DNA from: Planobacterium oryzisoli
GTDB taxonomy: Bacteria; Bacteroidota; Bacteroidia; Flavobacteriales; Weeksellaceae
Assembly (NCBI RefSeq): GCF_015354315.1
Contig: NZ_JADKYY010000002.1
Location: 62,001 to 126,000, forward strand
Reading direction: 5' to 3'
Length of the DNA stretch: 64,000 bases
Shown: one piece after another, positions 1-64,000 of the stretch
How the letters are laid out: every line of letters begins with the position of its first letter
Position numbering within the stretch: the first letter of the stretch is position 1
Position numbers and translations under genes: made by a program
The notes under the pieces: generated by a model
The model's database searches: none
Told to the model about the DNA's origin: nothing
The model's input: the letters and a program-made list of their open reading frames with translations, nothing else

Positions 1-1070
1 TTCGGACTAATTTATTTGGTGCAATTTTTAGAGTGCGTAGTGCTGTTAGTTTTGCAATTCACGAATTTTTTAACAAAAAGCAGTTTTTCTATATTAACAC
101 TCCCATCATAACAGGTGCTGATGCAGAAGGTGCGGGGGAAATGTTTAGTGTCACTGCCCTTAATTTAAGTGATCTTCCAAAGGATGCGCAAGGTGCGGTT
201 GATTTTACGCAGGACTTTTTTGGCAAGAAAACGAACTTGACCGTATCTGGTCAGTTAGAAGCAGAGACCGCGGCTATGGGACTAGGAAGAGTATATACCT
301 TTGGGCCTACTTTCCGTGCGGAGAATTCTAACACTACGAGGCATCTAGCGGAATTCTGGATGGTTGAGCCTGAAGTAGCTTTCAATAATCTCGAAGATAA
401 TATTGATTTGGCAGAAGATTTTTTAAAATACGTAATCGGTTATGTACTAGAAAATTGCAAGGACGACTTGGCTTTCTTGGACGAGCGATTCACTCAGGAG
501 CAAAATCAGAAACCGGAAAAGGACAGAGCTAAGGAAGGACTTATCGAAAAATTGGAGAATGTACTTTCCAAAAGATTTAAAAGAGTGTCCTACACGGAGG
601 CTATTGAAATCCTAATGAACTCCAAAGAGAATAAAAAAGGTAAGTTTCAGTTTCCTGTAGAAAATTGGGGAACAGACCTGCAGTCTGAACATGAACGCTA
701 TTTGGTAGAAAAACATTTTGAATGTCCTGTAGTATTGTTCGATTACCCTAAAGAAATTAAAGCCTTTTACATGAGGCTAAACGACGATGGTAAAACAGTG
801 GCCGCAATGGATGTCCTTTTCCCAGGGATTGGAGAAATTATAGGAGGATCACAAAGAGAGGACCGTCTTTCAGTTTTAAAGGCAAAAATGGAGCAGATGG
901 ATGTGGATACTGAGGAACTGTGGTGGTATCTAGACACTAGGAAATTTGGATCTGTACCTCACGCCGGATTTGGTCTAGGTTTGGAGCGACTGGTCCTGTT
1001 TGTTACCGGAATGACTAATATTCGAGACGTCATACCTTTCGCTAGAACACCGAAGAATGCGGAATTTTAA
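1..1070 (+). CDS. asnS: Asparagine-tRNA ligase, 3' part (5' end outside window)
   Basis: Class II aminoacyl-tRNA synthetase that charges tRNA-Asn with asparagine in the cytoplasm. The reading frame is open from base 3, and its first codons read [15 protein letters not shown], matching the start of the AsnRS catalytic core, so the gene continues to the left of the window; the GTG at 33 is internal. Motif 2 is seen as [21 protein letters not shown] (about codons 95-115 of the visible part) and motif 3 as [11 protein letters not shown] near the C-terminus. The missing part is the N-terminal OB-fold anticodon-binding domain and the beginning of the catalytic domain. The next gene, rpoN, lies 78 bp downstream and has its own -7 element. 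Confidence 0.95.
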
Positions 1071-1124
1071 TAAATTGTAAAACAAGCCGAGAAAATCATA
1101 TAAGCAGTTTAAGAGCCAAGCTGA

Positions 1125-1132
1125 TATTTTTG
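1125..1132 (+). promoter_or_regulatory. -7 promoter element TATTTTTG upstream of rpoN
   Basis: TATTTTTG matches the Bacteroidota -7 consensus TAnnTTTG and ends 16 nt before the rpoN start codon. No TTG -33 element is present at the usual 17-23 nt distance, so this is a partial promoter call. Confidence 0.4.
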
Positions 1133-1148
1133 TAAACCAAAGAAGGAT

Positions 1149-2627
1149 ATGTTAAAACAAAACCTGCAACTCAAATTAGGACAGAAGTTGGCTCCCCAGC
1201 AGATTCAGCTAATGAAGCTGATTCAGCTTCATACATTGGAATTTGAAGAGGAACTAGAAAGGGAGCTGGAGGAAAATCCTGCACTCGAACGGGCAGAGGA
1301 AAATAAGGAAGAGGATAACTACGAGGATCTTGGTACCGATTACGAAGAAGAAGGTACGGATACAATTGACACGGATTTCGACGTTGAGGAGTATTTGTTT
1401 GACGATGAGCCCTCCTATAAGACTGCTTCCAGTAATTTTTCTGCAGACGACGAAGAATTTGATAACGAAAGCCTTCTTACAGAAGGTCAAACTCTTTATG
1501 ACTATCTGATAGAGCAAATCCGTCTGATTAATATTGACTCTGAGGATTTGAAAATTGCGGAATATGTTATCGGGAATTTAGATACGGACGGTTATCTGCG
1601 ACGCGATCTCAAAGCTATTGTGGATGATTTGGCTTTCTCTCAGGGAATTTATACAGACCGAGACAAAGTTGCAGATATTTTAGAAAACTATATACAAAAG
1701 CTTGATCCCCCAGGCGTTGGCGCTCGCAATCTTCAGGAATGTCTTTTACTTCAAATAGAAAAAAAAGTCAGTGCAAGCAAATCCGTCTCACTTGCTGCGT
1801 CAATTCTTCGGAATCAATTTGATGCCCTTACCAACAAGCATTACAACAAAATCATGCAGAAGTACGATCTTGAGGAAGAGGATCTGCGTGAGGCATTGGA
1901 CGAAATTGCAAGGCTTTCGCCAAAAGTAGGTGGAAACTTCGACACCCAGACTATTACCATCAATCAAGAAATCATACCCGATTTCGTTATCCAGGTAAAA
2001 GAAATTTCCAAGGGTAATTATGAGGTGATACCTTTATTAAATAGTAAGAATGCTCCAACTCTAAGGGTATCGGACGAATACAAAGAGATATTATCCACAT
2101 ACTCTCATGATAAGACTTCATCAGAACATAAGCAAGCGGCTCTTTTCATAAAGCAGAAGTTGGATGCAGCCAAATGGTATATCGATGCCATCAATCAAAG
2201 GCAAAACACTTTATTGCAGACAATTACGGCTATTGTCAAACTCCAGAAGGAGTATTTCTTAACGGGCGACGATAAGTCCCTAAGACCTATGATCCTAAAG
2301 GACGTGGCGGATATTACAGGTTTTGATATATCCACTATATCAAGAGTAGTAAAGAGTAAGTACGCCGATACTCCGAACGGAATTGTATACTTAAAGGATT
2401 TGTTTTCCGACTCCCTTACAAATGATGATGGAGAGGAAGTTTCTACTAAAGAAATAAAAATGCATCTCCAGGAGGCCATTGAACGGGAAAATAAGCGCAA
2501 GCCTTTTACGGACGATGCGTTAGTAGGTATTTTAAAGGAAAAAGGATACAACATTGCGCGCAGAACCATTGCCAAGTACCGCGAACAGCTAAATATTCCT
2601 GTGGCACGACTACGCAAGGAACTTTAA
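1149..2627 (+). CDS. rpoN: RNA polymerase sigma-54 factor RpoN
   Basis: Sigma-54 factor that recruits core RNA polymerase to -24/-12 promoters and needs an AAA+ activator to open them. The 492-residue protein has all family regions in order. The glutamine-rich region I (residues 1-47) includes LGQKLAPQQIQLMKLIQL. It is followed by a very acidic region II (about 48-115), the core-binding domain, a helix-turn-helix around 380-410, and the C-terminal RpoN box ARRTIAKYRE at about 470-479. No sigma-54 activator is encoded nearby. It follows asnS on the same strand, while the next genes are convergent. Length and motifs are normal, and the ATG start opens directly into region I. Confidence 0.96.
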   Translation: MLKQNLQLKLGQKLAPQQIQLMKLIQLHTLEFEEELERELEENPALERAEENKEEDNYEDLGTDYEEEGTDTIDTDFDVEEYLFDDEPSYKTASSNFSADDEEFDNESLLTEGQTLYDYLIEQIRLINIDSEDLKIAEYVIGNLDTDGYLRRDLKAIVDDLAFSQGIYTDRDKVADILENYIQKLDPPGVGARNLQECLLLQIEKKVSASKSVSLAASILRNQFDALTNKHYNKIMQKYDLEEEDLREALDEIARLSPKVGGNFDTQTITINQEIIPDFVIQVKEISKGNYEVIPLLNSKNAPTLRVSDEYKEILSTYSHDKTSSEHKQAALFIKQKLDAAKWYIDAINQRQNTLLQTITAIVKLQKEYFLTGDDKSLRPMILKDVADITGFDISTISRVVKSKYADTPNGIVYLKDLFSDSLTNDDGEEVSTKEIKMHLQEAIERENKRKPFTDDALVGILKEKGYNIARRTIAKYREQLNIPVARLRKEL

Positions 2628-2782
2628 TTCTGATTATTTGCAGTGTTCAATGCATAAATGCACATCTGAAGTTTCTCTCTATAGTTGAAAGAGTACTAAA
2701 ATGAACATGCTCAATAACGCCTAAATTTTTTCGAAAGAGGTTATTAATGGTATAGTATAAAGCTTCAAGATAAGTTATCGAG

Positions 2783-3460
2783 TTAAATATCTTTTTGCTG
2801 TTCTATTTTTTTTAGCTGTTCTAGATTCTTGCCTAGTCGGTGCATAATTATGCCATAGACAACACGGTAGTAGAGCCATATTAAACCGATTCCTATTGCG
2901 GTAGCGATCGCTAGCCCGACGATAAACCCTGCGAGAGTCTCCCCATCGAAAGCAATATTCTGCTTTGAAAAGATATAGAAGATAAACCAGCAAAGGACCG
3001 AAATGTACACTAGTAGCAAAGCGATATTAGTCAGTATAAATAGATTTACGACTTTTCGGAATTTAAGAATTTGTGTAATAAATGATTTTAAGCTCTGCTG
3101 TACTTTAATTTTACAGTAATTCACATAGAACAAAATAACGAAAATGCCTGTCATGAGAAGACTGAAAATCTTCATTCCAAATAGCAGGTGGGCGAAATCC
3201 GCTTGAAGTTCTACTGTATTCTCTACACCCATTCTTTGCAAAATATGGAGCAAGCTACTCTGGGAACTATCCTGGAAAATGTAGTAAATGTTTAGCAGAA
3301 GAAAAATTAGAAACTCCAGGGCACTGATCCAAAAAATGTACTTCACATAATTACGTGATTTATGATTGAGCATTTTTTGAATGTCCGTATCCTGGTAAAT
3401 GGTGGGAACATCTTGTTCCTTCCATTTTTGTTTTATAGAGTCCAGATCAAAATTATCCAT
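2783..3460 (-). CDS. Four-helix membrane protein, probable partner of the ECF sigma factor
   Basis: A 225-residue integral membrane protein of no family I can name. It has a polar N-terminal segment (1-35) with predicted helices at about 41-63, 92-114, 137-164 and 175-203, and a lysine-rich cytoplasmic-looking tail. Its start overlaps the 3' end of the upstream sigma-factor gene by 8 nt, so the two are translationally coupled. In Bacteroidota a membrane protein encoded directly after an ECF sigma gene is often its regulator. An anti-sigma role is therefore my inference from position, because no zinc-binding anti-sigma motif or FecR domain is visible. Confidence 0.75.
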   Translation of the reverse strand: MDNFDLDSIKQKWKEQDVPTIYQDTDIQKMLNHKSRNYVKYIFWISALEFLIFLLLNIYYIFQDSSQSSLLHILQRMGVENTVELQADFAHLLFGMKIFSLLMTGIFVILFYVNYCKIKVQQSLKSFITQILKFRKVVNLFILTNIALLLVYISVLCWFIFYIFSKQNIAFDGETLAGFIVGLAIATAIGIGLIWLYYRVVYGIIMHRLGKNLEQLKKIEQQKDI

Positions 3461-3947
3461 GCGTTTCCATCAATTCTTTTAAGGTCTTTTTGAGTCGATT
3501 CATTTTGACCCTGGCGTTAACTTCTGAGATGCCCAGGGTCTCAGCTATTTCCCTGTAAGGCTGGTCGTCTAGGTACATAAGTACTATGGCGCGTTCTACC
3601 TTAGGAAGCAACTTAATTACACGATATAGCAGCGCAATCTGATCTTGTTTTTCCTCCTCATGCTCGTAATGTATTTGGTTCTGCACATCGTGCAACTCAC
3701 TGGTCTGGGGAGATTTGGTTTTTTTTCGAAATAATGTGATGGCTGTATTTAATGCAACTCGGTACATCCAGGTCGATATTTTACTTTGTCCTCTAAACGA
3801 GTCGTAACTGCGCCAGAGTTGTAACACGATTTCTTGGAAAAGATCCTGCTCGTCTTCAAGCGAGTTGGTATAGAGTCTGGAGACTTTGATGATAAGGCCT
3901 TGGTTATCTTGAATTAATTTCGAAAAGATGGCCTGTTTTTCTTTCAC
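3453..3947 (-). CDS. ECF-type RNA polymerase sigma-70 family factor
   Basis: Alternative sigma factor of the extracytoplasmic-function type, which directs RNA polymerase to a small regulon. Its 164 residues contain region 2 (about 10-75, with DEQDLFQEIVLQLWRSYDSF and STWMYRVALNTAI) and region 4 (about 105-160, with a helix-turn-helix at YREIAETLGISEVNARVKMNR). There is no region 3 or N-terminal extension. It is the first gene of a two-gene operon with the membrane protein that overlaps its end. The gene is divergent from the PLP enzyme at 4082, with about 130 bp between them. The regulon and the signal cannot be read from this sequence. Confidence 0.93.
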   Translation of the reverse strand: MKEKQAIFSKLIQDNQGLIIKVSRLYTNSLEDEQDLFQEIVLQLWRSYDSFRGQSKISTWMYRVALNTAITLFRKKTKSPQTSELHDVQNQIHYEHEEEKQDQIALLYRVIKLLPKVERAIVLMYLDDQPYREIAETLGISEVNARVKMNRLKKTLKELMETHG

Positions 3948-4023
3948 TGCTGTGTGTATTCTGGGCGCTAAGATATAAAATCTATTTGGAGTCTTTATGG
4001 AGTGTGTGCCTAAGTCTAGTGCA

Positions 4024-4057
4024 TTGGAATTTGGTGTTTACAAAATAAGTACCTTTG
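4024..4057 (+). promoter_or_regulatory. Bacteroidota-type promoter for the PLP desulfhydrase/deaminase operon
   Basis: The -7 element TACCTTTG at 4050-4057 matches TAnnTTTG exactly. A TTG at 4024-4026 precedes it by 23 nt, and a second TTG at 4031-4033 by 16 nt. Transcription would begin near 4062-4065. The TTG that might serve as the start codon of the following gene (4055-4057) is the last three bases of this -7 box, which argues for a start further downstream. Confidence 0.6.
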
Positions 4058-4081
4058 AGGCTTAAAAAAACGGTTTCTCTC

Positions 4082-5023
4082 GTGCTACCACTGCCTAATA
4101 TTTCAATGCCAATAGAATCGCTCTCATTTGGAGAAGAGCATAGAATAACGGTGCATATGAAGCGCGAGGATCTTATTGATACTCATATTTCAGGAAATAA
4201 GTACTGGAAACTATACCATAATATCAATGAGTATCTGAAGTCTGATCCAAAAAGCCCTCTTATAATAACTTTTGGGGGTGCTTATTCCAATCATATTGCA
4301 GCAGTGGCAGCATTGGGGAAATTACTCTCACTTCCGACTTTGGGCATTATAAGAGGAGAGGAGTTGTCCGATGCGAGAATTACTTCCCCCACTTTACTAC
4401 GGGCTGCTTCGCAGGGTATGGATCTAGTTTTCACGAGTCGTGATAGATATAGATTTAAAGAGGAACTTGAGGCGTACTACACCAGTGAATTTCCACATGC
4501 ACTGGTAGTGCCCGAAGGAGGAACTAACTCCTCAGCGGTAAAGGGGATAGCAAATATGCTCGATGTACGTACCACGCAGTATGATGTTCTTTGCGTACCT
4601 GTGGGTACAGGAGGAACATTGGCTGGTATAACCCGATACAAACAATCCTACCAAAAAGCAATTGGAATGTCTGTAGTAAAGGACCTCACTTTAAAACAAC
4701 GCATTTATACCTTGGCTAATTCATCTGATTTCAATTTAGTGGATGCCTCGCAAGGAAGGTACGGTAAAGTAAGCGATGCGCTAATTGCGTATTGCAACTC
4801 TTTTTACGATGCATTTAAGATTCCCCTTGATCCAGTGTATACAGGAAAAATGATGTTTCATTTGCAAGAAATGATTGGTGCAGGTTACTTTGCTCCAGGA
4901 ACCAAAGTTTTAGTTTTTCATACTGGTGGATTGCAGGGTATTTCCGGGATCAATCAAACTTTGAGAATTAAGAAAAAAAATCTTCTTAATTTTGAGGACA
5001 AAATAGAAGGCTTCGGCTTATAA
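4082..5023 (+). CDS. PLP-dependent deaminase/D-cysteine desulfhydrase family protein
   Basis: Fold-type II PLP enzyme of the ACC deaminase/D-cysteine desulfhydrase group, which removes ammonia or sulfide from small amino acids. PLP lysine: the K in HISGNKYWKL, followed by the phosphate-binding SNHIAAVAALG loop; a glycine-rich VPVGTGGTLAG loop lies in the C-terminal half. The frame is open to a TTG at 4055, but that codon sits inside a promoter -7 box. I chose GTG 4082, which keeps the conserved LPLPNIS lead; ATG 4106 is the alternative. The glucosaminidase gene follows after 13 nt, probably in the same transcript. Substrate cannot be assigned; D-cysteine and 1-aminocyclopropane-1-carboxylate are both possible. 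Confidence 0.85.
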   Translation: MLPLPNISMPIESLSFGEEHRITVHMKREDLIDTHISGNKYWKLYHNINEYLKSDPKSPLIITFGGAYSNHIAAVAALGKLLSLPTLGIIRGEELSDARITSPTLLRAASQGMDLVFTSRDRYRFKEELEAYYTSEFPHALVVPEGGTNSSAVKGIANMLDVRTTQYDVLCVPVGTGGTLAGITRYKQSYQKAIGMSVVKDLTLKQRIYTLANSSDFNLVDASQGRYGKVSDALIAYCNSFYDAFKIPLDPVYTGKMMFHLQEMIGAGYFAPGTKVLVFHTGGLQGISGINQTLRIKKKNLLNFEDKIEGFGL

Positions 5024-5036
5024 ACATTGTAAAGAT

Positions 5037-6086
5037 ATGAGGCATTATGTTTTTTTGTTTTTATTTCTGTTTGCTCTTTCCGCCCAAGGTCAGGGTTGGA
5101 AAACAGATGAACAATATATTCAGAAATTCGCACAGTTTGCGGTAGAGGAAATGGAAAAATACCAGATTCCCGCTTCCATAACTTTAGCACAAGGGTTACT
5201 TGAGACGGGTGGAGGTCAAAGTCGACTTGCCATTGAGGGCAACAATCATTTTGGAATAAAATGCAAAGAAGAGTGGACGGGAAAGACCATGTCTCATACT
5301 GATGATGCTCCCAATGAGTGTTTTAGAGTCTATAATGATCCAAGAGAATCCTACGAGGACCATTCAAAATTCTTACGATTCAGAAAGTACTACCAAGATC
5401 TTTTTAAACTAGATCCTACAGATTACAAAGCATGGGCACACGGTTTAAAAAAGGCAGGTTATGCAACCAATCCAAGATATGCGTATATCCTGATCGACCG
5501 AATCGAAAAACACCGCCTTTACGAGTTTGACCGAACAGACTCTAATAAAGTCCTCTTTACGCTTCTTAAGATGTACCCTGCCCTTAGTAGCGACCAAGTT
5601 TTTATGGCTAAAGTAGATCAAAACCGTCAAAAAACAGAACCGGTTACAGTATCGGTGCCCTACCAACAGGTTAGCTATGCTAAACAGATGGAAAACGTAG
5701 ACAGGATTAAATCCAGGGAAGAATTATTAACTACAATTCTAATAAAGAGCCATCCTAATGGTGGTAAGAAGTATATAATTGTTCCTGCGGATACGGACCT
5801 GGACTTTATAGCAACCAAGTTTGGAGTTAGCGTGCGCTTACTCAAAAAATGGAACGACTTAGATAATACCTCTGTTTCCAAAAATGATCTTGTTTTCTTG
5901 GAGTCCAAATCCTCCAGTGCCAAAGCAAATACCTATAAAACAAGAGCAGGAGAAAGTATGCATGACATTTCCCAGAAACTGGGTATAAAGCTATCCACAC
6001 TGTATTCAAAAAACAGAATGCGTCAGGGAGAGCAACCAACTCCCGGGCAGGTGTTGTACCTTCAGCAGAAGCGGCCAAGAGGATAA
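5037..6086 (+). CDS. Secreted glucosaminidase with two LysM domains
   Basis: Predicted peptidoglycan hydrolase cleaving N-acetylglucosaminyl bonds, exported to the periplasm. A signal peptide (1-19, ending SAQGQG) precedes a Bax/FlgJ-type glucosaminidase domain (about 25-165). In that domain LAQGLLETGGGQSRLA carries the catalytic glutamate and NNHFGIKCKEEWTG the family signature. Two LysM peptidoglycan-binding repeats follow at about 243-288 and 298-345, both with the usual T-x-D-x-I-A pattern of residues. The 349-residue length is normal for flavobacterial members. It is cotranscribed with the PLP enzyme upstream (13-nt gap), and hemL begins 42 nt downstream. It probably acts in septation or cell-wall turnover. 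Confidence 0.92.
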   Translation: MRHYVFLFLFLFALSAQGQGWKTDEQYIQKFAQFAVEEMEKYQIPASITLAQGLLETGGGQSRLAIEGNNHFGIKCKEEWTGKTMSHTDDAPNECFRVYNDPRESYEDHSKFLRFRKYYQDLFKLDPTDYKAWAHGLKKAGYATNPRYAYILIDRIEKHRLYEFDRTDSNKVLFTLLKMYPALSSDQVFMAKVDQNRQKTEPVTVSVPYQQVSYAKQMENVDRIKSREELLTTILIKSHPNGGKKYIIVPADTDLDFIATKFGVSVRLLKKWNDLDNTSVSKNDLVFLESKSSSAKANTYKTRAGESMHDISQKLGIKLSTLYSKNRMRQGEQPTPGQVLYLQQKRPRG

Positions 6087-6128
6087 ACTCTTCTATGTTA
6101 TTACTCTCACAAAATTAAGCACATACAT

Positions 6129-7409
6129 ATGCAATATAAAAGAAGTTCAGAACTATTTCTGGAGGCTAGCCAATTTATTCCAGGGGGAGTAAATTCACCA
6201 GTCCGCGCATTTAAATCCGTTGGAGGCACTCCATTATTTATGAAACGGGCAGAAGGTCCCTACATTTGGGATGAAGACGGTACTAAATATGTTGATTATA
6301 TCAATTCCTGGGGGCCAGCCATTCTTGGCCATACAGACCCCATTGTACTTGATGCTATAAAACAACAGGCCGATAGTGGTTTTTCCTTCGGTACTCCTAC
6401 GGAATTGGAAACAACGATTGCAAAGCTCATCGTGGAAAATGTTTGTAATGTCGATCAGATTCGCATGGTATCCTCAGGAACGGAAGCATGCATGAGCGCA
6501 GTACGGCTAGCACGAGGGTATACAGGTAGAGATAAAATTATAAAATTTGAAGGATGTTACCACGGTCATTCGGATTCGTTTTTAATCAAGGCGGGTAGCG
6601 GGGCAGCCACATTTGGTAATCCCAATTCCCCCGGCGTGACAAAGGGAACTGCTCAGGATACATTGCTTTCGCAGTACAACGACATAGATCAGGTTCGCAG
6701 TCTCTTTGTGGAATATCCGGAGCAGATTGCGGCTGTTATAATTGAACCCGTAGCGGGTAATATGGGGTGCGTTTTGCCGCAGAATGATTTTTTAAAGCAG
6801 CTACGTTCTCTTTGTGATGAGCATGGGACGCTACTAATTTTTGATGAGGTAATGACAGGGTTCCGTCTGGATTTTTCTGGTGCTCAGAAGGTATATGAAG
6901 TGGCAGCTGATTTGGTTACCTATGGAAAAGTAATTGGTGGAGGTCTGCCAGTGGGCGCCTTTGCTGGGAGAGCCCCTATAATGGACGCTCTTGCCCCTAA
7001 GGGTGCGGTGTACCAAGCAGGTACACTAAGTGGAAATCCCTTGGCTATGCGGGCTGGGTTGACCACGCTCCAGCTGATATTGAGCGACCCTCTTTTTTAT
7101 TCTGCTTTGGCGCGTACGACCCAAGTACTGGATGAAACGGTAAGTTCCCTACTAAATGAAAAAGGGATCCAACATACTGTAAATAGACAGGGATCAATGA
7201 TGTCTGTGTTTTTTGGAGTGGATCAAGTGGAAAATTTCTATCAGGCAACACTTGCTAACCACCAAATGTTCAATAAATTCTTCCATCATTTACTTTCCAA
7301 GGGAATTTATCTGCCTCCGAGCGGATACGAAACCTGGTTTATTTCAAGGGCTATTGGTGAAGAAGAACTTGATAAGACTTATAATGCGGTTCGCTCATTT
7401 GAGCCTTAG
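6129..7409 (+). CDS. hemL: Glutamate-1-semialdehyde 2,1-aminomutase
   Basis: PLP- or PMP-dependent enzyme that converts glutamate-1-semialdehyde to 5-aminolevulinate, the committed step of the C5 haem pathway. The 426-residue protein shows the class III aminotransferase fold with [17 protein letters not shown] (about 114-130), the [10 protein letters not shown] cofactor pocket (about 237-246), and the Schiff-base lysine K267 in [17 protein letters not shown]-terminal [13 protein letters not shown] is diagnostic of HemL rather than other transaminases. Its stop overlaps the 3' end of the convergent DUF2752 gene by 4 nt. No other haem gene is in the window. Confidence 0.97.
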
Positions 7410-7687
7410 GCCGTACCTAAATAGTAATTAGTAAACACTAGTAGAACGGATACTGTAAGCAGAGCCCATTGTATTTTTGCCAAAGAGGGAACGGTCACAA
7501 TTTTTGATAGAACGAACGTAAGTAGTAGCGCACTAAGGGGGAATATTGCAGGATAAAGGTGCCAGGCTTCAGCGAAATTGCCTTCTAGCAGCTCCAGTGC
7601 AGCCCGTTGCGCGCCGCATCCCAGGCAGTGAATTCCCAGATACTTTTGGTAAGGGCAGCTTAGGAAGATATCTTCGATAAAACTCAT
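7406..7687 (-). CDS. DUF2752 family small membrane protein
   Basis: A 93-residue protein with the DUF2752 signature: a CLGCGAQRA cysteine motif (C21, C24) just before the first of two hydrophobic segments (about 45-64 and 72-90). The function of the family is unknown. Start chosen at ATG 7687, because it overlaps the stop codon of the upstream Old Yellow Enzyme gene as ATGA and so suggests translational coupling. A longer reading to 7723 would overlap that gene by 40 nt. The 3' end overlaps hemL, transcribed toward it, by 4 nt. Confidence 0.82.
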
Positions 7688-8730
7688 GGCCGAGCGCGTT
7701 CGTATTGCGAAGGGATGAAACATTCTGCACCGGATTCAAATGCTCCTTGGAGTGGCAGATAAGGATTGCGGAGTAGTTCCCTTCCCACGAAGATTAAATC
7801 GGCTTGATTGTTTTCAAGTATAAGTTCCGCCTGCCGGGCCGTTGTAATCAGACCAACTGCCCCTGTTTTAATGTTTGCGCTTTGCCGGATTGCGTGCGCG
7901 AAAGGCACTTGGTATCCGTCCTGCACGGGAATCGATACTCCATGGATGTTCCCTCCACTGGATACGTCAATAAGATCTACTCCCATCTCTTTTAGTTGTG
8001 TCGCTAATGCGATACTGTGTTCTATATTCCAACCATTTTCGGCATATTCGTCGGCCGAAATCCTAACAAATAACGCATGATGCTCTGTAATTTCTTCCTT
8101 AACTGCCTGAACAATGTCATAAAGAAGCCGTGCACGGTTTTCGAAACTTCCGCCATATTCATCGGTGCGGAGATTAGAAAGCGGAGAGAGGAACTGATGA
8201 ATAAGATAGCCATGGGCTGCATGGATCTCGATTACATCGAAGCCAGCCTCCACTGCACGCCGGGCAGCGGACCGGAATAGATGTACTATAGTTTTGATTT
8301 CTTCTGTGGTAAGTGCTCTGGGAGATAGTTCTCCATCTTTGTAGGCGATGGCAGAGGGTGCAACCGTTTGCCAGCCCTGTTCAGAGGGAAGCTGAACACC
8401 ATTCCATGTGGAAGCTTTGCGCCCCGCATGAGCTAGCTGTATGCCTACTTTTGCTGCGGTCTTGGTGTGAATGAACTGTGTTATCTTTTCAAAAGCATCC
8501 TGGTGCTTATCATTCCAGAGTCCCAAACATTTGTGTGTTATGCGGCCAATTGGTTCCACCGCTGTTGCCTCAACCATTACAAGACCTACACCTCCTATTG
8601 CACGCGAATTGTAATGTACAAAATGGAAATCATTCGCAACACCATCCTGTGCACTATACATGCACATAGGAGAAAGAACCCAACGGTTGGGTAGTTCAAG
8701 ATTACGAAAATGCAAAGAGGAGTATAACAT
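7684..8730 (-). CDS. namA: NADH:flavin oxidoreductase, Old Yellow Enzyme YqjM/NamA type
   Basis: FMN-dependent ene-reductase that uses NAD(P)H to reduce activated C=C bonds of enones, nitro compounds and similar electrophiles. It has 348 residues forming a single TIM barrel. LSPMCMYSA near residue 20 carries the YqjM-type cysteine. HAAHGYLIHQFLSPLSNLRTDEYGG (about 170-195) is the conserved OYE core with the substrate-binding histidines. FVGRELLRNPYLP near the C-terminus is the FMN phosphate region. It lacks the iron-sulfur and FAD domains of the long 2,4-dienoyl-CoA reductases. It is coupled to the DUF2752 gene and divergent from cdd. The physiological substrate is unknown; a detoxification role is usual. 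Confidence 0.92.
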   Translation of the reverse strand: MLYSSLHFRNLELPNRWVLSPMCMYSAQDGVANDFHFVHYNSRAIGGVGLVMVEATAVEPIGRITHKCLGLWNDKHQDAFEKITQFIHTKTAAKVGIQLAHAGRKASTWNGVQLPSEQGWQTVAPSAIAYKDGELSPRALTTEEIKTIVHLFRSAARRAVEAGFDVIEIHAAHGYLIHQFLSPLSNLRTDEYGGSFENRARLLYDIVQAVKEEITEHHALFVRISADEYAENGWNIEHSIALATQLKEMGVDLIDVSSGGNIHGVSIPVQDGYQVPFAHAIRQSANIKTGAVGLITTARQAELILENNQADLIFVGRELLRNPYLPLQGAFESGAECFIPSQYERARP

Positions 8731-8847
8731 AATATATTTTTTGATGGTGTTAAATTTAGAGAATTTATTTGTTTGCAGTTCTGCTCCCAGCTACCTTAAT
8801 GCACGGAAATGATAAAAATAAATTACCTTTATGCTCGATTTAATATC

Positions 8848-9330
8848 ATGAACAAACAGATAGTTATCCCATACCGTTATTTCTCCAGTTCGGCAGAGTT
8901 AGATGATATAGAAAAAGAATTGTTTCAAAAGGCCAGTGCAGCTCGTGACAAGGCATATGCTCCTTATTCGGATTTTAATGTTGGCTGTGCAATACTTCTT
9001 GATAATGGAAAGATTATAACGGGAAGTAATCAGGAAAATGCCGCATTCCCTTCTGGATTATGTGCTGAAAGAGCTACAATATTTTGGACTGCAGCAAACT
9101 ATCCTGATGTCCGAATTAATAAAATTTTTGTGGTCGGCGGCCCAAACGCAAGTACTGAGTCCACTACGGCTATTCCTCCATGCGGGGCATGTCGCCAGAG
9201 TATATTAGAGTACGAAAGCAGGCAGGAACACGAAATTGAAATCTACTTTGGAGCTGTAGAGGGTGAGATATTTATGACCAAATCGGTCAGTGCTCTGTTG
9301 CCGTTCTCCTTTGATTCGACTTTTCTGTAG
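8848..9330 (+). CDS. cdd: Cytidine deaminase
   Basis: Zinc enzyme that hydrolyses cytidine and deoxycytidine to uridine and deoxyuridine in pyrimidine salvage. The homotetrameric short form is indicated by 160 residues. C72-A73-E74 provides one zinc ligand and the proton-shuttling glutamate, and PPCGAC supplies C112 and C115. The AYAPYSDFNVGCAIL segment is typical of the family. Start set at ATG 8848, giving MNKQIVIPYRYFSS. An in-frame ATG at 8809 would add 13 unconserved residues. The gene is divergent from namA and is followed directly by the cobalamin riboswitch promoter. Confidence 0.95.
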   Translation: MNKQIVIPYRYFSSSAELDDIEKELFQKASAARDKAYAPYSDFNVGCAILLDNGKIITGSNQENAAFPSGLCAERATIFWTAANYPDVRINKIFVVGGPNASTESTTAIPPCGACRQSILEYESRQEHEIEIYFGAVEGEIFMTKSVSALLPFSFDSTFL

Positions 9331-9335
9331 GCCAC

Positions 9336-9366
9336 TTGCCTGCGCGCTAATATAAGTGTATCTTCG
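9336..9366 (+). promoter_or_regulatory. Promoter of the cobalamin-riboswitch transcript
   Basis: TTG at 9336-9338, 20 nt spacer, and TATCTTCG at 9359-9366, one mismatch from TAnnTTTG. The expected start point (about 9371) coincides with the first bases of the riboswitch P1 stem, which supports both calls. Confidence 0.55.
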
Positions 9367-9370
9367 CAAC

Positions 9371-9511
9371 GCTTTCAGAAAAGGGAATGGTGTGCAATTC
9401 ACCAACTGTCCCCGCAACTGTAAATCACTTTAAAGATTCCAGTAAATACGCCATTTTCCCGTTGGGAAGAGAAGGTGCTGGAATGTGAAAGTCAGGAGAC
9501 CTTGCTGAAAG
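9371..9511 (+). ncRNA. Cobalamin (B12) riboswitch
   Basis: Adenosylcobalamin/cobalamin-sensing leader RNA of the TonB receptor gene that follows. The core is unmistakable: GGGAATGGTG, CAATTCACC, then ACTGTCCCCGCAACTGTAA (9383-9423), and later GAAAGTCAGGAGACCTTG (9487-9504). The closing P1 helix is visible as CTTTCAG at 9372-9378 pairing with CTGAAAG at 9505-9511. In bacteria, cobalamin binding to this aptamer normally switches off the downstream transport gene. The start codon is 110 nt beyond P1, so control is more likely by transcription attenuation than by direct masking of a ribosome site. Confidence 0.93.
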
Positions 9512-9566
9512 TATTCTTTTATTAATGCTTTCGGAGGAAAAGCCTGACTTACAGAACAACCGTTCT
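9491..9566 (+). promoter_or_regulatory. Putative riboswitch expression platform with competing helices
   Basis: The 3' strand of P1 (CTGAAAG, 9505-9511) can instead pair with CTTTCGG at 9528-9534. GTCAGG of the aptamer core (9491-9496) can pair with CCTGAC at 9543-9548, enclosing the first hairpin. A short AGAAC/GTTCT stem (9553-9557 with 9562-9566) followed by TATTTTA lies just after. This arrangement fits a switch between aptamer and non-aptamer folds, but no strong terminator is seen, so the mechanism is inferred. Confidence 0.45.
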
Positions 9567-9620
9567 TATTTTAGACTTTATTTTTCCGATAAGTGCCCTT
9601 TAACTTAAACTGTTTTTATT

Positions 9621-11528
9621 ATGAAAAGAAAACTGATTTTTGTTGGAGCGCTGCTTGTCGTAAGTTCGTCAACAATCGCCCAACAGCAAGAACCTACAGA
9701 AATTCCTACAGTGGAAATTTCAGGAAAATTCTCAACACTTTTTTACCGTGGTGGACCCAATGTCACCTTAATTACTAAGGAAAAACTTTCTAACTATCAA
9801 GGTCAACAATTAACGCAGGTGCTTCATAGTATAGCGGGCTTTCACATTACAGGCGCCGACTCGAATAATCCTGAGCCTAAGATAGCAAGAGTTCGTGGTG
9901 GGAAATTAGCCAACGTTCTCATCCTCATTGACGGAGTGCCGATGCGTGATGTCACCGGTAATGATTACAATGCAATGGATCTGCGTCTTGTGTCTCTTGA
10001 TATTATCGAAAGTATAGAGATTGTAAATGGAGCCAATTCTGTATTGTATGGATCTAATGCGGCTTCTACTGTAATAAATATCACTACTAAAAGCGGATCA
10101 CAATCTAAGCTCGCTGGAGAATTAGGCTTGCATGCAGGTTCCTTTGGTACTTTTGGCCAAAAGGCTGCAGTGCAGGGTAAGAGTGGCGCGTGGAATTATT
10201 CCCTACGTGGCAGCAATGAGCTTTCGGAAGGTATTTCGTCTGCGGAAGGTGAAGGCTTTGAAAAAGACGGATTTTGGAGGCAAAACTTTGTGGTCCACGG
10301 TGGGTATTCCAAAGGAAATGTACAGTTAAGTGTTAATTCCGGTGTTACAACCCATGCATTTGATTTCGACCAAGGCGCCTTCGCCGACGGTAAGGATCGA
10401 GGGGAAGATCTGCAGTATTACGCCGGAGTACAAGGAACCCTTCGGTACGGTAAAGGAACGTTAAGGTTAAATGGAAGGTTTAGTGAAAATCAGCGTAAAA
10501 TTAAGCAGTATACTTCCTCGGAATATCAACTCCAAAACGAATACCAAGGGAGAGTAGGATATTTCGAATTGGTGAATCGATGGAATATCTCGGATTTTGT
10601 AACACTATTGAGTGGAGCGGAACTCGAGAAACAAAGTATGGGATCCCGCAGTGTGCCCTGGGGCGAAAATATCTTAAAAGAGGAGCTTGCACTTAAGGAT
10701 ACCCAGTTGTCCCACATGGATTTATTTACGCAGGTAAATCTTCACAAGGGTTCAATGCATCTTGATGTAGGAGGGCGGGCCCTAAAGCATTCCCGATTCG
10801 GTACACATGGTGTATACTCTATTAATCCGTACATACTCAAGGAAGGTAAGTATTACTACGCTAAGATAGGCTATTCGATAGCATCGGCTTTTATAGCCCC
10901 AACGCTGTACCAAACCTATGGAACTTTACCTTACACTAGACCCAATCCAGACTTACAGCCCGAGACCAATATTTCACAACAGATAAATCTGGCTTACGGA
11001 GCCACAGACGGAACTTTCTTGTTCCAAGGAAGTCTTTTTAGAAGGGAGGAAAAGAATGTGTTCACTTATAGAACATTAGAAGACTATACAGGTAGATTTG
11101 AAAATGTCGAGCAAAACAAAGTAGAAGGTGTTGAAATTGGAATGGAAGGCAAATTCGCCACTTGGCTCGCTGCACAATCCAATTATACCTTTATACAAAA
11201 ACAGAAGGAGCAAACGATGCTTCGCCAGCCTAAACATAGAGTGAATAATTCCGTGATGGTATATCCGTTCCATGGAAGTGTACTACGCCTCTCCCATCAG
11301 TATGTATCCAAAAGAAGAGACAGTTATTGGGACTCCTCCCTATTTAAAGTAGTGGATACCAATGTGAAAGGCTATAATTTAATCCATCTACATGCAGGGA
11401 TAGAGTACAAGAAGGCCTTTCAAGTATATATTGATGTATTCAATCTTTTAAATCAAAATTATACGGATGTAGTAGGGTATTCGCACCGACCACGATCCAT
11501 TACGGTCGGTACTACCTATAACTTCTAA
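9621..11528 (+). CDS. BtuB-like TonB-dependent outer-membrane receptor
   Basis: Outer-membrane 22-strand beta-barrel transporter energised by TonB. It has 635 residues, a signal peptide (1-21, ending STIAQQ), and a plug domain (about 45-155) with the typical ARVRGGKLANVLILIDGVP and SIEIVNGANSVLYGSNAAS segments. The barrel ends in the aromatic C-terminus TTYNF. The cobalamin riboswitch in its leader makes a corrinoid (vitamin B12 or precursor) the probable substrate, which is inference from regulation. It stands alone; no btuFCD or cobalamin synthesis genes are adjacent. The convergent cca gene ends 4 nt beyond its stop. Confidence 0.92.
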   Translation: MKRKLIFVGALLVVSSSTIAQQQEPTEIPTVEISGKFSTLFYRGGPNVTLITKEKLSNYQGQQLTQVLHSIAGFHITGADSNNPEPKIARVRGGKLANVLILIDGVPMRDVTGNDYNAMDLRLVSLDIIESIEIVNGANSVLYGSNAASTVINITTKSGSQSKLAGELGLHAGSFGTFGQKAAVQGKSGAWNYSLRGSNELSEGISSAEGEGFEKDGFWRQNFVVHGGYSKGNVQLSVNSGVTTHAFDFDQGAFADGKDRGEDLQYYAGVQGTLRYGKGTLRLNGRFSENQRKIKQYTSSEYQLQNEYQGRVGYFELVNRWNISDFVTLLSGAELEKQSMGSRSVPWGENILKEELALKDTQLSHMDLFTQVNLHKGSMHLDVGGRALKHSRFGTHGVYSINPYILKEGKYYYAKIGYSIASAFIAPTLYQTYGTLPYTRPNPDLQPETNISQQINLAYGATDGTFLFQGSLFRREEKNVFTYRTLEDYTGRFENVEQNKVEGVEIGMEGKFATWLAAQSNYTFIQKQKEQTMLRQPKHRVNNSVMVYPFHGSVLRLSHQYVSKRRDSYWDSSLFKVVDTNVKGYNLIHLHAGIEYKKAFQVYIDVFNLLNQNYTDVVGYSHRPRSITVGTTYNF

Positions 11529-11532
11529 TCAG

Positions 11533-12960
11533 CTAATGCTGTGGGGAGAGTCCTAAATCCTGTGCGAGTTTCATTAACAGACCAAGCGCTTCCTCACGGC
11601 TGTTGCCAATAGTACCTTCCAATATAGACTCTTTAATCTTCTCCTTTAGGATACCTACTTCGCGACCGGGAGAAAGATTGAAGAGTCTCATTATTTCCTC
11701 CCCACTGACAGGGGGCTGAAAGTTTCGCAGATGGTCTTTTTGTTCCACCAGGCGGATTTTTTCGGCTACATAGTCAAAGTTCTTCTTAAAATGCTTTTGC
11801 TTCTTTGCGTTTTTAGTGGTAATATCTGCTTTACAAAGGGTGAAAAGATCTTCCAGGTCCTCACCGGCATCGAAAAGCATTCTTCGTAGGGCACTGTCTG
11901 AGGTGTCGTCCGTAACTAGTGCGATGGGACGCGAGGAAAGTCGTACCATCTTTTGCACATATTTAAGATCATTGCCAAGAGGGAGTTTAAGACGCTGGAA
12001 GATAGTTTTTACCATCTTTGATCCTAAGTATTCGTGTCCATGAAATGTCCATCCCGTTCCTTCTACAAATTTTTTTGTAGGTGCCTTACCTACATCATGC
12101 AGTAATGCAGACCACCGCAACCATAAGTTAGAGGTCTGAACTGAAATGTTATCCAAAACTTCCAGAGTATGGTAAAAATTATCTTTGTGCGTTAGTCCTT
12201 CCACTTCTTCCACTCCCTTTAAAGCAGTAAGCTCTGGAAGTATTAAATCCAGTAGCTTACATGTATCCAGTAGTTTCAGACCTCGGGAAGGTTTGTCACT
12301 TTGCATAATTTTATTAAACTCGGTCATTATCCTCTCCTTAGAAACAATGGTGAGACGATTGGATTCTTGTTTTATAGATTCCACTGCTTTAGGATCCAGT
12401 GTAAAGTCTAACGTGCAAGCGAAGCGAACAGCACGCATCATTCGCAAAGGATCGTCTGTAAATGTTTGTAGAGGGTTAGAGGGCGTACGGATTAATTTAT
12501 TTTGCAGGTCGTCCATTCCCGCAAAGGGATCGATTAAATCCCCAAATGTTTCTGTATTGAGAGAAATAGCCATAGCGTTTATGGTGAAGTCTCGCCGAAG
12601 TTGATCGTCCTCAAGAGTGCCCACCTGTACTTGAGGGTTGCGGCTAGTTTTTGTATAGCTTTCCTTCCTAGCTCCGACAAATTCAAGATCCAGATTTTGG
12701 TACCGAAACATGGCGGTCCCATAAGTTTTGAAGACAGAAACTTTGTGGGCGCTTCCAAGCAGCTCCAAAGCAGCTGATTCTGCAAGAGAAATTCCCGAAC
12801 TCTCGGTCACAAAGTCAATATCAGTAGGGGTTACTCTCTCTAGCAGCAGATCCCTAACATATCCTCCTACGACATATAAGGAAACACCCTTGTCCTGAGC
12901 CACTTTAGAAAGTGTTTTGAAAAGTTTAAAATTCTTGTTTTGAACAAGATTAATATGCAT
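11533..12960 (-). CDS. cca: CCA tRNA nucleotidyltransferase with HD domain
   Basis: Adds or repairs the 3'-CCA tail of tRNAs. It has 475 residues. An N-terminal class II nucleotidyltransferase head carries VVGGYVRDLLL and the metal-binding pair in TDIDFV (about 30-55). A RDFTINAMAIS element (about 125-135) and the neck domain follow. A C-terminal HD phosphohydrolase-like domain has LLHDVGKAPTKKF near residue 290. Start placed at ATG 12960 (MHINLVQ). The longer frame to 12993 would run against the stop of the upstream gene. The tRNA-Phe in this window does not encode CCA, so this activity is needed. It is last in a leftward gene group. Confidence 0.94.
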   Translation of the reverse strand: MHINLVQNKNFKLFKTLSKVAQDKGVSLYVVGGYVRDLLLERVTPTDIDFVTESSGISLAESAALELLGSAHKVSVFKTYGTAMFRYQNLDLEFVGARKESYTKTSRNPQVQVGTLEDDQLRRDFTINAMAISLNTETFGDLIDPFAGMDDLQNKLIRTPSNPLQTFTDDPLRMMRAVRFACTLDFTLDPKAVESIKQESNRLTIVSKERIMTEFNKIMQSDKPSRGLKLLDTCKLLDLILPELTALKGVEEVEGLTHKDNFYHTLEVLDNISVQTSNLWLRWSALLHDVGKAPTKKFVEGTGWTFHGHEYLGSKMVKTIFQRLKLPLGNDLKYVQKMVRLSSRPIALVTDDTSDSALRRMLFDAGEDLEDLFTLCKADITTKNAKKQKHFKKNFDYVAEKIRLVEQKDHLRNFQPPVSGEEIMRLFNLSPGREVGILKEKIKESILEGTIGNSREEALGLLMKLAQDLGLSPQH

Positions 12961-12994
12961 AAGATATATTTTATGATGCAGTAGGTTGTACAAA

Positions 12995-13567
12995 TTACTC
13001 GCGCAGAACTTTTATGCGGTTGTCATTCCAAATTTTTAGTACAGACGATCCGGTATAAACCGCCTGCTCCTCCATTCGGTAGGGGAAACTGTAGTCTACT
13101 TTAGAAATGATTTCAGTGTTAATATCGCTGAACCTAAGAGGACTTTTATCTCCACTTAGATTTGCAGAGGTAGATACCAAGGGTCGGTTTAATCTGCGGA
13201 TGAGTTTTTCAATAACAGGTTCTTTGATGACGCGGATACCCACACTGCCATCGGTGGCTAAGAGCTGCCTTGGTAAATGTCTGGGGTGTTCGTATACTAT
13301 AGTAACAGGTTTTTCTGAAAGATCCATAATGTCCCATGCTGCTGGTGGTACCTCAACAAGTTCCTGTAGTCTGCGGTCGTTTTCTACCAAAATGATCATC
13401 GATTTATTTGCATCGCGCTTCTTGATCTCAAAAATACGTTCGATTGCTCTAGAATTGGTGGCATCACAACCAATGCCCCAAATCGTATCGGTGGGGTAGA
13501 GAATTACGCCTCCTTGAAGCAGTATTTCCACTGTATGGTCGATGAGTTGTTCTATTGGGGTGTCCAT
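12995..13567 (-). CDS. tsaC: L-threonylcarbamoyladenylate synthase
   Basis: Makes threonylcarbamoyl-AMP from threonine, bicarbonate and ATP for the t6A37 modification of ANN-decoding tRNAs. The 190-residue protein is a single YrdC domain with GGVILYPTDTIWGIGCDA (about 15-32), the KKRDANKSMIILV nucleotide-contact stretch and STSANLSGD near residue 134. It lacks the C-terminal Sua5 domain, so it is the short TsaC form. It overlaps the upstream GNAT gene by 16 nt and precedes cca, so tRNA maturation genes sit together here. Confidence 0.94.
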   Translation of the reverse strand: MDTPIEQLIDHTVEILLQGGVILYPTDTIWGIGCDATNSRAIERIFEIKKRDANKSMIILVENDRRLQELVEVPPAAWDIMDLSEKPVTIVYEHPRHLPRQLLATDGSVGIRVIKEPVIEKLIRRLNRPLVSTSANLSGDKSPLRFSDINTEIISKVDYSFPYRMEEQAVYTGSSVLKIWNDNRIKVLRE

Positions 13568-13998
13568 TCGTAAAAATTAGCATGGTTATATAGTTCAAAT
13601 CCCATTGCAGGATAGAGTCTGTTAGCTATTTCATTAGAGCGATCTGTTTCTAGTAGTATCCCACAGGCGCCTTCGTCCCTACAATATTGTTGTGCCTTCT
13701 CCAGGAGCAGCTTGGAATATCCTCGGCCTCTATAGTCTTTAGCAACATAGAGGTCGTTGAGGAGGAGGTATTTTGAGAGTCGTGTAGAAGAGAAAAGAGG
13801 GTACAATTGCGTGAAACCCCATAGTGTCTCCGTTTCGTACCCCACAAATATCTTTGAGTCCTTATGTTCTATACGTTGCTTTAAAAAAGCAATTGTTTTC
13901 TCAGAATCTTCTTTTTTTCCATAAAACGTACGGTAGTCTCCAAATAACCGCGTCAGCTGGGGCAAATCATCCAGTTCTGTAGTACGCACTTTTCCCAT
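13552..13998 (-). CDS. GNAT family N-acetyltransferase
   Basis: Acetyl-CoA-dependent acyltransferase of unknown substrate. It is 148 residues long, with the GNAT motif A region LNDLYVAKDYRGRGYSKLLLEKA (about 83-105; the RGRGYSK loop contacts acetyl-CoA) and the C-terminal MGFELYNHANFYEW strand. It overlaps tsaC by 16 nt, so it is probably cotranslated. That linkage hints at, but does not show, a role in RNA or ribosome modification. Small-molecule detoxification is an equally plausible role. Confidence 0.87.
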   Translation of the reverse strand: MGKVRTTELDDLPQLTRLFGDYRTFYGKKEDSEKTIAFLKQRIEHKDSKIFVGYETETLWGFTQLYPLFSSTRLSKYLLLNDLYVAKDYRGRGYSKLLLEKAQQYCRDEGACGILLETDRSNEIANRLYPAMGFELYNHANFYEWTPQ

Positions 13999-14005
13999 AG
14001 AATAG

Positions 14006-15151
14006 CTATTTTCCTAAGGCCTGCTCTAAATCGTTTTTCAGATCTTGGAGATCTTCAATTCCCACGCTGAGACGAACCAAATCGTCCGAAATACCTAGTT
14101 CTTGTCTTTTTTCCACTGGAATAGAAGCATGCGTCATTAACGCAGGATGATTGGCCAAAGATTCCACTCCTCCCAGACTTTCTGCAAGAGTAAAAACTTT
14201 TAGCTTTTCAAGAAATGCAATGGAGTCCGCTTTTTCTCCACTGGAAAAAGTGAAGGAAATCATTCCGCCCATTGCTTCCATTTGTCTAGTAGCAAGATCG
14301 TGTTGCGGATGGGATGTAAGCCCCGGATAATACACTTTTCCGACTTTCGGGTGCTGCTCCAGAAATTGTGCGAGAACAAGTGCGTTTTCGCTATGCCGCT
14401 GCATTCTAAGGGATAAGGTTTTAATACCTCTTAGCACTAAGTAGGAATCGTGAGGACCTAAAATGGCTCCACTTGCAAATTGAATGAAATGCAGTGCTTC
14501 CCCTAGTTCCTCAGTTCGGGCCACGAGCGCACCGGCAATCACATCTGAATGTCCACCCAAATATTTGGTTGCAGAATGCATTACTATGTCAGCTCCTAAT
14601 TCTAAAGGACGTTGGATGAAAGGAGTGGCAAAGGTGTTGTCTACTGCTAGAAGAATCCCCTTGGGGCGACAAACTGCGGCCACAGCTTCTATATCCACCA
14701 GTTTCATTAATGGGTTGGTCGGAGTTTCAATCCATACAAGCTTGGTGTTTTCGCTTACTTCCTGGACCAAGGCATCTACGTTTTCGAACGATACGAATTT
14801 GAAGTTAATCTGGTATTTGGAGAAAAGTCTAGTAAAGAGACGGTATGTTCCCCCGTACAAGTCGTCCACAGCTATCACTTCGTCACCAGGAGAAAGTAAT
14901 TTTAGTACGGCATCTACTGCGGCCAGGCCTGAACCAAAAGCAAGTCCTCTTGCTCCATTCTCAATACTAGCTAATGAATCTTCCAGGGCCTGTCGGGTAG
15001 GATTGGCTCCACGCGAATATTCGTACCCATTTTGTAGTTTTCCCGGTGTTTTCTGTGCGAAAGTGGAGGTTAGAAAAACCGGCACATTCACTGAGCCCGT
15101 ATGGGGCTCGTGCTGTTGACCTCCGTGAATAACTTTAGTATTGAATTTCAT
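14006..15151 (-). CDS. Trans-sulfuration PLP enzyme (cystathionine gamma-synthase/lyase family)
   Basis: PLP-dependent Cys/Met metabolism enzyme that forms or cleaves cystathionine. It has 381 residues from ATG 15151 (MKFNTKVIHGGQ). A longer frame to 15211 adds 20 residues not expected in the family. EYSRGANPTRQALE, AFGSGLAAVDAV, the DNTFATPF pocket and the PLP lysine K196 in HSATKYLGGHSDVI are all present. Synthase, gamma-lyase and beta-lyase members cannot be separated confidently by reading alone. It sits 5 nt after gldC on the same strand. A cysteine synthase-type enzyme is encoded elsewhere in the window at 55741. Confidence 0.92.
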   Translation of the reverse strand: MKFNTKVIHGGQQHEPHTGSVNVPVFLTSTFAQKTPGKLQNGYEYSRGANPTRQALEDSLASIENGARGLAFGSGLAAVDAVLKLLSPGDEVIAVDDLYGGTYRLFTRLFSKYQINFKFVSFENVDALVQEVSENTKLVWIETPTNPLMKLVDIEAVAAVCRPKGILLAVDNTFATPFIQRPLELGADIVMHSATKYLGGHSDVIAGALVARTEELGEALHFIQFASGAILGPHDSYLVLRGIKTLSLRMQRHSENALVLAQFLEQHPKVGKVYYPGLTSHPQHDLATRQMEAMGGMISFTFSSGEKADSIAFLEKLKVFTLAESLGGVESLANHPALMTHASIPVEKRQELGISDDLVRLSVGIEDLQDLKNDLEQALGK

Positions 15152-15156
15152 TTGTA

Positions 15157-15483
15157 TTACATTTTTATTGCGGATTTCTGCGCGAACTCTTCGGCCATTA
15201 GTTCCATCCATTCTGCTATGTCCTCTTCACCGGAGGCTCGGCTATAAGTATGGGCAAGTGAAATGAGATTTTGATGAATGAACATTTTCATCTGATCTAC
15301 AGGCATATCCTTGGTCCATAGGTCAATTCTAAGTGCCTCAAAATTGCTGTCGTCCCAAACGGAAATCATAGTTGCTTTGGTAGGCTGATTTTCCACTCCT
15401 CCGTCTTGGGCATTCCAAGTAATTGCCTCAGGAACATGGTTTTCGTCTAATTCTACATCGATTGTTATGCGCGTCTTTTTCAT
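15157..15483 (-). CDS. gldC: Gliding motility protein GldC
   Basis: Small cytoplasmic protein required for, or enhancing, flavobacterial gliding. It has 108 residues and carries the near-invariant centre TWNAQDGGVENQPTKA, MISVWDDSNFEALRIDLWTK and DMPVDQMKMF, which I recognise from GldC of Flavobacterium johnsoniae. It is the first gene of the leftward group and is divergent from nadE, the usual genomic neighbour. The companion lipoprotein gene gldB is not beside it here. The presence of gldC does not by itself prove motility. Confidence 0.9.
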   Translation of the reverse strand: MKKTRITIDVELDENHVPEAITWNAQDGGVENQPTKATMISVWDDSNFEALRIDLWTKDMPVDQMKMFIHQNLISLAHTYSRASGEEDIAEWMELMAEEFAQKSAIKM

Positions 15484-15657
15484 TAGTGAATTTCAATATT
15501 GGTTTTCAGCACCTGATTTTTACCACTGTAGTGCAGTAAAAATAGTTTCTGCAGTTCAATCCCTATAAATTTTGTTATTTTTACGGGTGTTTTGGTAGCA
15601 AAAATACGTAAAATTAACTATTTCGAGTTTTCTCACTCATATTAAAACTTAGCGATC

Positions 15658-16440
15658 ATGGAAAGTCAGAAAATTATAAAACATATTGTAGACTGGTTAA
15701 AAAAGTATGCGCAGCAAGCCAAAGTGGAAGGCTATGTCGTAGGAATTTCTGGTGGAGTCGATTCTGCTGTAGTATCCACTCTGTGCGCTATGACAGGATT
15801 AAAAATACTTCTGTTGGAACTTCCGATCCGTCAGAAAAAAGACCAAGTCAGTAGAGCCAAAGAGCATATCGACGACTTACAGTCCCGTTTTCCCAATGTG
15901 CAGGCACGGGAGGTGGATTTAACCCCTTCCTTTGAGATTTTAGAACATACCTTTGGAAAAGAGGGCTCAGGTCCCTTGGAACTTGCCTTTGCAAATTCCA
16001 GATCGCGCCTAAGAATGTTAACGCTATACCATTACGCGCAGGTTAATAAATTACTTGTATGTGGAACTGGTAACAAAGTGGAAGATTTTGGAATCGGTTT
16101 TTTTACAAAGTACGGCGATGGAGGGGTAGATGTTTCACCTATAGCGGATCTGTATAAGACTGAGGTATATTTGCTCGCAAAAGAGCTTAATCTGGTTGAG
16201 TCAGTTCAAAACGCGATACCTACCGATGGGCTATGGGATCAGGAGCGAACGGACGAACAGCAGATAGGAGCAAGCTATGAGGAATTGGAGGCCATTCAGA
16301 AAGAATGGGGGAAAAAAGAACGTTCTGAGTACAGCGGGCGGATGCTGGAGGTGTTTGATATTTTTAAGCGGATGAATTCTCTGGCTCAACATAAGATTAA
16401 TCCTATTCCTGTGTGTGATATTCCTGAAAACTGGAGGTAA
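15658..16440 (+). CDS. nadE: NH3-dependent NAD+ synthetase
   Basis: Amidates nicotinate adenine dinucleotide to NAD+, the last step of NAD synthesis. The 260-residue protein has the PP-loop ATPase signature VVGISGGVDSAVVS (about 26-40), the GTGNKVEDFGIGFFTKYGDGGVD substrate loop (about 139-161) and a C-terminal IPTDGLWDQERTDEQQIG segment. There is no N-terminal nitrilase domain, so it uses ammonia or an unlinked glutaminase. It is transcribed away from gldC. The barnase-like gene starts 10 nt after its stop, so the three genes nadE-barnase-barstar look like one operon. Confidence 0.95.
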   Translation: MESQKIIKHIVDWLKKYAQQAKVEGYVVGISGGVDSAVVSTLCAMTGLKILLLELPIRQKKDQVSRAKEHIDDLQSRFPNVQAREVDLTPSFEILEHTFGKEGSGPLELAFANSRSRLRMLTLYHYAQVNKLLVCGTGNKVEDFGIGFFTKYGDGGVDVSPIADLYKTEVYLLAKELNLVESVQNAIPTDGLWDQERTDEQQIGASYEELEAIQKEWGKKERSEYSGRMLEVFDIFKRMNSLAQHKINPIPVCDIPENWR

Positions 16441-16450
16441 AAATATTTAC

Positions 16451-16927
16451 ATGAACCGAAAAAGAAGAAGTGCCCTGTGGTTTTTTATTGGAGCCATGCT
16501 AACTTTTCTAATTCTGACACTAATTCAGACTGGTGGGAGAGTCAACACAGAAGAGACGTCTTCTCAAACATATTCCGCCAGAGCTGTGGAAATAGATGAA
16601 TTAACAGACCAGCATCGAGTGGCCAGTTATATTGTTACGCACGGCGTATTACCACCCTATTATTTAACTAAGGAACAAGCTAGAAGCCAGGGGTGGGATC
16701 CTTCCAAAGAAAATCTATGCGAGGTGCTACCGGGTCGTGCAATTGGCGGCGACCGGTTCTTTAACCGGGAACGCCTCTTACCCACAGGAATCAATTATTA
16801 TGAAGCAGACATTGATTACCATTGTGGCAGGCGAAATGCCTCCAGACTGGTGTATTCAAAGCGTGGAGATGTCTATATCACTAAGGACCACTATAAGTCC
16901 TTTGAGAAACTAAAGCCTATAAAATGA
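16451..16927 (+). CDS. Membrane-anchored barnase-like ribonuclease
   Basis: Predicted guanyl-specific microbial ribonuclease of the barnase (N1/T1) family. It has 158 residues from ATG 16451. A basic N-terminus plus one hydrophobic segment (8-26) is followed by a linker and a full barnase domain (about 62-158). Compared with barnase, the general base E118 (YYEADIDY), R132 (SRLVYS) and catalytic H147 (KDHYKSF) are all conserved, and the LPGRAIGGDRFFNRE stretch is clear. Two cysteines, C90 and C125, are absent from barnase and could form an exported disulfide. The gene overlaps the barstar gene as ATGA. A longer frame to 16415 would overlap nadE. Confidence 0.93.
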   Translation: MNRKRRSALWFFIGAMLTFLILTLIQTGGRVNTEETSSQTYSARAVEIDELTDQHRVASYIVTHGVLPPYYLTKEQARSQGWDPSKENLCEVLPGRAIGGDRFFNRERLLPTGINYYEADIDYHCGRRNASRLVYSKRGDVYITKDHYKSFEKLKPIK

Positions 16928-17205
16928 AAGAAGTATTTATCGATTTTTCTTCCCTTGGAGATATGGAAGAGTTTTATGAAGAGCTGGCAAAGCGTCTTGA
17001 CCTTCCGGAGTTTTTTGGAAATAATCTGGATGCACTTAGTGATTTTATATCTGGGTTTGCCTCCTTGCCTCTGCATGTGGAGTTTGTGAATCTCTCAGTG
17101 GAGCAACTGGAAGTTTTTGAAGATTTGATAAACACTTTGGAGGAGTTAGAAGATTCATTGGAGGAATTTACTTTTAGCTATTATCTGGAACAGTACGAAG
17201 AATAA
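16924..17205 (+). CDS. Barstar-like ribonuclease inhibitor
   Basis: Small acidic cytoplasmic inhibitor expected to bind and block the barnase-like RNase encoded immediately upstream. It has 93 residues of the barstar fold. LDLPEFFGNNLDALSDFISG (about 25-44) matches the barstar binding helix, with D36 and D40 at the positions of the barnase-contacting D35 and D39. The C-terminal half is unusually rich in glutamate and leucine. Its start codon overlaps the RNase stop codon, ensuring coupled translation. The cognate pairing is inferred from adjacency and family knowledge. Confidence 0.93.
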   Translation: MKEVFIDFSSLGDMEEFYEELAKRLDLPEFFGNNLDALSDFISGFASLPLHVEFVNLSVEQLEVFEDLINTLEELEDSLEEFTFSYYLEQYEE

Positions 17206-17220
17206 ATCGCACCTATAACA

Positions 17221-17260
17221 AAAAATCAGAGCCGCCCTGCACAAGTGCAGAAGCGGCTCT
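17221..17260 (-). terminator. Intrinsic terminator of the lipoprotein/TonB receptor operon
   Basis: AGAGCCGC (17228-17235) pairs with GCGGCTCT (17253-17260), with an inner CTGCAC/GTGCAG helix. Read on the minus strand the stem is followed by GATTTTTTG, a T-tract. No T-tract follows on the plus strand, so it serves the leftward operon mainly. Confidence 0.85.
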
Positions 17261-17286
17261 ACCATATGAATTATAATAGTATGGTG

Positions 17287-18453
17287 TTAGATTCCAGCCC
17301 AGCCGGCAGCCCAAGATGGAGTGGCGGTTCCATTTCCTGCACCATTAGCTGTAGCATTTACTGTGTAAGTATTTGCTTTTACAGTAACTGAGGATCCATC
17401 GGATGCTTTTGCAGATGCTTCTTTTGTAATATTGTCAAACTTGACATTGGTGATTTTATTGCCTCCATTAAAGTAGGTCACAGTAGCGTCATGCTCAAAA
17501 TTAAATCCTGTTGCCCAGCCCGAAAGGACAATATTATCCAGCGTGCCATGGGTTCCAACTCTCAATTTTATTCCGTCGGTTTCCCCACCGGTGTTGGCTC
17601 CGATGAATGTGGCGTTCTTGATAGTAGGATTGGAACGAGGATTGGCGTCGTTGTTGTTGGAATTGTTGTCGGCTTCTATCCCTCTGTTTCCAATACCGTT
17701 TGCTCTTCTTTTTGTATAGACGTTAGTAGCGGTTCCATTCCAACCTTCAGTCCAGTCAAAGGCGTCATCTTCATTGCCCACAGAGATAATATTGGATACA
17801 TTTACAGTACCTCCGAAAAATTCTATACCGTCGTCTGAACCGTTTATCATAGATACGTTGTCAATCTTTGTTGCGTTACCTACTCCAAATAAGGAAAGAC
17901 CATTAAACTCTTTGTCTGCTGTGAAAATTGCTCCTGCATTTTCAATTCGAACATAGGTTAGGGATCCTGAATTATCCGCCGGATTAGTTCCTCCATACTG
18001 CGCTCCTCCAACCTCAGCTGTGGCTGGTATACTTTTGTTGATAGGTGCACGGCCACAAAGAACTAGACCTCCCCATGCTCCTGGAGTTGCGTTAGCGGAA
18101 CTGAAAACTACAGGATTGGTAGCAGTACCGTTTGCGAAAATCTGCCCGCCTTGCTCCACAGTAATGTATGCGGAGGTTCCTCCTGTAGCATTAATACGGG
18201 TTCCTGCAGGTATGATAAGTTTTCCACCGTCCTTAACAGCTACAGCTCCGGTTAGAGTATATACTTTTGTGGCATCAAGGGTAACGGTTTCTCCCGCACG
18301 CACCTCTCCTTTAAAGTCTGCAGGATTTGTGGCAATTCCCACTGGGGTTGGGGCTGGTATCGGATCCTCGTCGTCACTACTGCACGACTGCACAGCGAAA
18401 ACTGCAGTTAATACTGTTGCCAGGCTCCAAAGTCTCATTTGATTTTTTCTCAT
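17287..18453 (-). CDS. Beta-helix-like surface lipoprotein, partner of a TonB receptor
   Basis: Exported lipoprotein of unassigned function. It has 388 residues, with a signal peptide and lipobox VQSC (C24) followed by SSDDEDP, the acidic start common in flavobacterial surface lipoproteins. The mature part is rich in Gly, Asn, Thr and Val. Repeated short strands such as GAWGGLVLCGRAPIN, GSLTYVRIENAG and DDAFDWTEGWNG suggest a right-handed beta-helix. It follows the TonB receptor gene by 25 nt in one operon, occupying the place where a SusD-like protein would be expected. The divergent PhoB/PhoR pair hints at nutrient control. Substrate unknown. Confidence 0.85.
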   Translation of the reverse strand: MRKNQMRLWSLATVLTAVFAVQSCSSDDEDPIPAPTPVGIATNPADFKGEVRAGETVTLDATKVYTLTGAVAVKDGGKLIIPAGTRINATGGTSAYITVEQGGQIFANGTATNPVVFSSANATPGAWGGLVLCGRAPINKSIPATAEVGGAQYGGTNPADNSGSLTYVRIENAGAIFTADKEFNGLSLFGVGNATKIDNVSMINGSDDGIEFFGGTVNVSNIISVGNEDDAFDWTEGWNGTATNVYTKRRANGIGNRGIEADNNSNNNDANPRSNPTIKNATFIGANTGGETDGIKLRVGTHGTLDNIVLSGWATGFNFEHDATVTYFNGGNKITNVKFDNITKEASAKASDGSSVTVKANTYTVNATANGAGNGTATPSWAAGWAGI

Positions 18454-18478
18454 AACTTTTTTATTAATGATTTAGTTG

Positions 18479-21025
18479 TTAAAATTCGTAGGAAACTCCC
18501 GCTCCTAGTTGCGCACCAAGCTGATACTTTCGTACCGTCAGCTCTGCATTCGTATTATCTTGTACTCTATGAAAAGTGGGGTTCAGTAAGTTCTTTGCAG
18601 ACAGTGAGATTCCTATACCCGATTGTGTTTTGTATTTAGCAACGGCATCCAAGGTGTGGATTGCCTTATCAACAATATTTCCTCTCATCTCATACCCCAG
18701 AGCATATACATTATCAGATATATAGGAGTAGGAGGCAACTAAATCAAGCTGTGCTCCAGTATCTAGCTTTCTTTCCCATCCGAGATTGACATTAGCAAGC
18801 AAATCGGAGGCGCCAGTCATTTTATCTTCAGCACGTATAAAATCTGCAGTAACTGTCGAGTTCTCACGGATGACCTTTTCTTTATCCAATTCCTGTGAAG
18901 TGTGGATGTACGATAGGTTCAAGAAAGTATAGAGCCGGGACTGTCCTAAGTTTAGCAGGTCCTTACGGGCTTCAAATTCTGCTCCGAATACCTGCCCCTG
19001 GTCGCCTACATTGGCAAATGAAGTAGTATTTGCAGAGGACGAGGCAGTGATTCGGGCGATCGGGTTCTGAATAAGTTTTCCAAAAGCAGTAAGTGAAACC
19101 AACTCATTGCGTCTTGGGAACCATTCCCATTTTAAATCTACATTGTAGTTGTCGGAGGGATATAGGTCGATATTTCCATAGCTAAGCTCGTCGATTTCTT
19201 CATACTCGTACGGCGCTATTTCAAGTAGTAGAGGTGTCGTATAAGTTTTGGAAGCGGAGAATCTTAGGTTGTGTTTCGAATCGAGTGCATATTTGACATT
19301 CAAGGCAGGCAGAATCTTAGAGTAGTCTTTTTTAATTTCTCCCCCATTGGAGAAGATTGCAGTATTGTAGCGTATCTCTTGTTGTAAATTATCATAACGC
19401 ACGCCTACTTGGGCACTAAGTTTCTGGTTTAATGTAATATTCAGATTTGCAAATGCAGCATTATTAAACATCTCTGCCTGATAAAACTGTGGAATCAGCG
19501 CGTTTTCTGGGTTGTATCTAATATCTCCTCGGAATGTGACAATATCAAAGTAGGAACCCGTCTGGTAATTGTCCAGGTTAAAAAAGGAATCGTAGGAGTT
19601 GGGATCAAGATAGTAATTGCCTTGTGGACTGGTTACTCTGAAATTGTACTGCGTTGCTCTAAAGTCACTATCTTTAAATCTGCTTTCCAGACCCGCCTGC
19701 AATTTTAGTTTTTCTGTAGCTTCATACTCAAGTTGTACACTGCCCACATAATCTTTCTCTTTTAAACGGTCAAAATAACGGTGGTTTGCGCCTGGATTAC
19801 TACTTGCAAAATAGCTGGTACCTGTAGCTTTATCAAAGACGGAGGCATTTTGCTGCCTATCAGGTCTTTGCGATTCCAGCAGGTTTACACCTAGGTTCCA
19901 GGAAAGTTTTAGAGACTCCGACAGCGTGTGATCACCCCGTAGTTGGTTAACTAATAGATCGTTAACCTTTGTGGAGGCTCTACGTAACGTAGTATAACCT
20001 AGTTCGCGCTGAGGGTCGTCAAGGTAATTCCGATCAAATCCTTCATAGAGGCCAAGTTTCTGGTCGGTTGTATGGATGAAATTGGTTGAGAAATTTACGG
20101 TATGACGCGGGTTAAGACGATAGTTTAGATTTACTAGCGCAGTGGTATTGGTGTCGTACCCGAATTCTTCCGCTGTATCGTAGATCCGTAGGATCGAGCC
20201 GTGGGCATCGTAGGATCCTCCAGTAGTACCTTCCAGATATTGGTATTGATTTTCGAATGACCCATATCCAAATATACTTAACCTTCCTTGCCCTATGTTC
20301 CAGTTGCGTCCAAAATCCACTGACAGTGAAGAGTTAATAGGATTAAGAATCTGTTGATTGTTGGCTGAAGTGGTAAAGGCAAAACCACTGTTGACAAGGG
20401 CTGCGTTTTTTGGTTTTGAAGGAGTGTCAAATCCAAAATAGTTCAGTCCGTCTTGAAGGAAAAAGGTGCCGGTATTGACCGCATTTAGTGAAATACTGGA
20501 ACCTAAGTTGATTTTAAAATACGGTTTACCTGTATATACTTTTGTAACAATATTAATGTTGGCGCCTGACATGTCCCCCCACATTTTTGGGTGGTAGACT
20601 TTCTCCAAACTGACATAATCAATCATATCGGTTTTTAAAAGGGATAGGTCAAGGTTTTTGTACATGGGGTCGTTGGAGGGAATTGCAAGGCCATTGATCT
20701 GTGTGGAATTGCTTCGGTCGCCCAGTCCACGGATGAAAACTTGTCCACTGCCCTCCTGTTTTTGAGCTCCAGTGGCTTTGGTGACTGCAGTGGAAACATC
20801 TCCTACGCCCTGCTTTTCAAGCTGTGCGGATCCCACCCGTTCGATAACCTCAAGGGACCTTCTTTGCGTATTTATAAGGTTTGCTTCAGCGCCTTTATTC
20901 GTTGTTCCCTGAATAACAACACCCTCGATTCGTTTCTCGGTTTTTAGGCTATCCGTTTGTTGCGCTGCAATCGGTGTAAAGGCTGTGAGAAATACAGCAG
21001 CAATACTTAGTTTAGTTAAATTCAT
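18479..21025 (-). CDS. TonB-dependent outer-membrane receptor, large
   Basis: TonB-energised outer-membrane transporter. It has 848 residues from ATG 21025 (MNLTKLSIAAVFL), which opens directly into a signal peptide ending PIAAQQ. A frame continuing to 21097 would put 24 residues before it. The plug domain (about 50-160) has QVFIRGLGDRSNSTQINGL and MWGDMSGANINIVTK. The rest is barrel, ending GAQLGAGVSYEF. There is no carboxypeptidase-like N-terminal domain, so it is not a classical SusC. It is the first gene of an operon with the beta-helix-like lipoprotein and is divergent from a PhoB/PhoR-type system. A phosphate-related substrate is possible but only inferred. Confidence 0.9.
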   Translation of the reverse strand: MNLTKLSIAAVFLTAFTPIAAQQTDSLKTEKRIEGVVIQGTTNKGAEANLINTQRRSLEVIERVGSAQLEKQGVGDVSTAVTKATGAQKQEGSGQVFIRGLGDRSNSTQINGLAIPSNDPMYKNLDLSLLKTDMIDYVSLEKVYHPKMWGDMSGANINIVTKVYTGKPYFKINLGSSISLNAVNTGTFFLQDGLNYFGFDTPSKPKNAALVNSGFAFTTSANNQQILNPINSSLSVDFGRNWNIGQGRLSIFGYGSFENQYQYLEGTTGGSYDAHGSILRIYDTAEEFGYDTNTTALVNLNYRLNPRHTVNFSTNFIHTTDQKLGLYEGFDRNYLDDPQRELGYTTLRRASTKVNDLLVNQLRGDHTLSESLKLSWNLGVNLLESQRPDRQQNASVFDKATGTSYFASSNPGANHRYFDRLKEKDYVGSVQLEYEATEKLKLQAGLESRFKDSDFRATQYNFRVTSPQGNYYLDPNSYDSFFNLDNYQTGSYFDIVTFRGDIRYNPENALIPQFYQAEMFNNAAFANLNITLNQKLSAQVGVRYDNLQQEIRYNTAIFSNGGEIKKDYSKILPALNVKYALDSKHNLRFSASKTYTTPLLLEIAPYEYEEIDELSYGNIDLYPSDNYNVDLKWEWFPRRNELVSLTAFGKLIQNPIARITASSSANTTSFANVGDQGQVFGAEFEARKDLLNLGQSRLYTFLNLSYIHTSQELDKEKVIRENSTVTADFIRAEDKMTGASDLLANVNLGWERKLDTGAQLDLVASYSYISDNVYALGYEMRGNIVDKAIHTLDAVAKYKTQSGIGISLSAKNLLNPTFHRVQDNTNAELTVRKYQLGAQLGAGVSYEF

Positions 21026-21170
21026 CTGTTTACTATACTTATTATAATTCGTTGCAAAGAAAGAATCTTGGCCCGTCAGGATTCGTTTAATAAGCATTAA
21101 GTATTCTTTACATAATTTTTAAATATTATGGGTCTTTATTAATTTTATGTAAATTATAGTATCCGTGTAG

Positions 21171-21198
21171 TTGAACTCGGTGAAATTGGCTAAATTTG
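21171..21198 (+). promoter_or_regulatory. Promoter of the PhoB/PhoR-type operon
   Basis: TTG at 21171-21173, 17 nt spacer and TAAATTTG at 21191-21198, a perfect match to the Bacteroidota consensus. It ends 19 nt before the response-regulator start codon at 21218. Confidence 0.65.
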
Positions 21199-21217
21199 AT
21201 TGCTTAAATCCTTATTA

Positions 21218-21895
21218 ATGAGCGCTAAGAAGATTCTCTTGATCGATGATGAACATGATATCCTTGAGATTTTGTCGTATAATTTGACAAAAGAAGGGTA
21301 TGAAGTATTCACATGTGATAACGGAACGGAAGGAATTGAACTTGCAACGAAAGTACATCCCGACCTTATACTTCTTGATGTGATGATGCCCGAGAAGGAC
21401 GGAATAGAAACTTGCCAAGATTTACGAAAGATTAAGGAACTGCAAAATACGTTAATCGTATTTCTCTCCGCACGGGGTGAGGAGTTTTCGCAGCTCGCAG
21501 GCTACCAAGCTGGAGGTAATGATTATGTAGTAAAGGTGATAAAGCCCAAAGTATTAATTTCTAAGATTAATGCTCTGTTGCAACTCACTACCAAACCCGA
21601 CGAGGCTTCAAAGGTGCTGCAAGTCGGGGATATGGTAATTGACCGTGACAATTTTCGTGTTACCAAAGAAGGGAAGCTCTTCCTTCTACCAAAGAAAGAG
21701 TTCGACTTACTTTCCTTATTAGCTTCCAATACGCAAAAGGTATTTAAGCGGGAAGAAATATTAGAAAAAGTTTGGGGAAACGATGTAATTGTAGGTGAGA
21801 GAACTATTGATGTCCATATTCGACGGTTGAGAGAAAAATTGGGGGACCAAAGTATTCAGACACTTAAGGGAATTGGATATAAGCTTATGGTGTAA
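21218..21895 (+). CDS. PhoB/OmpR-type response regulator
   Basis: DNA-binding response regulator. The 225-residue protein has a receiver domain (about 4-118) with acidic pocket DDE, phospho-accepting D54 in LILLDVMMP, and conserved Ser and Lys (FLSARGEE, VVKVIKPK). A winged-helix domain (about 130-225) contains EFDLLSLLASN and VGERTIDVHIRRLREKLG. Start at ATG 21218 gives MSAKKILLIDDEH; an upstream in-frame ATG at 21200 lies too close to the promoter. The histidine kinase begins 3 nt after its stop. It resembles PhoB, but a phosphate role is not proven. Confidence 0.92.
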   Translation: MSAKKILLIDDEHDILEILSYNLTKEGYEVFTCDNGTEGIELATKVHPDLILLDVMMPEKDGIETCQDLRKIKELQNTLIVFLSARGEEFSQLAGYQAGGNDYVVKVIKPKVLISKINALLQLTTKPDEASKVLQVGDMVIDRDNFRVTKEGKLFLLPKKEFDLLSLLASNTQKVFKREEILEKVWGNDVIVGERTIDVHIRRLREKLGDQSIQTLKGIGYKLMV

Positions 21896-21898
21896 CGC

Positions 21899-22915
21899 AT
21901 GAAGATTAATCGGCTTTCCCTGCTGTCCGCATTTTTGCTTTCTCTTGCCTTTTCTGCAGTGCTAGTTCTGTTTGATTATTTTAAAGAACGCACCCCTTCC
22001 TTCCCGGATAATATTCTCCTACTTGTAGTAAGTACCCTTCTTATTTTTCTCATTAGTTACTTTGGAATAAGTTATCTGCTGTTCTTCTATGCACGAAGGC
22101 AAATAAAGAAAATGGCGGGAGAACTTCCAAAGGATTTTTTTGAGGACTCACAGAATGTAGGCTTCAAGGAACTTTCAGAAAAACTCAATCGCAGTGCCAC
22201 GGAGATTGATATGATCAAGGAAATGGAAGCGTATCGAAAGGAGTATATAGGAAATATTTCGCACGAACTTAAAACTCCTCTGTTTTCTATTCAAGGCTAC
22301 ATTGAGACTTTAAGGGATGGAGCGGTGGAGAATTTAGCCATACGTGACAAGTACCTTGAGCGCATTGGTATATCTGTGGAGCGTCTCATAAATATTGTTA
22401 ACGATTTGGACATGATCAACCGATTTGAGGCCGGCGAGATAAAACTTAGTGTTTCCCGATTCGATATCAATGAACTTATGAGGGAAGTCATAGACTTATT
22501 GGATTTGGAAGCTCAGGAACGTGATGCAAATCTTCATTTTGAAAGTACCAATTCTCAAATTTTTGTCTATGCGGACAAACAGCGTATTTCTCAGGTACTA
22601 ATCAATCTCGTATCCAATGCGATACATTATGCAAACCGCATAAATGCGCAGATAACTGTGCGTAGCACCATACTAAAAAGTAAAGTAATGGTAGAGGTGA
22701 GCGATAACGGAATGGGTATAAAGCCCGAAGTGCTTCCCCGTATTTTTGAACGCTTCTACAGGGTGGAAAGCAGCAGAAACCGCAGGGAAGGTGGAAGCGG
22801 ATTAGGACTTGCAATAGTAAAGCATATTATGGAGGCCCATAACGAGAATATCACTGTAGAAAGTGAATATTTAGAAGGTACTAAATTCAGTTTTTTTCTA
22901 GAAAAAGCCCCATAA
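21899..22915 (+). CDS. PhoR-type sensor histidine kinase
   Basis: Membrane histidine kinase cognate to the regulator upstream. It has 338 residues. Two transmembrane helices (about 7-27 and 38-63) leave almost no periplasmic domain, as in PhoR. A short linker is followed by the HisKA domain with H122 in GNISHELKTPLFSIQGY, and a HATPase domain with an N-box (INLVSNAIHYANR), DNGMGI and GGSGLGLAIVKH. The lack of a sensory loop fits kinases that read out a transporter rather than a free ligand. The gap of 3 nt shows it is cotranscribed with the regulator. Confidence 0.92.
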   Translation: MKINRLSLLSAFLLSLAFSAVLVLFDYFKERTPSFPDNILLLVVSTLLIFLISYFGISYLLFFYARRQIKKMAGELPKDFFEDSQNVGFKELSEKLNRSATEIDMIKEMEAYRKEYIGNISHELKTPLFSIQGYIETLRDGAVENLAIRDKYLERIGISVERLINIVNDLDMINRFEAGEIKLSVSRFDINELMREVIDLLDLEAQERDANLHFESTNSQIFVYADKQRISQVLINLVSNAIHYANRINAQITVRSTILKSKVMVEVSDNGMGIKPEVLPRIFERFYRVESSRNRREGGSGLGLAIVKHIMEAHNENITVESEYLEGTKFSFFLEKAP

Positions 22916-22988
22916 AACTGGGCAAAATGTAGGGAAATCTTTTCAAAATAAAAACTTTAAAATTTTTTTAGGCATTTTCCATTTGTTA

Positions 22989-22996
22989 TATATTTG
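22989..22996 (+). promoter_or_regulatory. -7 promoter element TATATTTG
   Basis: TATATTTG fits TAnnTTTG and lies 43 nt before the start codon at 23040. No TTG is found at 17-23 nt upstream. Confidence 0.45.
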
Positions 22997-23039
22997 TACC
23001 CAACAGTCAAATATACTAACTACTTAATTGTCTGATAGA

Positions 23040-23603
23040 ATGGTCTATAAAATCAGGGTTATTTTAGACACAAAGGAAGATATCTTCCGTGATATAGAAA
23101 TCAAAGAAAAGCAGACTCTATGGAATCTGCATTTAGGTATAAAGAGTGCCTTCAGCCTGCAGGGTGATGAACTTTCGGCATTTAACCTTTTGGAACAGGA
23201 TGGAACCGTGGTAAAAAGTATACCATTGGAAGATATGAGTGATGAAGGGGATGGAGAGATAATGTCGGACATTTATATCAATGAGGCTTTTAGTGATAGT
23301 GGAGATAAGGCTCAGTTTCAGTACGGTTTACTGGATTTGTGGGAGTTCTATTGTGAACTCGTGGAAATCATAGATGAGAAACCGGCCGTAAACTATCCGA
23401 TAACTGTTTTTCGATTTGGAAGCGTGCCTTTAAAAGCTCCAAGTAAAAGCGCAGTCAGCAAGAAGTCCGTGATGCCTTTGCTTGATGAAGAATTTGATTT
23501 TGGTGATGAGTTTTCTGAAGACGGATTTTCACAGCAAGACGACGAGTACGAAGACGACGACAACCAGGATTTTATTGACGATTCGTACGAAGAGGAGGAT
23601 TAA
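23040..23603 (+). CDS. Acidic protein with pRiA4b ORF-3/IS1096 TnpR-passenger-like domain
   Basis: Cytoplasmic protein of unknown function. It has 187 residues. The first 130 resemble the plasmid pRiA4b ORF-3-like family (MVYKIRVILDTKEDIFRDIEI, then TLWNLHLGIKSAF and a late YPITVFRFGSVP). The final 50 residues are a low-complexity acidic tail of Asp and Glu. ATG 23040 is preferred because it opens on the conserved MVYKIRV; an in-frame TTG lies 12 nt earlier. It is a single-gene unit with a -7 element upstream and a strong terminator downstream. The family name comes from mobile elements, but no transposase or inverted repeats are near. Confidence 0.82.
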   Translation: MVYKIRVILDTKEDIFRDIEIKEKQTLWNLHLGIKSAFSLQGDELSAFNLLEQDGTVVKSIPLEDMSDEGDGEIMSDIYINEAFSDSGDKAQFQYGLLDLWEFYCELVEIIDEKPAVNYPITVFRFGSVPLKAPSKSAVSKKSVMPLLDEEFDFGDEFSEDGFSQQDDEYEDDDNQDFIDDSYEEED

Positions 23604-23635
23604 ATGCTATAGGTAAACAACTGCGGTAAGAAGAA

Positions 23636-23677
23636 TTGCCTCTAAAAAGTTTAAGGCTTTTTAGAGGCAATTTTTTT
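23636..23677 (+). terminator. Intrinsic terminator
   Basis: A perfect 14-bp stem, TTGCCTCTAAAAAG (23636-23649) with its complement at 23657-23670, and a 7-nt loop, followed by seven T residues. It ends the transcript of the acidic pRiA4b-like gene. Confidence 0.92.
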
Positions 23678-23788
23678 AGCGAGTGCTCTCCCTTATTCTG
23701 CTTATATTTCACCTTCTTGCGTACCCCTTATCCCCGTTTTTTTTACTATTTTTAGCACTAAATTAAACCTTAGGGAAATAGATCGTAT

Positions 23789-25141
23789 ATGAAAAAAATA
23801 TTTTTAGTAGCCATTGCAATCTTAGGTGTAATGGCTTGTAGTCCGAGCAAAAAAGCGATGCAGTTTGAAGATCCGTCGGAGTGGAAGCACACGACAAATA
23901 TTTATGAGGTGAATATACGTCAGTATACGCCGGAGGGTACTTTCAAAGCTTTTGAGAAGCATTTGCCGCGTTTGAAAAATATGGGAGTGAAAACACTATG
24001 GTTTATGCCGATCACTCCAATAGCCCAAAAGAACAAAAAAGGAACTTTGGGAAGCCAGTATGCTGCTCAGGACTACACATCCATCAATCCTGAATTTGGA
24101 ACGATGGAGGATTTTAAAAATCTTGTGGATAAAGCCCACAGCATGGGTTTTAAGGTCATCATAGACTGGGTAGCAAATCATACGGGATGGGATCACACAT
24201 GGACCAAGACCAATCCGGACTTTTATCTTATGGATCCAAAAACCAATGATTTCCAGGTTGCCTCTGGCATGGAAGATATCATTGAGCTCGATTACAGCAA
24301 TCCAAAGATGCGTGAGGCCATGATAGAGGCCATGAAATTTTGGGTCAAGGAAACTAATATTGATGGTTTTAGATGTGATCTCGCTGCATGGGTAGAGGTG
24401 GACTTTTGGCAACAAGCAAGACCGGAGGTAGAGAAAATAAGGCCTTTGTTTTGGCTGGGTGAATTTGATGAGTTGGAGAACCCCGAATACGGAAAAGTCT
24501 TTGATGCCAGTTACATATGGACTTGGATGCATAAAACCAAAGAATTCAAAGAAAAGGATTTACCCTTGTCCGAGCTACGCAGTTTATTGAGCCGATATTC
24601 TGAGATTGGAAACGGGTCCATGCGCGCATGGTTTACCAGTAACCATGACGAAAATACGTGGAACGGCACGGAATACGAAAAGTATGGGGAATTTGCATTA
24701 CCTCTTGCAGTACTTTCTATAACCTGGGATGGAATTCCGCTCTTGTATAACGGTCAGGAGCTACCACTGGTAAATAAAAGACTGGAGTTTTTTGAAAAAG
24801 ATCCAATTCCTTGGAATGGGGACTATAAAATGCAGGAATTTTACCGTAGGCTACTTACTTTAAAATCGGAAAATTCTGCGCTGCGCGGTGGTGATCCGAA
24901 TGCCTCTACGACGGTCCTTGAAACAAATGCCGACGATCGTGTACTGGCATACTTACGCCGTAACGGATCCTCGCAGGTTCTTACCGTATTAAACTTCTCG
25001 AAATTACCGGTCGCCGTAAAGATTACAGACCCTGCGCTAAAAGGTGTTTTCAAGGATGCTTTTAGTCAGGCCAGTAGGGATTTTTCTCAAGATAAAGGAT
25101 TTAATTTGGAAGTTTCCGGGTACCGGGTTTTTCACAAATAG
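23789..25141 (+). CDS. GH13 alpha-amylase-family lipoprotein
   Basis: Predicted alpha-glucan-acting glycoside hydrolase at the cell envelope. It has 450 residues, with a signal peptide and lipobox GVMAC (C17). The catalytic (beta/alpha)8 barrel begins with IYEVNIRQYTPEGTF and has region I DWVANHTGWDH. The nucleophile is D197 in GFRCDLAAW, the acid/base E225 in WLGEFDEL, and the transition-state Asp D287 in TSNHDENTW, so it should be active. A C-terminal beta-domain follows (about 375-450). No susCD partner or other starch gene is adjacent, so the substrate (maltodextrin or another alpha-glucan) is uncertain. Confidence 0.92.
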   Translation: MKKIFLVAIAILGVMACSPSKKAMQFEDPSEWKHTTNIYEVNIRQYTPEGTFKAFEKHLPRLKNMGVKTLWFMPITPIAQKNKKGTLGSQYAAQDYTSINPEFGTMEDFKNLVDKAHSMGFKVIIDWVANHTGWDHTWTKTNPDFYLMDPKTNDFQVASGMEDIIELDYSNPKMREAMIEAMKFWVKETNIDGFRCDLAAWVEVDFWQQARPEVEKIRPLFWLGEFDELENPEYGKVFDASYIWTWMHKTKEFKEKDLPLSELRSLLSRYSEIGNGSMRAWFTSNHDENTWNGTEYEKYGEFALPLAVLSITWDGIPLLYNGQELPLVNKRLEFFEKDPIPWNGDYKMQEFYRRLLTLKSENSALRGGDPNASTTVLETNADDRVLAYLRRNGSSQVLTVLNFSKLPVAVKITDPALKGVFKDAFSQASRDFSQDKGFNLEVSGYRVFHK

Positions 25142-25158
25142 ATTTTGGCTAAGTATAA

Positions 25159-25599
25159 ATGAATAAAGAGGGCCTAAGCCAAGAATTGTATGCTATCCTT
25201 GAGGATAAACTAGAGCAATTACGTGCTTTAATTGCTCAGACAAGATCTTCCAATGTAGAGACAAAAAGTGCCATGGGAGATAAATACGAAACTGGCGCAG
25301 AAATGCTTGGACAACAAATCAATCAACTTCTTCTTAGAGAAAAGGTCTTGCTAGATCAAATACATGAAGTAAAAGGCTTGCCTAAGGGCAAAGCCTCGAG
25401 AATTGAAAGGGGTGCGGTGGTTAGAACAGAAATGGGCTATTTTTATCTTTCAACTTCTGGAGTAACTATAAAACTAGAGGGTCAGGAGATCACATGCATA
25501 TCCATGGATTCGCCACTTTCGGGCGCATTGATGGGTAAGCACTGTGGAGAAAGCTTCAGTCTGCGCGATAAGACTTATACCGTACTTGAAATATATTAA
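25159..25599 (+). CDS. GreA/GreB-like C-terminal-domain protein
   Basis: Small protein of 146 residues with an N-terminal alpha-helical hairpin (about 5-70, including [25 protein letters not shown]) and a compact C-terminal domain. The C-terminal [18 protein letters not shown] resembles the GreA/GreB/Rnk FKBP-like domain. That architecture suggests an RNA polymerase secondary-channel binder, but the helical hairpin is shorter than in GreA and the acidic tip cannot be confirmed by eye. It lies 17 nt after the GH13 gene and 10 nt before thyA. Homologues are sometimes labelled 3-oxoacyl-ACP synthase, which the sequence does not support. Confidence 0.75.
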
Positions 25600-25609
25600 A
25601 ACCAGAAGC

Positions 25610-26404
25610 ATGCAAAGTTATCTGAATCTATTACAGCATATTTTAGAAGAAGGATCCGACAAACAGGACCGCACCGGAACCGGAACGCGCAGTGTGTTTG
25701 GGTACCAACTTCGTTACGATTTACAGGAAGGATTCCCGCTTGTAACCACCAAAAAAACGCATTTAAAATCTATAATTTATGAGCTGCTCTGGTTTTTAAG
25801 GGGAGATACCAACACGGCCTATCTTAAGGAAAATGGCGTGAGTATCTGGGACGAATGGGCGGACGAAAATGGTGATCTGGGACCAGTCTATGGCGCGCAG
25901 TGGCGTAGTTGGCCGGACCATGGAGGCGGTGTGATCGATCAGATAGCGATGGTTATTGAACAAATCAAGAACAATCCTGATTCACGACGCCTTATCGTAT
26001 CGGCGTGGAATCCAGCGGATATCCCCAAAATGGCCTTAGCACCTTGCCATGCACTGTTTCAATTTTATGTGGCAGATGGAAAACTATCACTCCAGCTCTA
26101 CCAGCGTAGTGCTGATGTATTTTTAGGAGTACCCTTCAATATAGCCAGTTATGCTTTGTTATGCATGATGGTAGCACAGGTTTGCGGACTACAGGTTGGA
26201 GAATATATTCATACTTTCGGTGATGTCCATATTTATAATAACCACTTTGAACAGGTAAAGCTACAGTTGTCTCGAACTCCGCGAGATTTACCCCGGATGG
26301 TGTTAAACCCCGAGATAAAAGATATTTTCTCATTTAAGTACAGTGATTTTACGCTCGAAAATTATAATCCTTATCCAGGGATAAAGGCACCAGTTGCTAT
26401 TTGA
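25610..26404 (+). CDS. thyA: Thymidylate synthase
   Basis: Folate-dependent methylation of dUMP to dTMP. The protein has 264 residues, the same length as the E. coli enzyme. [15 protein letters not shown] near the N-terminus binds phosphate, the nucleophile is C146 in [12 protein letters not shown], and [20 protein letters not shown] and [10 protein letters not shown] complete the active site. Start set at ATG 25610 ([12 protein letters not shown]). The frame is open to 25544, but that part overlaps the preceding gene. Dihydrofolate reductase is not in the window. Confidence 0.97.
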
Positions 26405-26514
26405 TCTTATTATGGTCTGTAAAACCAATGAAATAATTTTTACCTACTGCTCCTTTGTGTGGCCATCTGGTTTGATTGGTAGGAGCTATATTAACATTAA
26501 CGTTTAAGTCAATT

Positions 26515-29025
26515 ATGAACCGTTTCTTTCTTTTTGTATGGTGTCTGATGTTTGGGCCTTGGTATTTCGTAAGTGCGCAAGCTTTAGAATCCTCTGCAAT
26601 AGGGAAATACCATCCATCGCACACCAAAACTACAGAGCTGGAACACACCAAACTTAAGGTCGCTATTGATTTAGAGAAAGAAGAACTGCAAGGTGAGGCA
26701 TGGATATCCGCATCCCCGTATTTTTATCCTTCTGATAGTTTGGTACTAAACGCTAAAGCCATGCTTATCCACCAGGTTAGCTTGGATCGTAACAGTAATT
26801 TAAAACCCTTAAATTTCACCTATAAGGATGATATCTTAAAGATTAACCTGGATAAAAGCTATAGCAAGAACGAAAAGTACACAGTTTATGTAAAATATAC
26901 GGCACGCCCCAATCAAATCCTACAGAAGGGGAGCGCCGCAATTAGCGAAGCCAAGGGGCTTTATTTTATTAACGCAAGTGGGATCAGAAAGGACAAACCC
27001 ACGCAAATCTGGACTCAGGGTGAAACAGAGGCCTCATCCGTTTGGTTTCCTACCATTGACAAGCCCAACATTAAGACAACACAGGAAATTTATATAACAG
27101 TTCCTAATCGATTTCTCACATTATCCAATGGAGTGCTTAAGTCCTCTTTACCTACCGGAACTGATTTACGGACAGATCACTGGGTGCTAGATAAGAAGCA
27201 TGCCCCATACCTTTTTTTTATGGGAATAGGAGAGTATGCGGTGGTAAAGGATAAATGGAGGAATATCCCGGTCGATTACTACGTGGAGAAAAAATACGAG
27301 TCGCAGGCTAAAGGTATATTCGGGAATACTCCTGAAATGCTTGAGTTTTTCTCTAAGCGCCTGAACTACGATTATCCATGGAACAAGTATGCACAGATGA
27401 CGGCACGTGACTATGTAAGCGGAGCGATGGAGAATACTACTGCAGTTTTACATTCGGATATGTCCCAGCAAAGCGCCGCCGCACTCGCAGATGAAAACAT
27501 ATGGGAGGATGTCATAGCTCATGAAGTATTTCACCACTGGTTTGGTAATATTGTAACCACTGAAAGTTGGAGCAATTTATCAGTGAACGAATCGTTTGCT
27601 AATTATTCCGAATATCTTTGGAATGAACATAAATACGGCCAGGACCTTGCTGATTATGGGCTCAATAAAGCTTTGGAAGTCTATTTTCGAGATCCTTCTC
27701 TCTGGACTAAAGATCTTGTCCGTTTCAAGTACCATTCCCGCGAAGACATGTTTGACGCTGTTTCCTACAACAAAGGTGGAGGGGTGCTTCATATGCTTAG
27801 AAAGTTCTTGGGTGATGATGCTTTTTTTGCGGGTCTCCATGAATATCTGCGGGCTAATGAATATGCTACAGGGGAAGTACATCAGGTACGTCTTGCCTTT
27901 GAAAAAATATCCGGCAAGGATTTGAATTGGTTTTTTAATCAATGGTTTTATGGCGCAGGTCATCCGGTACTTGATCACACTCTTTCTTATGAACCAATTA
28001 AAAAGCAAGTGCGACTGGTTGTAAGGCAAACACAAAGTCAGGGCTTATTTGAATTTCCTCTGGCGGTTGATTTTTACCTCAACGGAAAGGCGGTAAGGCA
28101 TCACTTCTGGGTGAAAGCTAGCAAACAAAATGAATTTGCTATCCCTTTGGAAAAGATGGCGGATTTTGTGGTGCTCAACCCCGACGGAGTATTATTGAGT
28201 CAAATTAAGGACGATAAGAAGCCCGAGCATTATTTACAACAGTTCCAAGGTGCAAAAGAGTTTTATAACCGAGCCAAAGCTTTGGAAGGAGCAGGAAGAA
28301 CCCCAGATAATTTAAATTCATTAAAGGTTTTTCTGTTAGCTTTAAAAGATTCTAATTTCAGGTTGCGTACTCAGGCACTGAAGCTGCTTGATTTGTCACG
28401 CTCCGAGCATTTAAAATCTGGGGTGGATAGGGTGTTAGACCTGGCACAAAATGACTCCAAAACACTTGTTCGAGGACAAGCCCTCGCAGCGCTTGCAAAA
28501 ACAAAAGACAGAAAATACCTTCCGTTATACGAGCGCAGTCTCTTGGTCAAATCCAATGCGGTGCGGGCAAATGCACTGGCTGCAATTGTGGAATTGGATC
28601 CTAGTAGGTTCCAAAATCTAAGTGCCGGCTTGGATATGAGAGAATGGAATGATGAGGCAATCAGCAGATTACTTCCTTTCATTGTGAAAGACAAAGTGGA
28701 GCAGCACCGCACTGCCATTGCGCAAACTGTAGCTTTTTATCCTTTTCTGGCTTTTGAAGATCCTGTCCTTGGAGATTGGGCAAAGAAAGGGTATCAGTGG
28801 ATCATGGAGTCGGATGATCTAGAGTCTACAGAAAAGATTAGTTCTGTTATGAAACAGGTACTGAAAGAGTTAAAAAGCAATCCACAAGCAAAAGTGGTGC
28901 TTTTGCAAATTCTTCGTGAAGGGCAATCGGCTAAATTGGCATTATTGCGAAGTAATCCTTCCAGCGATTCCGTGAAAGAGCAAGTAGAACTGCTTAATAG
29001 GATCGTGGAAGAGTATCAGAAATAG
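26515..29025 (+). CDS. M1 family metallo-aminopeptidase, exported
   Basis: Zinc aminopeptidase of the M1 (APN/LTA4H) family, with a signal peptide ending FVSAQA, so it is periplasmic or surface-located. It has 836 residues from ATG 26515. The N-terminal beta-sandwich is followed by the GAMEN exopeptidase motif at 303-307. Zinc ligands are H336 and H340 in HEVFHHW with E337, and E359 in NESFANY, so the catalytic centre is complete. The last 250 residues form a helical, HEAT-like region. A substrate-trimming role in peptide nutrition is expected. It stands alone between thyA and the convergent symporter. Confidence 0.94.
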   Translation: MNRFFLFVWCLMFGPWYFVSAQALESSAIGKYHPSHTKTTELEHTKLKVAIDLEKEELQGEAWISASPYFYPSDSLVLNAKAMLIHQVSLDRNSNLKPLNFTYKDDILKINLDKSYSKNEKYTVYVKYTARPNQILQKGSAAISEAKGLYFINASGIRKDKPTQIWTQGETEASSVWFPTIDKPNIKTTQEIYITVPNRFLTLSNGVLKSSLPTGTDLRTDHWVLDKKHAPYLFFMGIGEYAVVKDKWRNIPVDYYVEKKYESQAKGIFGNTPEMLEFFSKRLNYDYPWNKYAQMTARDYVSGAMENTTAVLHSDMSQQSAAALADENIWEDVIAHEVFHHWFGNIVTTESWSNLSVNESFANYSEYLWNEHKYGQDLADYGLNKALEVYFRDPSLWTKDLVRFKYHSREDMFDAVSYNKGGGVLHMLRKFLGDDAFFAGLHEYLRANEYATGEVHQVRLAFEKISGKDLNWFFNQWFYGAGHPVLDHTLSYEPIKKQVRLVVRQTQSQGLFEFPLAVDFYLNGKAVRHHFWVKASKQNEFAIPLEKMADFVVLNPDGVLLSQIKDDKKPEHYLQQFQGAKEFYNRAKALEGAGRTPDNLNSLKVFLLALKDSNFRLRTQALKLLDLSRSEHLKSGVDRVLDLAQNDSKTLVRGQALAALAKTKDRKYLPLYERSLLVKSNAVRANALAAIVELDPSRFQNLSAGLDMREWNDEAISRLLPFIVKDKVEQHRTAIAQTVAFYPFLAFEDPVLGDWAKKGYQWIMESDDLESTEKISSVMKQVLKELKSNPQAKVVLLQILREGQSAKLALLRSNPSSDSVKEQVELLNRIVEEYQK

Positions 29026-29056
29026 AATGCACTACTAGAGGGGGAGCAATGTGTAC

Positions 29057-30274
29057 TTATTCCTGGCGCAGCTTTTCTTTCGACAATCTGGAGACAAGCA
29101 TAGCGGCAACAGTATCCCCTGTAGAATTAAGTACCGTAGCTAAAGGGTCCACCAGTGTGCCAATGATTAGCACGGCAGGAATTGCCTCCTGAGGTAGTTG
29201 ATAGGCAGAGATCATAAGCATTTCTCCAATATACCCCCCATTGGGGATTCCTCCAGCCACAATACTCACAAAGATGGTTATTCCTAATGCGAGCACTAGA
29301 TTTGAGGGATCGAAGAAATTCTCTCCAATTATTAAAAATGCGACGTAGATCTTGATAATCGAGGACATGGAGGATCCGTTTTTATGTAAAGTGCTTCCAA
29401 TAGGAATTACCACGTTAGCTACCGCATCCGGAACACCTATTTTTTTTGCTGCTAGTAGATTTACAGGCATGGTTGCAAAACTGCTGCAAGTAGAAACGGC
29501 AGTCAAGGAAGGAAGAATATTGTTTGGCCAGAAACGTTTCACACCCTCTCTGCCATAGGCCATGTAGGCGTACATTGTAAAAAATACAATAAAATAAATA
29601 ATTCCACCTACGTAGTATATAGCCATTGGTTTGGCATATATTCCAAATAGCTGCGGCCCTACGGTTGCAACCTGGAAAGCAAAATAAGCTCCAAGGCCTA
29701 AAGGTGCACCTTTCATTACGACAAGCAGTAGTTCCTTCATAACCTCATATCCCGAGTTTACGAATTGCTTGAAAATTTCCCCTTTTTGCCCTGATTTTCG
29801 AATGGCCATTCCCGTTAAAAATGAAAAAATTAGAAGGGCCAGCATATTTTGGCGTGAAAAAAGCTGAGTAAATTCTCCTACAGAGAAAAAAGCTACAATG
29901 CGATCGCCCCAGTTACCTTCTCCCTTTTCAGTGCTCGGTGCAAGAGTAGAAGTATCTGTAATCGGTTCCGAAGGAAAAAAGTAGACTAAACACACGGTAT
30001 AGAGCGCAGCCGTCATAATAAAGAATAAAAAAGTCACTCCTGTAGCTAAAATGATTTTGGTGAACTTGGATTGCTGTTCCAAACTTGCTATAGAATTTGC
30101 TACTGCAAAGAATACTAGAGGAACTACGCTGACAAATAGAAGATTAAGAAAGATATCGCCTACTGGTTTTACGTATTTCACAATATCAGGAAAAAGCAAC
30201 CCCACGATGCTTCCCATGGTGATTCCTCCAATTAAAAAAATGATTCCCCTGTAGGAGGATAGCATATTACCCAT
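29057..30274 (-). CDS. Dicarboxylate/amino acid:cation symporter (DAACS family)
   Basis: Inner-membrane sodium- or proton-coupled symporter for glutamate/aspartate or C4-dicarboxylates. It has 405 residues with about eight transmembrane helices and two re-entrant hairpins. The serine-rich hairpin is visible as STCSSFATMPVNLLAA, the cation site as VANVVIPIGSTLHKNGSSM, and the second hairpin includes GGIPNGGYIGEML. The C-terminal LVDPLATVLNSTGDTVAAML helix is the usual substrate-binding helix 8. Substrate choice between acidic and neutral amino acids is undecided. A -7 element (TATATTTG on the minus strand, 30297-30290) lies 15 nt upstream. Confidence 0.92.
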   Translation of the reverse strand: MGNMLSSYRGIIFLIGGITMGSIVGLLFPDIVKYVKPVGDIFLNLLFVSVVPLVFFAVANSIASLEQQSKFTKIILATGVTFLFFIMTAALYTVCLVYFFPSEPITDTSTLAPSTEKGEGNWGDRIVAFFSVGEFTQLFSRQNMLALLIFSFLTGMAIRKSGQKGEIFKQFVNSGYEVMKELLLVVMKGAPLGLGAYFAFQVATVGPQLFGIYAKPMAIYYVGGIIYFIVFFTMYAYMAYGREGVKRFWPNNILPSLTAVSTCSSFATMPVNLLAAKKIGVPDAVANVVIPIGSTLHKNGSSMSSIIKIYVAFLIIGENFFDPSNLVLALGITIFVSIVAGGIPNGGYIGEMLMISAYQLPQEAIPAVLIIGTLVDPLATVLNSTGDTVAAMLVSRLSKEKLRQE

Positions 30275-30289
30275 AACTTAATATTTAAC

Positions 30290-30297
30290 CAAATATA
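30290..30297 (-). promoter_or_regulatory. -7 element of the symporter gene
   Basis: On the minus strand the bases read TATATTTG, matching TAnnTTTG, 15 nt before the symporter ATG at 30274. No -33 TTG is seen at the usual spacing. Confidence 0.4.
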
Positions 30298-30315
30298 GAT
30301 TTTTTCCAATAAAAT

Positions 30316-30323
30316 TAATTTTG
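30316..30323 (+). promoter_or_regulatory. -7 element upstream of cbpA
   Basis: TAATTTTG fits TAnnTTTG and lies 79 nt before the cbpA ATG. The -33 TTG is missing, so confidence is modest. No CIRCE repeat is visible in the leader. Confidence 0.35.
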
Positions 30324-30402
30324 TAAAGACGGGAGAACGGTATATAAAGCGAAGCTTCAAATGGTTACTTAACTTTACAATAGCTAAGAAAATAAACTTG
30401 TA

Positions 30403-31311
30403 ATGGCATTTATTGATTATTATAAAATTTTAGGAGTTGATAAATCCGCATCGGCTGACGATATCAAAAAAGCATACCGGAAACTAGCGCGAAAGTACCA
30501 TCCAGACTTAAATCCCGGGGATAAGCTGGCAGAACAGAAATTCAAAGAAGTCAATGAAGCCAATGAGGTACTTGCAAATGCGGACAACCGTAAGAAATAC
30601 GACCAGTACGGAGAGCATTGGAAGGAAGGGGAAGCTTTTGAAAAAGAGAGAAGCAGACGAAAAGCCTCTTCAGATTTTGACGATTTTACCTACCATCAGT
30701 ATGGTGGGGAGAGTGATTTCTCGGATTTTTTCCAGAGCATGTTTGGCGGTGCTTCCTTTTCGGGACAAAACTCAGGACAGGGATTTGGGAAATTTAAAGG
30801 ACACGATATTGCAGCGGAGGTTAGTTTGGATTTGGAAGAAATCCTTTCTACGCATAAGCGAACGTTTGATATACAGGGAAAAAAGGTGCGCATCACCATA
30901 CCTGCGGGCATTTCTCACGGGCAGAAGATCAAGTTAAGTGGCTATGGTTATCCAGGACAGAATGGTGGGCCTGCGGGGGATCTTTTCATTACATTCTTAG
31001 TAGGTGAGCATGGTACCTTTAAGAGAATGGATACTAGTCTGCTTGCCGATATTGCAGTAGATGCTTTTACAGCAATGGTAGGTGGAGAAGTTAATTTTGA
31101 ACGTTTCGGAGATATTCTTAAAGTCAAAATTAAGCCTAATACCCAGGAGGGAACGATTCTTCGATTAAAAGGAAAAGGTCTTCCTGCATATAAAAAACCG
31201 GAAGTAATCGGAGACTTGCTTTTGACAGTTCGCATTAAAGTCCCTAGAGATATTGCAGAGGAAGATAAAGAAATCATTGAAAATCTAAGAAAAAAATACA
31301 GTAATGGATAA
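30403..31311 (+). CDS. cbpA: DnaJ-class co-chaperone CbpA
   Basis: J-domain co-chaperone that stimulates Hsp70 (DnaK) ATPase. The 302-residue protein has a J domain (4-70) with the essential HPD in [12 protein letters not shown] Gly/Phe/Ser-rich linker (about 100-130) and two C-terminal substrate-binding beta-domains (about 135-295) follow. It lacks the four-cysteine zinc finger of DnaJ, which places it in the CbpA class. Its stop overlaps the start of cbpM by 8 nt, as in the cbpAM operon of other bacteria. Confidence 0.93.
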
Positions 31312-31585
31312 GTGGATTACAATTGCACGTCTTATAGAGGTTTATGAAGTGGAGCCTGCATTCATCGAGGAACTTATTGAGTGCAATTTGCTAACAGTTG
31401 AAAAAAACGAAGATCAGGTGTATTTGCTAACCGAGCAACTAGCCACTTTCGAGAGGTTCGTACATCTACGTTACGATCTTGATATCAATGTTCCAGGACT
31501 TGAAGTGATTGATAGGCTGCTTTCCAAAATTCACGATCTTCGCAGCGAAATTAATTATTTAAAACAGTTTGAGCAGAAACTATAA
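31304..31585 (+). CDS. cbpM: CbpM-like chaperone modulator
   Basis: A 93-residue MerR-like protein of the CbpM family, which in E. coli binds the J domain of CbpA and inhibits it. Here it shows the [25 protein letters not shown]-terminal helical part and a C-terminal helix with [22 protein letters not shown]. Identification rests on the overlap with cbpA (8 nt), the size and this pattern. The convergent lipoprotein gene ends 3 nt beyond the stop. Confidence 0.85.
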
Positions 31586-31588
31586 AGC

Positions 31589-32230
31589 TTAAGTGGTCCA
31601 TTGGTCGTTGGCTATTCCCACGATATAGTACTGCCCATTCCATTGTTCATATACTAAATACAATGAGTTCCAATCCATGCCTCCGTACTTCTCGCTTCCT
31701 TTTAGGTGTTTTTCCACCACAATTGCTTGTGGATAAATATCTTTAATGTTGTTTAGAGTATTCCCTCTTGAGGCGATGGAGTCCGTTATTGTCTCCCCTT
31801 TACTGAAAGCGCGCCGAGCAACCCACTGGGATAGGTACTCATTAAGTGAGACCACATAAGGGTCCCCTGTACCGTCTTTTTCTCCAAATGTAAACTTAAC
31901 AGGTGTTCCTATATAGCGATTATAAGAGTCTGGAAGAAATAGTTTATCTCTCATAGGGTCGACATGTGCATACATGGAAAAGCGAATCCCTTTTCCAGGG
32001 TGAATGAACTTGGAGAGTGAAGAATACTCCTTCTTTTCAAGGAGAGTAATGATAGTGTTACTTAGTCTCTCTACAGTAGATAACTCTGTCACACCTGGAT
32101 GGATTGCAGAATCATTTTTGTTCGTTTGCTCGCTGCTGTTGGCAGTAGTTCTTTTGGAGTGTACTAGGGACTGGTCTTGGGAACAACTTGTAAAGAACAT
32201 TAAAAATGCAACAGTATAGAAATAAAGCAT
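31589..32230 (-). CDS. Hypothetical lipoprotein
   Basis: A 213-residue predicted lipoprotein from ATG 32230, with hydrophobic leader and lipobox FFTSC (C16). A longer frame to 32257 adds 9 residues. A Ser/Thr/Asn-rich linker (20-50) precedes a globular domain of no family I recognise; it contains HPGKGIRFSMYAHVDP and ends SLYLVYEQWNGQYYIVGIANDQWT. The C-terminal Trp/Tyr strand pattern resembles small beta-barrel domains. It is alone in its direction, convergent with cbpM (3 nt) and divergent from ypdA. Confidence 0.78.
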   Translation of the reverse strand: MLYFYTVAFLMFFTSCSQDQSLVHSKRTTANSSEQTNKNDSAIHPGVTELSTVERLSNTIITLLEKKEYSSLSKFIHPGKGIRFSMYAHVDPMRDKLFLPDSYNRYIGTPVKFTFGEKDGTGDPYVVSLNEYLSQWVARRAFSKGETITDSIASRGNTLNNIKDIYPQAIVVEKHLKGSEKYGGMDWNSLYLVYEQWNGQYYIVGIANDQWTT

Positions 32231-32286
32231 GTTATAGAGTTTTACTATGGTATTCAAATTTCACTCCAATAAAACAGAGATATCTT

Positions 32287-32294
32287 TAAATTTG
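32287..32294 (+). promoter_or_regulatory. -7 element immediately before ypdA
   Basis: TAAATTTG matches TAnnTTTG but ends only 4 nt before the ypdA ATG. If used, the transcript would be leaderless or nearly so. No TTG is present 17-23 nt upstream. Confidence 0.35.
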
Positions 32295-32298
32295 TAAG

Positions 32299-33276
32299 AT
32301 GGAAGTGTTTGACGTACTAATAATTGGTGGTGGTCCTATTGGAATCAACTGTGCTCTGGAAAGTGAAAAAAGAGGCTTAAAGTATTTGGTACTTGAAAAA
32401 GGAACGGTCGCCAATTCTATTTACCATTATCCGCTCTATATGACTTTCTTCTCCTCTGCGGATAGGTTGGAACTGGGTGACATTCCCTTTATAACCACTG
32501 CAGTTAAGCCAGGAAGGCGGGATGCACTGGAGTATTATCAAGGTATCGCAAGACGAAAAAAACTTAATATTCACACCTACGAGAAGGTAGAAACGGTAGA
32601 TAAAGTGGAGGAATTCTTTCGCGTAAGTTCTCTAAAGGCTGACTATGTCACCAGAAATGTGGTGATTGCTACCGGTTTTTATGATATACCTAACTTAATG
32701 AATATAGAGGGGGAGGAACTTAGTAAAGTTAGCCATTATTACCGAGAACCCTATGGTTATGCCGGAAAAGAGGTATTAGTAGTAGGTGCCAGTAATTCGG
32801 CGGTAGATGTTGCTCTGGAAACCTATCGAAGCGGCGCTCGGGTTACTATGGTAGTCCGGGGAGATGAATTCTCACCTAGCGTAAAATACTGGGTGCGTCC
32901 CGATATCGAAAACCGCGTTAAGGAGGGTAGTATTAAAGTATATTTCAATGCATCCGTAAAGAGTATTTCTCAAGATTTTGTTACTCTGCAGCAGATGTCC
33001 GGCACATTGGTGGATGTTCCCAATGATTTTGTATTTGCCATGACCGGTTATGTACCCGATTTTAGGTTTCTTGAAAGTGTAGGTATTGCTTTGGATCCTT
33101 TGACAAAAATTCCCTCATATGATCCGCTAACCATGGAAACAAATGTCCATGGTATATATTTAGCTGGCGTAGTTTGCGGGGGTCGGGACACCCACTTGTG
33201 GTTTATAGAAAACTCACGTGATCACGCGGCAAAGATTATTAGTGCGCTCGGAGAAAAAAGAAATTCTAAAAATTAA
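32299..33276 (+). CDS. ypdA: YpdA/Bdr-type FAD-dependent disulfide reductase
   Basis: Flavoprotein oxidoreductase of the YpdA family, which in Firmicutes reduces bacillithiol disulfide with NADPH. It has 325 residues. The FAD Rossmann motif is IIGGGPIGINCALE at residues 8-21 and the NAD(P)H motif VVGASNSAVDVALE at about 163-176. YHYPLYMTFFSSADRLELG near residue 45 is typical of the family. There is no CxxC redox pair, which separates it from thioredoxin reductase. The bacillithiol role follows from the family and the known occurrence of bacillithiol in Bacteroidota. The 3' end overlaps the convergent TonB receptor gene by 11 nt. Confidence 0.9.
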   Translation: MEVFDVLIIGGGPIGINCALESEKRGLKYLVLEKGTVANSIYHYPLYMTFFSSADRLELGDIPFITTAVKPGRRDALEYYQGIARRKKLNIHTYEKVETVDKVEEFFRVSSLKADYVTRNVVIATGFYDIPNLMNIEGEELSKVSHYYREPYGYAGKEVLVVGASNSAVDVALETYRSGARVTMVVRGDEFSPSVKYWVRPDIENRVKEGSIKVYFNASVKSISQDFVTLQQMSGTLVDVPNDFVFAMTGYVPDFRFLESVGIALDPLTKIPSYDPLTMETNVHGIYLAGVVCGGRDTHLWFIENSRDHAAKIISALGEKRNSKN

Positions 33277-35275
33277 CTTTTAGTATTAAATCTACCGCTC
33301 GCATTGGGGCAGGATTGTAGTAGCGTTTTCCGAATGCATTTATATCGTATCCTAAAACAAGTGCCGAGTTATACAAATTAGAAATTCTAAATAAAAGTTC
33401 CGTATTTTTCAGATAAGGAACGCTGGAGAGAGCAAATGTGAGGTTTGCAAAATGAGAGGGAGGTGCGATGACCTTATTGGCATCGTCCAGAAACATTTTA
33501 TCCGTATAGAAGTGGGAGTAATCTATTCGGAGGGACGATTTGGTCTTTATACTCAACAATCCCTGTAGTGTAAAATTTGGTGTACCAGGTAAATGATATA
33601 AGGAATAGTCGTTTCCGTCTTTTATGTAATTCTGATATATAAAATGATTCACCATGCCACTTAGCAGCAGATGTACCATAGGTAAAGAGGGATGATTTGC
33701 ACCTACTAACGGTGCAGAGAGTAAAAACTCTAGACCTTTCTGTGTGACTTCGCCGGCATTTTGAAAATAGTCTTCACCCTTACTGTTTTGACTTCGCGTA
33801 ATGGCCTCTTTGAGTTTAAAATGATAAAAGGAAATCTCTGCTATGGAATTTCCTTTTTCCGCTCGTACTGCTATTTCCTTATTCCAACCGTACTCTGAGT
33901 TTAAATCTGTATTTATGCGTTGGTCTGAAGATCGTATTTCCTCTGACGAAGGCGTGGAGCTTCCTTTATTTACCTTTCCTCGAAGGGAAATGTAAGGTGC
34001 TATGGCAGCACTGATTCCCAAAGAAGGCAGAATAGAATTCTTTAAGGTTTCCGATCCTTGGGTCTGAGTGGGAAACTGTGTTTTCCAGTCGAAAGAAGCC
34101 GTATTGTAACTTAATCCTGCATCCACATTTAGAATTCCCGGTAGGGAACTTTGGTGCGAAAGAAACAAAAAACCGGACTGTGCACTTAGTTGGTCTTTAG
34201 CCTGCAGAAGTCCAGGTATTCCTTGGTGGTTCGTAAAATTCCGAATAGAGGTTTGTGTCGAGGCCGTTTCGTATCCGAAATTTAACGTTCTATTCCACGT
34301 GGTACTTTTTTTCTCATAAGAGAATGACGTGCGAAGTGCGTAACTGAGTTCTTCTCTCTCTTCGTAATTAGTTATAAATGGATTTTCAAGCCCTGTGAAT
34401 GAGGTCTGGGTCATAAAGAAATGTTTCCATTGCTCCGTCACATTGGTTGTATGTGCTATCCCTACAAGGATATTTTTACTGTAGATGCCAGCTTGTTGCT
34501 CCTGGGACTCTGGTCGTGCAGCTCTTCTGTTACGCTCCATTTGCGTTTGCGTAAGCCCACCAGGCGTCAGGTAATCCAAAGCAGACAAAAACAGCAGTCC
34601 TTTCAATTGAGCAGAATCGTGGTATTGATTAGTATGGGTAATCACTAGATTTTTTCTAGTTAAGCTAGAATGTTCTCTATATCCGGGATTATTATAGGTG
34701 GATTCAAAAATTCCTGTCTGTCTTGTATCTTTTTGAAATTGAAAGAACGAATGCTGTTGGAAACTTCCCAGGGTTCCGTAACCCACAGAAGCCGAATTTG
34801 AATGTTCATTCCTGGTTTTCAAAAGAATGGTTCCTCCGGTAACAGCACCAAAATCACTAGCTTCTGGTCCTTTGTATATTTCCACACTACTGATAAGATG
34901 AGGATCAATTAAATTTATGTACGTATTCCCAGTGGCATCGGACAAAGTAAATTCGTCTAAGTAAATTTTGACGTTTCGTACGCCATACGGAGAGCGTATA
35001 GAACTCCCCCGGATCTGTATGCGGTAACTACCCGGAGAGCGTTCTTCCATGCGAACTCCGGGCTGAAGATTAAAGGACTCAAGCAAGCGGTCTGCGCTGT
35101 TTTGATTAAGAAACGACCGGGTTATAATACCCACCGACCGGGTAGATTCAAGATAGGCAGTTGGACGCTGATAACCACTGAGCTGTATTTCTTCTAGAGT
35201 CGAAATTGTGTCTAGGGTTTGTGCCGTGGCCATTACCGTGCAGAAAAGCACTAATACAGCAAACAATCTATTCAT
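33266..35275 (-). CDS. TonB-dependent outer-membrane receptor
   Basis: Outer-membrane active transporter of 669 residues from ATG 35275, which opens a signal peptide ending VMATAQ. A longer frame to 35314 would start inside the glnS terminator. The plug domain (about 30-150) includes YRIQIRGSSIRSPYGVRNVKIYLDE and SVEIYKGPEASDFGAVTGG. The barrel ends MRAVDLILKVNF with the C-terminal aromatic residue. The FecA-like look of the plug suggests a metal-chelate or siderophore substrate, but nothing nearby proves it. It lies directly downstream of glnS and its terminator. Confidence 0.9.
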   Translation of the reverse strand: MNRLFAVLVLFCTVMATAQTLDTISTLEEIQLSGYQRPTAYLESTRSVGIITRSFLNQNSADRLLESFNLQPGVRMEERSPGSYRIQIRGSSIRSPYGVRNVKIYLDEFTLSDATGNTYINLIDPHLISSVEIYKGPEASDFGAVTGGTILLKTRNEHSNSASVGYGTLGSFQQHSFFQFQKDTRQTGIFESTYNNPGYREHSSLTRKNLVITHTNQYHDSAQLKGLLFLSALDYLTPGGLTQTQMERNRRAARPESQEQQAGIYSKNILVGIAHTTNVTEQWKHFFMTQTSFTGLENPFITNYEEREELSYALRTSFSYEKKSTTWNRTLNFGYETASTQTSIRNFTNHQGIPGLLQAKDQLSAQSGFLFLSHQSSLPGILNVDAGLSYNTASFDWKTQFPTQTQGSETLKNSILPSLGISAAIAPYISLRGKVNKGSSTPSSEEIRSSDQRINTDLNSEYGWNKEIAVRAEKGNSIAEISFYHFKLKEAITRSQNSKGEDYFQNAGEVTQKGLEFLLSAPLVGANHPSLPMVHLLLSGMVNHFIYQNYIKDGNDYSLYHLPGTPNFTLQGLLSIKTKSSLRIDYSHFYTDKMFLDDANKVIAPPSHFANLTFALSSVPYLKNTELLFRISNLYNSALVLGYDINAFGKRYYNPAPMRAVDLILKVNF

Positions 35276-35289
35276 ATCAAGTGCTCCAT

Positions 35290-35316
35290 AAAAAAATGTC
35301 CGGTTATCGGACATTT
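35290..35316 (-). terminator. Intrinsic terminator of glnS
   Basis: AAATGTCCG (35294-35302) and CGGACATTT (35308-35316) form a 9-bp stem with a 5-nt loop. On the minus strand the stem runs into seven T residues. It stands 9 nt after the glnS stop and 19 nt before the TonB receptor start. Confidence 0.9.
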
Positions 35317-35325
35317 AGTGTTGCG

Positions 35326-37011
35326 TTATTCAGGTTTATATCCGTCCTTGAGGGTCACCGTTCTATTAAAAACCAAGTGAGAGTCTGTTGAATCCTGATC
35401 CTTAGTAAAGTATCCTATCCTTTGGAACTGTATAGGTTCGCCAGTTTTGGTTAGTGCAATGGCAGGCTCTCCATAACCATTTAATACTTTCAAAGAGTCG
35501 GGATTAATATAGGAGAGGAAGTCCGCATCCTTTTCAGCGTCTGGCTGAGGTACTGTAAATAACCTGTCGTATTCCCTGATTTCCACAGGATGGGCGTGTT
35601 TGGCAGAGACCCAATGGAGTGTCCCTTTGACTTTTTTTAAACTTTCTGGTGTACCCGACCCGGATTTACTAAGGGGCTCATAGGTACAAAAAACAGTTGT
35701 TACATTTCCTTCATTGTCCTTTTCTACGCTTTCAGCCTTAATTATGTACGCGGATTTGAGTCGTACTTCTCCACCTAGCTTAAGGCGGAAGAATTTATTG
35801 TTTGCCTCTTCCTTGAAGTCTTCCTTTTCAATATAAAGTTCTTTGGAAAATGGCATAGAGCGTTCGCCGGCATCAGCATCTTCCGGGTTGTTTTCAGTGT
35901 CTACATATTCGGTTGCATCTTCGGGGTAATTAGTGATGACAAGTTTTAAAGGATCAGTAACACACATTAAACGAGTTGCCTTTTTATTGAGGTCTTCCCG
36001 AACGAAAAACTCAAGTAGCTGAATATCAATTAGATTTTCCCGTTTTGCCACACCAACCCGATCAATGAAGTTGCGAATGGATTCTGGGGTATATCCTTTG
36101 CGGCGTAAACCCGAAACGGTAGGCATGCGCGGGTCATCCCATCCGTTTACCACTTTCTCTTCTACAAGTCTTTGTAATTTGCGTTTTGAGGTGATCATAA
36201 AAGATACGTTCATACGTGCAAACTCTCTTTGCTTATTACGAACGCTTGGGGGAGTGTATACCTGATCTAAATACCAGTCGTAAAGAGGACGGTGGTTTTC
36301 AAATTCCAATGAGCACAGCGAATGGGAAATTTGTTCTATATAGTCACTTTGTCCGTGTGCCCAGTCGTACATTGGATATATTTTCCATTTTTCACCCGTC
36401 CTGTGGTGCGGTCTTTTAAGAATACGGTACATGACCGGATCTCTCATGTTCATATTAGGAGAGTTCATGTCTATTTTTGCACGTAGCGACATGCTGCCCT
36501 CCTGGAATTCACCATTTTTCATTTTCTCAAAAAGGGAAAGTGATTCCTCTACTGGACGATTTCTGTACGGACTCTCAACACCTGATTCAGTAGGGGTTTT
36601 TCTCTGCTCGGTAATCTCTTGTGAGGACTGCTCATCTACGTATGCTTTACCGCGCTTTATCAGTTCTACAGCCCAATTATAAAGGGTTTGAAAATAATCA
36701 GAGGCATATAGCTCCTTATCCCATTTAAAGCCCAGCCATTCCACGTCTCTTTTTATAGAGTCTACAAACTCCTGCTCTTCTTTTTCTGGGTTGGTGTCAT
36801 CAAACCGTAAGTTTACAGGGGCACTGTATTTTTCACCCAGGCCGAAATTGATGCAGATTGCTTTGGTATGCCCTATATGTAGATAACCGTTTGGTTCTGG
36901 TGGGAACCGAAAACGAAGATGCGCTTTTGGAAGTCCACCTGCTAAATCCTCTTCTATGATTTGTTCTATAAAATTAAGGTGTTTACGTTCCTCCTCTTTA
37001 TGTTCGTTCAT
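35326..37011 (-). CDS. glnS: Glutamine-tRNA ligase
   Basis: Class I aminoacyl-tRNA synthetase charging tRNA-Gln. It has 561 residues from ATG 37011. The HIGH signature is PPEPNGYLHIGHTKAI (about 37-52) and the KMSKS-equivalent is MITSKRKLQ near residue 265. The C-terminal two-barrel anticodon domain continues to the end and includes PFSKELYIEKEDF. The frame is open 6 codons further to 37029 without conservation. A -7-like TAAATTTG (37034-37027, minus strand) lies 15 nt before the ATG. A strong terminator follows the stop. Confidence 0.95.
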   Translation of the reverse strand: MNEHKEEERKHLNFIEQIIEEDLAGGLPKAHLRFRFPPEPNGYLHIGHTKAICINFGLGEKYSAPVNLRFDDTNPEKEEQEFVDSIKRDVEWLGFKWDKELYASDYFQTLYNWAVELIKRGKAYVDEQSSQEITEQRKTPTESGVESPYRNRPVEESLSLFEKMKNGEFQEGSMSLRAKIDMNSPNMNMRDPVMYRILKRPHHRTGEKWKIYPMYDWAHGQSDYIEQISHSLCSLEFENHRPLYDWYLDQVYTPPSVRNKQREFARMNVSFMITSKRKLQRLVEEKVVNGWDDPRMPTVSGLRRKGYTPESIRNFIDRVGVAKRENLIDIQLLEFFVREDLNKKATRLMCVTDPLKLVITNYPEDATEYVDTENNPEDADAGERSMPFSKELYIEKEDFKEEANNKFFRLKLGGEVRLKSAYIIKAESVEKDNEGNVTTVFCTYEPLSKSGSGTPESLKKVKGTLHWVSAKHAHPVEIREYDRLFTVPQPDAEKDADFLSYINPDSLKVLNGYGEPAIALTKTGEPIQFQRIGYFTKDQDSTDSHLVFNRTVTLKDGYKPE

Positions 37012-37208
37012 AATAGTTGTAAAATGCAAATTTAGTTAAATTAACTCATAGAAGCTTTAATTTACAATGCAGCGATTGTGTCTAAAATATTATAAATTAT
37101 ACTTCTTAATTATATAACACATATTGTTTTTTGTATTAATAAATTGTTAATCAAATCACATTAATATTAAAAATATAAATCTTTAATAAAATTTTAATGT
37201 AAAGATTA

Positions 37209-37239
37209 TTGTTTATTAACACACTCTGTTGTATATTTG
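37209..37239 (+). promoter_or_regulatory. Strong Bacteroidota-type promoter in an AT-rich stretch
   Basis: TTG at 37209-37211, 20 nt spacer and TATATTTG at 37232-37239, a full match to the consensus. The 170 bp upstream are almost pure A/T, as in UP-element-like regions. It drives the short unit at 37274-37411. Confidence 0.7.
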
Positions 37240-37273
37240 TGCAACAGTAAGTATCACTAAATCCTTGAATTCT

Positions 37274-37351
37274 ATGAAAACATTGAAAGTATGGTTCGCC
37301 CAATGGAAAGAAAGGCTGAAAAAATCAATTTTTGTTGAGGACGTTATTTAA
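37274..37351 (+). CDS. 25-codon gene for a basic amphipathic peptide (possible small RNA)
   Basis: A short frame, ATG to TAA, encoding MKTLKVWFAQWKERLKKS followed by IFVEDVI. I know no family for it. Hydrophobic residues 4, 8, 11, 15 and 19 fall on one face of a helix, with lysines and arginine opposite, so an amphipathic membrane-active or membrane-binding helix is plausible. The unit is complete: consensus promoter 35 nt upstream, and a perfect terminator hairpin that begins 20 nt after the stop. The transcript would be about 165 nt, so it may also act as a small RNA. It lies between glnS (divergent) and menC (convergent). Coding status is not proven. Confidence 0.45.
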   Translation: MKTLKVWFAQWKERLKKSIFVEDVI

Positions 37352-37371
37352 CAGCCTCGTGGTTAGCATTT

Positions 37372-37411
37372 AAAGAAAAAGATCTGAAGAAACTTTCAGA
37401 TCTTTTTCTTT
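37372..37411. terminator. Bidirectional intrinsic terminator (25-codon gene and menC)
   Basis: A 17-bp perfect stem, AAAGAAAAAGATCTGAA (37372-37388) with its complement at 37395-37411, and a 6-nt loop. A- and T-tracts inside the arms give a T-run in both directions. It terminates the small rightward unit and overlaps the menC stop codon on the other strand. Confidence 0.88.
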
Positions 37412-38391
37412 AAAATATCTTGTTTCAATGTTAAGGATGACGGGAAATTATTGCTAAAAACTCCACCTGTGCCCAGTCCCTGCGGCATTTTTGGCGCTTT
37501 TGTATACGTGTACTGCGCAATGGCATTTAGCCCTATGTTACTTTCCAGCGCGGATGTTATCCACCAACCAACTTTATTTTTTTCCGCTAGATCAATCCAT
37601 GAATCACAGCCACTGAAACCGCCCATAAGTGAAGGCTTGAGTATAATGTACTGTGGAACTATGTCCAAAATTTCTTTTTTTCTTGAATGATTACCGATCA
37701 ATTCTTCATCAAGAGCGATAGGTACTGGGGTATTTCTGCACAGATTATATAGTAGGCTCGATTGTCCTGGCTTGATGGGCTGTTCAATGGAATGGATGTC
37801 TAAGGAAGATAATTCGTCTAGAACTTGTTCCACATTGTTTTTGTTAAATGCACCATTGGCATCTACCCGAATTTCCAACTGACTCGCTGGATAGCGCACT
37901 CGAAGCATAGCAATCACCTGCTTCTCGGTCTGCCAGTCCACACCAATCTTTAGTTTTATACAAGAGAACCCATTTTGAAGCTTTTCTTCAATTTGCCGCT
38001 CCATGTAGGTTCTATTTCCCATCCACACCAGTCCGTTGATTTGAATTCCGTCCTGGCCTCTTGAAAAAGCACTGGGAAAATACTCATCGCTTCCCCAATT
38101 CAAGTTTGCCATAGCCTGTTCGTAACCAATCCAAAGCGATGGATAGTTCTCAAGGTACTGGTATATCTGCTCTGGGTCTAAAGCAATGTTAGTAGCTAGC
38201 CAGTGGAGTTTTTCTTCATAATCGGGTACATCGTCACAGCTCAATCCCTCAAATAGAGCACATTCGCCCACTCCTTTCCTTTCATCTTCCTCCACGGTCA
38301 ATATGTAGGTGTTCTTGGAGGTGAGGATCCCTCTAGAAGTACCTCCCGGAGTGATGAAATTTAAAGTATACTTTTTATAAGTTGCCCGCAT
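37396..38391 (-). CDS. menC: o-Succinylbenzoate synthase (enolase superfamily)
   Basis: Dehydrates SHCHC to o-succinylbenzoate in menaquinone synthesis. It has 331 residues. The muconate-lactonizing-type barrel shows the general acid/base lysine in CIKLKIG (about 143-149), metal ligands in the strands VDANGAF, EQP and DEEL, and the second lysine in ILKPSLMGG. SGGxxG-like substrate loops are replaced by SALESNIGLNAIAQ. Dipeptide epimerases have a similar outline, but the short C-terminus with GLGTGGVF fits MenC. It starts 8 nt after the fbp stop, in the same operon. Its stop lies within a terminator. Confidence 0.87.
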   Translation of the reverse strand: MRATYKKYTLNFITPGGTSRGILTSKNTYILTVEEDERKGVGECALFEGLSCDDVPDYEEKLHWLATNIALDPEQIYQYLENYPSLWIGYEQAMANLNWGSDEYFPSAFSRGQDGIQINGLVWMGNRTYMERQIEEKLQNGFSCIKLKIGVDWQTEKQVIAMLRVRYPASQLEIRVDANGAFNKNNVEQVLDELSSLDIHSIEQPIKPGQSSLLYNLCRNTPVPIALDEELIGNHSRKKEILDIVPQYIILKPSLMGGFSGCDSWIDLAEKNKVGWWITSALESNIGLNAIAQYTYTKAPKMPQGLGTGGVFSNNFPSSLTLKQDILKKKI

Positions 38392-38399
38392 AGATTTAA

Positions 38400-39419
38400 T
38401 TATTCTTTGACGGCATCCATGCGCATAAATTCTTCGGCTTTTTCCACCATAGTTTTAGATCCACAATAAAAAGGTACACGCTGATGAAGTTCTTTAGGCT
38501 CAATCTCTAATATCCTTGTAAAACCATTTGATGCTTTTCCACCTGCTTGTTCCGCTAGAAACGCCATAGGATTACACTCGTACAAAAGACGAAGTTTTCC
38601 ATCCGGTGCGTTGGCATAGGATGGATATAGATAAATGCCCCCTTTAATCATATTCCGGTGGAAATCTGAGACCAGCGAGCCGATATAACGTGACGTGTAC
38701 GGACGGTCTTCTTCCATCATCTGGCAGTACTTCAAATAATTCTTAACGCCTTGAGGGAACTTGATGTAATTTCCTTCATTAATAGAGTATATTTTTCCTT
38801 TCTCGGGAAATTTCATGTTGGGATGCGAGAGGTAGTAAGTGCCTAGGGATGGGTCTAGAGTGAAGCCATTTACTCCGTTACCAGTGGTATAGACAATCAT
38901 GGTAGAGGATCCGTACACCACATATCCTGCTGCAATCTGATTTACCCCTTTTTGAAGAAAGTCTTCTAGTTGCACCGGGGTACCGGGTTCGGTAACGCGG
39001 CGGTAAATGGAGAAAATTGTACCTACAGAGACATTCACATCAATGTTGGATGAGCCATCAAGTGGATCAATCAGTACGACGTATTTGCTAAGATGTCCGT
39101 TGGTTCCACAGGCGATATCCAAATAATCATCACTTTCCTCAGAAGCGATACCACAAACTACTTCTCTTTGAGAAAGCGCTGTTATAAATATCTCATTAGC
39201 AAGTACATCCAGCTTTTGTTGGTCTTCCCCTTGGATATTTGTATTTCCCGCATGCCCAATAATATCTGCGATTCCGGCTTTATTTACCTCGCGGTTTACA
39301 ACTTTGGAAGCAAGCCGTATAGCACTTAACAGTCTTGAGAGTTCTCCTGTGGAGTATTGGAAATCGTCTTGTTTCTCTATTATGAATTCACCTAATGTTT
39401 GGAGTGATTGGTCGGACAT
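38400..39419 (-). CDS. fbp: Class I fructose-1,6-bisphosphatase
   Basis: Gluconeogenic hydrolysis of fructose-1,6-bisphosphate to fructose-6-phosphate, Mg2+-dependent. The 339-residue protein has the class I metal site with the ASEESDD pair and the signature [25 protein letters not shown] (about 119-143). C-terminal [24 protein letters not shown] contains the sugar-phosphate and catalytic segment. Length and motifs are normal. It is the first gene of a leftward pair with menC, divergent from the aspartate kinase with 165 bp between. Confidence 0.96.
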
Positions 39420-39542
39420 TTTGAAGCTTTTGGTTATGTACCAAATTTCGGAAAATTATTTCACAAAAACACGATGTAAACGGAATTCCTAAACTTTCCT
39501 AAACTATAGAAAACACTTAATGGGACATTCCCAGTAATTGAG

Positions 39543-39550
39543 TAATTTTG
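39543..39550 (+). promoter_or_regulatory. -7 element upstream of aspartate kinase
   Basis: TAATTTTG fits TAnnTTTG, 34 nt before the start codon. There is no TTG at the proper distance upstream. Confidence 0.35.
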
Positions 39551-39584
39551 CATTCATATCCACTTGGGTTAATTATGGTAAGAG

Positions 39585-40826
39585 ATGGAGGTATTTAAAT
39601 TTGGAGGTGCCTCGGTATGTGATGCCTCAGGAGTACGTAACGTAGGAAAAGTACTTAAGTATAGCACTGGAAAGGATATACTTATAGTTGTATCCGCAAT
39701 GGGTAAGACAACGAATGCCATGGAGAAGGTTGTGGAGGAGTATCTTAATGGATCCTCATATCTTACGACCTTAGCTGAAATAGAATTTCAGCACCAACAA
39801 ATTATTACGGAGTTATTTGGTAGTTCCTCCTCCACACTCCAGCAGCTTAAAGAAAAATTTAATCTCGCACGAGTCTTTCTAGATACCAACCGCTCCTCAA
39901 ATTATGATTTTGTTTACGATCAGGTAGTAAGCGTTGGTGAATTTGTCTCGTCTCTAATTTTAAGTCGTTATTTAGATCAAGTCGGGATAAGTAATCAGCT
40001 CCTTGATGCTAGAGAATATATTAAAGCAAGCAGCGAATATAGGGAGGCAGGCGTGGACTGGGCACTAACCCAAGAAAGAATTTCCCAGATAGAACCACGC
40101 GGAATCTATGTGACGCAGGGTTTTATAGGTTCGGAAAGCAATAATTTTACGGTGACCTTGGGAAGGGAGGGATCTGATTATTCTGCATCTATATTTGCAT
40201 ATTGTTTGAATGCAATGGCGGTAACAGTATGGAAAGATGTCCCAGGTGTACTAAATGCCGATCCCAGGCATTTTAGTGAGACGCAATTAATGCCATTGCT
40301 TTCCTATTCGGATGCCATCGAGATGGCCTATTTTGGTGCTTCAGTCATCCACCCCAAAACTATACAACCACTGCAGCAAAAGAAAATACCTTTTTTTGTA
40401 AAATCATTTCTAGAGCCGCAGAAAGCAGGCACGAAAGTTCAAGAAGAGGAAGTGCTAAGCCCAGTTGAAACTTTTATTTTAAAGGAAAACCAACATTTAC
40501 TTAGTCTTTCCAGTTTGGATTTTTCGTTTGTTACTGAAGAGCACTTAAGCTATATCATCGCCCGGATAGTTTTTTATAAAATCAAAATTTCACTGATACA
40601 AAACACTGCTATTTCCCTGCAGCTTTGTGTGGGAGACAAATACCACAATCTGGCTCTGCTTGTAGAGGAACTGAAAACGAAATTTGAAGTAGAAGTTACT
40701 TCTGATGTGCAGCTGTTCACTGTCCGTAATTACAAAGCAAGCACGTTGGACAAATACTACTCAGGCAGGAATGTGCTACTGGAACAGATGAGCAAAAGAA
40801 CATTGCAGTTGGTGTGCAAAAAATAG
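39585..40826 (+). CDS. Aspartate kinase
   Basis: Phosphorylates aspartate, the first step toward lysine, threonine, methionine and diaminopimelate. It has 413 residues. FKFGGASVCDASGV at the N-terminus is the kinase signature, TLGREGSDYSASIFAY (about 185-200) the substrate site, and VWKDVPGVLNADPR the nucleotide site. ACT-like regulatory sequence follows from about residue 300 and looks divergent, so allosteric control may differ from LysC. It is monofunctional, without a homoserine dehydrogenase part. The next gene begins 5 nt after the stop. Confidence 0.92.
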   Translation: MEVFKFGGASVCDASGVRNVGKVLKYSTGKDILIVVSAMGKTTNAMEKVVEEYLNGSSYLTTLAEIEFQHQQIITELFGSSSSTLQQLKEKFNLARVFLDTNRSSNYDFVYDQVVSVGEFVSSLILSRYLDQVGISNQLLDAREYIKASSEYREAGVDWALTQERISQIEPRGIYVTQGFIGSESNNFTVTLGREGSDYSASIFAYCLNAMAVTVWKDVPGVLNADPRHFSETQLMPLLSYSDAIEMAYFGASVIHPKTIQPLQQKKIPFFVKSFLEPQKAGTKVQEEEVLSPVETFILKENQHLLSLSSLDFSFVTEEHLSYIIARIVFYKIKISLIQNTAISLQLCVGDKYHNLALLVEELKTKFEVEVTSDVQLFTVRNYKASTLDKYYSGRNVLLEQMSKRTLQLVCKK

Positions 40827-40831
40827 TAGGT

Positions 40832-42652
40832 ATGGAACTGATCTCACGCTCTGATTTAATTCGTGCAGCTAATCTTCAAAAATTTGGATTTTTGAAAGGC
40901 CCTATTGCTGAATTATTAATGAAGGCAGCTAAGATTGACAAAGTAAATGTATTTTATTCTAAGTTGGCCCATAAGAAGCATGAAGATTTTTTTTCTGCAT
41001 TTATTGAAGAACTTGATTTAAAATATGTAGTATTCAAAGAAGACTTGGCGCGAATTCCAAAGACCGGGCCATTTATTATCGTTGCGAATCATCCCTTGGG
41101 AGCAATTGATGGAGTTCTGATGACCAGTATACTTTCTCAGATTCGACCTGACTTTAAAATAATGGGGAATTTTCTCTTGACACATATTGCTCCCATGAAG
41201 CCTTATGTGATCGCTGTGAACCCCTTCGAGGAAAAAAGAGAAGTGTATAGCAGTACCAAAGGACTTCTCGAGTCGCTGAGACATTTAAAGGAAGGAGGGT
41301 GTCTAGGTATCTTTCCTGCAGGGGAGGTATCCAATATGAACCACACGTACGGTCAAGTTCAGGATCGTCCGTGGGATGGGTCTGTTTTAAAATTTATTCG
41401 AAAAGCACATGTCCCGGTTATCCCAATGTATTTCAATGCTAAAAATAGTCCATTGTTTTATCAGTTAGCGCGGATACATCCAAATTTACAGACGCTACTG
41501 CTTCCTAGTGAAATGCTGCGTAAAAGAGATAAGCCAATACGTATTCGAATTGGCCGCCCTATTTCTACCAAGGTTCTCGACCAGGAAGAGAACTTGCAAG
41601 AATTTGGTGATTTAATTCAAAAGAGGATAAAGTTACTAAGTAGTTACTATGATCGCAGGAAAACTCTTATGCAGCTAATGAATCTGCGGAATTTGAAACT
41701 AAATCTTCCTCTTCCTCTTCTAAATCGTGAGAATATTGTACATAATATTATTGATCCTACCCCTGTGAGCGAGCTTCAAGCGGATATATCTGCCTTAAAA
41801 CAGAAGGGAAGTATGCTTTTTGGAAATGGCAACTATGAGGTCTACTTTGCAAAGTACGAGGAGATTCCTGCAATTATGCGGGAAATAGGAAGACAACGTG
41901 AGATTACTTTTCGTGCAGTAGGTGAGGGTAGTAACTTGCCATTTGATCTCGATGCCTACGATAGAGATTATTGCCATCTTTTTTTATGGGATTCCGCGGA
42001 AGAAAAATTGGTGGGTGCGTACCGTTTAGCCCTTGGCCGGCAAATAATGAAAAATCAGGGCATACAGGGATTTTATACCAGTTCACTTTTTGATTTTGAT
42101 CAGGAACTACATCCATTTTTTAAGAAGGTAATTGAGATGGGTAGAGCATATATTTCGCAGGACTACCAACAAAAACCATTGCCTTTATTCTTGTTGTGGA
42201 AAGGTATCGTGCACGTTTGTCTAAGAAATCCAGACCATAAGTTTTTGATGGGCGGCGTATCTATAAGCGATAAATTTTCGGATTTTTCCAAATCGCTTAT
42301 GATTGAGTTTATGCGTAGCCATTACTTTGATTCAGCTGTCGCTCAATACGTCCATCCCAAACACGAATTTAAAGTTAAATTAAAAAACACCGATAAAGCA
42401 CTTTTCTTAAATAGTCATGTCTCGGATCTCGCCGTGCTTGATAGAATTATCGACGAATTGGAGCCAGGACTCCGCGTGCCGGTTTTAATTAAAAAATACA
42501 TCAAACAAAATGCAAAAGTAATTTCATTTAATGTGGATCCAGAGTTTAATGATGCCATCGATGGTCTTATGTATATTAGGATAAGTGATATTCCAGAAGA
42601 TACCATAAAACCAGTAATGGAGGAGATAAATAGGGGAATGGCGCAAACGTAA
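40832..42652 (+). CDS. OlsF-like bifunctional acyltransferase (amino-acid lipid synthesis)
   Basis: Predicted two-domain lipid synthase. It has 606 residues from ATG 40832. The N-terminal half is a PlsC/LPLAT-like O-acyltransferase with IIVANHPLGAIDGVLM (about 84-99) and GIFPAGEVSN (about 164-173). From about residue 325 a GNAT-type N-acyltransferase domain resembles OlsB, with FRAVGEGSNLPFDLDAYDRDYCHLFLW and FFKKVIEMGRAYISQDYQ. This order matches OlsF proteins that make ornithine lipid in Flavobacterium johnsoniae and Serratia. In Bacteroides the comparable activities make glycine lipids. The amino acid used here cannot be told from sequence. A longer frame from 40814 overlaps the kinase gene. 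Confidence 0.83.
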   Translation: MELISRSDLIRAANLQKFGFLKGPIAELLMKAAKIDKVNVFYSKLAHKKHEDFFSAFIEELDLKYVVFKEDLARIPKTGPFIIVANHPLGAIDGVLMTSILSQIRPDFKIMGNFLLTHIAPMKPYVIAVNPFEEKREVYSSTKGLLESLRHLKEGGCLGIFPAGEVSNMNHTYGQVQDRPWDGSVLKFIRKAHVPVIPMYFNAKNSPLFYQLARIHPNLQTLLLPSEMLRKRDKPIRIRIGRPISTKVLDQEENLQEFGDLIQKRIKLLSSYYDRRKTLMQLMNLRNLKLNLPLPLLNRENIVHNIIDPTPVSELQADISALKQKGSMLFGNGNYEVYFAKYEEIPAIMREIGRQREITFRAVGEGSNLPFDLDAYDRDYCHLFLWDSAEEKLVGAYRLALGRQIMKNQGIQGFYTSSLFDFDQELHPFFKKVIEMGRAYISQDYQQKPLPLFLLWKGIVHVCLRNPDHKFLMGGVSISDKFSDFSKSLMIEFMRSHYFDSAVAQYVHPKHEFKVKLKNTDKALFLNSHVSDLAVLDRIIDELEPGLRVPVLIKKYIKQNAKVISFNVDPEFNDAIDGLMYIRISDIPEDTIKPVMEEINRGMAQT

Positions 42653-42712
42653 AAAAATGGTCTTGACTATCAGTGGGTTTATCTGTATTTGTGAAAAAAC
42701 TACAAATAAAAC

Positions 42713-42743
42713 TTGCGAGATGTCCTTAAACGACTTATTTTTG
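42713..42743 (+). promoter_or_regulatory. Promoter of tRNA-Phe
   Basis: TTG at 42713-42715, 20 nt spacer, TATTTTTG at 42736-42743, a full consensus match 24 nt before the mature tRNA. Confidence 0.75.
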
Positions 42744-42767
42744 CATCACTTTAAACAACTAAGTAAT

Positions 42768-42840
<73 letters not shown>

Positions 42841-42851
42841 CTTTTAAATTT

Positions 42852-42905
42852 AAGAGGATTTTATAAAATACTGAATTTCAGTAAATTATAAATCCTCTTT
42901 TTGTT
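42852..42905 (+). terminator. Terminator of tRNA-Phe
   Basis: AAGAGGATTTTATAA pairs with TTATAAATCCTCTT (one bulged T) around a 20-nt loop, followed by TTTTTGTTTTT. It starts 11 nt after the tRNA. Confidence 0.85.
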
Positions 42906-43321
42906 TTTGTTCCTAAATTTTTTCCCTATTATTGTTTTGCTGGGTGTACCTTTTTTAACTTGATCAACTTTCGTGTTGCAATATTAACTTAGAAGCTCTT
43001 AATTGATATTATCGGAGTTATGTATATAATTTGTACTGTTTTTAGAGATTCGAAATGCTAAGGATAATTGGGGGTTCTAATGTTTAAAATATAATCCCAA
43101 CTATTCAATTTAAAGTATTATTTCTATCCTGATCCGGCAGATAATATGATGCATATCTTATTTATAATATGTTGAAAATAAGTACTTTTGAGTTTATAAA
43201 GCAGTTAAATATTTAAAGACATACAACGAGTAGGCCAAGTCTGACCTATCCAATTTTCTATACCTACCTAAAAGCTTCTAGAAGAAATCAGCAGAATAAA
43301 AGGAATTAACTACATGGTAAA
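42906..43321. other. AT-rich intergenic stretch, no gene seen
   Basis: About 415 bp between the tRNA-Phe terminator and the archaemetzincin gene. No reading frame above 15 codons, tRNA or long repeat is visible. TACTTTTG at 43183-43190 fits the -7 consensus without a -33 TTG, and would give a 130-nt leader. I looked for a repeat of the tRNA 3' end, as left by integrases, and did not find one. Confidence 0.6.
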
Positions 43322-43978
43322 ATGGTACTTAGAATTTTATATATACTTTTTATATTGATTATACTGGTTATTTCATGTGAGAAGAAAATCAACCATATTG
43401 ACAGCGATAAGTTTTTGAAATCCATTAAAGATCTTTCTGGCATAAAGTCTAAAACGGGGAAGGTTTTCTATTTCCAACCATTAAACGGGTTCCGAATTGA
43501 GCAGGCAAATAGGCTTGCAAAGGAAGTTTCCAAAACTTTTGGAAAGGTCTACGTGGGGGAAAATCGAAAGCTCCCAAAAAGCTTTTATGTGAAGGAAAGA
43601 AACAGATATAGAGCTGATAGTATTATTAAGGTTTTGCGAAATGCTCATGGCCAAGATACCATTACAATAGGGCTTATAAGTAGTGATATATCAACAACTG
43701 CAAAAGGTGTGAAAGACTGGGGTGTCTTTGGGTTGGGATATCATCCGGGAAGTGCCTGTGTAGTTTCTACTTACAGATTAAAAAAGAGGAACGCAGATGA
43801 GCAGTTTTATAAAGTTGTTGTACACGAAATCGGACATACAATAGGTTTACCGCACTGTCCAGAAAAAACATGCTTGATGAGAGATGCAGAAGGTGGTAAT
43901 CCGCTGGATGAAGAAAAGGATTTCTGTGTCAGGTGTAAGAAAATTTTAGTTTCAAAGGGGTTTGTATTACCTCACTGA
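43322..43978 (+). CDS. Archaemetzincin-like zinc metalloprotease, predicted lipoprotein
   Basis: Zinc-dependent peptidase of the archaemetzincin group (M54). It has 218 residues. A hydrophobic leader ends in lipobox LVISC (C19), so it is predicted to be anchored outside the cytoplasmic membrane. The signature HEIGHTIGLPHC gives H168, E169, H172 and H178, followed by C179, C184, the Met-turn methionine M186, and a second-zinc pair at C202 and C205 (CVRC). The M-to-C spacing is 15 residues, slightly shorter than the usual 17. It stands isolated between tRNA-Phe and the Che operon. Its substrate is unknown; archaemetzincins are normally cytoplasmic. Confidence 0.88.
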   Translation: MVLRILYILFILIILVISCEKKINHIDSDKFLKSIKDLSGIKSKTGKVFYFQPLNGFRIEQANRLAKEVSKTFGKVYVGENRKLPKSFYVKERNRYRADSIIKVLRNAHGQDTITIGLISSDISTTAKGVKDWGVFGLGYHPGSACVVSTYRLKKRNADEQFYKVVVHEIGHTIGLPHCPEKTCLMRDAEGGNPLDEEKDFCVRCKKILVSKGFVLPH

Positions 43979-44174
43979 AGTCTATGCTAATGCACTGTAT
44001 AAATTTTTTCACCACCGCACGCTCATATTTCAGTGCACAGTATTGAAAACTGCTTCCGCTTAATTTAAGTACGCATAAAGCCTTGCCAGAATCTTGCGGG
44101 GCGGAGCGCATGGATTTCCAGGACAATCTCCCGTTTCCGACAAAGCTTTAAAGCTATTTTTCGATAATATATTA

Positions 44175-44197
44175 GCCACGTTAAGTTCCATCGTGGC
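44175..44197. repeat. Short inverted repeat between convergent genes
   Basis: GCCACG and CGTGGC are separated by 11 nt. It lies between the archaemetzincin and Che-operon 3' ends but has no T-tract on either strand, so terminator function is doubtful. The rest of 43979-44230 shows no gene I trust. Confidence 0.3.
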
Positions 44198-44230
44198 CAT
44201 GTATTATTTGAAGGTTTTATAAGGGAGTAC

Positions 44231-44590
44231 TTACTTCGCTAAGAATTTAGATGCAGCTTCTTCAAATTGATCAATATCAAAAGGTTTTGCTAGATAATCG
44301 TCTGCACCTGCTTCCTCGGCGAGTTGCCACACATTACTATTTGCAGAAAAGTATATAACAGGGATTTTTTTAAGATCAGAATCTGCTTTTAATAGACGAG
44401 TGGCTTCAATCCCGCTAATGTCAGGAAGCCAATTATCCATAAAAATCAGGTCAGGCTGATAAGATTTTACCTGATGTACTATTTCATTAGTTGTAGGAGA
44501 GGTTCGCACCTCGCACCCCAAATCATGAAGTATTTCGGTACATAATTCCAGGATTTCAACATTGTCGTCAAATATGAATACTTTTTTCAT
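44231..44590 (-). CDS. Single-domain response regulator
   Basis: A 119-residue stand-alone receiver. The acidic pocket is DDN at residues 8-10, phospho-acceptor D52 lies in LIFMDNWLPDISG, with the conserved Ser in IYFSANSN and Lys in YLAKPF. No output domain, so it acts by protein contact, as CheY-like proteins do, or as a phosphate sink. Last gene of the leftward phosphorelay operon, overlapping cheB by 4 nt. Confidence 0.92.
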   Translation of the reverse strand: MKKVFIFDDNVEILELCTEILHDLGCEVRTSPTTNEIVHQVKSYQPDLIFMDNWLPDISGIEATRLLKADSDLKKIPVIYFSANSNVWQLAEEAGADDYLAKPFDIDQFEEAASKFLAK

Positions 44591-45162
44591 GAACTTTCTA
44601 AATTACTTGCAAGTGCATTTATAAGCAAAGATATTTCTTCTGGCTGCACTATCTTTATATTCTTAACGATTTCTATTGCAGATTGTGGCATTACTGAGAC
44701 TACTGCGGTCGCTGGGTCTTGAGCCCAAGTCTGTGCTCCATGTTCTGCAGCATAAACCATTCCACGCGCCCCGTCGGCATTTGCTCCTGATAAAATAAGG
44801 CATGTGAGCTTATCGTTATATACCTCTGCCGCGCTTTCGAAAGAAACGTCGATCGAGGGACGTGAAAAATTAATTTTCTCTGACGCATCAAGAGCAAATG
44901 TGTAATTTTCCTCAAAAAGGAGATGGTAGTTTGGTGGTGCGATGTACACCGTGTCGTTTTTAATGACTTCCTTTTCTTCTACTTCTTTCACATGCAGTAG
45001 AGTCTTTGAGGAAAGTATATCGGTAAGTATACTGTCTTTTCCTGGCTTTCTGTGTAAAACTATTATAATCGGGAACCCTAGTTCTTTGTTCAGTCCAGGT
45101 AGGATTTTTAGTAGCACATTTAAGCTGCCAGCTGATCCACCAATAAGAAGGGCTTTACACAT
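44587..45162 (-). CDS. CheB-type methylesterase domain protein (no receiver)
   Basis: Protein-glutamate methylesterase of the CheB catalytic-domain type. It has 191 residues from ATG 45162. The catalytic triad is recognisable as S10 in LIGGSAGSLNVL, H37 in IIVLHRKPG and D130 in LSGANADGARG. The N-terminal receiver that regulates classical CheB is absent. It lies 7 nt after cheR and overlaps the response regulator downstream by 4 nt. No methyl-accepting receptor is encoded in the window, so the substrate could be a kinase in the same operon. A longer frame to 45204 overlaps cheR. Confidence 0.9.
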   Translation of the reverse strand: MCKALLIGGSAGSLNVLLKILPGLNKELGFPIIIVLHRKPGKDSILTDILSSKTLLHVKEVEEKEVIKNDTVYIAPPNYHLLFEENYTFALDASEKINFSRPSIDVSFESAAEVYNDKLTCLILSGANADGARGMVYAAEHGAQTWAQDPATAVVSVMPQSAIEIVKNIKIVQPEEISLLINALASNLESS

Positions 45163-45169
45163 GAAATTA

Positions 45170-45991
45170 TTATTTGATTTTCTTCCAGATTTTCTCACTT
45201 CCAACCCGCTCGAAATTGCTAGCCACTTTAGAAAACTCTAATGTCTCTTTGGTGCCCAAGGCAAGGTAGCCAAATTTTTCAAGGCTTCCATCAAATAGAG
45301 AAAATACAGTGTTTTGCAGAGGGCGATCAAAGTAAATTATTACATTGCGACACATAATAAGCTGGAATTCATTAAAAGAATTATCCGTCACTAAATTATG
45401 AGTAGAAAAGATTATCTTTTTCTTAAATTCTTCATTTAGCTTTCCAAGCGAATAATTTGCTGTGTAGTAATCAGAAAATTGTTCGGTTCCTCCCGCAGCA
45501 ATGTAGTTTTCAGTATAAAGCTTAATCTTGCTTAGAGGAATCATTGCTTGTGATGCATTCTCTAAAACTGCGCTGTTTATGTCCGTTGCATAAATAAGTG
45601 CCTTATGCAGTAAATTAAGTTCTTTGAGGAATATAGCAATACTGTACGCTTCTTCACCAGTACTGCAACCCGCTATCCATATTCGTATAAAGGGATAGGT
45701 TCCCAATTTTGGGAGTAGTTCCGATTTAAGATACTTATAGAAAGAAGGGTCACGGAACATTTCTGTCACGTTAATGGTCACTTCTTCTAGGAACCTCTTG
45801 AAGTACGAGGCATCCGAACGGATTTTAAAGCGGAATTCACTAAATCCCACAAAACCATCCATAGAATATAAACGGTTTATTCTCCTCTTCAAAGATGCTC
45901 TGGAATATCCGGTAAAATCATATCCGTACACTTCCAATACATCGGCAAGAAGTTGCTCTATTTGCGTGTTGCTATGTTCATGGTGTACCAC
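45170..45991 (-). CDS. CheR-type SAM-dependent methyltransferase
   Basis: Chemotaxis-type glutamate methyltransferase. It has 273 residues from GTG 45991. An N-terminal helical CheR_N domain has YGYDFTGYSRASLKRRINR, and the SAM-binding domain carries IRIWIAGCSTGEEAYSIAIFL and IYATDINSAVLE; QLIMCRNVIIYFD is the third conserved block. The frame is open to ATG 46036 and 46075, but those starts overlap the upstream response regulator. The GTG one base after that gene's stop gives the usual CheR length. Its partner methylesterase follows, and the target protein is unidentified. Confidence 0.9.
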   Translation of the reverse strand: MVHHEHSNTQIEQLLADVLEVYGYDFTGYSRASLKRRINRLYSMDGFVGFSEFRFKIRSDASYFKRFLEEVTINVTEMFRDPSFYKYLKSELLPKLGTYPFIRIWIAGCSTGEEAYSIAIFLKELNLLHKALIYATDINSAVLENASQAMIPLSKIKLYTENYIAAGGTEQFSDYYTANYSLGKLNEEFKKKIIFSTHNLVTDNSFNEFQLIMCRNVIIYFDRPLQNTVFSLFDGSLEKFGYLALGTKETLEFSKVASNFERVGSEKIWKKIK

Positions 45992-45992
45992 T

Positions 45993-46367
45993 TTACTGCG
46001 CGAATTTCTGAATGAGTTTAGTAAGTTCTTCCACATTAACTGGCTTTGAGACGTAACCGTCCGCGCCCGCTTCAATACATTTTTCCTTATCCCCGGTCAT
46101 TGCTTGCGCAGTTAGGGCCACAATGGGCAAATGTTGTATGCTTTCTCTACTTCTAATTTCTGAAATAGCCTCATAACCGTCCATCTCAGGCATCATCATA
46201 TCCATAAGGACCAATCCGATATTCGTGTTGGCCTCAAGTATTTCCAGCCCCTGTCGAGCACTTAGGGCAGAAACACATTTGTATTTACGCGCTTTAAGCA
46301 CGGCACTCAATGCAAAGATATTTTTGCTATCGTCGTCAATTATTAGAATTTCTTTAGTAGTGTTCAT
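45993..46367 (-). CDS. Single-domain response regulator
   Basis: A 124-residue receiver with DDD at 11-13, phospho-acceptor D56 in LVLMDMMMPEMDG, and Lys in YVSKPV. It is strikingly similar to the third receiver of the hybrid kinase directly upstream: the DMMMPEMDGYE block is shared, and a 31-nt stretch is identical at DNA level. This suggests it arose by duplication from that receiver. Start at ATG 46367, 11 nt after the kinase stop. It lacks an output domain. Confidence 0.92.
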   Translation of the reverse strand: MNTTKEILIIDDDSKNIFALSAVLKARKYKCVSALSARQGLEILEANTNIGLVLMDMMMPEMDGYEAISEIRSRESIQHLPIVALTAQAMTGDKEKCIEAGADGYVSKPVNVEELTKLIQKFAQ

Positions 46368-46606
46368 TTCAAGCAAGCTTATATTTTATCGTATAACCAT
46401 ACTCTAAGTAGGGAGAGTAACTGGTCAATATCCACGGGCTTTGATATATAATCGGATGCCCCTACCGCAATGCATTTTTCCCTGTCACCCATCATGGCTT
46501 TGGAAGTAACGGCTAATACGGGGAGATTTTTAAATTCATTTCGGGTGCGGATTTCTCTGATAGTTTCATATCCATCCATCTCAGGCATCATCATATCCAT
46601 AAGGAC
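46181..46606. repeat. 31-nt perfect direct repeat in two receiver domains
   Basis: The 31 bases at 46181-46211 (stand-alone regulator) recur identically at 46576-46606 (third receiver of the hybrid kinase), 395 bp apart and in the same orientation. They encode the phosphorylation-site block. Confidence 0.8.
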
Positions 46607-49600
46607 TATGTCAATCTGCTTTTCTTGTTGCAGAGTTTGCAGTGCTTCCTTACCATCCATTGCTGGTAAGACTTTCATACCATGTAATTCCAGTGCTTTG
46701 GTAAGGGAGAATATATTCCGCACATCATCGTCTGCGATCAGAACCGTTTTATCTTTCAGAATGTTTCGAAGTTCTCCTTGAACCTGTATTTCTACAGCAT
46801 TGGGTTTTGGTTTTTTACTTTTCTCCTCCACAAGATGGAGAAATAAGCCCGCTTCATCCAAGATTCTTTGGTAGGAATGTGCAGTCTTTACAACAATGGA
46901 ATCCGCGTATTTTTTAATTCGATTTTCTTCACCCTTAGAGAGGTTTTTGCCTGTAAAAACAATGATAGGTAGTTTTTCTAGTCCTTCGTTCTGTTTAATG
47001 GTTTCCAGAGTTTCGTACGCTGTACGGTCAGGAACGCCCATATCCAATATGACGCAGTCTATTTCATGGTTTTGAAGCGAGCTGATACTATCCGAGACGT
47101 TGTTTGATATATTGGTATTAATATTATTGGCAGTAAGAAAATAGCTAAGCGCCTTGGCATGCTGTTCATTTTCCTCAACAATCAATACTTTTTTAGGATG
47201 ACGGTTCAATGCATTTTCCAGCTTTTTGAAAACCTCCTGCATCTGTTCAAGAGCAAATGGCTTATTGATAAAATCCACTGCACCTTTAAGCAAGCTCTCT
47301 CTTTTAAACTTCATGGACGACATGATGTGCACAGGGATGGGTCTGGTAGCAGGGTTTGATTTTAATGCCTCCATAACCTGCCATCCGTCCATCACAGGAA
47401 GTTGAATATCCAGCAGGATGGCCAGTGGTTTATAGTGGTGTGCCATTTCCACTCCCAAGTCTCCACGAACTGCCACAAGTCCTTTGTATTGCTTTTCGCG
47501 CGCATAGTTAAGAAGAATCTTAGCAAAGGCCGTATCGTCCTCCACGATTAGAATGACCTTGTCGCCAGCAGTAATGTGGTCTCTGTCGTCCTCTACGGGC
47601 TGAGGGATGTATTCTGTGACAAAAGTAGGTGTTGGTTCAACATGTGCTGCTACCGGTTGAGCTTGGACGGACTTAGTCGTTTCAATGGTGGTTTCAGTTG
47701 GCAGTTGGGAAGAATCAACTGGAACCACGAGCGTAAAGGTACTTCCCGAACCTTCCGTACTCTCCAAAAGAATTTCTCCTCCCAACAGCCTTGCGAGTTC
47801 TCTAGAGATGGAAAGGCCAAGACCCGTTCCTCCGTATTTTCGTTGGGTGGAACCGTCTGCCTGCTGGAATGCCTCAAACACCATGTGTTGCTTCTCTTGT
47901 GGGATTCCAATTCCTGTATCTTTTACTTCGAAAAATACCTGACGGTCTTTTTCACTAATTTCAAGAGCAATACTGCCTTGAGAGGTGAACTTTATAGCAT
48001 TGGAAAGTAGATTTTTTAGAATCTGCTCAATCCGCAATTTATCTGTCGTTATTTTGTCAGGTACTCCAGAATGAATTTTTGCGTTTAGTTCCAGATTTTT
48101 TTGATCAGCCTGCGCAGAGAACAGCATTATCATGTCTTGCGAGATTTCTTTTACTGCAACAGAATCCAATTCTAAGGTCATTTTACCTGCTTCGATCTTA
48201 GAGAGGTCAAGAATTTCATCAATTAATTGAAGAAGTCCTTGACCTGAACTTTGCATTACCTCTGCATATTCCACATACTGTTCATCCAAATCTTCACTCT
48301 CGGACATTAATTTAGAAAGCAGAAGAATGGAATTTAAGGGAGTCCTAAGTTCATGTGACATATTTGCAAGAAACTCGGATTTGTACTTGGTACTTTGTTC
48401 GAGTTCTAAGGATTTTTGCTGAATATCCAGATTTCGCTGTTCAATCAGAGCATTTTTCTCTTCCAAAAGACTGGTACGCTCTTCCAGTTCCTGATTGCTT
48501 TGTAGCAGTTCTTCCTGTTGTACACGAAGCTCTTCTTCCGAAGCAAGTAATTTTTGTGACTGTGCTTCTAGCTCCGCATTAATATTCTCCAGTTCGGAAT
48601 GCTGTGTCATAAGTTCCTCAGACTGGGCTTGGGTTTCTTCTAGTAGTTCCTGCAACTTTAATCTGCTCTGCGTGCTAAAGAATGCAATACCTACGTTACC
48701 GGCTACTGTACGAAGTAGTTCACGTTCTAGCGGAGTGTATGAGCCCGTGGTACCCAGCTCTAAAACGCCAATCGGAATGTTATACCGTGTTATAGGAACC
48801 GCAACAATCTCAGCAGGTACCGTCTTGCCGGAGGCGTAGCTAACTGTGTGTGATTGGCTATCAACCTCCCGAACCACCGTTTTTTTATTTGATTTGAAGG
48901 CTTGACCAAGCAGACCTTCACCAACGCGTACTGTTTTTTGAGCGGAGCTTAGATCCAATGCATAGGATCCGACAAGATGAAGTAGATTGTCTTCATTGTG
49001 AAGATATACGGCACCCACGAAACTACGGGTTTGTACAGTGAGATGTTCCAGCACTTCGGCTGCCAGCTCCTCCATGCTTTTATCGCCCATCATCCTGTCA
49101 TTTAACTGCGCTACGGTAGAGCTTAACCACTCTTTATCGGCAAGAGTGCTGAATGAAGATTGTAGAGATTCAGCCATCTTGTTAAGGGGTACGGCAACTG
49201 CTCCTAGTGTTTTCTGCGCATTTTCATCCCAGAGGATATCGTAATCTCCAGAAGAAATCTGCTCCGCAACCTTTTCTATTGCAACCAAACGATTTTCTGT
49301 TTCCTCATTTTTATGTTCAAGTTCTTGGGAAAGGTTTGCGATAGAGTAGTAGTTCTGGTAAACTTTTCTGTAAAACACCAGTGTGATCACAATAGCTAAA
49401 AAAGCGGATAATATAATAAGAAGAGGAGTGTACGATGCAAATTGCTCCATGGATTGAGTGCGGTTTTGCAAGGTCGATTTCTCTTCCGCCTGCATCAATG
49501 CCACAGCCCTACGGATATCGTCCATAGTATTCTTTCCACTAAGGAGTCTTTCTGCTGGCAGTGCTTCGCCTCGCCTGCTTGTAGCAAGATTTTCATCCAA

Positions 49601-49957
49601 TACTTCAATTCGCTTGTTTATACTTGCTTTAAGCTGATTTAGATTGGATATCTGGGTAGGAGAATTGGTAAATTCGGCTGACAATAAGCGTAATGCTTCA
49701 TCAATATTGTCCTTCGCATCAGTATAAGGCTCCAAAAAACGATCGTCTTTAGTGAGAAGATATCCGCGTTGTCCAGTTTCGGCATCTTTGACTAGTAGCA
49801 TTACGTTGTCCAGATTGCGGATGGTTCTATTGCTGCTTTGCACCAAGGAGGAACTTTCAATCAAGTTCTTAATACTAATAAAGGATGCTACAGAACTTAC
49901 TAGCAGCAATGCTAACGACAGGCCTAAACCGTAAAGTAAATTATTTTTAAAGTTCAT
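46379..49957 (-). CDS. Hybrid histidine kinase: CHASE3-HAMP-GAF-HisKA-HATPase-3x receiver
   Basis: Large membrane phosphorelay kinase of 1192 residues. A transmembrane helix (8-28), a CHASE3 sensor (about 40-170; DAETGQRGYLLT is its signature) and a second helix (178-197) are followed by a HAMP-like segment (220-270) and a GAF domain (about 290-425). A coiled coil (430-525) leads to the HisKA site H535 (NMSHELRTPL). The ATPase has LSNAIKF, DTGIGIP and GTGLGLSIS. Three receivers carry D850, D972 and D1121. In the second, the conserved Lys region reads VVKTAHSY, lacking the KP pair. It starts 4 nt after the preceding kinase gene. Confidence 0.94.
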   Translation of the reverse strand: MNFKNNLLYGLGLSLALLLVSSVASFISIKNLIESSSLVQSSNRTIRNLDNVMLLVKDAETGQRGYLLTKDDRFLEPYTDAKDNIDEALRLLSAEFTNSPTQISNLNQLKASINKRIEVLDENLATSRRGEALPAERLLSGKNTMDDIRRAVALMQAEEKSTLQNRTQSMEQFASYTPLLIILSAFLAIVITLVFYRKVYQNYYSIANLSQELEHKNEETENRLVAIEKVAEQISSGDYDILWDENAQKTLGAVAVPLNKMAESLQSSFSTLADKEWLSSTVAQLNDRMMGDKSMEELAAEVLEHLTVQTRSFVGAVYLHNEDNLLHLVGSYALDLSSAQKTVRVGEGLLGQAFKSNKKTVVREVDSQSHTVSYASGKTVPAEIVAVPITRYNIPIGVLELGTTGSYTPLERELLRTVAGNVGIAFFSTQSRLKLQELLEETQAQSEELMTQHSELENINAELEAQSQKLLASEEELRVQQEELLQSNQELEERTSLLEEKNALIEQRNLDIQQKSLELEQSTKYKSEFLANMSHELRTPLNSILLLSKLMSESEDLDEQYVEYAEVMQSSGQGLLQLIDEILDLSKIEAGKMTLELDSVAVKEISQDMIMLFSAQADQKNLELNAKIHSGVPDKITTDKLRIEQILKNLLSNAIKFTSQGSIALEISEKDRQVFFEVKDTGIGIPQEKQHMVFEAFQQADGSTQRKYGGTGLGLSISRELARLLGGEILLESTEGSGSTFTLVVPVDSSQLPTETTIETTKSVQAQPVAAHVEPTPTFVTEYIPQPVEDDRDHITAGDKVILIVEDDTAFAKILLNYAREKQYKGLVAVRGDLGVEMAHHYKPLAILLDIQLPVMDGWQVMEALKSNPATRPIPVHIMSSMKFKRESLLKGAVDFINKPFALEQMQEVFKKLENALNRHPKKVLIVEENEQHAKALSYFLTANNINTNISNNVSDSISSLQNHEIDCVILDMGVPDRTAYETLETIKQNEGLEKLPIIVFTGKNLSKGEENRIKKYADSIVVKTAHSYQRILDEAGLFLHLVEEKSKKPKPNAVEIQVQGELRNILKDKTVLIADDDVRNIFSLTKALELHGMKVLPAMDGKEALQTLQQEKQIDIVLMDMMMPEMDGYETIREIRTRNEFKNLPVLAVTSKAMMGDREKCIAVGASDYISKPVDIDQLLSLLRVWLYDKI

Positions 49958-49961
49958 TGTA

Positions 49962-51080
49962 TTAGTTTTCTTGAGAGTGAATTGGGATGGTAAAAAAGAA
50001 GGTGCTACCCTCTCCGAGAGTTGAAACTACTCCAATCTTGCCTCCATGACGTTCAATTATTTCCTGACAGATGTAAAGACCGATTCCTAGTCCTTGAAAA
50101 CGTTCTGAAGTCTCTTCAATCCTGTAAAATTTATCAAAAATTCGCTGGGTATGTTCATGCGACATACCAATTCCAAAATCTTGTACTGAAAAACGAAGAA
50201 CATCTCCTTGGTCTTCGGTTCGAACAATAAGTTCCGTTGCATCAGGAGCATATTTTATTGCATTAGAAATAAAGTTCACTATTACTTGTTCAAGACGCAT
50301 CTCATCCCCTTCTACCTCTTTAGTAAAACCAGGAATGTAACGTATTTTCACTTGATTGTTAGATTGTTGCATTACTTCCAAAAGATTTTCGAGCATAGTT
50401 GCAAAGTTAAAACTCTGGATATGGAACTTCAATTTTCCACTTTCAATTTTAGAAATATCAAGTAGATCCGCTATAAGAAGATTTAATTTTTCTATTTGAT
50501 TTTGAACTTTCTCTAATCGCTGCAAACTGGTATCGTGATCTTGTTTTTTGATGCTACGCTCCAGTAATTGGATATATCCCTTGATGCTTGTCATTGGAGT
50601 CTTTAGCTCGTGGCTGGCGATACTAATGAATTCATCTTTTTTTCTTTCTGCTTCCTTTCTGAATTCTATCTCTGCCCGAAGTGCTTTCTGCATCTCGTTC
50701 AGCGCTCGGCTTTGTTCATAGATGCGGTAGAAGGTTTTTACTTTTAGAAGTAAAATATTCATGTCCACAGGCTTGCTTATGTAATCTAATCCCCCAGAGG
50801 AATAACCTCGCGTTATAAGATTCACATTGGCGCTAGCAGCAGATAGGAATATAATGGCTGTCTCTTTTGCGCGACTGAACCCAGATATGGTTTCAGCAAC
50901 TTCGAACCCATCCATTCCTGGCATTTGTACATCTAGAATAATCAGAACATAAGAGCGGTTAAGAATTTTCTTCAGAGCTTCCTCACCAGAAGTTGCGGTA
51001 TCAACCTCAAAGCCGTTTTTTTCCAAAACCTTTTTGAGGGAAATGATATTTTCCGGGGCGTCATCGACAATTAAAATCAT
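49962..51080 (-). CDS. Receiver-histidine kinase hybrid, soluble
   Basis: Cytoplasmic 372-residue protein with the reverse domain order. A receiver (1-118, D50 in LIILDVQMPGMDG) leads to a short coiled coil, a HisKA domain with H157 in ISIASHELKTPMTSIKG, and a HATPase with NFISNAIKYAPDA, DFGIGMS and GLGIGLYICQEI. No membrane segment. The receiver in front suggests that phosphorylation by another kinase, perhaps the 1192-residue hybrid, controls its activity. It is the first gene of the leftward operon, behind a full consensus promoter. Confidence 0.93.
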   Translation of the reverse strand: MILIVDDAPENIISLKKVLEKNGFEVDTATSGEEALKKILNRSYVLIILDVQMPGMDGFEVAETISGFSRAKETAIIFLSAASANVNLITRGYSSGGLDYISKPVDMNILLLKVKTFYRIYEQSRALNEMQKALRAEIEFRKEAERKKDEFISIASHELKTPMTSIKGYIQLLERSIKKQDHDTSLQRLEKVQNQIEKLNLLIADLLDISKIESGKLKFHIQSFNFATMLENLLEVMQQSNNQVKIRYIPGFTKEVEGDEMRLEQVIVNFISNAIKYAPDATELIVRTEDQGDVLRFSVQDFGIGMSHEHTQRIFDKFYRIEETSERFQGLGIGLYICQEIIERHGGKIGVVSTLGEGSTFFFTIPIHSQEN

Positions 51081-51111
51081 GTCAGAAGTGGTTGTGTTTT
51101 TGGGATAGTTT

Positions 51112-51139
51112 CAAAGGTAAGAATTTATAAGTGATTCAA
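51112..51139 (-). promoter_or_regulatory. Promoter of the Che-type phosphorelay operon
   Basis: Read on the minus strand: TTG (51139-51137), 17 nt spacer and TACCTTTG (51119-51112), a full consensus match. It ends 31 nt before the start codon at 51080. Confidence 0.7.
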
Positions 51140-51242
51140 GCATACCTATATGATCCGATGCCCGACTGCAGCAAAAAGTATGCTAACTTTTCCCAAAAAA
51201 AAATTATGAACAATGGCGTGTTTTTTTCATAAGTATGACCTT

Positions 51243-51284
51243 GTTACATCTATGTAACCAGCAAAGTTACATTTGTTATCTTTG
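51243..51284 (+). promoter_or_regulatory. Palindromic operator and -7 element upstream of the thioredoxin-fold gene
   Basis: GTTACATctATGTAAC (51243-51258) is a perfect 7-2-7 palindrome. A third half-site, GTTACAT, lies at 51266-51272. TATCTTTG at 51277-51284 fits the -7 consensus. No TTG -33 element exists, and the palindrome occupies the area just upstream of where it would be. This looks like the binding site of a dimeric regulator, probably an activator replacing the -33 contact, or a repressor. Confidence 0.55.
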
Positions 51285-51302
51285 CCCCTCGAATTTATAA
51301 AT

Positions 51303-52475
51303 ATGAGAAACCTATATATACTACTTTGTGTTCTTGCTATATCCTTGGTGAGTGGACAAACAAGTATCAATTTTGAAAAGAGTGATTTTAGTACAATACT
51401 TGAAAAAGCAGAAAAAGAAAATAAATTAGTATTTCTAGATGCTTTCGCCAGTTGGTGTGGACCTTGTATTTTGATGGAAAAGAACGTGTTCACAGATCCT
51501 GAGGTTTATACATACTATAACCAGCATTTTATTAATGCACGGATAGATATGGAAAAGGGAGAGGGTAGAGAATTAGCCAAAAAGTACGGTGTTAACACTT
51601 ATCCAAGCTACTTGTTTTTAAATGGTAAAGGGGAGGTTGTACTACGCGGATATGGATACTTAAAAGAAGAGCAATTTGTGCGCTTGGGTCAGGACGCTCT
51701 TATACAAGTGGGCGGTATAGAGTTGAAGAAAAGATTCATGGAAGGGGAGGAAGATCCTGAATTTTTAAAACAGGCATTCGGGATTTTTATAAAGAGTGAT
51801 CCACTTTTTGCTAAGCAAATAGCTGAGCGGTATTTTTCTAAATTTACTTTAAAGGAGTTAGATAAATTAGAAGTAGCAATGCTTCTGAATTCTGTAAAGT
51901 CCGCTACGGACTCTAATTACGCAAAGTTTATCTCACTAAAGCAGAATCTTCTTGAACATATACCAGCTGAAGCACTTGACAAACTTCAGCGCCAGTATCA
52001 AATTAATGGAGCAATAGACAGTGCATTAAACTTAGAAACAGGCAAGTGGGATAAAGACTTGTTCCTGGAGAATACTAAAGAGCTGCTTACTACAAAGCAA
52101 GCAAAGGAACTGTGGCAAGAGGTGGGGCTGAATTTTTTTGGATTGACTAAAAATTTTAAAGAATACGAAGCGCTAGCTTTGGAAGTCATGGAGGAGGAAA
52201 GACTGCTTGAACCTCAACTCACTACCCAGATACTTTACACTTTTGCTGAAAATATTGAAAATAAGGAATCTTTTCGAGCTGCATTGGATTATGGGATCAA
52301 GGTACATAGTGGACATTCCACACCTGAGCTTAGCTATTTAATAGCTAAACTTTATCATAAACTTGGAAATAGAAAATTAGCTTTAAAATATGCTACGGAA
52401 TCTGTTGCCCTTACTAAAGAGAAAGGGGCAGATGCTACTATACCGGAAAAATTACTAAAAGAAATTACTCAGTAG
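51303..52475 (+). CDS. Exported thioredoxin-fold protein with CGPC motif
   Basis: Periplasmic or envelope thiol-disulfide protein. It has 390 residues, with a signal peptide (1-18, ending LVSGQ) and a thioredoxin domain (about 25-135) with the redox pair in FASWCGPCILMEK (C52, C55) and the cis-proline region NTYPSYLFLNG. The last 250 residues are helical and resemble TPR-like repeats of unknown function. Start at ATG 51303; upstream in-frame TTG 51273 lies within the promoter. It is the first gene of a three-gene set with DUF3575 and a small membrane protein. Confidence 0.88.
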   Translation: MRNLYILLCVLAISLVSGQTSINFEKSDFSTILEKAEKENKLVFLDAFASWCGPCILMEKNVFTDPEVYTYYNQHFINARIDMEKGEGRELAKKYGVNTYPSYLFLNGKGEVVLRGYGYLKEEQFVRLGQDALIQVGGIELKKRFMEGEEDPEFLKQAFGIFIKSDPLFAKQIAERYFSKFTLKELDKLEVAMLLNSVKSATDSNYAKFISLKQNLLEHIPAEALDKLQRQYQINGAIDSALNLETGKWDKDLFLENTKELLTTKQAKELWQEVGLNFFGLTKNFKEYEALALEVMEEERLLEPQLTTQILYTFAENIENKESFRAALDYGIKVHSGHSTPELSYLIAKLYHKLGNRKLALKYATESVALTKEKGADATIPEKLLKEITQ

Positions 52476-52476
52476 A

Positions 52477-53055
52477 ATGAAGGCTGTACTTCTATTAATA
52501 GCTCTTTTTGGATATGGTACTATGCAGGCTCAAGAACAGCTAGAAGCCAAGTGGTTAGTGAAAGGAAATGCACTTTTAATACCGGGCATGATTTTGAATG
52601 TTGGTTCGGAGTACAAAGTAAGCATGCACTCTACATTGCAAGCAGACGTATTAATATCCCCTTGGAAATCCATATCAGGAAACCATGCGCAGGTATATAT
52701 GGGGCATATAGAATGGCGTTACTATTTGACACATGCATTTGATAAATGGTACATAGGACTAAATACGGGTCTAGGGCTATTTGATCTTACAAAATGGAAT
52801 TATTCGGGTGCAGACAAGTTCCAAAGGGGTTTTACTATCTTAGCGGGTGCCACCCTAGGTTATCAGTATCAAATTTCTTCCAAATGGTATATGGACTTAT
52901 TTGTGGGTGGTGGAACTAGTCAGGCCAATTACCATGGTTATGAACTTGTACCGCCCGACCGCTGGATACGATACGACGCAGCAAGTGAGTGGAATAAAAG
53001 TGGAGAAATAATACCCTACCGTGGAGGGGTGATGATAAGTTATAAAATCAGATAA
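52477..53055 (+). CDS. DUF3575 family outer-membrane beta-barrel-like protein
   Basis: Exported protein of unknown function. It has 192 residues with a signal peptide ending TMQAQ. The DUF3575 pattern includes KGNALLIPGMILNVGSEYK, then HIEWRYYLTHAFDKWYIGLNTGLGLF, and a final barrel-like strand GGVMISYKIR. The alternating aromatic strands suggest an 8-stranded outer-membrane barrel. The start codon is 1 nt after the stop of the thioredoxin-fold gene, so the two are coupled. Related families are sometimes linked to fimbrial gene sets, but no fimbrial gene is nearby here. Confidence 0.82.
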   Translation: MKAVLLLIALFGYGTMQAQEQLEAKWLVKGNALLIPGMILNVGSEYKVSMHSTLQADVLISPWKSISGNHAQVYMGHIEWRYYLTHAFDKWYIGLNTGLGLFDLTKWNYSGADKFQRGFTILAGATLGYQYQISSKWYMDLFVGGGTSQANYHGYELVPPDRWIRYDAASEWNKSGEIIPYRGGVMISYKIR

Positions 53056-53060
53056 AAGAT

Positions 53061-53267
53061 ATGAAACTATTTAATAAAACGCACCTAATACTCTCATCCA
53101 TCACTTTTACCATACTTTTCTTAATGAATTATCTTGGCAGTGATGCGTCTGACCGTATTAGCAGAGCGCTTTTAAATGCAGTTGCTGGTGTAGTAGGTCT
53201 TTCGATAGGGATGTTCATACTTTATAAGAACAAGGACGATAAAAATCCCCCAGATCGTTTTGATTAA
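53061..53267 (+). CDS. Small two-helix membrane protein
   Basis: A 68-residue protein with hydrophobic segments at about 8-25 and 36-56 and a charged C-terminal tail (YKNKDDKNPPDRFD). No family recognised. It starts 5 nt after the DUF3575 stop and so belongs to that operon. The 3' end overlaps the convergent DUF1343 gene by 4 nt. Confidence 0.72.
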   Translation: MKLFNKTHLILSSITFTILFLMNYLGSDASDRISRALLNAVAGVVGLSIGMFILYKNKDDKNPPDRFD

Positions 53268-54466
53268 TCCTGGTAGATAATATACTTGGATCGGATTTCT
53301 TTAAATTCTTTTAAATCCTTCTTCCAGCTTTCCTTTATTTTATTTTCGTCCCATCCTGCACTTATCTGAAGACGTAATTTGTCGGTTCCGGCAAGCTTGT
53401 CAAAGAATAGATTTGGGAGGAAAAATTTTTCTTTTTTATGGTCAAATTGATTGTAGGCTTTTAGAAGATAACCAAGGTTTAAATTATATAGTGCTGAATA
53501 GTTTTTGGTAAGATTCTCCCCATGTGATTCCCTTCCATTTAGAAAAGGGTCCTTCGCTCCATAGGAAGGCCTAGGTGTGAAGGTATAAGGCATATCTTTT
53601 AAGTAAGGACTTCCGTAGATTTGAAACGGATTCGGTGTTCCACGACCTACAGAAACATTTGTGCCTTCAAAGAAACATAGGGAGGGATAGAGGTTTATTG
53701 CCATCGCGTTGGGCAGATTAGGGGATGGGCTGACAGGAATATCGTACCGTTGGGTTTTTTTATACCCACGCATTGGAATCATTGTATAATCTGCTTGCAC
53801 TTTATTTTTCAACCATTTTTCTCCATTCACCATCATTCCGTACTCCCCTATAGTAAGGCCATAAACCACCGGAACTTTGTGGAGCCCCACAAAACTGCTG
53901 AATTTTTCTTCTAAGACGGGTCCGTCAATATATCCGTCGTGCGGATTAGGCCGATCGAGAACTATTACTTTTTTATTGTTTTCTGCAGCTGCCTCCATCA
54001 CATAGGTAAGTGTGGAGATGTAGGTATAAAAACGTACCCCGACATCTTGTATATCAAAGAGAATTATATCAATTCCCGTCAGTTGCAAAGAGGTCGGTTT
54101 CTTGTTGTTGCCATAAAGCGAGATGATGGGCAATCCTGTTTTTTTATCTCGACCTGCTAAAACCGTTTCTCCCGCATCCGCATCCCCTCGGAATCCGTGT
54201 TCGGGTGCAAAAATACTCCGCACATTAATCCCTTCTTCCAAAAGAAAATCTACCACATGCTTACCGCTTCTTAAAAGACCGGTTTGGTTGGTTACAACAG
54301 CTATATTTTTGCCTTTCAACAGAGGTAGGTAAAGAGACGGTCTGTCTGCAGCGGGGAGGAAACACTCATGGCACGTGGGCGTACTATGAGCTTGTGCTAC
54401 AAATGGAGAAAGGAAAAATATTAGGCAGATCAGTACTAAATTTCTATTTTTGGTTCTTAAATTCAT
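53264..54466 (-). CDS. DUF1343 protein, NamZ-like exo-beta-N-acetylmuramidase
   Basis: Exported hydrolase of the DUF1343 family. The Bacillus subtilis member NamZ removes terminal MurNAc from peptidoglycan fragments (family GH171). It has 400 residues, with a signal peptide ending FVAQA. Typical blocks are NIAVVTNQTGLL, IFAPEHGFRGDADAGE, DIILFDIQDVGVRFYTYISTL, PNPHDGYIDGPVLE and CFFEGTNVSVGRGTPNPFQIYG. In Bacteroidota it would act on recycled or scavenged muropeptides in the periplasm. Its start codon is only 3 nt from the start codon of the divergent FtsX-like gene. The 3' end overlaps the convergent gene by 4 nt. Confidence 0.9.
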   Translation of the reverse strand: MNLRTKNRNLVLICLIFFLSPFVAQAHSTPTCHECFLPAADRPSLYLPLLKGKNIAVVTNQTGLLRSGKHVVDFLLEEGINVRSIFAPEHGFRGDADAGETVLAGRDKKTGLPIISLYGNNKKPTSLQLTGIDIILFDIQDVGVRFYTYISTLTYVMEAAAENNKKVIVLDRPNPHDGYIDGPVLEEKFSSFVGLHKVPVVYGLTIGEYGMMVNGEKWLKNKVQADYTMIPMRGYKKTQRYDIPVSPSPNLPNAMAINLYPSLCFFEGTNVSVGRGTPNPFQIYGSPYLKDMPYTFTPRPSYGAKDPFLNGRESHGENLTKNYSALYNLNLGYLLKAYNQFDHKKEKFFLPNLFFDKLAGTDKLRLQISAGWDENKIKESWKKDLKEFKEIRSKYIIYQD

Positions 54467-54469
54467 GCT

Positions 54470-55699
54470 TTGAAGTTTCCTCTTTATTTTTCGAACAGAA
54501 TCGCTTTTTCCAAAGATAACAAAAATAATCTCTCACGGATTATCATTTTCATTGGGAGACTCTCTGTTGCATTAGGGGTTATAGTCTCGCTAATAACTGT
54601 TTCCACAGGGGTTGGGTCCAAAAATGCGATCAAAAATCGATTGGCAGATTTTGGTGGTGCAATTCAGATAAAATCTCAACAATCTAATTCTTCGTACAAT
54701 TCCACGGTTTTAAATACTGAAGGTTTTCAAATCGAAAAAGTTCAAAACACGCCCAATGTATCGGGCGTGCAAAAGTTTGTAACAGTCAGTGGTATTATGC
54801 GCACTGAAGAAAACTTTGCCGGAATCATCTACAAAGGAGTAGGTAAAGATTTTGATTCGCACCGGTTTGCTAAATTTATCGTGAGCGGGAAAGTGCCCGT
54901 GGTCACCGAGCAAGGATACAGTAACCAAGTCATCCTCTCAGAGAAGATTGCCTCTGATTTAGCAAAAAGGGTAGGAGACAGTGTGGTCACCATTTTCTCC
55001 AAAGAAGATCAGAAGCCTATTTATAGGAAATTCGAAGTGGCGGGTATCTATAAAACGGATATCAAGCTAATTGATGACCTGTTTGTAATTGGAGGTATCA
55101 ACCATGCACGAAAAATTCAAGATATGGAGAAGGATCAGGTAGGTGGCTACGATGTATTCCTTCAAGACAATGATGCTTTGGAACAAAGTTTTACAGCACT
55201 ACAGAAGGCAATTGGTGCGAAAAATTATCTGGAGAAAGTTACGGACAAGTATCCCCAAATAGTGGATTGGATAAATATATTTGATACTAATATCGCACTT
55301 ATTATTACAATTATGCTTGTAGTTGTCATAATAAACATTATTATGGTTCTTCTAATACTAATAATAGAACGTACCAATAGCATAGGGCTCCTGAAGACTT
55401 TAGGAGCCACTAATGGTCAGATACGAACAATTTTCATCAACTATACACTGCTGATAATGGTTCCCGGGCTTTTGTTTGGCAATCTTATTGGGATTGGTTT
55501 ACTACTTCTTCAAAAAATGACAGGATTTCTGAAATTGGATCCAGAGAACTACTATGTAAGTGAAGTTCCTGTAGACTTGAATCCAATTTATATTCTTTCT
55601 ATTTCTTTAGGAATTTTAGTTGTTTCGGCAGTTGCCCTAATTCTTCCAAGTTACCTCATTAGTAAGATTTCTCCAGTGAAAGCGATAAAGTATACCTAA
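54470..55699 (+). CDS. ABC transporter permease of the FtsX/LolC-LolE type
   Basis: Inner-membrane permease related to LolC/E, which extract lipoproteins for transport to the outer membrane. It has 409 residues. One helix near the N-terminus (about 28-50) is followed by a large periplasmic MacB-PCD-like domain (55-270) and three C-terminal helices (about 275-298, 325-350, 375-400). ERTNSIGLLKTLGATNGQIRTIF is the cytoplasmic coupling loop of the FtsX family. The start is a TTG at 54470 (KFPLYFSNRIAFSK), since no ATG or GTG fits. The ATPase partner (LolD) is not adjacent. It is divergent from the DUF1343 gene with 3 nt between start codons. Confidence 0.85.
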   Translation: MKFPLYFSNRIAFSKDNKNNLSRIIIFIGRLSVALGVIVSLITVSTGVGSKNAIKNRLADFGGAIQIKSQQSNSSYNSTVLNTEGFQIEKVQNTPNVSGVQKFVTVSGIMRTEENFAGIIYKGVGKDFDSHRFAKFIVSGKVPVVTEQGYSNQVILSEKIASDLAKRVGDSVVTIFSKEDQKPIYRKFEVAGIYKTDIKLIDDLFVIGGINHARKIQDMEKDQVGGYDVFLQDNDALEQSFTALQKAIGAKNYLEKVTDKYPQIVDWINIFDTNIALIITIMLVVVIINIIMVLLILIIERTNSIGLLKTLGATNGQIRTIFINYTLLIMVPGLLFGNLIGIGLLLLQKMTGFLKLDPENYYVSEVPVDLNPIYILSISLGILVVSAVALILPSYLISKISPVKAIKYT

Positions 55700-55740
55700 G
55701 GTAAAAATGGTATATTTGCCACCCCAATTGAAATTCAACT

Positions 55741-56727
55741 ATGAGATACGCTGAGAATATACTGGAGACCATAGGGAATACCCCTTTGATAAAACTAAAC
55801 AAAGTGCTAGGGGACGATTTTCCAGCACTTGTCCTAGCCAAAGTAGAAACCTTTAATCCCGGTCATTCAGTTAAAGACAGAATGGCGTTAAAGATGATTG
55901 AAGATGCCGAAAAAGACGGCAGGCTTAAAGCCGGAGGAACAATTATCGAGGGAACATCTGGAAATACAGGAATGGGTCTAGCTTTGGCTGCAATTGTGAA
56001 AGGGTACCACTGCATTTTCGTAACCAATTCCAAACAATCCAAAGAGAAGTGTGATATTCTAAGAGCGATGGGTGCAGAGGTGGTGGTATGTCCCACCGAT
56101 GTGACGGCAGACGATCCACGTTCGTATTACTCGGTTAGCAAATCACTTTCAGAGAGCACACCTAACAGTTGGTATGTTAACCAATACGACAATCTGTCCA
56201 ACCGTCAGGCGCATTACGAATCTACTGCTCCAGAAATATGGGATCAGACAGAAGGAAAACTCACCCATTTTGTTGTAGGTGCAGGGACTGGTGGTACCAT
56301 TACGGGTTGTGGGAGGTTTTTTAAAGAGAAAAATAAAGACATACAAATCATTGGTGTAGACACCTTCGGCTCCATCCTCAAGGAGTACCATGAAACAGGT
56401 CAGATACATCTCGATCATGCCTACACGTATATTACGGAAGGTATTGGAGAGGACATAATCCCGGAAAATTACGATATGTCTGTCATAGATCATTTTGAAA
56501 AAGTCACCGACAAGGATGGTGCATTGTACGCAAGAAAACTAGCAAAAATGGAAGGTATTTTTTGTGGGTATTCCGCTGGAAGTGCAATTGCAGCATTAGT
56601 GCAAATGAAGGAGACTTTTAACAGTACAGACGTTGTAGTGGTACTTTTACACGACCATGGATCCCGATATGTAGGAAAGATTTACAACGACGAGTGGATG
56701 AAGCAGCAAGGTTGGCTAGAGGACTAA
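55741..56727 (+). CDS. PLP-dependent cysteine synthase family protein
   Basis: Fold-type II PLP enzyme making cysteine from O-acetylserine and sulfide, or cystathionine from serine and homocysteine. It has 328 residues. IGNTPLIKLNKV is followed by K45 in NPGHSVKDRMAL (Schiff base), the TSGNTGMGLA substrate loop, and VGAGTGGTITGCGRFFKE binding the PLP phosphate. C-terminal GIFCGYSAGSAIAA is normal. It lacks CBS domains, so it is the CysK/CysM-size form. Assignment between cysteine synthase and cystathionine beta-synthase activity needs phylogeny. Its stop overlaps the convergent glycosyltransferase gene by 4 nt. Confidence 0.9.
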   Translation: MRYAENILETIGNTPLIKLNKVLGDDFPALVLAKVETFNPGHSVKDRMALKMIEDAEKDGRLKAGGTIIEGTSGNTGMGLALAAIVKGYHCIFVTNSKQSKEKCDILRAMGAEVVVCPTDVTADDPRSYYSVSKSLSESTPNSWYVNQYDNLSNRQAHYESTAPEIWDQTEGKLTHFVVGAGTGGTITGCGRFFKEKNKDIQIIGVDTFGSILKEYHETGQIHLDHAYTYITEGIGEDIIPENYDMSVIDHFEKVTDKDGALYARKLAKMEGIFCGYSAGSAIAALVQMKETFNSTDVVVVLLHDHGSRYVGKIYNDEWMKQQGWLED

Positions 56728-58031
56728 TTCAGCTCCTGTTCGAGAAGGCTTGTAAGAGCTAACGTAAGATTTTTTCGGGAAAATTCATAAACTTTCTCAG
56801 TGCTCCTTCGGGGAACTTGATTTTGCCATTGATTGAAAAGTTCTCGTATATGTTCTTTTAGTGCGCTAGTATCCTTATAGCCGAAATGTGCGCCACCACT
56901 TGTGTATGAAAGTATTCGAGAAACATCCGCATTGTTTGGACCGAACGATATGATTGGTACAGCCGAGGCAAGATATTCAAATAGTTTTCCCGGAATTATT
57001 CCTTTGTGCTTGCTATCAGGAAAGTTAGTTAGTAGAAGAGTATCAGCTCTATTCATTTCTTCAAGTGCTTTCCTATGCGGGATATACCCCTTATAGTCAA
57101 TGTTAGAAGAAAAGTTTCTATTTTGTAGATTAAGAATTATTTTAGGGTCAACTTTCCCTACAAATACGAAGCGAAATACACTTCTGAACTCTGCAATCTC
57201 CCGATAAATTTCTTCTAGAACATCCCAAAGAATGACCGGATTACGTAACTGCTCTAGGACTCCAATATAGGCAATCGTAAAATGCGCCCTATCCTTCTCT
57301 TCGCTGGAAGCCTCAGGAAGGTCTTCGGGGTCGTAACCATTCGTGATACAATATGCGTTGGCTCCTTTGGCTCTAAAATTCTCAGCGTCAGAGTAGCTAG
57401 TTGCGAGCACCAGATCGGAATGTGTAAGCACCGCACTTTCCATCTGGTAGTGAATTTTTCTGGCCAGATTTGTTAATTTAAGTTCACTGAAATAGGAGAT
57501 CTCCGTCCATGGATCACGAAAGTCCGCGACCCATTGCAAGGTAGAATTGCTAGTTTTCAGTTGTAAGCCTATCAGGTGCACCGAATGGGGAGGCCCCGTA
57601 GTAATTAGAACAGGTAATTGTTGCGATGTAAAGATTGTTTTTTGAATATACTTTACTGTGGGCTGAATCCAAAACCGTCGGGCATCAGGAATAAAGAAAT
57701 TTCCCCTAATCCATATAGAGATCCGCGACAATATGCTTTGGTTCTGCGTTTTATCAAATTGCCCCGCTTTAAATTTTTTGTTGGATCGACTGAATTTTTC
57801 AGCTATGGTATAGGGTTCCCATATGGGTAATCTGTGTATGTCTAGTCCACTTGGAACCTCTTTTAAAAGCGTTTCGTCTGTGAGAGGATAACTTGGATTT
57901 TCAGGTATAACTAGGGTGATTCTATAGCCCATCTCACATAAATACCTTGTGAATTTTAACCAACGCTGTACACCTGGTCCTCCTGCTGGAGGCCAATAAT
58001 AGGTCACTAGTAGGAGATGTTTAGAACCCAT
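56724..58031 (-). CDS. Glycosyltransferase family 4-like
   Basis: Sugar transferase of the GT-B fold, probably building a surface glycan. It has 435 residues. An N-terminal acceptor domain begins LLVTYYWPPAGGPGVQRWLKF, and the donor-binding C-terminal domain contains FTIAYIGVLEQLRNPVILWD and GIIPGKLFEYLASAVPIISFGP, the E-x7-E type nucleotide-sugar site. Its ATG shares one base with the YfhO stop (TAATG), so the two are tightly coupled and may act on the same lipid-linked glycan. Donor and acceptor are unknown. Confidence 0.88.
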   Translation of the reverse strand: MGSKHLLLVTYYWPPAGGPGVQRWLKFTRYLCEMGYRITLVIPENPSYPLTDETLLKEVPSGLDIHRLPIWEPYTIAEKFSRSNKKFKAGQFDKTQNQSILSRISIWIRGNFFIPDARRFWIQPTVKYIQKTIFTSQQLPVLITTGPPHSVHLIGLQLKTSNSTLQWVADFRDPWTEISYFSELKLTNLARKIHYQMESAVLTHSDLVLATSYSDAENFRAKGANAYCITNGYDPEDLPEASSEEKDRAHFTIAYIGVLEQLRNPVILWDVLEEIYREIAEFRSVFRFVFVGKVDPKIILNLQNRNFSSNIDYKGYIPHRKALEEMNRADTLLLTNFPDSKHKGIIPGKLFEYLASAVPIISFGPNNADVSRILSYTSGGAHFGYKDTSALKEHIRELFNQWQNQVPRRSTEKVYEFSRKNLTLALTSLLEQELN

Positions 58032-60565
58032 TAGAGCTTAGTGGAGTTAAATCCTAGCTTTCTTCGTTGCAGTATCCAAGCTGCGATCATAACCAATAAA
58101 AATCCGAAGAATGTAAGCATAGAAATCCATTTGCCAGTCTCTAACACGGTAGGTTCAAATACCATCTCGACCCGGTGGGTTCCTGCAGGAATATACAGGC
58201 CTCTCAACATATAATTAACTCGTAAATGGGGCACTTTCCTTCCATTCAAAGTAAATTGCCATCCGTGCGGATAGTAGATTTCAGAAAATACTGCAAGTTG
58301 CGGGGTTTTAGTGCGTGCAGAGAACACAATGTGATTGGGCAAATACGTTTCCAGATTTAAAGTAGCGGTCGAGTCTAAGGTCAATGTTTTGCCCTGAAGA
58401 TAAGCCATCTGATCCTGATGTACCGCTGCTTCTGTTTTTGAATCAATCGTACCGAGTGACTCTAGTTCTTGCTCTGCAGAACGCACTGTATGCACCTTAG
58501 ATACAAACCAGGCATTGCCATTGGCTCCAGCATTTTGCATTAGTTGTGGTTCAGTAGCGCTTCCGAAGACAAAATACTTTGCATTAAGTATATTGAGTAT
58601 TTTGGGTACTGCCACCGTATCCATGGTGTTAAAATAGCGGTTAATTACATCGTCGTAGCGCCTTAGTTTTGCAGCGGAATACCCTCCCACTGAAGAGTGA
58701 AAATACGATGTGTTGGTTTCGCTGAAAGTACCTAGTGTTTGATTGTATACTCTATATTGGGAGGAGTCCTTTTCATTTATTTCTTCCAAAGCCTTATTTA
58801 CCGGTATTTGACTGATTAGGCCCTGTATGTAAGGGTTTTCCTGTGATTTTTCGGTGAGATAAGGTGAGCTTTCGGTAAGAAATGGATTTTGAGAAAAAGC
58901 GCTATCAGAAAAATTGCTTTCATTTAAGTAGCGTTTATTGACGCTCCACAAATCTAGTAGAGAAATGGCACCTATTAAAATCAATGCAATATTTAAAGGT
59001 ACCTTTCTTTTTAAATTAAAATACAGAATAGCAGCAGTAACTAGTACCATCAAAAGAGTCTTTATAGCATCTGCCTGAAACATTTGACTTCTTTCGGTAG
59101 TTAAGTAATCCAGCAAGTAATCTGGTAAATATTGTTTTTCTGTCTCAGTGGCAAACCCAAGCAATGATTTACCACCCAATAGTAGTATTAGTACCAGAGA
59201 CACCGCAAAGGAAGTGGCAAATAAGAGGCGCTTTTTCTTTTCCGCTACGACCATATCTTTTAGAAACAGAAGTCTGTAAAGACCCAAGATGGCGATAAGA
59301 GGGAATAGCAGTTCCACTACCACTAAAATAGATGAAGGTGCTCTAAATTTATTGTAGAAGGGTAAATAATCGATAAAAAAGTCGGTCAGTACGGAAAAGT
59401 TATGGCCCCAAGCCAATAAAATAGTAAGAATTGTGGCTGTTAATATCCAAATACGGTGACGGAAGGTTGCTGCAAAAAATCCTAAAATGGCTAGAAATAC
59501 TACCACAGCACCTTGGTAGGCAGGTCCTGAGGTCCCGGGTTGGTCGCCCCAATATGTGAGAGATCCGAACCCTCTGGAAATTTGATCCATTTCCTCTTGT
59601 GATGATACATTGGACTGTACCAAGTCCTGTATTTCAGACATCATTACCTCACCTTCTGGTTCTGAACTTCCTCCGCCCATTAAGCGGGGTATGAAAATAT
59701 TAAGAGTTTCGAGTTTGCCGTAGCTCCACATCGTGATGCTTTCGCGGCTTAATCCTGATTTAGCTTTCTCCGAGGAATTTTCAAGGACATGTTTCCCACG
59801 TGTCGTTTCCTGTACATATTGGGCATTTGTAAGTATACGTTGGGCATTCATTCCCAAGCCAAATCCAATGGCTCCAAGCAGTAGAGCTAATGAAATAAGG
59901 ATATGCCTCCAAGGTCCCTTGGTTTTGAATGTGCGGTAGAGCTCAGTGAGAACGAAAATCCCTACTGCCAGAAAAAGGTAGTAGGTCATCTGGGGGTGGT
60001 TGGAACTCAACTGTAAAGCAGTGGAGAGGGTGAGTGTAAGAAACCCCCACCAGTATTTCTGCCTGACGAAAATAAGTATAACACCTGCCAGGAGTGGCGC
60101 GAAATAGGCAATTGTATGGACCTTACTGTTATGCCCGGCTGCTATTATGATGAAAAAATAGGTGGAAAAAGCGAAAAATGTAGCCCCAAGTAATGAAAGT
60201 TTCCAGTTTCGAAGGGTAACCATACCCAGCAAATAAAATCCAGCAAGTAGCAGAAAGAGATAGTTTGCGGGGCGAGGCAAGAAATTCAGTACATAATCAA
60301 CCTGTTTAATTAAGTCTCCCGGAAACTGTGCGCCAATTTGGTACGTGGGCATGCCAGAGAACATGGAGTTGGACCAATAGGTCTCGGTTTGGTTTTCTGC
60401 CCTAAAGTCAAGAAGCTCTTTAGCGCCGCCCCGATAATGCACAATATCGGGTTGCACGAGTTCCTTACCCGAAAAAAGTGGGGTAAAATAAAGATAGCTA
60501 AGTCCAATAAAGAACAGCAGAATACCTGCTGAGATAATCCACTTATTATTTGCCTTTATTTTCAT
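58031..60565 (-). CDS. YfhO family integral membrane protein
   Basis: Large membrane protein of 844 residues from ATG 60565. A longer frame to 60601 adds 12 residues inside the upstream gene. About twelve hydrophobic segments (from residue 10 to 570) precede a soluble extracytoplasmic part and a final helix near 820-840. The family includes YfhO of Bacillus, needed for glycosylating lipoteichoic acid. Members look like GT-C-fold lipid-linked sugar transferases with an early acidic PDIVHYRGGAKELLDF loop. It overlaps DUF4834 (upstream) by 20 nt and the glycosyltransferase by 1 nt, suggesting a joint role in envelope glycosylation. Confidence 0.88.
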   Translation of the reverse strand: MKIKANNKWIISAGILLFFIGLSYLYFTPLFSGKELVQPDIVHYRGGAKELLDFRAENQTETYWSNSMFSGMPTYQIGAQFPGDLIKQVDYVLNFLPRPANYLFLLLAGFYLLGMVTLRNWKLSLLGATFFAFSTYFFIIIAAGHNSKVHTIAYFAPLLAGVILIFVRQKYWWGFLTLTLSTALQLSSNHPQMTYYLFLAVGIFVLTELYRTFKTKGPWRHILISLALLLGAIGFGLGMNAQRILTNAQYVQETTRGKHVLENSSEKAKSGLSRESITMWSYGKLETLNIFIPRLMGGGSSEPEGEVMMSEIQDLVQSNVSSQEEMDQISRGFGSLTYWGDQPGTSGPAYQGAVVVFLAILGFFAATFRHRIWILTATILTILLAWGHNFSVLTDFFIDYLPFYNKFRAPSSILVVVELLFPLIAILGLYRLLFLKDMVVAEKKKRLLFATSFAVSLVLILLLGGKSLLGFATETEKQYLPDYLLDYLTTERSQMFQADAIKTLLMVLVTAAILYFNLKRKVPLNIALILIGAISLLDLWSVNKRYLNESNFSDSAFSQNPFLTESSPYLTEKSQENPYIQGLISQIPVNKALEEINEKDSSQYRVYNQTLGTFSETNTSYFHSSVGGYSAAKLRRYDDVINRYFNTMDTVAVPKILNILNAKYFVFGSATEPQLMQNAGANGNAWFVSKVHTVRSAEQELESLGTIDSKTEAAVHQDQMAYLQGKTLTLDSTATLNLETYLPNHIVFSARTKTPQLAVFSEIYYPHGWQFTLNGRKVPHLRVNYMLRGLYIPAGTHRVEMVFEPTVLETGKWISMLTFFGFLLVMIAAWILQRRKLGFNSTKL

Positions 60566-60758
60566 TTTCTTTAATTTCTTCGTATTCCACAGTTTGTGCA
60601 TCCCATTGAATCTTTTGGTCCAGGGTGCTTTTTTTATCTTTCTTCAGCGACTCTGATTTTGGCCACTGATAGAATGACTTAAAGAACATTCTCTTTAAAA
60701 TATTCCAAACAAAAAAAATTATAATCGTCGAGAGTATTGTAAGAAGGATGAATTTCAT
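60546..60758 (-). CDS. DUF4834 family small membrane protein
   Basis: A 70-residue protein with one N-terminal transmembrane helix (3-21) and a charged cytoplasmic tail ending EEIKENENKGK. The pattern fits DUF4834, a Bacteroidota-specific family without known function. It starts 4 nt after the DUF6263 stop and overlaps the YfhO start by 20 nt, so it belongs to this operon. Confidence 0.8.
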   Translation of the reverse strand: MKFILLTILSTIIIFFVWNILKRMFFKSFYQWPKSESLKKDKKSTLDQKIQWDAQTVEYEEIKENENKGK

Positions 60759-60762
60759 GTAA

Positions 60763-61806
60763 TTATTTTTCAGGATTTACTATGATTGTCGCAGTATTGG
60801 AACTTTTAAGCGATTGTGACTGTTTGCCGTCCGAAAGAGTCTCTGTTTGATCTGTTTTTACTGTGATATTTTGATTCTTGATCCATCCGCTTTCCTGGTC
60901 CAAGAAAATACTACCCGTCTGGGAAAGCTCTGATGTGATAGTTTGAGTGATGCCTTCTTGTGTTCTTTTATCCGATTTACGTGGAATCCCCCCACGAACT
61001 GTTATTTTTACCTTGCCATCCTTTACTTCATCCAACGTATAATGGGTTGTGAATTTAGAGGAGCCATCCTGAGAGGCATTTTCGGTTTCAGACCATTTCT
61101 GTCCAATTTTAGCCCCGGTTTTAGGGAGTACAATCAGATTTTTGGAGAATTGCTCATTAATGGTTTTTTCGTTGAAATTTGCCTGAAAACTCTGAATAAA
61201 TCCTTTCCTCTGCTCTGCATCCTTAATATGAGTCGTGGCTAATTTATTTATTTCGTTGTATATGGGTTCAAATCCTTTAATGGATAAGACTTTTCCTGTT
61301 TGGTCCATTTGCATCTGCAATTTTTTGCCAGCAAGAGCTTTATTGATTTCGTACATCATTTTCAGCTCCGGCTCTTTTGGTGCAGAAGTTCTGGTGTCAA
61401 TACGAACTGTTTTACCGTTAGCCGTTTGCGAGCTGCTTTTCCCTAGTAGGTTAATAGTAATGGCATACACACCATTTTCCACAGAATTGACCAAAAAGGA
61501 CATCTCGTCAGTAGAATTACTTGTTGCGGTAGCTTTTTTTCCATCCGGTCCGGTCATACTTTGAACATTTCTTTGGTAGGTGACCAATGGATAGGTTTGA
61601 CCCTTTTGTAGAAAAAGGCGCTGGGTATATATTCCTGCGGAGTCTTCAATAGCAAGTTTTATTGTATTGGGGGTTGTGCTATCTGGTGCGGTGCCAACGG
61701 ATGTTTGTAGCGAATCGGATTGGGCTTCACTAACGGTTGTTGTTTCCTTTTTATTACAGGAAAAGAGAGCGATTACTGCAAAGGCAGTGGTAAGATATTT
61801 TTTCAT
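60763..61806 (-). CDS. DUF6263 family lipoprotein
   Basis: Lipoprotein of 347 residues, with lipobox ALFSC (C17) followed by NKKETT. A Ser/Thr-rich linker (20-50) and a beta-rich domain carry repeated hydrophobic/polar strands and TGKVLSIKGFEPIYNEINKLA, typical of DUF6263. The function is unknown. It probably sits in the periplasm or outer membrane. It follows rlmB by 7 nt. Confidence 0.82.
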   Translation of the reverse strand: MKKYLTTAFAVIALFSCNKKETTTVSEAQSDSLQTSVGTAPDSTTPNTIKLAIEDSAGIYTQRLFLQKGQTYPLVTYQRNVQSMTGPDGKKATATSNSTDEMSFLVNSVENGVYAITINLLGKSSSQTANGKTVRIDTRTSAPKEPELKMMYEINKALAGKKLQMQMDQTGKVLSIKGFEPIYNEINKLATTHIKDAEQRKGFIQSFQANFNEKTINEQFSKNLIVLPKTGAKIGQKWSETENASQDGSSKFTTHYTLDEVKDGKVKITVRGGIPRKSDKRTQEGITQTITSELSQTGSIFLDQESGWIKNQNITVKTDQTETLSDGKQSQSLKSSNTATIIVNPEK

Positions 61807-61813
61807 TTACATT

Positions 61814-62569
61814 TTATTTTTTATTCAGACGCTGACGTAGCGCCTCATACATAATTGCTCCTGCAGCTACGGAAACATTTAAAGATTGAATGTTTCCTTG
61901 AATAGGAAGCTTGATTTTCTCATCTGCATGATGCAATACCTCTTTTGAAAGTCCGGTTTCTTCGTTACCCATAACTATACAGCACGGTTCCGTGAAATCA
62001 CTTTCGTAGATATATCCTTGCGCCTTTTCCGTCGCAGCAAGAACCTTGATGCCACTTTGCTGCAGAAAATCCACTGTGTGCGCCAGATTCGGTTGCTTGC
62101 AAATCTTTATATTGTAAATAGCACCTGCGGAGGTTTTGATCGCATCAGAATTGATTGGCGCTGCTCCTTTCTCAGGGACTATGACAGCATCAATCCCTAC
62201 GCATTCAGCAGTACGGCAAATGGCACCAAAGTTCCTTACATCGGTTAGTCGGTCCAGCATCAGGAGAAAAGGCGTCTTTCCTTGTTCAAAGAGTATCGGG
62301 ACAATGTCTTCTATCTTATAGAACGGGACATCAGAAATAAACGCAATCACGCCTTGGTGATTTTTACGTGTAATACGGTTAAGCTTCTCAACAGGCACAT
62401 AATTCGCACGAAGCTTATACTTGCTTAACAAGGTTTTTAGTTCTATATAAAGAGGTCCTTGCAGTCCACTTTGCAAAAAAATTTTATCAATGGTCTTTCC
62501 GGCTTGTAGGGCTTCCATTACAGGACGAATACCAAATGCATAATCTGGTGATTGCTTTTCTTCTTTCAT
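61814..62569 (-). CDS. rlmB: TrmH-family 2'-O-methyltransferase, RlmB type
   Basis: SPOUT-fold methyltransferase that uses SAM to methylate the ribose of a guanosine (G2251 in E. coli 23S rRNA for RlmB). It has 251 residues. An N-terminal L30e-like substrate-binding part (FGIRPVMEAL) is followed by the knot motifs LDRLTDVRNFGAICRTAEC, GNEETGLSKEVL and LPIQGNIQSLNVSVAAGAIMYE. The operon otherwise consists of envelope genes, and rlmB follows the DinB gene by 3 nt. Other TrmH family members (RNA site) cannot be excluded. Confidence 0.92.
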   Translation of the reverse strand: MKEEKQSPDYAFGIRPVMEALQAGKTIDKIFLQSGLQGPLYIELKTLLSKYKLRANYVPVEKLNRITRKNHQGVIAFISDVPFYKIEDIVPILFEQGKTPFLLMLDRLTDVRNFGAICRTAECVGIDAVIVPEKGAAPINSDAIKTSAGAIYNIKICKQPNLAHTVDFLQQSGIKVLAATEKAQGYIYESDFTEPCCIVMGNEETGLSKEVLHHADEKIKLPIQGNIQSLNVSVAAGAIMYEALRQRLNKK

Positions 62570-62572
62570 TGT

Positions 62573-63043
62573 TTAATATTTTTCACCAAGGATGGCACGC
62601 TTTTGCGCCAAAACGTATCCCATATGTAGACTTTCATGCATATTATTAAATATAATGGCGTCTTGAATACTTCGAAGTTCCATTCCAAAGCTGGTGGTAT
62701 AAGGAGTATACTCTGGAAAAAAGTCAGCATCGTAGTCCTTGATAAGAATTTTGGAGGTTTCCAACAGTAAGAAACCTAAATCTTCTATTTCAGTGGCCGA
62801 TACATTTAAATTTGGAAGCGTTCCTTTCTTGTAGGTTTCAATCCAATACTGATCTATACGGAAAGGATTTCCGCTTAAGTAGTAATGTAGCAATTGCTGG
62901 GTAGCCACTGTATGAGCGATATTCCAGTAAACGTTATTATTAAAGCCGTCAGGAATAAGGGTTAACTCTTTCGGGTCGGTTGTTACAAGCAGGTTATACA
63001 GGTTTTTACGAACTTGTTGAAAAGCTTGAAAATGGTAATTCAT
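62573..63043 (-). CDS. DinB-like (DUF664) superfamily protein
   Basis: A 156-residue four-helix-bundle protein of the DinB/YfiT superfamily, in which three histidines usually bind a metal; here candidates are in NIAHTVATQQLLHYY and NNMHESLHMGYVLA. Members include thiol-dependent transferases (for example bacillithiol-S-transferases) and proteins of unknown role. YpdA elsewhere in the window makes a thiol-linked role possible, but that is speculation. It is the first gene of the leftward operon; CAAAAGTA at 63064-63071 reads TACTTTTG on the minus strand, a -7 element 20 nt upstream. Confidence 0.85.
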   Translation of the reverse strand: MNYHFQAFQQVRKNLYNLLVTTDPKELTLIPDGFNNNVYWNIAHTVATQQLLHYYLSGNPFRIDQYWIETYKKGTLPNLNVSATEIEDLGFLLLETSKILIKDYDADFFPEYTPYTTSFGMELRSIQDAIIFNNMHESLHMGYVLAQKRAILGEKY

Positions 63044-63063
63044 CCATTAGTAATTTAAAGAAT

Positions 63064-63071
63064 CAAAAGTA
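63064..63071 (-). promoter_or_regulatory. -7 element of the DinB-rlmB-YfhO operon
   Basis: Minus strand TACTTTTG matches TAnnTTTG, 20 nt before the ATG at 63043. The -33 TTG is not found at 17-23 nt. The 63044-63267 intergenic region otherwise shows nothing clear. Confidence 0.4.
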
Positions 63072-63267
63072 CTTTATTTAATTGACTTGGAAAAGTGCTG
63101 ATTAAGACGCAAAGGAGCGTGCAAAATAGCTTAAACAGTAGTTTTATGTCGAGTTTATGAGAGGAGAACCAAGTACTTTCTTTAACATTTTTTTAACTAA
63201 CCGTTGGCACCCTTTGTGTTGACTAGTGCGTGGATTTATCGCAAATTTACCATTCAAGAATAAAAGT

Positions 63268-64000
63268 ATGTCAGATTTACAACATTCAGAAGATATAGTT
63301 CAGCTAAACAGTCAGATTCAAGAACAAAAGTTGCTTTTTGATTCACTTCGCGAAGAACTCTCTGGGGCAATTATTGGCCAGAAATACATGATTGATCGGT
63401 TACTAATCGGTTTGCTTGGAAATGGGCATGTGCTCTTGGAGGGCGTTCCGGGTCTTGCCAAGACACTAGCCATAAAATCCCTGGCGGAGGCGCTGGATGG
63501 TGCATTTTCTCGAATACAGTTTACTCCAGACCTTTTGCCTGCTGATGTAATTGGGACACAGATTTACAATATGCATTCCCACGAATTTTCGGTGAAAAGG
63601 GGTCCGGTTTTTGCAAATTTTGTTTTGGCTGATGAAATTAACAGGGCCCCTTCCAAGGTGCAGTCTGCCCTGCTGGAAGCCATGCAGGAAAGACAGGTGA
63701 CAATTGGCGAAGAAACCATGCAATTACCCGATCCTTTCTTAGTTTTGGCCACACAAAACCCAATTGATCAGGAAGGTACATACCAACTGCCCGAAGCGCA
63801 AAGTGACCGATTTATGCTAAAGTGTAAAATTGATTACCCTAGTTTTCAAGAGGAGAGGGAAGTGATGCGCATGGTATCTCAAGGGACACAAAGAATGGTA
63901 CGTAAAGTTGTTTCACTTGATGCAATTCGTCATTCCCGGGAGTTGGTAAAGAAGGTGTATTTAGATGAAAAAATTGAAAAGTATATTCTTGATATGGTGT
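63268..64000 (+). CDS. MoxR family AAA+ ATPase, 5' part (runs off window)
   Basis: Chaperone-like AAA+ ATPase of the MoxR/RavA clade. The 244 codons visible start at ATG 63268 (MSDLQHSEDIVQLN). A Walker A with unusual Ala, LLEGVPGLAKT (about residues 59-69), Walker B in VLADEINRAPSKVQSALLEAM, sensor 1 in LATQNPIDQEGTY and the arginine-finger region in PEAQSDRFM are all clear. In Bacteroidota such genes start the Bat operon (DUF58 and VWA proteins) linked to stress tolerance and T9SS-bearing cells. Those partners would lie to the right of this window, and their presence is inference. The frame is open at the window end. Confidence 0.94.
   Translation, partial: MSDLQHSEDIVQLNSQIQEQKLLFDSLREELSGAIIGQKYMIDRLLIGLLGNGHVLLEGVPGLAKTLAIKSLAEALDGAFSRIQFTPDLLPADVIGTQIYNMHSHEFSVKRGPVFANFVLADEINRAPSKVQSALLEAMQERQVTIGEETMQLPDPFLVLATQNPIDQEGTYQLPEAQSDRFMLKCKIDYPSFQEEREVMRMVSQGTQRMVRKVVSLDAIRHSRELVKKVYLDEKIEKYILDMV

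Follow-up and report, generated by a model that had tools for sequence, protein, structure and literature searches.

The locus in the window

The window, as we call the whole 64-kb stretch of Planobacterium oryzisoli DNA that was analyzed, contains a monocistronic, standalone unit between glnS and menC, in which a 25-codon frame lies between promoter-like and terminator-like signals (Table 1). An earlier note on this DNA had proposed the promoter, TTG-N20-TATATTTG, as well as the frame and the terminator hairpin, and all three are present between these two genes; a correction concerns the hairpin, whose right arm runs into the last menC codons. The promoter is composed of TTG at 37209-37211, a 20-nt spacer, and TATATTTG at 37232-37239, and transcription is predicted to start at about 37244. 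The ATG of the peptide gene is at 37274 and its stop codon at 37349-37351. The hairpin comprises at least 20 pairs with a loop of 4-6 nt, and T-run hairpins occur at the same place in some relatives, namely in the sister species (G001) and in the genus group g26, which appears to correspond to Kaistella. Because the right arm overlaps the end of menC, the terminator is probably common to both convergent transcripts and stops each of them.

Table 1. Features of the glnS-menC region (window coordinates)
Feature	Position	Strand	Basis or remark
Predicted sigma-A type promoter, TTG-N20-TATATTTG	37209..37239	+	Sequence; sole strict match in window
25-codon microprotein gene, MKTLKVWFAQWKERLKKSIFVEDVI*	37274..37351	+	Homologues, dN/dS, synteny
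Intrinsic terminator hairpin, probably bidirectional	37369..37414	+	Right arm within menC 3' end
menC, convergent conserved neighbor	37396..38391	-	tblastn of window protein
glnS, divergent conserved neighbor	35326..37011	-	ORF; likely start ATG near 37011

Elsewhere, the window carries the sequence for the DNA-binding domain of RpoN (sigma-54) at 2145-2618 and a Cobalamin riboswitch (Rfam RF00174, 71 bits) at 9348-9522, both on the forward strand.

Conservation of the frame and its position

A protein search of relatives returned full-length matches, from which a profile was built and run on 321 genomes of the same family, which is most probably Weeksellaceae. Full-length, stop-free matches covering residues 1-25 were found in the sister species, in about 165 of the 173 genomes of group g21 (an approximate count at E <= 1e-3), and in a subset of g26. 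Group g21 is the Chryseobacterium genus group and takes in Chryseobacterium takakiae and Chryseobacterium sp. Leaf405, as indicated by sequence identity to the loci L028 and L058. When the search was extended to 396 genomes of the order, no convincing homolog of the peptide was detected outside the family, and in a search at the DNA level the sister species gave the only convincing match. Weak protein matches, such as those at L027, L029, L032, and L037 and at L245 in the genome of P. oryzisoli itself, were discarded, since they lacked the tail motif or contained internal stops.

The frame is a conserved one, and purifying selection acts on its amino acid sequence. In 30 independent pairs, 97.5 synonymous differences over 410 sites and 98.5 nonsynonymous differences over 1750 sites gave a dN/dS of 0.20, and differences at codon positions 1, 2, and 3 numbered 48, 36, and 112, respectively. 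Ungapped identity was 0.91 within the frame versus 0.64 over the preceding 40 nt and 0.50 over the following 60 nt. The strong matches were devoid of internal stops, and 65 distinct peptides were obtained. We regard it as highly probable that the frame in the window is a translated gene. The idea in the earlier note of a short gene that gene finders miss receives strong support from conservation, dN/dS, and synteny.

As to synteny, menC adjoins the peptide gene in convergent orientation on the 3' side in 69 of the 77 loci examined (tblastn with the MenC protein of the window), and glnS lies upstream in many loci, chiefly where the available sequence extends far enough. Several further genera of the family have glnS next to menC, separated by about 60-270 nt, and the peptide frame was not detected there. 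The arrangement of the two genes thus seems older than the peptide gene, which suggests that the latter arose in, or was inserted into, the glnS-menC gap. Paralogs away from this locus adjoin fumC in two genomes of g26 and occupy other places in some genomes of g21 and g26 and in one of g13. In the two genomes with fumC as neighbor (L030 and L127), the paralog is divergent from fumC, and a small frame resembling a membrane protein and a prfA-like gene follow it. In genus g13, a 29-residue relative (L239), MKAFAKIVRAKYYAWLTQMKENIFVNGVI, is situated on the 3' side of glnS instead of upstream and equipped with its own terminator. In some Chryseobacterium genomes (L065 and L133), an alpha/beta-hydrolase-like gene intervenes between glnS and the peptide gene, at about 115 nt upstream of the latter.

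Anatomy of the peptide

The majority residues by column among the 65 distinct peptides read MKKIKKKFSYILEYIKKAIFVKDVI. K2, K16, I19, and F20 are nearly invariant across homologs: F occupies position 20 in every one of the 65 peptides and I position 19 in 64, and each peptide has K or R at positions 16 and 17 and I or V at position 25. All aligned homologs from glnS-menC loci end at this V/I25. The conserved core consists of a basic amphipathic N-terminal part and a C-terminal tail, I-F-V-x-D-V-I/V. For residues 2-21, the hydrophobic moment has a family mean of 0.49 versus 0.26 for shuffled sequences and peaks at 100 degrees, and the mean net charge is +4.9. The peptide of the window, with a net charge of +3, has a moment of 0.30 versus 0.26 (p = 0.36), and its V6 and W7 sit on a face that is otherwise basic in the family. 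Amphipathicity, which the earlier note had read from this one peptide, is therefore a property of the family but not clearly of the window's copy. From its family-wide occurrence, a membrane-acting peptide is plausible.

No credible match to the peptide was found in Pfam, NCBIfam, PADLOC, or PDB sequences, PHROGs gave isolated weak matches only, and limited searching of the literature found no work on this peptide family. Judged by these comparisons, the peptide represents a new, uncharacterized small-protein family, of a known kind, the bacterial small proteins.

Promoters in the window and in relatives

TTG-N19-21-TATATTTG occurs once in the 64-kb window, at the promoter of the peptide gene, and not at all in ten shuffles. 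The relaxed form, TTG-N17-23-TAnnTTTG, occurs 7 and 3 times on the two strands versus 5.4 per strand in shuffles, which is approximately chance. The box TAnnTTTG is the flavobacterial -7 element (PMC9723704) and falls at -12 to -5 in the window promoter. Of the "consensus promoter" described earlier, the uniqueness of the strict string stands, but the relaxed consensus is at chance level and the promoter is not of the class usual among the homologs.

In most relatives, the promoter of the peptide gene is predicted to be of the sigma-54 class. A -24/-12 element, TGGYAY-N5-TTG[CT], with the GG-N10-GC core, precedes most homologs, mostly 44-65 nt before the ATG. Among 73 distinct upstream regions, 54 contained a strict and 61 a relaxed site, whereas dinucleotide shuffles gave values of 0.005 and 0.13, respectively. 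The site of the sister species reads TGGCATAAAATTGGT, and the paralogs away from the locus have the same -24/-12 promoter class. Upstream of the window's copy this element is absent, with zero GG dinucleotides in 37030-37273, and the putative sigma-A box takes the place of the sigma-54 site. A sigma-A consensus was also found in a Chryseobacterium clade (L069, L070, L155, L163, and L167), in which the sigma-54 site is absent in all members except L069. Taken together, the pattern in the window and in this clade reads as promoter replacement. Many Chryseobacterium copies are preceded by a GAAAATATTTTC palindrome, which was considered as an activator site and rejected, as it is the 3' end of an upstream hydrolase-like gene.

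The genome of P. oryzisoli contains twelve perfect matches to the -24/-12 pattern, nearly all of them within genes, so that the bare pattern is uninformative there. In the groES promoters of this genome (L189) and of relatives (L188 and L190-L196), -24/-12-like sites resembling TTGGCATACAATTAGA were observed, often with A instead of C at the last position. Upstream elements of the CTGCCAAA type are present in most of these groES promoters, and these CTGCCAAAATTTCACA-like elements are likely to serve as the activator site in a heat-shock response under sigma-54. The CTGCCAAA element is absent at the peptide gene, which thus need not belong to the heat-shock branch.

The sigma-54 regulon of Flavobacterium psychrophilum includes chaperones, Lon, ClpB, and envelope and gliding genes (PMC9723704). 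The peptide gene resembles this (SM4) regulon in its -24/-12 promoter class, and the genome of P. oryzisoli encodes two sigma-54 activators, one NtrC-like and one between miaB and an lptE-like gene (names read from translations). With rpoN in the window, these two activators, and the groES site, the cell still possesses sigma-54. It differs in that the window's copy has a predicted sigma-A promoter and in that no homolog of the peptide was detected outside the family searched. As the window promoter is not of the sigma-54 type, stress control is not transferable to the species of the window.

Proposed role and alternatives

We propose a microprotein gene, under sigma-54 control in most relatives, whose product adjusts the activity of a partner by means of a membrane helix and a docking tail; for this explanation as a whole, we consider the chances to be evenly balanced. 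In most relatives, sigma-54 and one enhancer-binding activator would switch the gene on under stress, and in the window's species it would be expressed from the sigma-A promoter. Lacking a signal sequence, the peptide would stay in the cell, where the basic amphipathic helix of residues 2-20 might rest on the inner face of the cytoplasmic membrane. The C-terminal tail, I-F-V-x-D-V-I-COOH, may then dock on a partner, for which a membrane protein or a quality-control protease is the likeliest candidate, and the docked peptide would adjust the partner's activity. This membrane-and-tail mechanism falls somewhat short of an even chance in our estimation. The combination of a basic helix and a fixed tail with the sigma-54 link makes a regulator of the envelope or of protein quality control the most economical guess. 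SpoVM of Bacillus subtilis, a membrane-surface microprotein of 26 amino acids, is similar in length, in its basic amphipathic helix, and in being encoded by a standalone gene. A sequence relation to SpoVM is not apparent, the sporulation context is missing, and the present family is distinguished by its conserved C-terminal tail and by the sigma-54 promoter predicted in most relatives.

The main rival is a soluble regulatory microprotein that binds one protein by its helix and tail without membrane contact, for which a protease ligand or an inhibitor such as Sda or MciZ could serve as a model; this is possible, albeit rather unlikely. The conserved residues F8, I15, K16-K17, I19-F20, and V24-I25 could face a protein partner just as well as a membrane, and quality-control proteases belong to the sigma-54 regulon in a relative (PMC9723704). 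However, the hydrophobicity period peaking at 100 degrees and the lysine-rich face are typical of membrane-surface helices, although this is not decisive.

A membrane-damaging peptide, either the toxin of a type I toxin-antitoxin system or a secreted antimicrobial, appears improbable. Its 25 residues, high positive charge, and amphipathicity across the family recall the phenol-soluble modulins and delta-lysin of Staphylococcus, amphipathic peptides of 20-26 residues. Yet the present peptides come from another phylum and are strongly basic, and their gene is chromosomal and conserved, with fixed synteny and no export-system neighbor. Toxin-antitoxin loci are patchy, whereas this gene is retained at one chromosomal locus in nearly all species of the genus, which makes a lytic or toxic role less likely; moreover, an exactly placed, partly acidic tail would be unexpected in a lytic peptide, and PADLOC gave no match.

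That the product is a small regulatory RNA of about 170 nt, with the frame incidental or secondary, we hold to be very improbable. The compact promoter-terminator unit would agree with it, as would the strong terminator fold, to which the folding z of -3.0 of the predicted 177-nt RNA is owed, and F. psychrophilum possesses a sigma-54-driven putative regulatory RNA, Rfp36 (PMC9723704). Against it, RNAalifold found 0 consensus pairs in the 5' UTR and frame of 13 diverse homologs, Rfam gave no match at the peptide locus, and conservation drops at the frame edges. The excess of third-position changes, the dN/dS, and the poorly conserved flanks indicate that selection keeps the peptide and not an RNA, and the regulatory RNA of roughly 165 nt considered in the earlier note is thus unsupported. 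A leader peptide regulating a downstream gene by attenuation, as a short frame followed by a terminator might suggest, is refuted for this locus and retains next to no probability, because the next gene, menC, lies on the other strand both at this locus and in syntenic loci, leaving no downstream target.

Returning to the microprotein with a membrane helix and a docking tail, we tentatively extend the proposal, in a form that we think doubtful as yet: a lineage-specific family, born between glnS and menC in one group of Weeksellaceae, may act through its conserved C-terminal docking tail as a sigma-54-controlled stress effector in Bacteroidota, with a handover between sigma-54 and sigma-A on at least two occasions.

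With this locus, an environmentally widespread genus group gains a strongly conserved gene family that the protein-family libraries searched do not contain. It may offer a small and tractable entry to the flavobacterial sigma-54 stress network, of which little is known, and the apparent change of promoter class at a fixed locus would be a clean case of a small gene changing its regulon.
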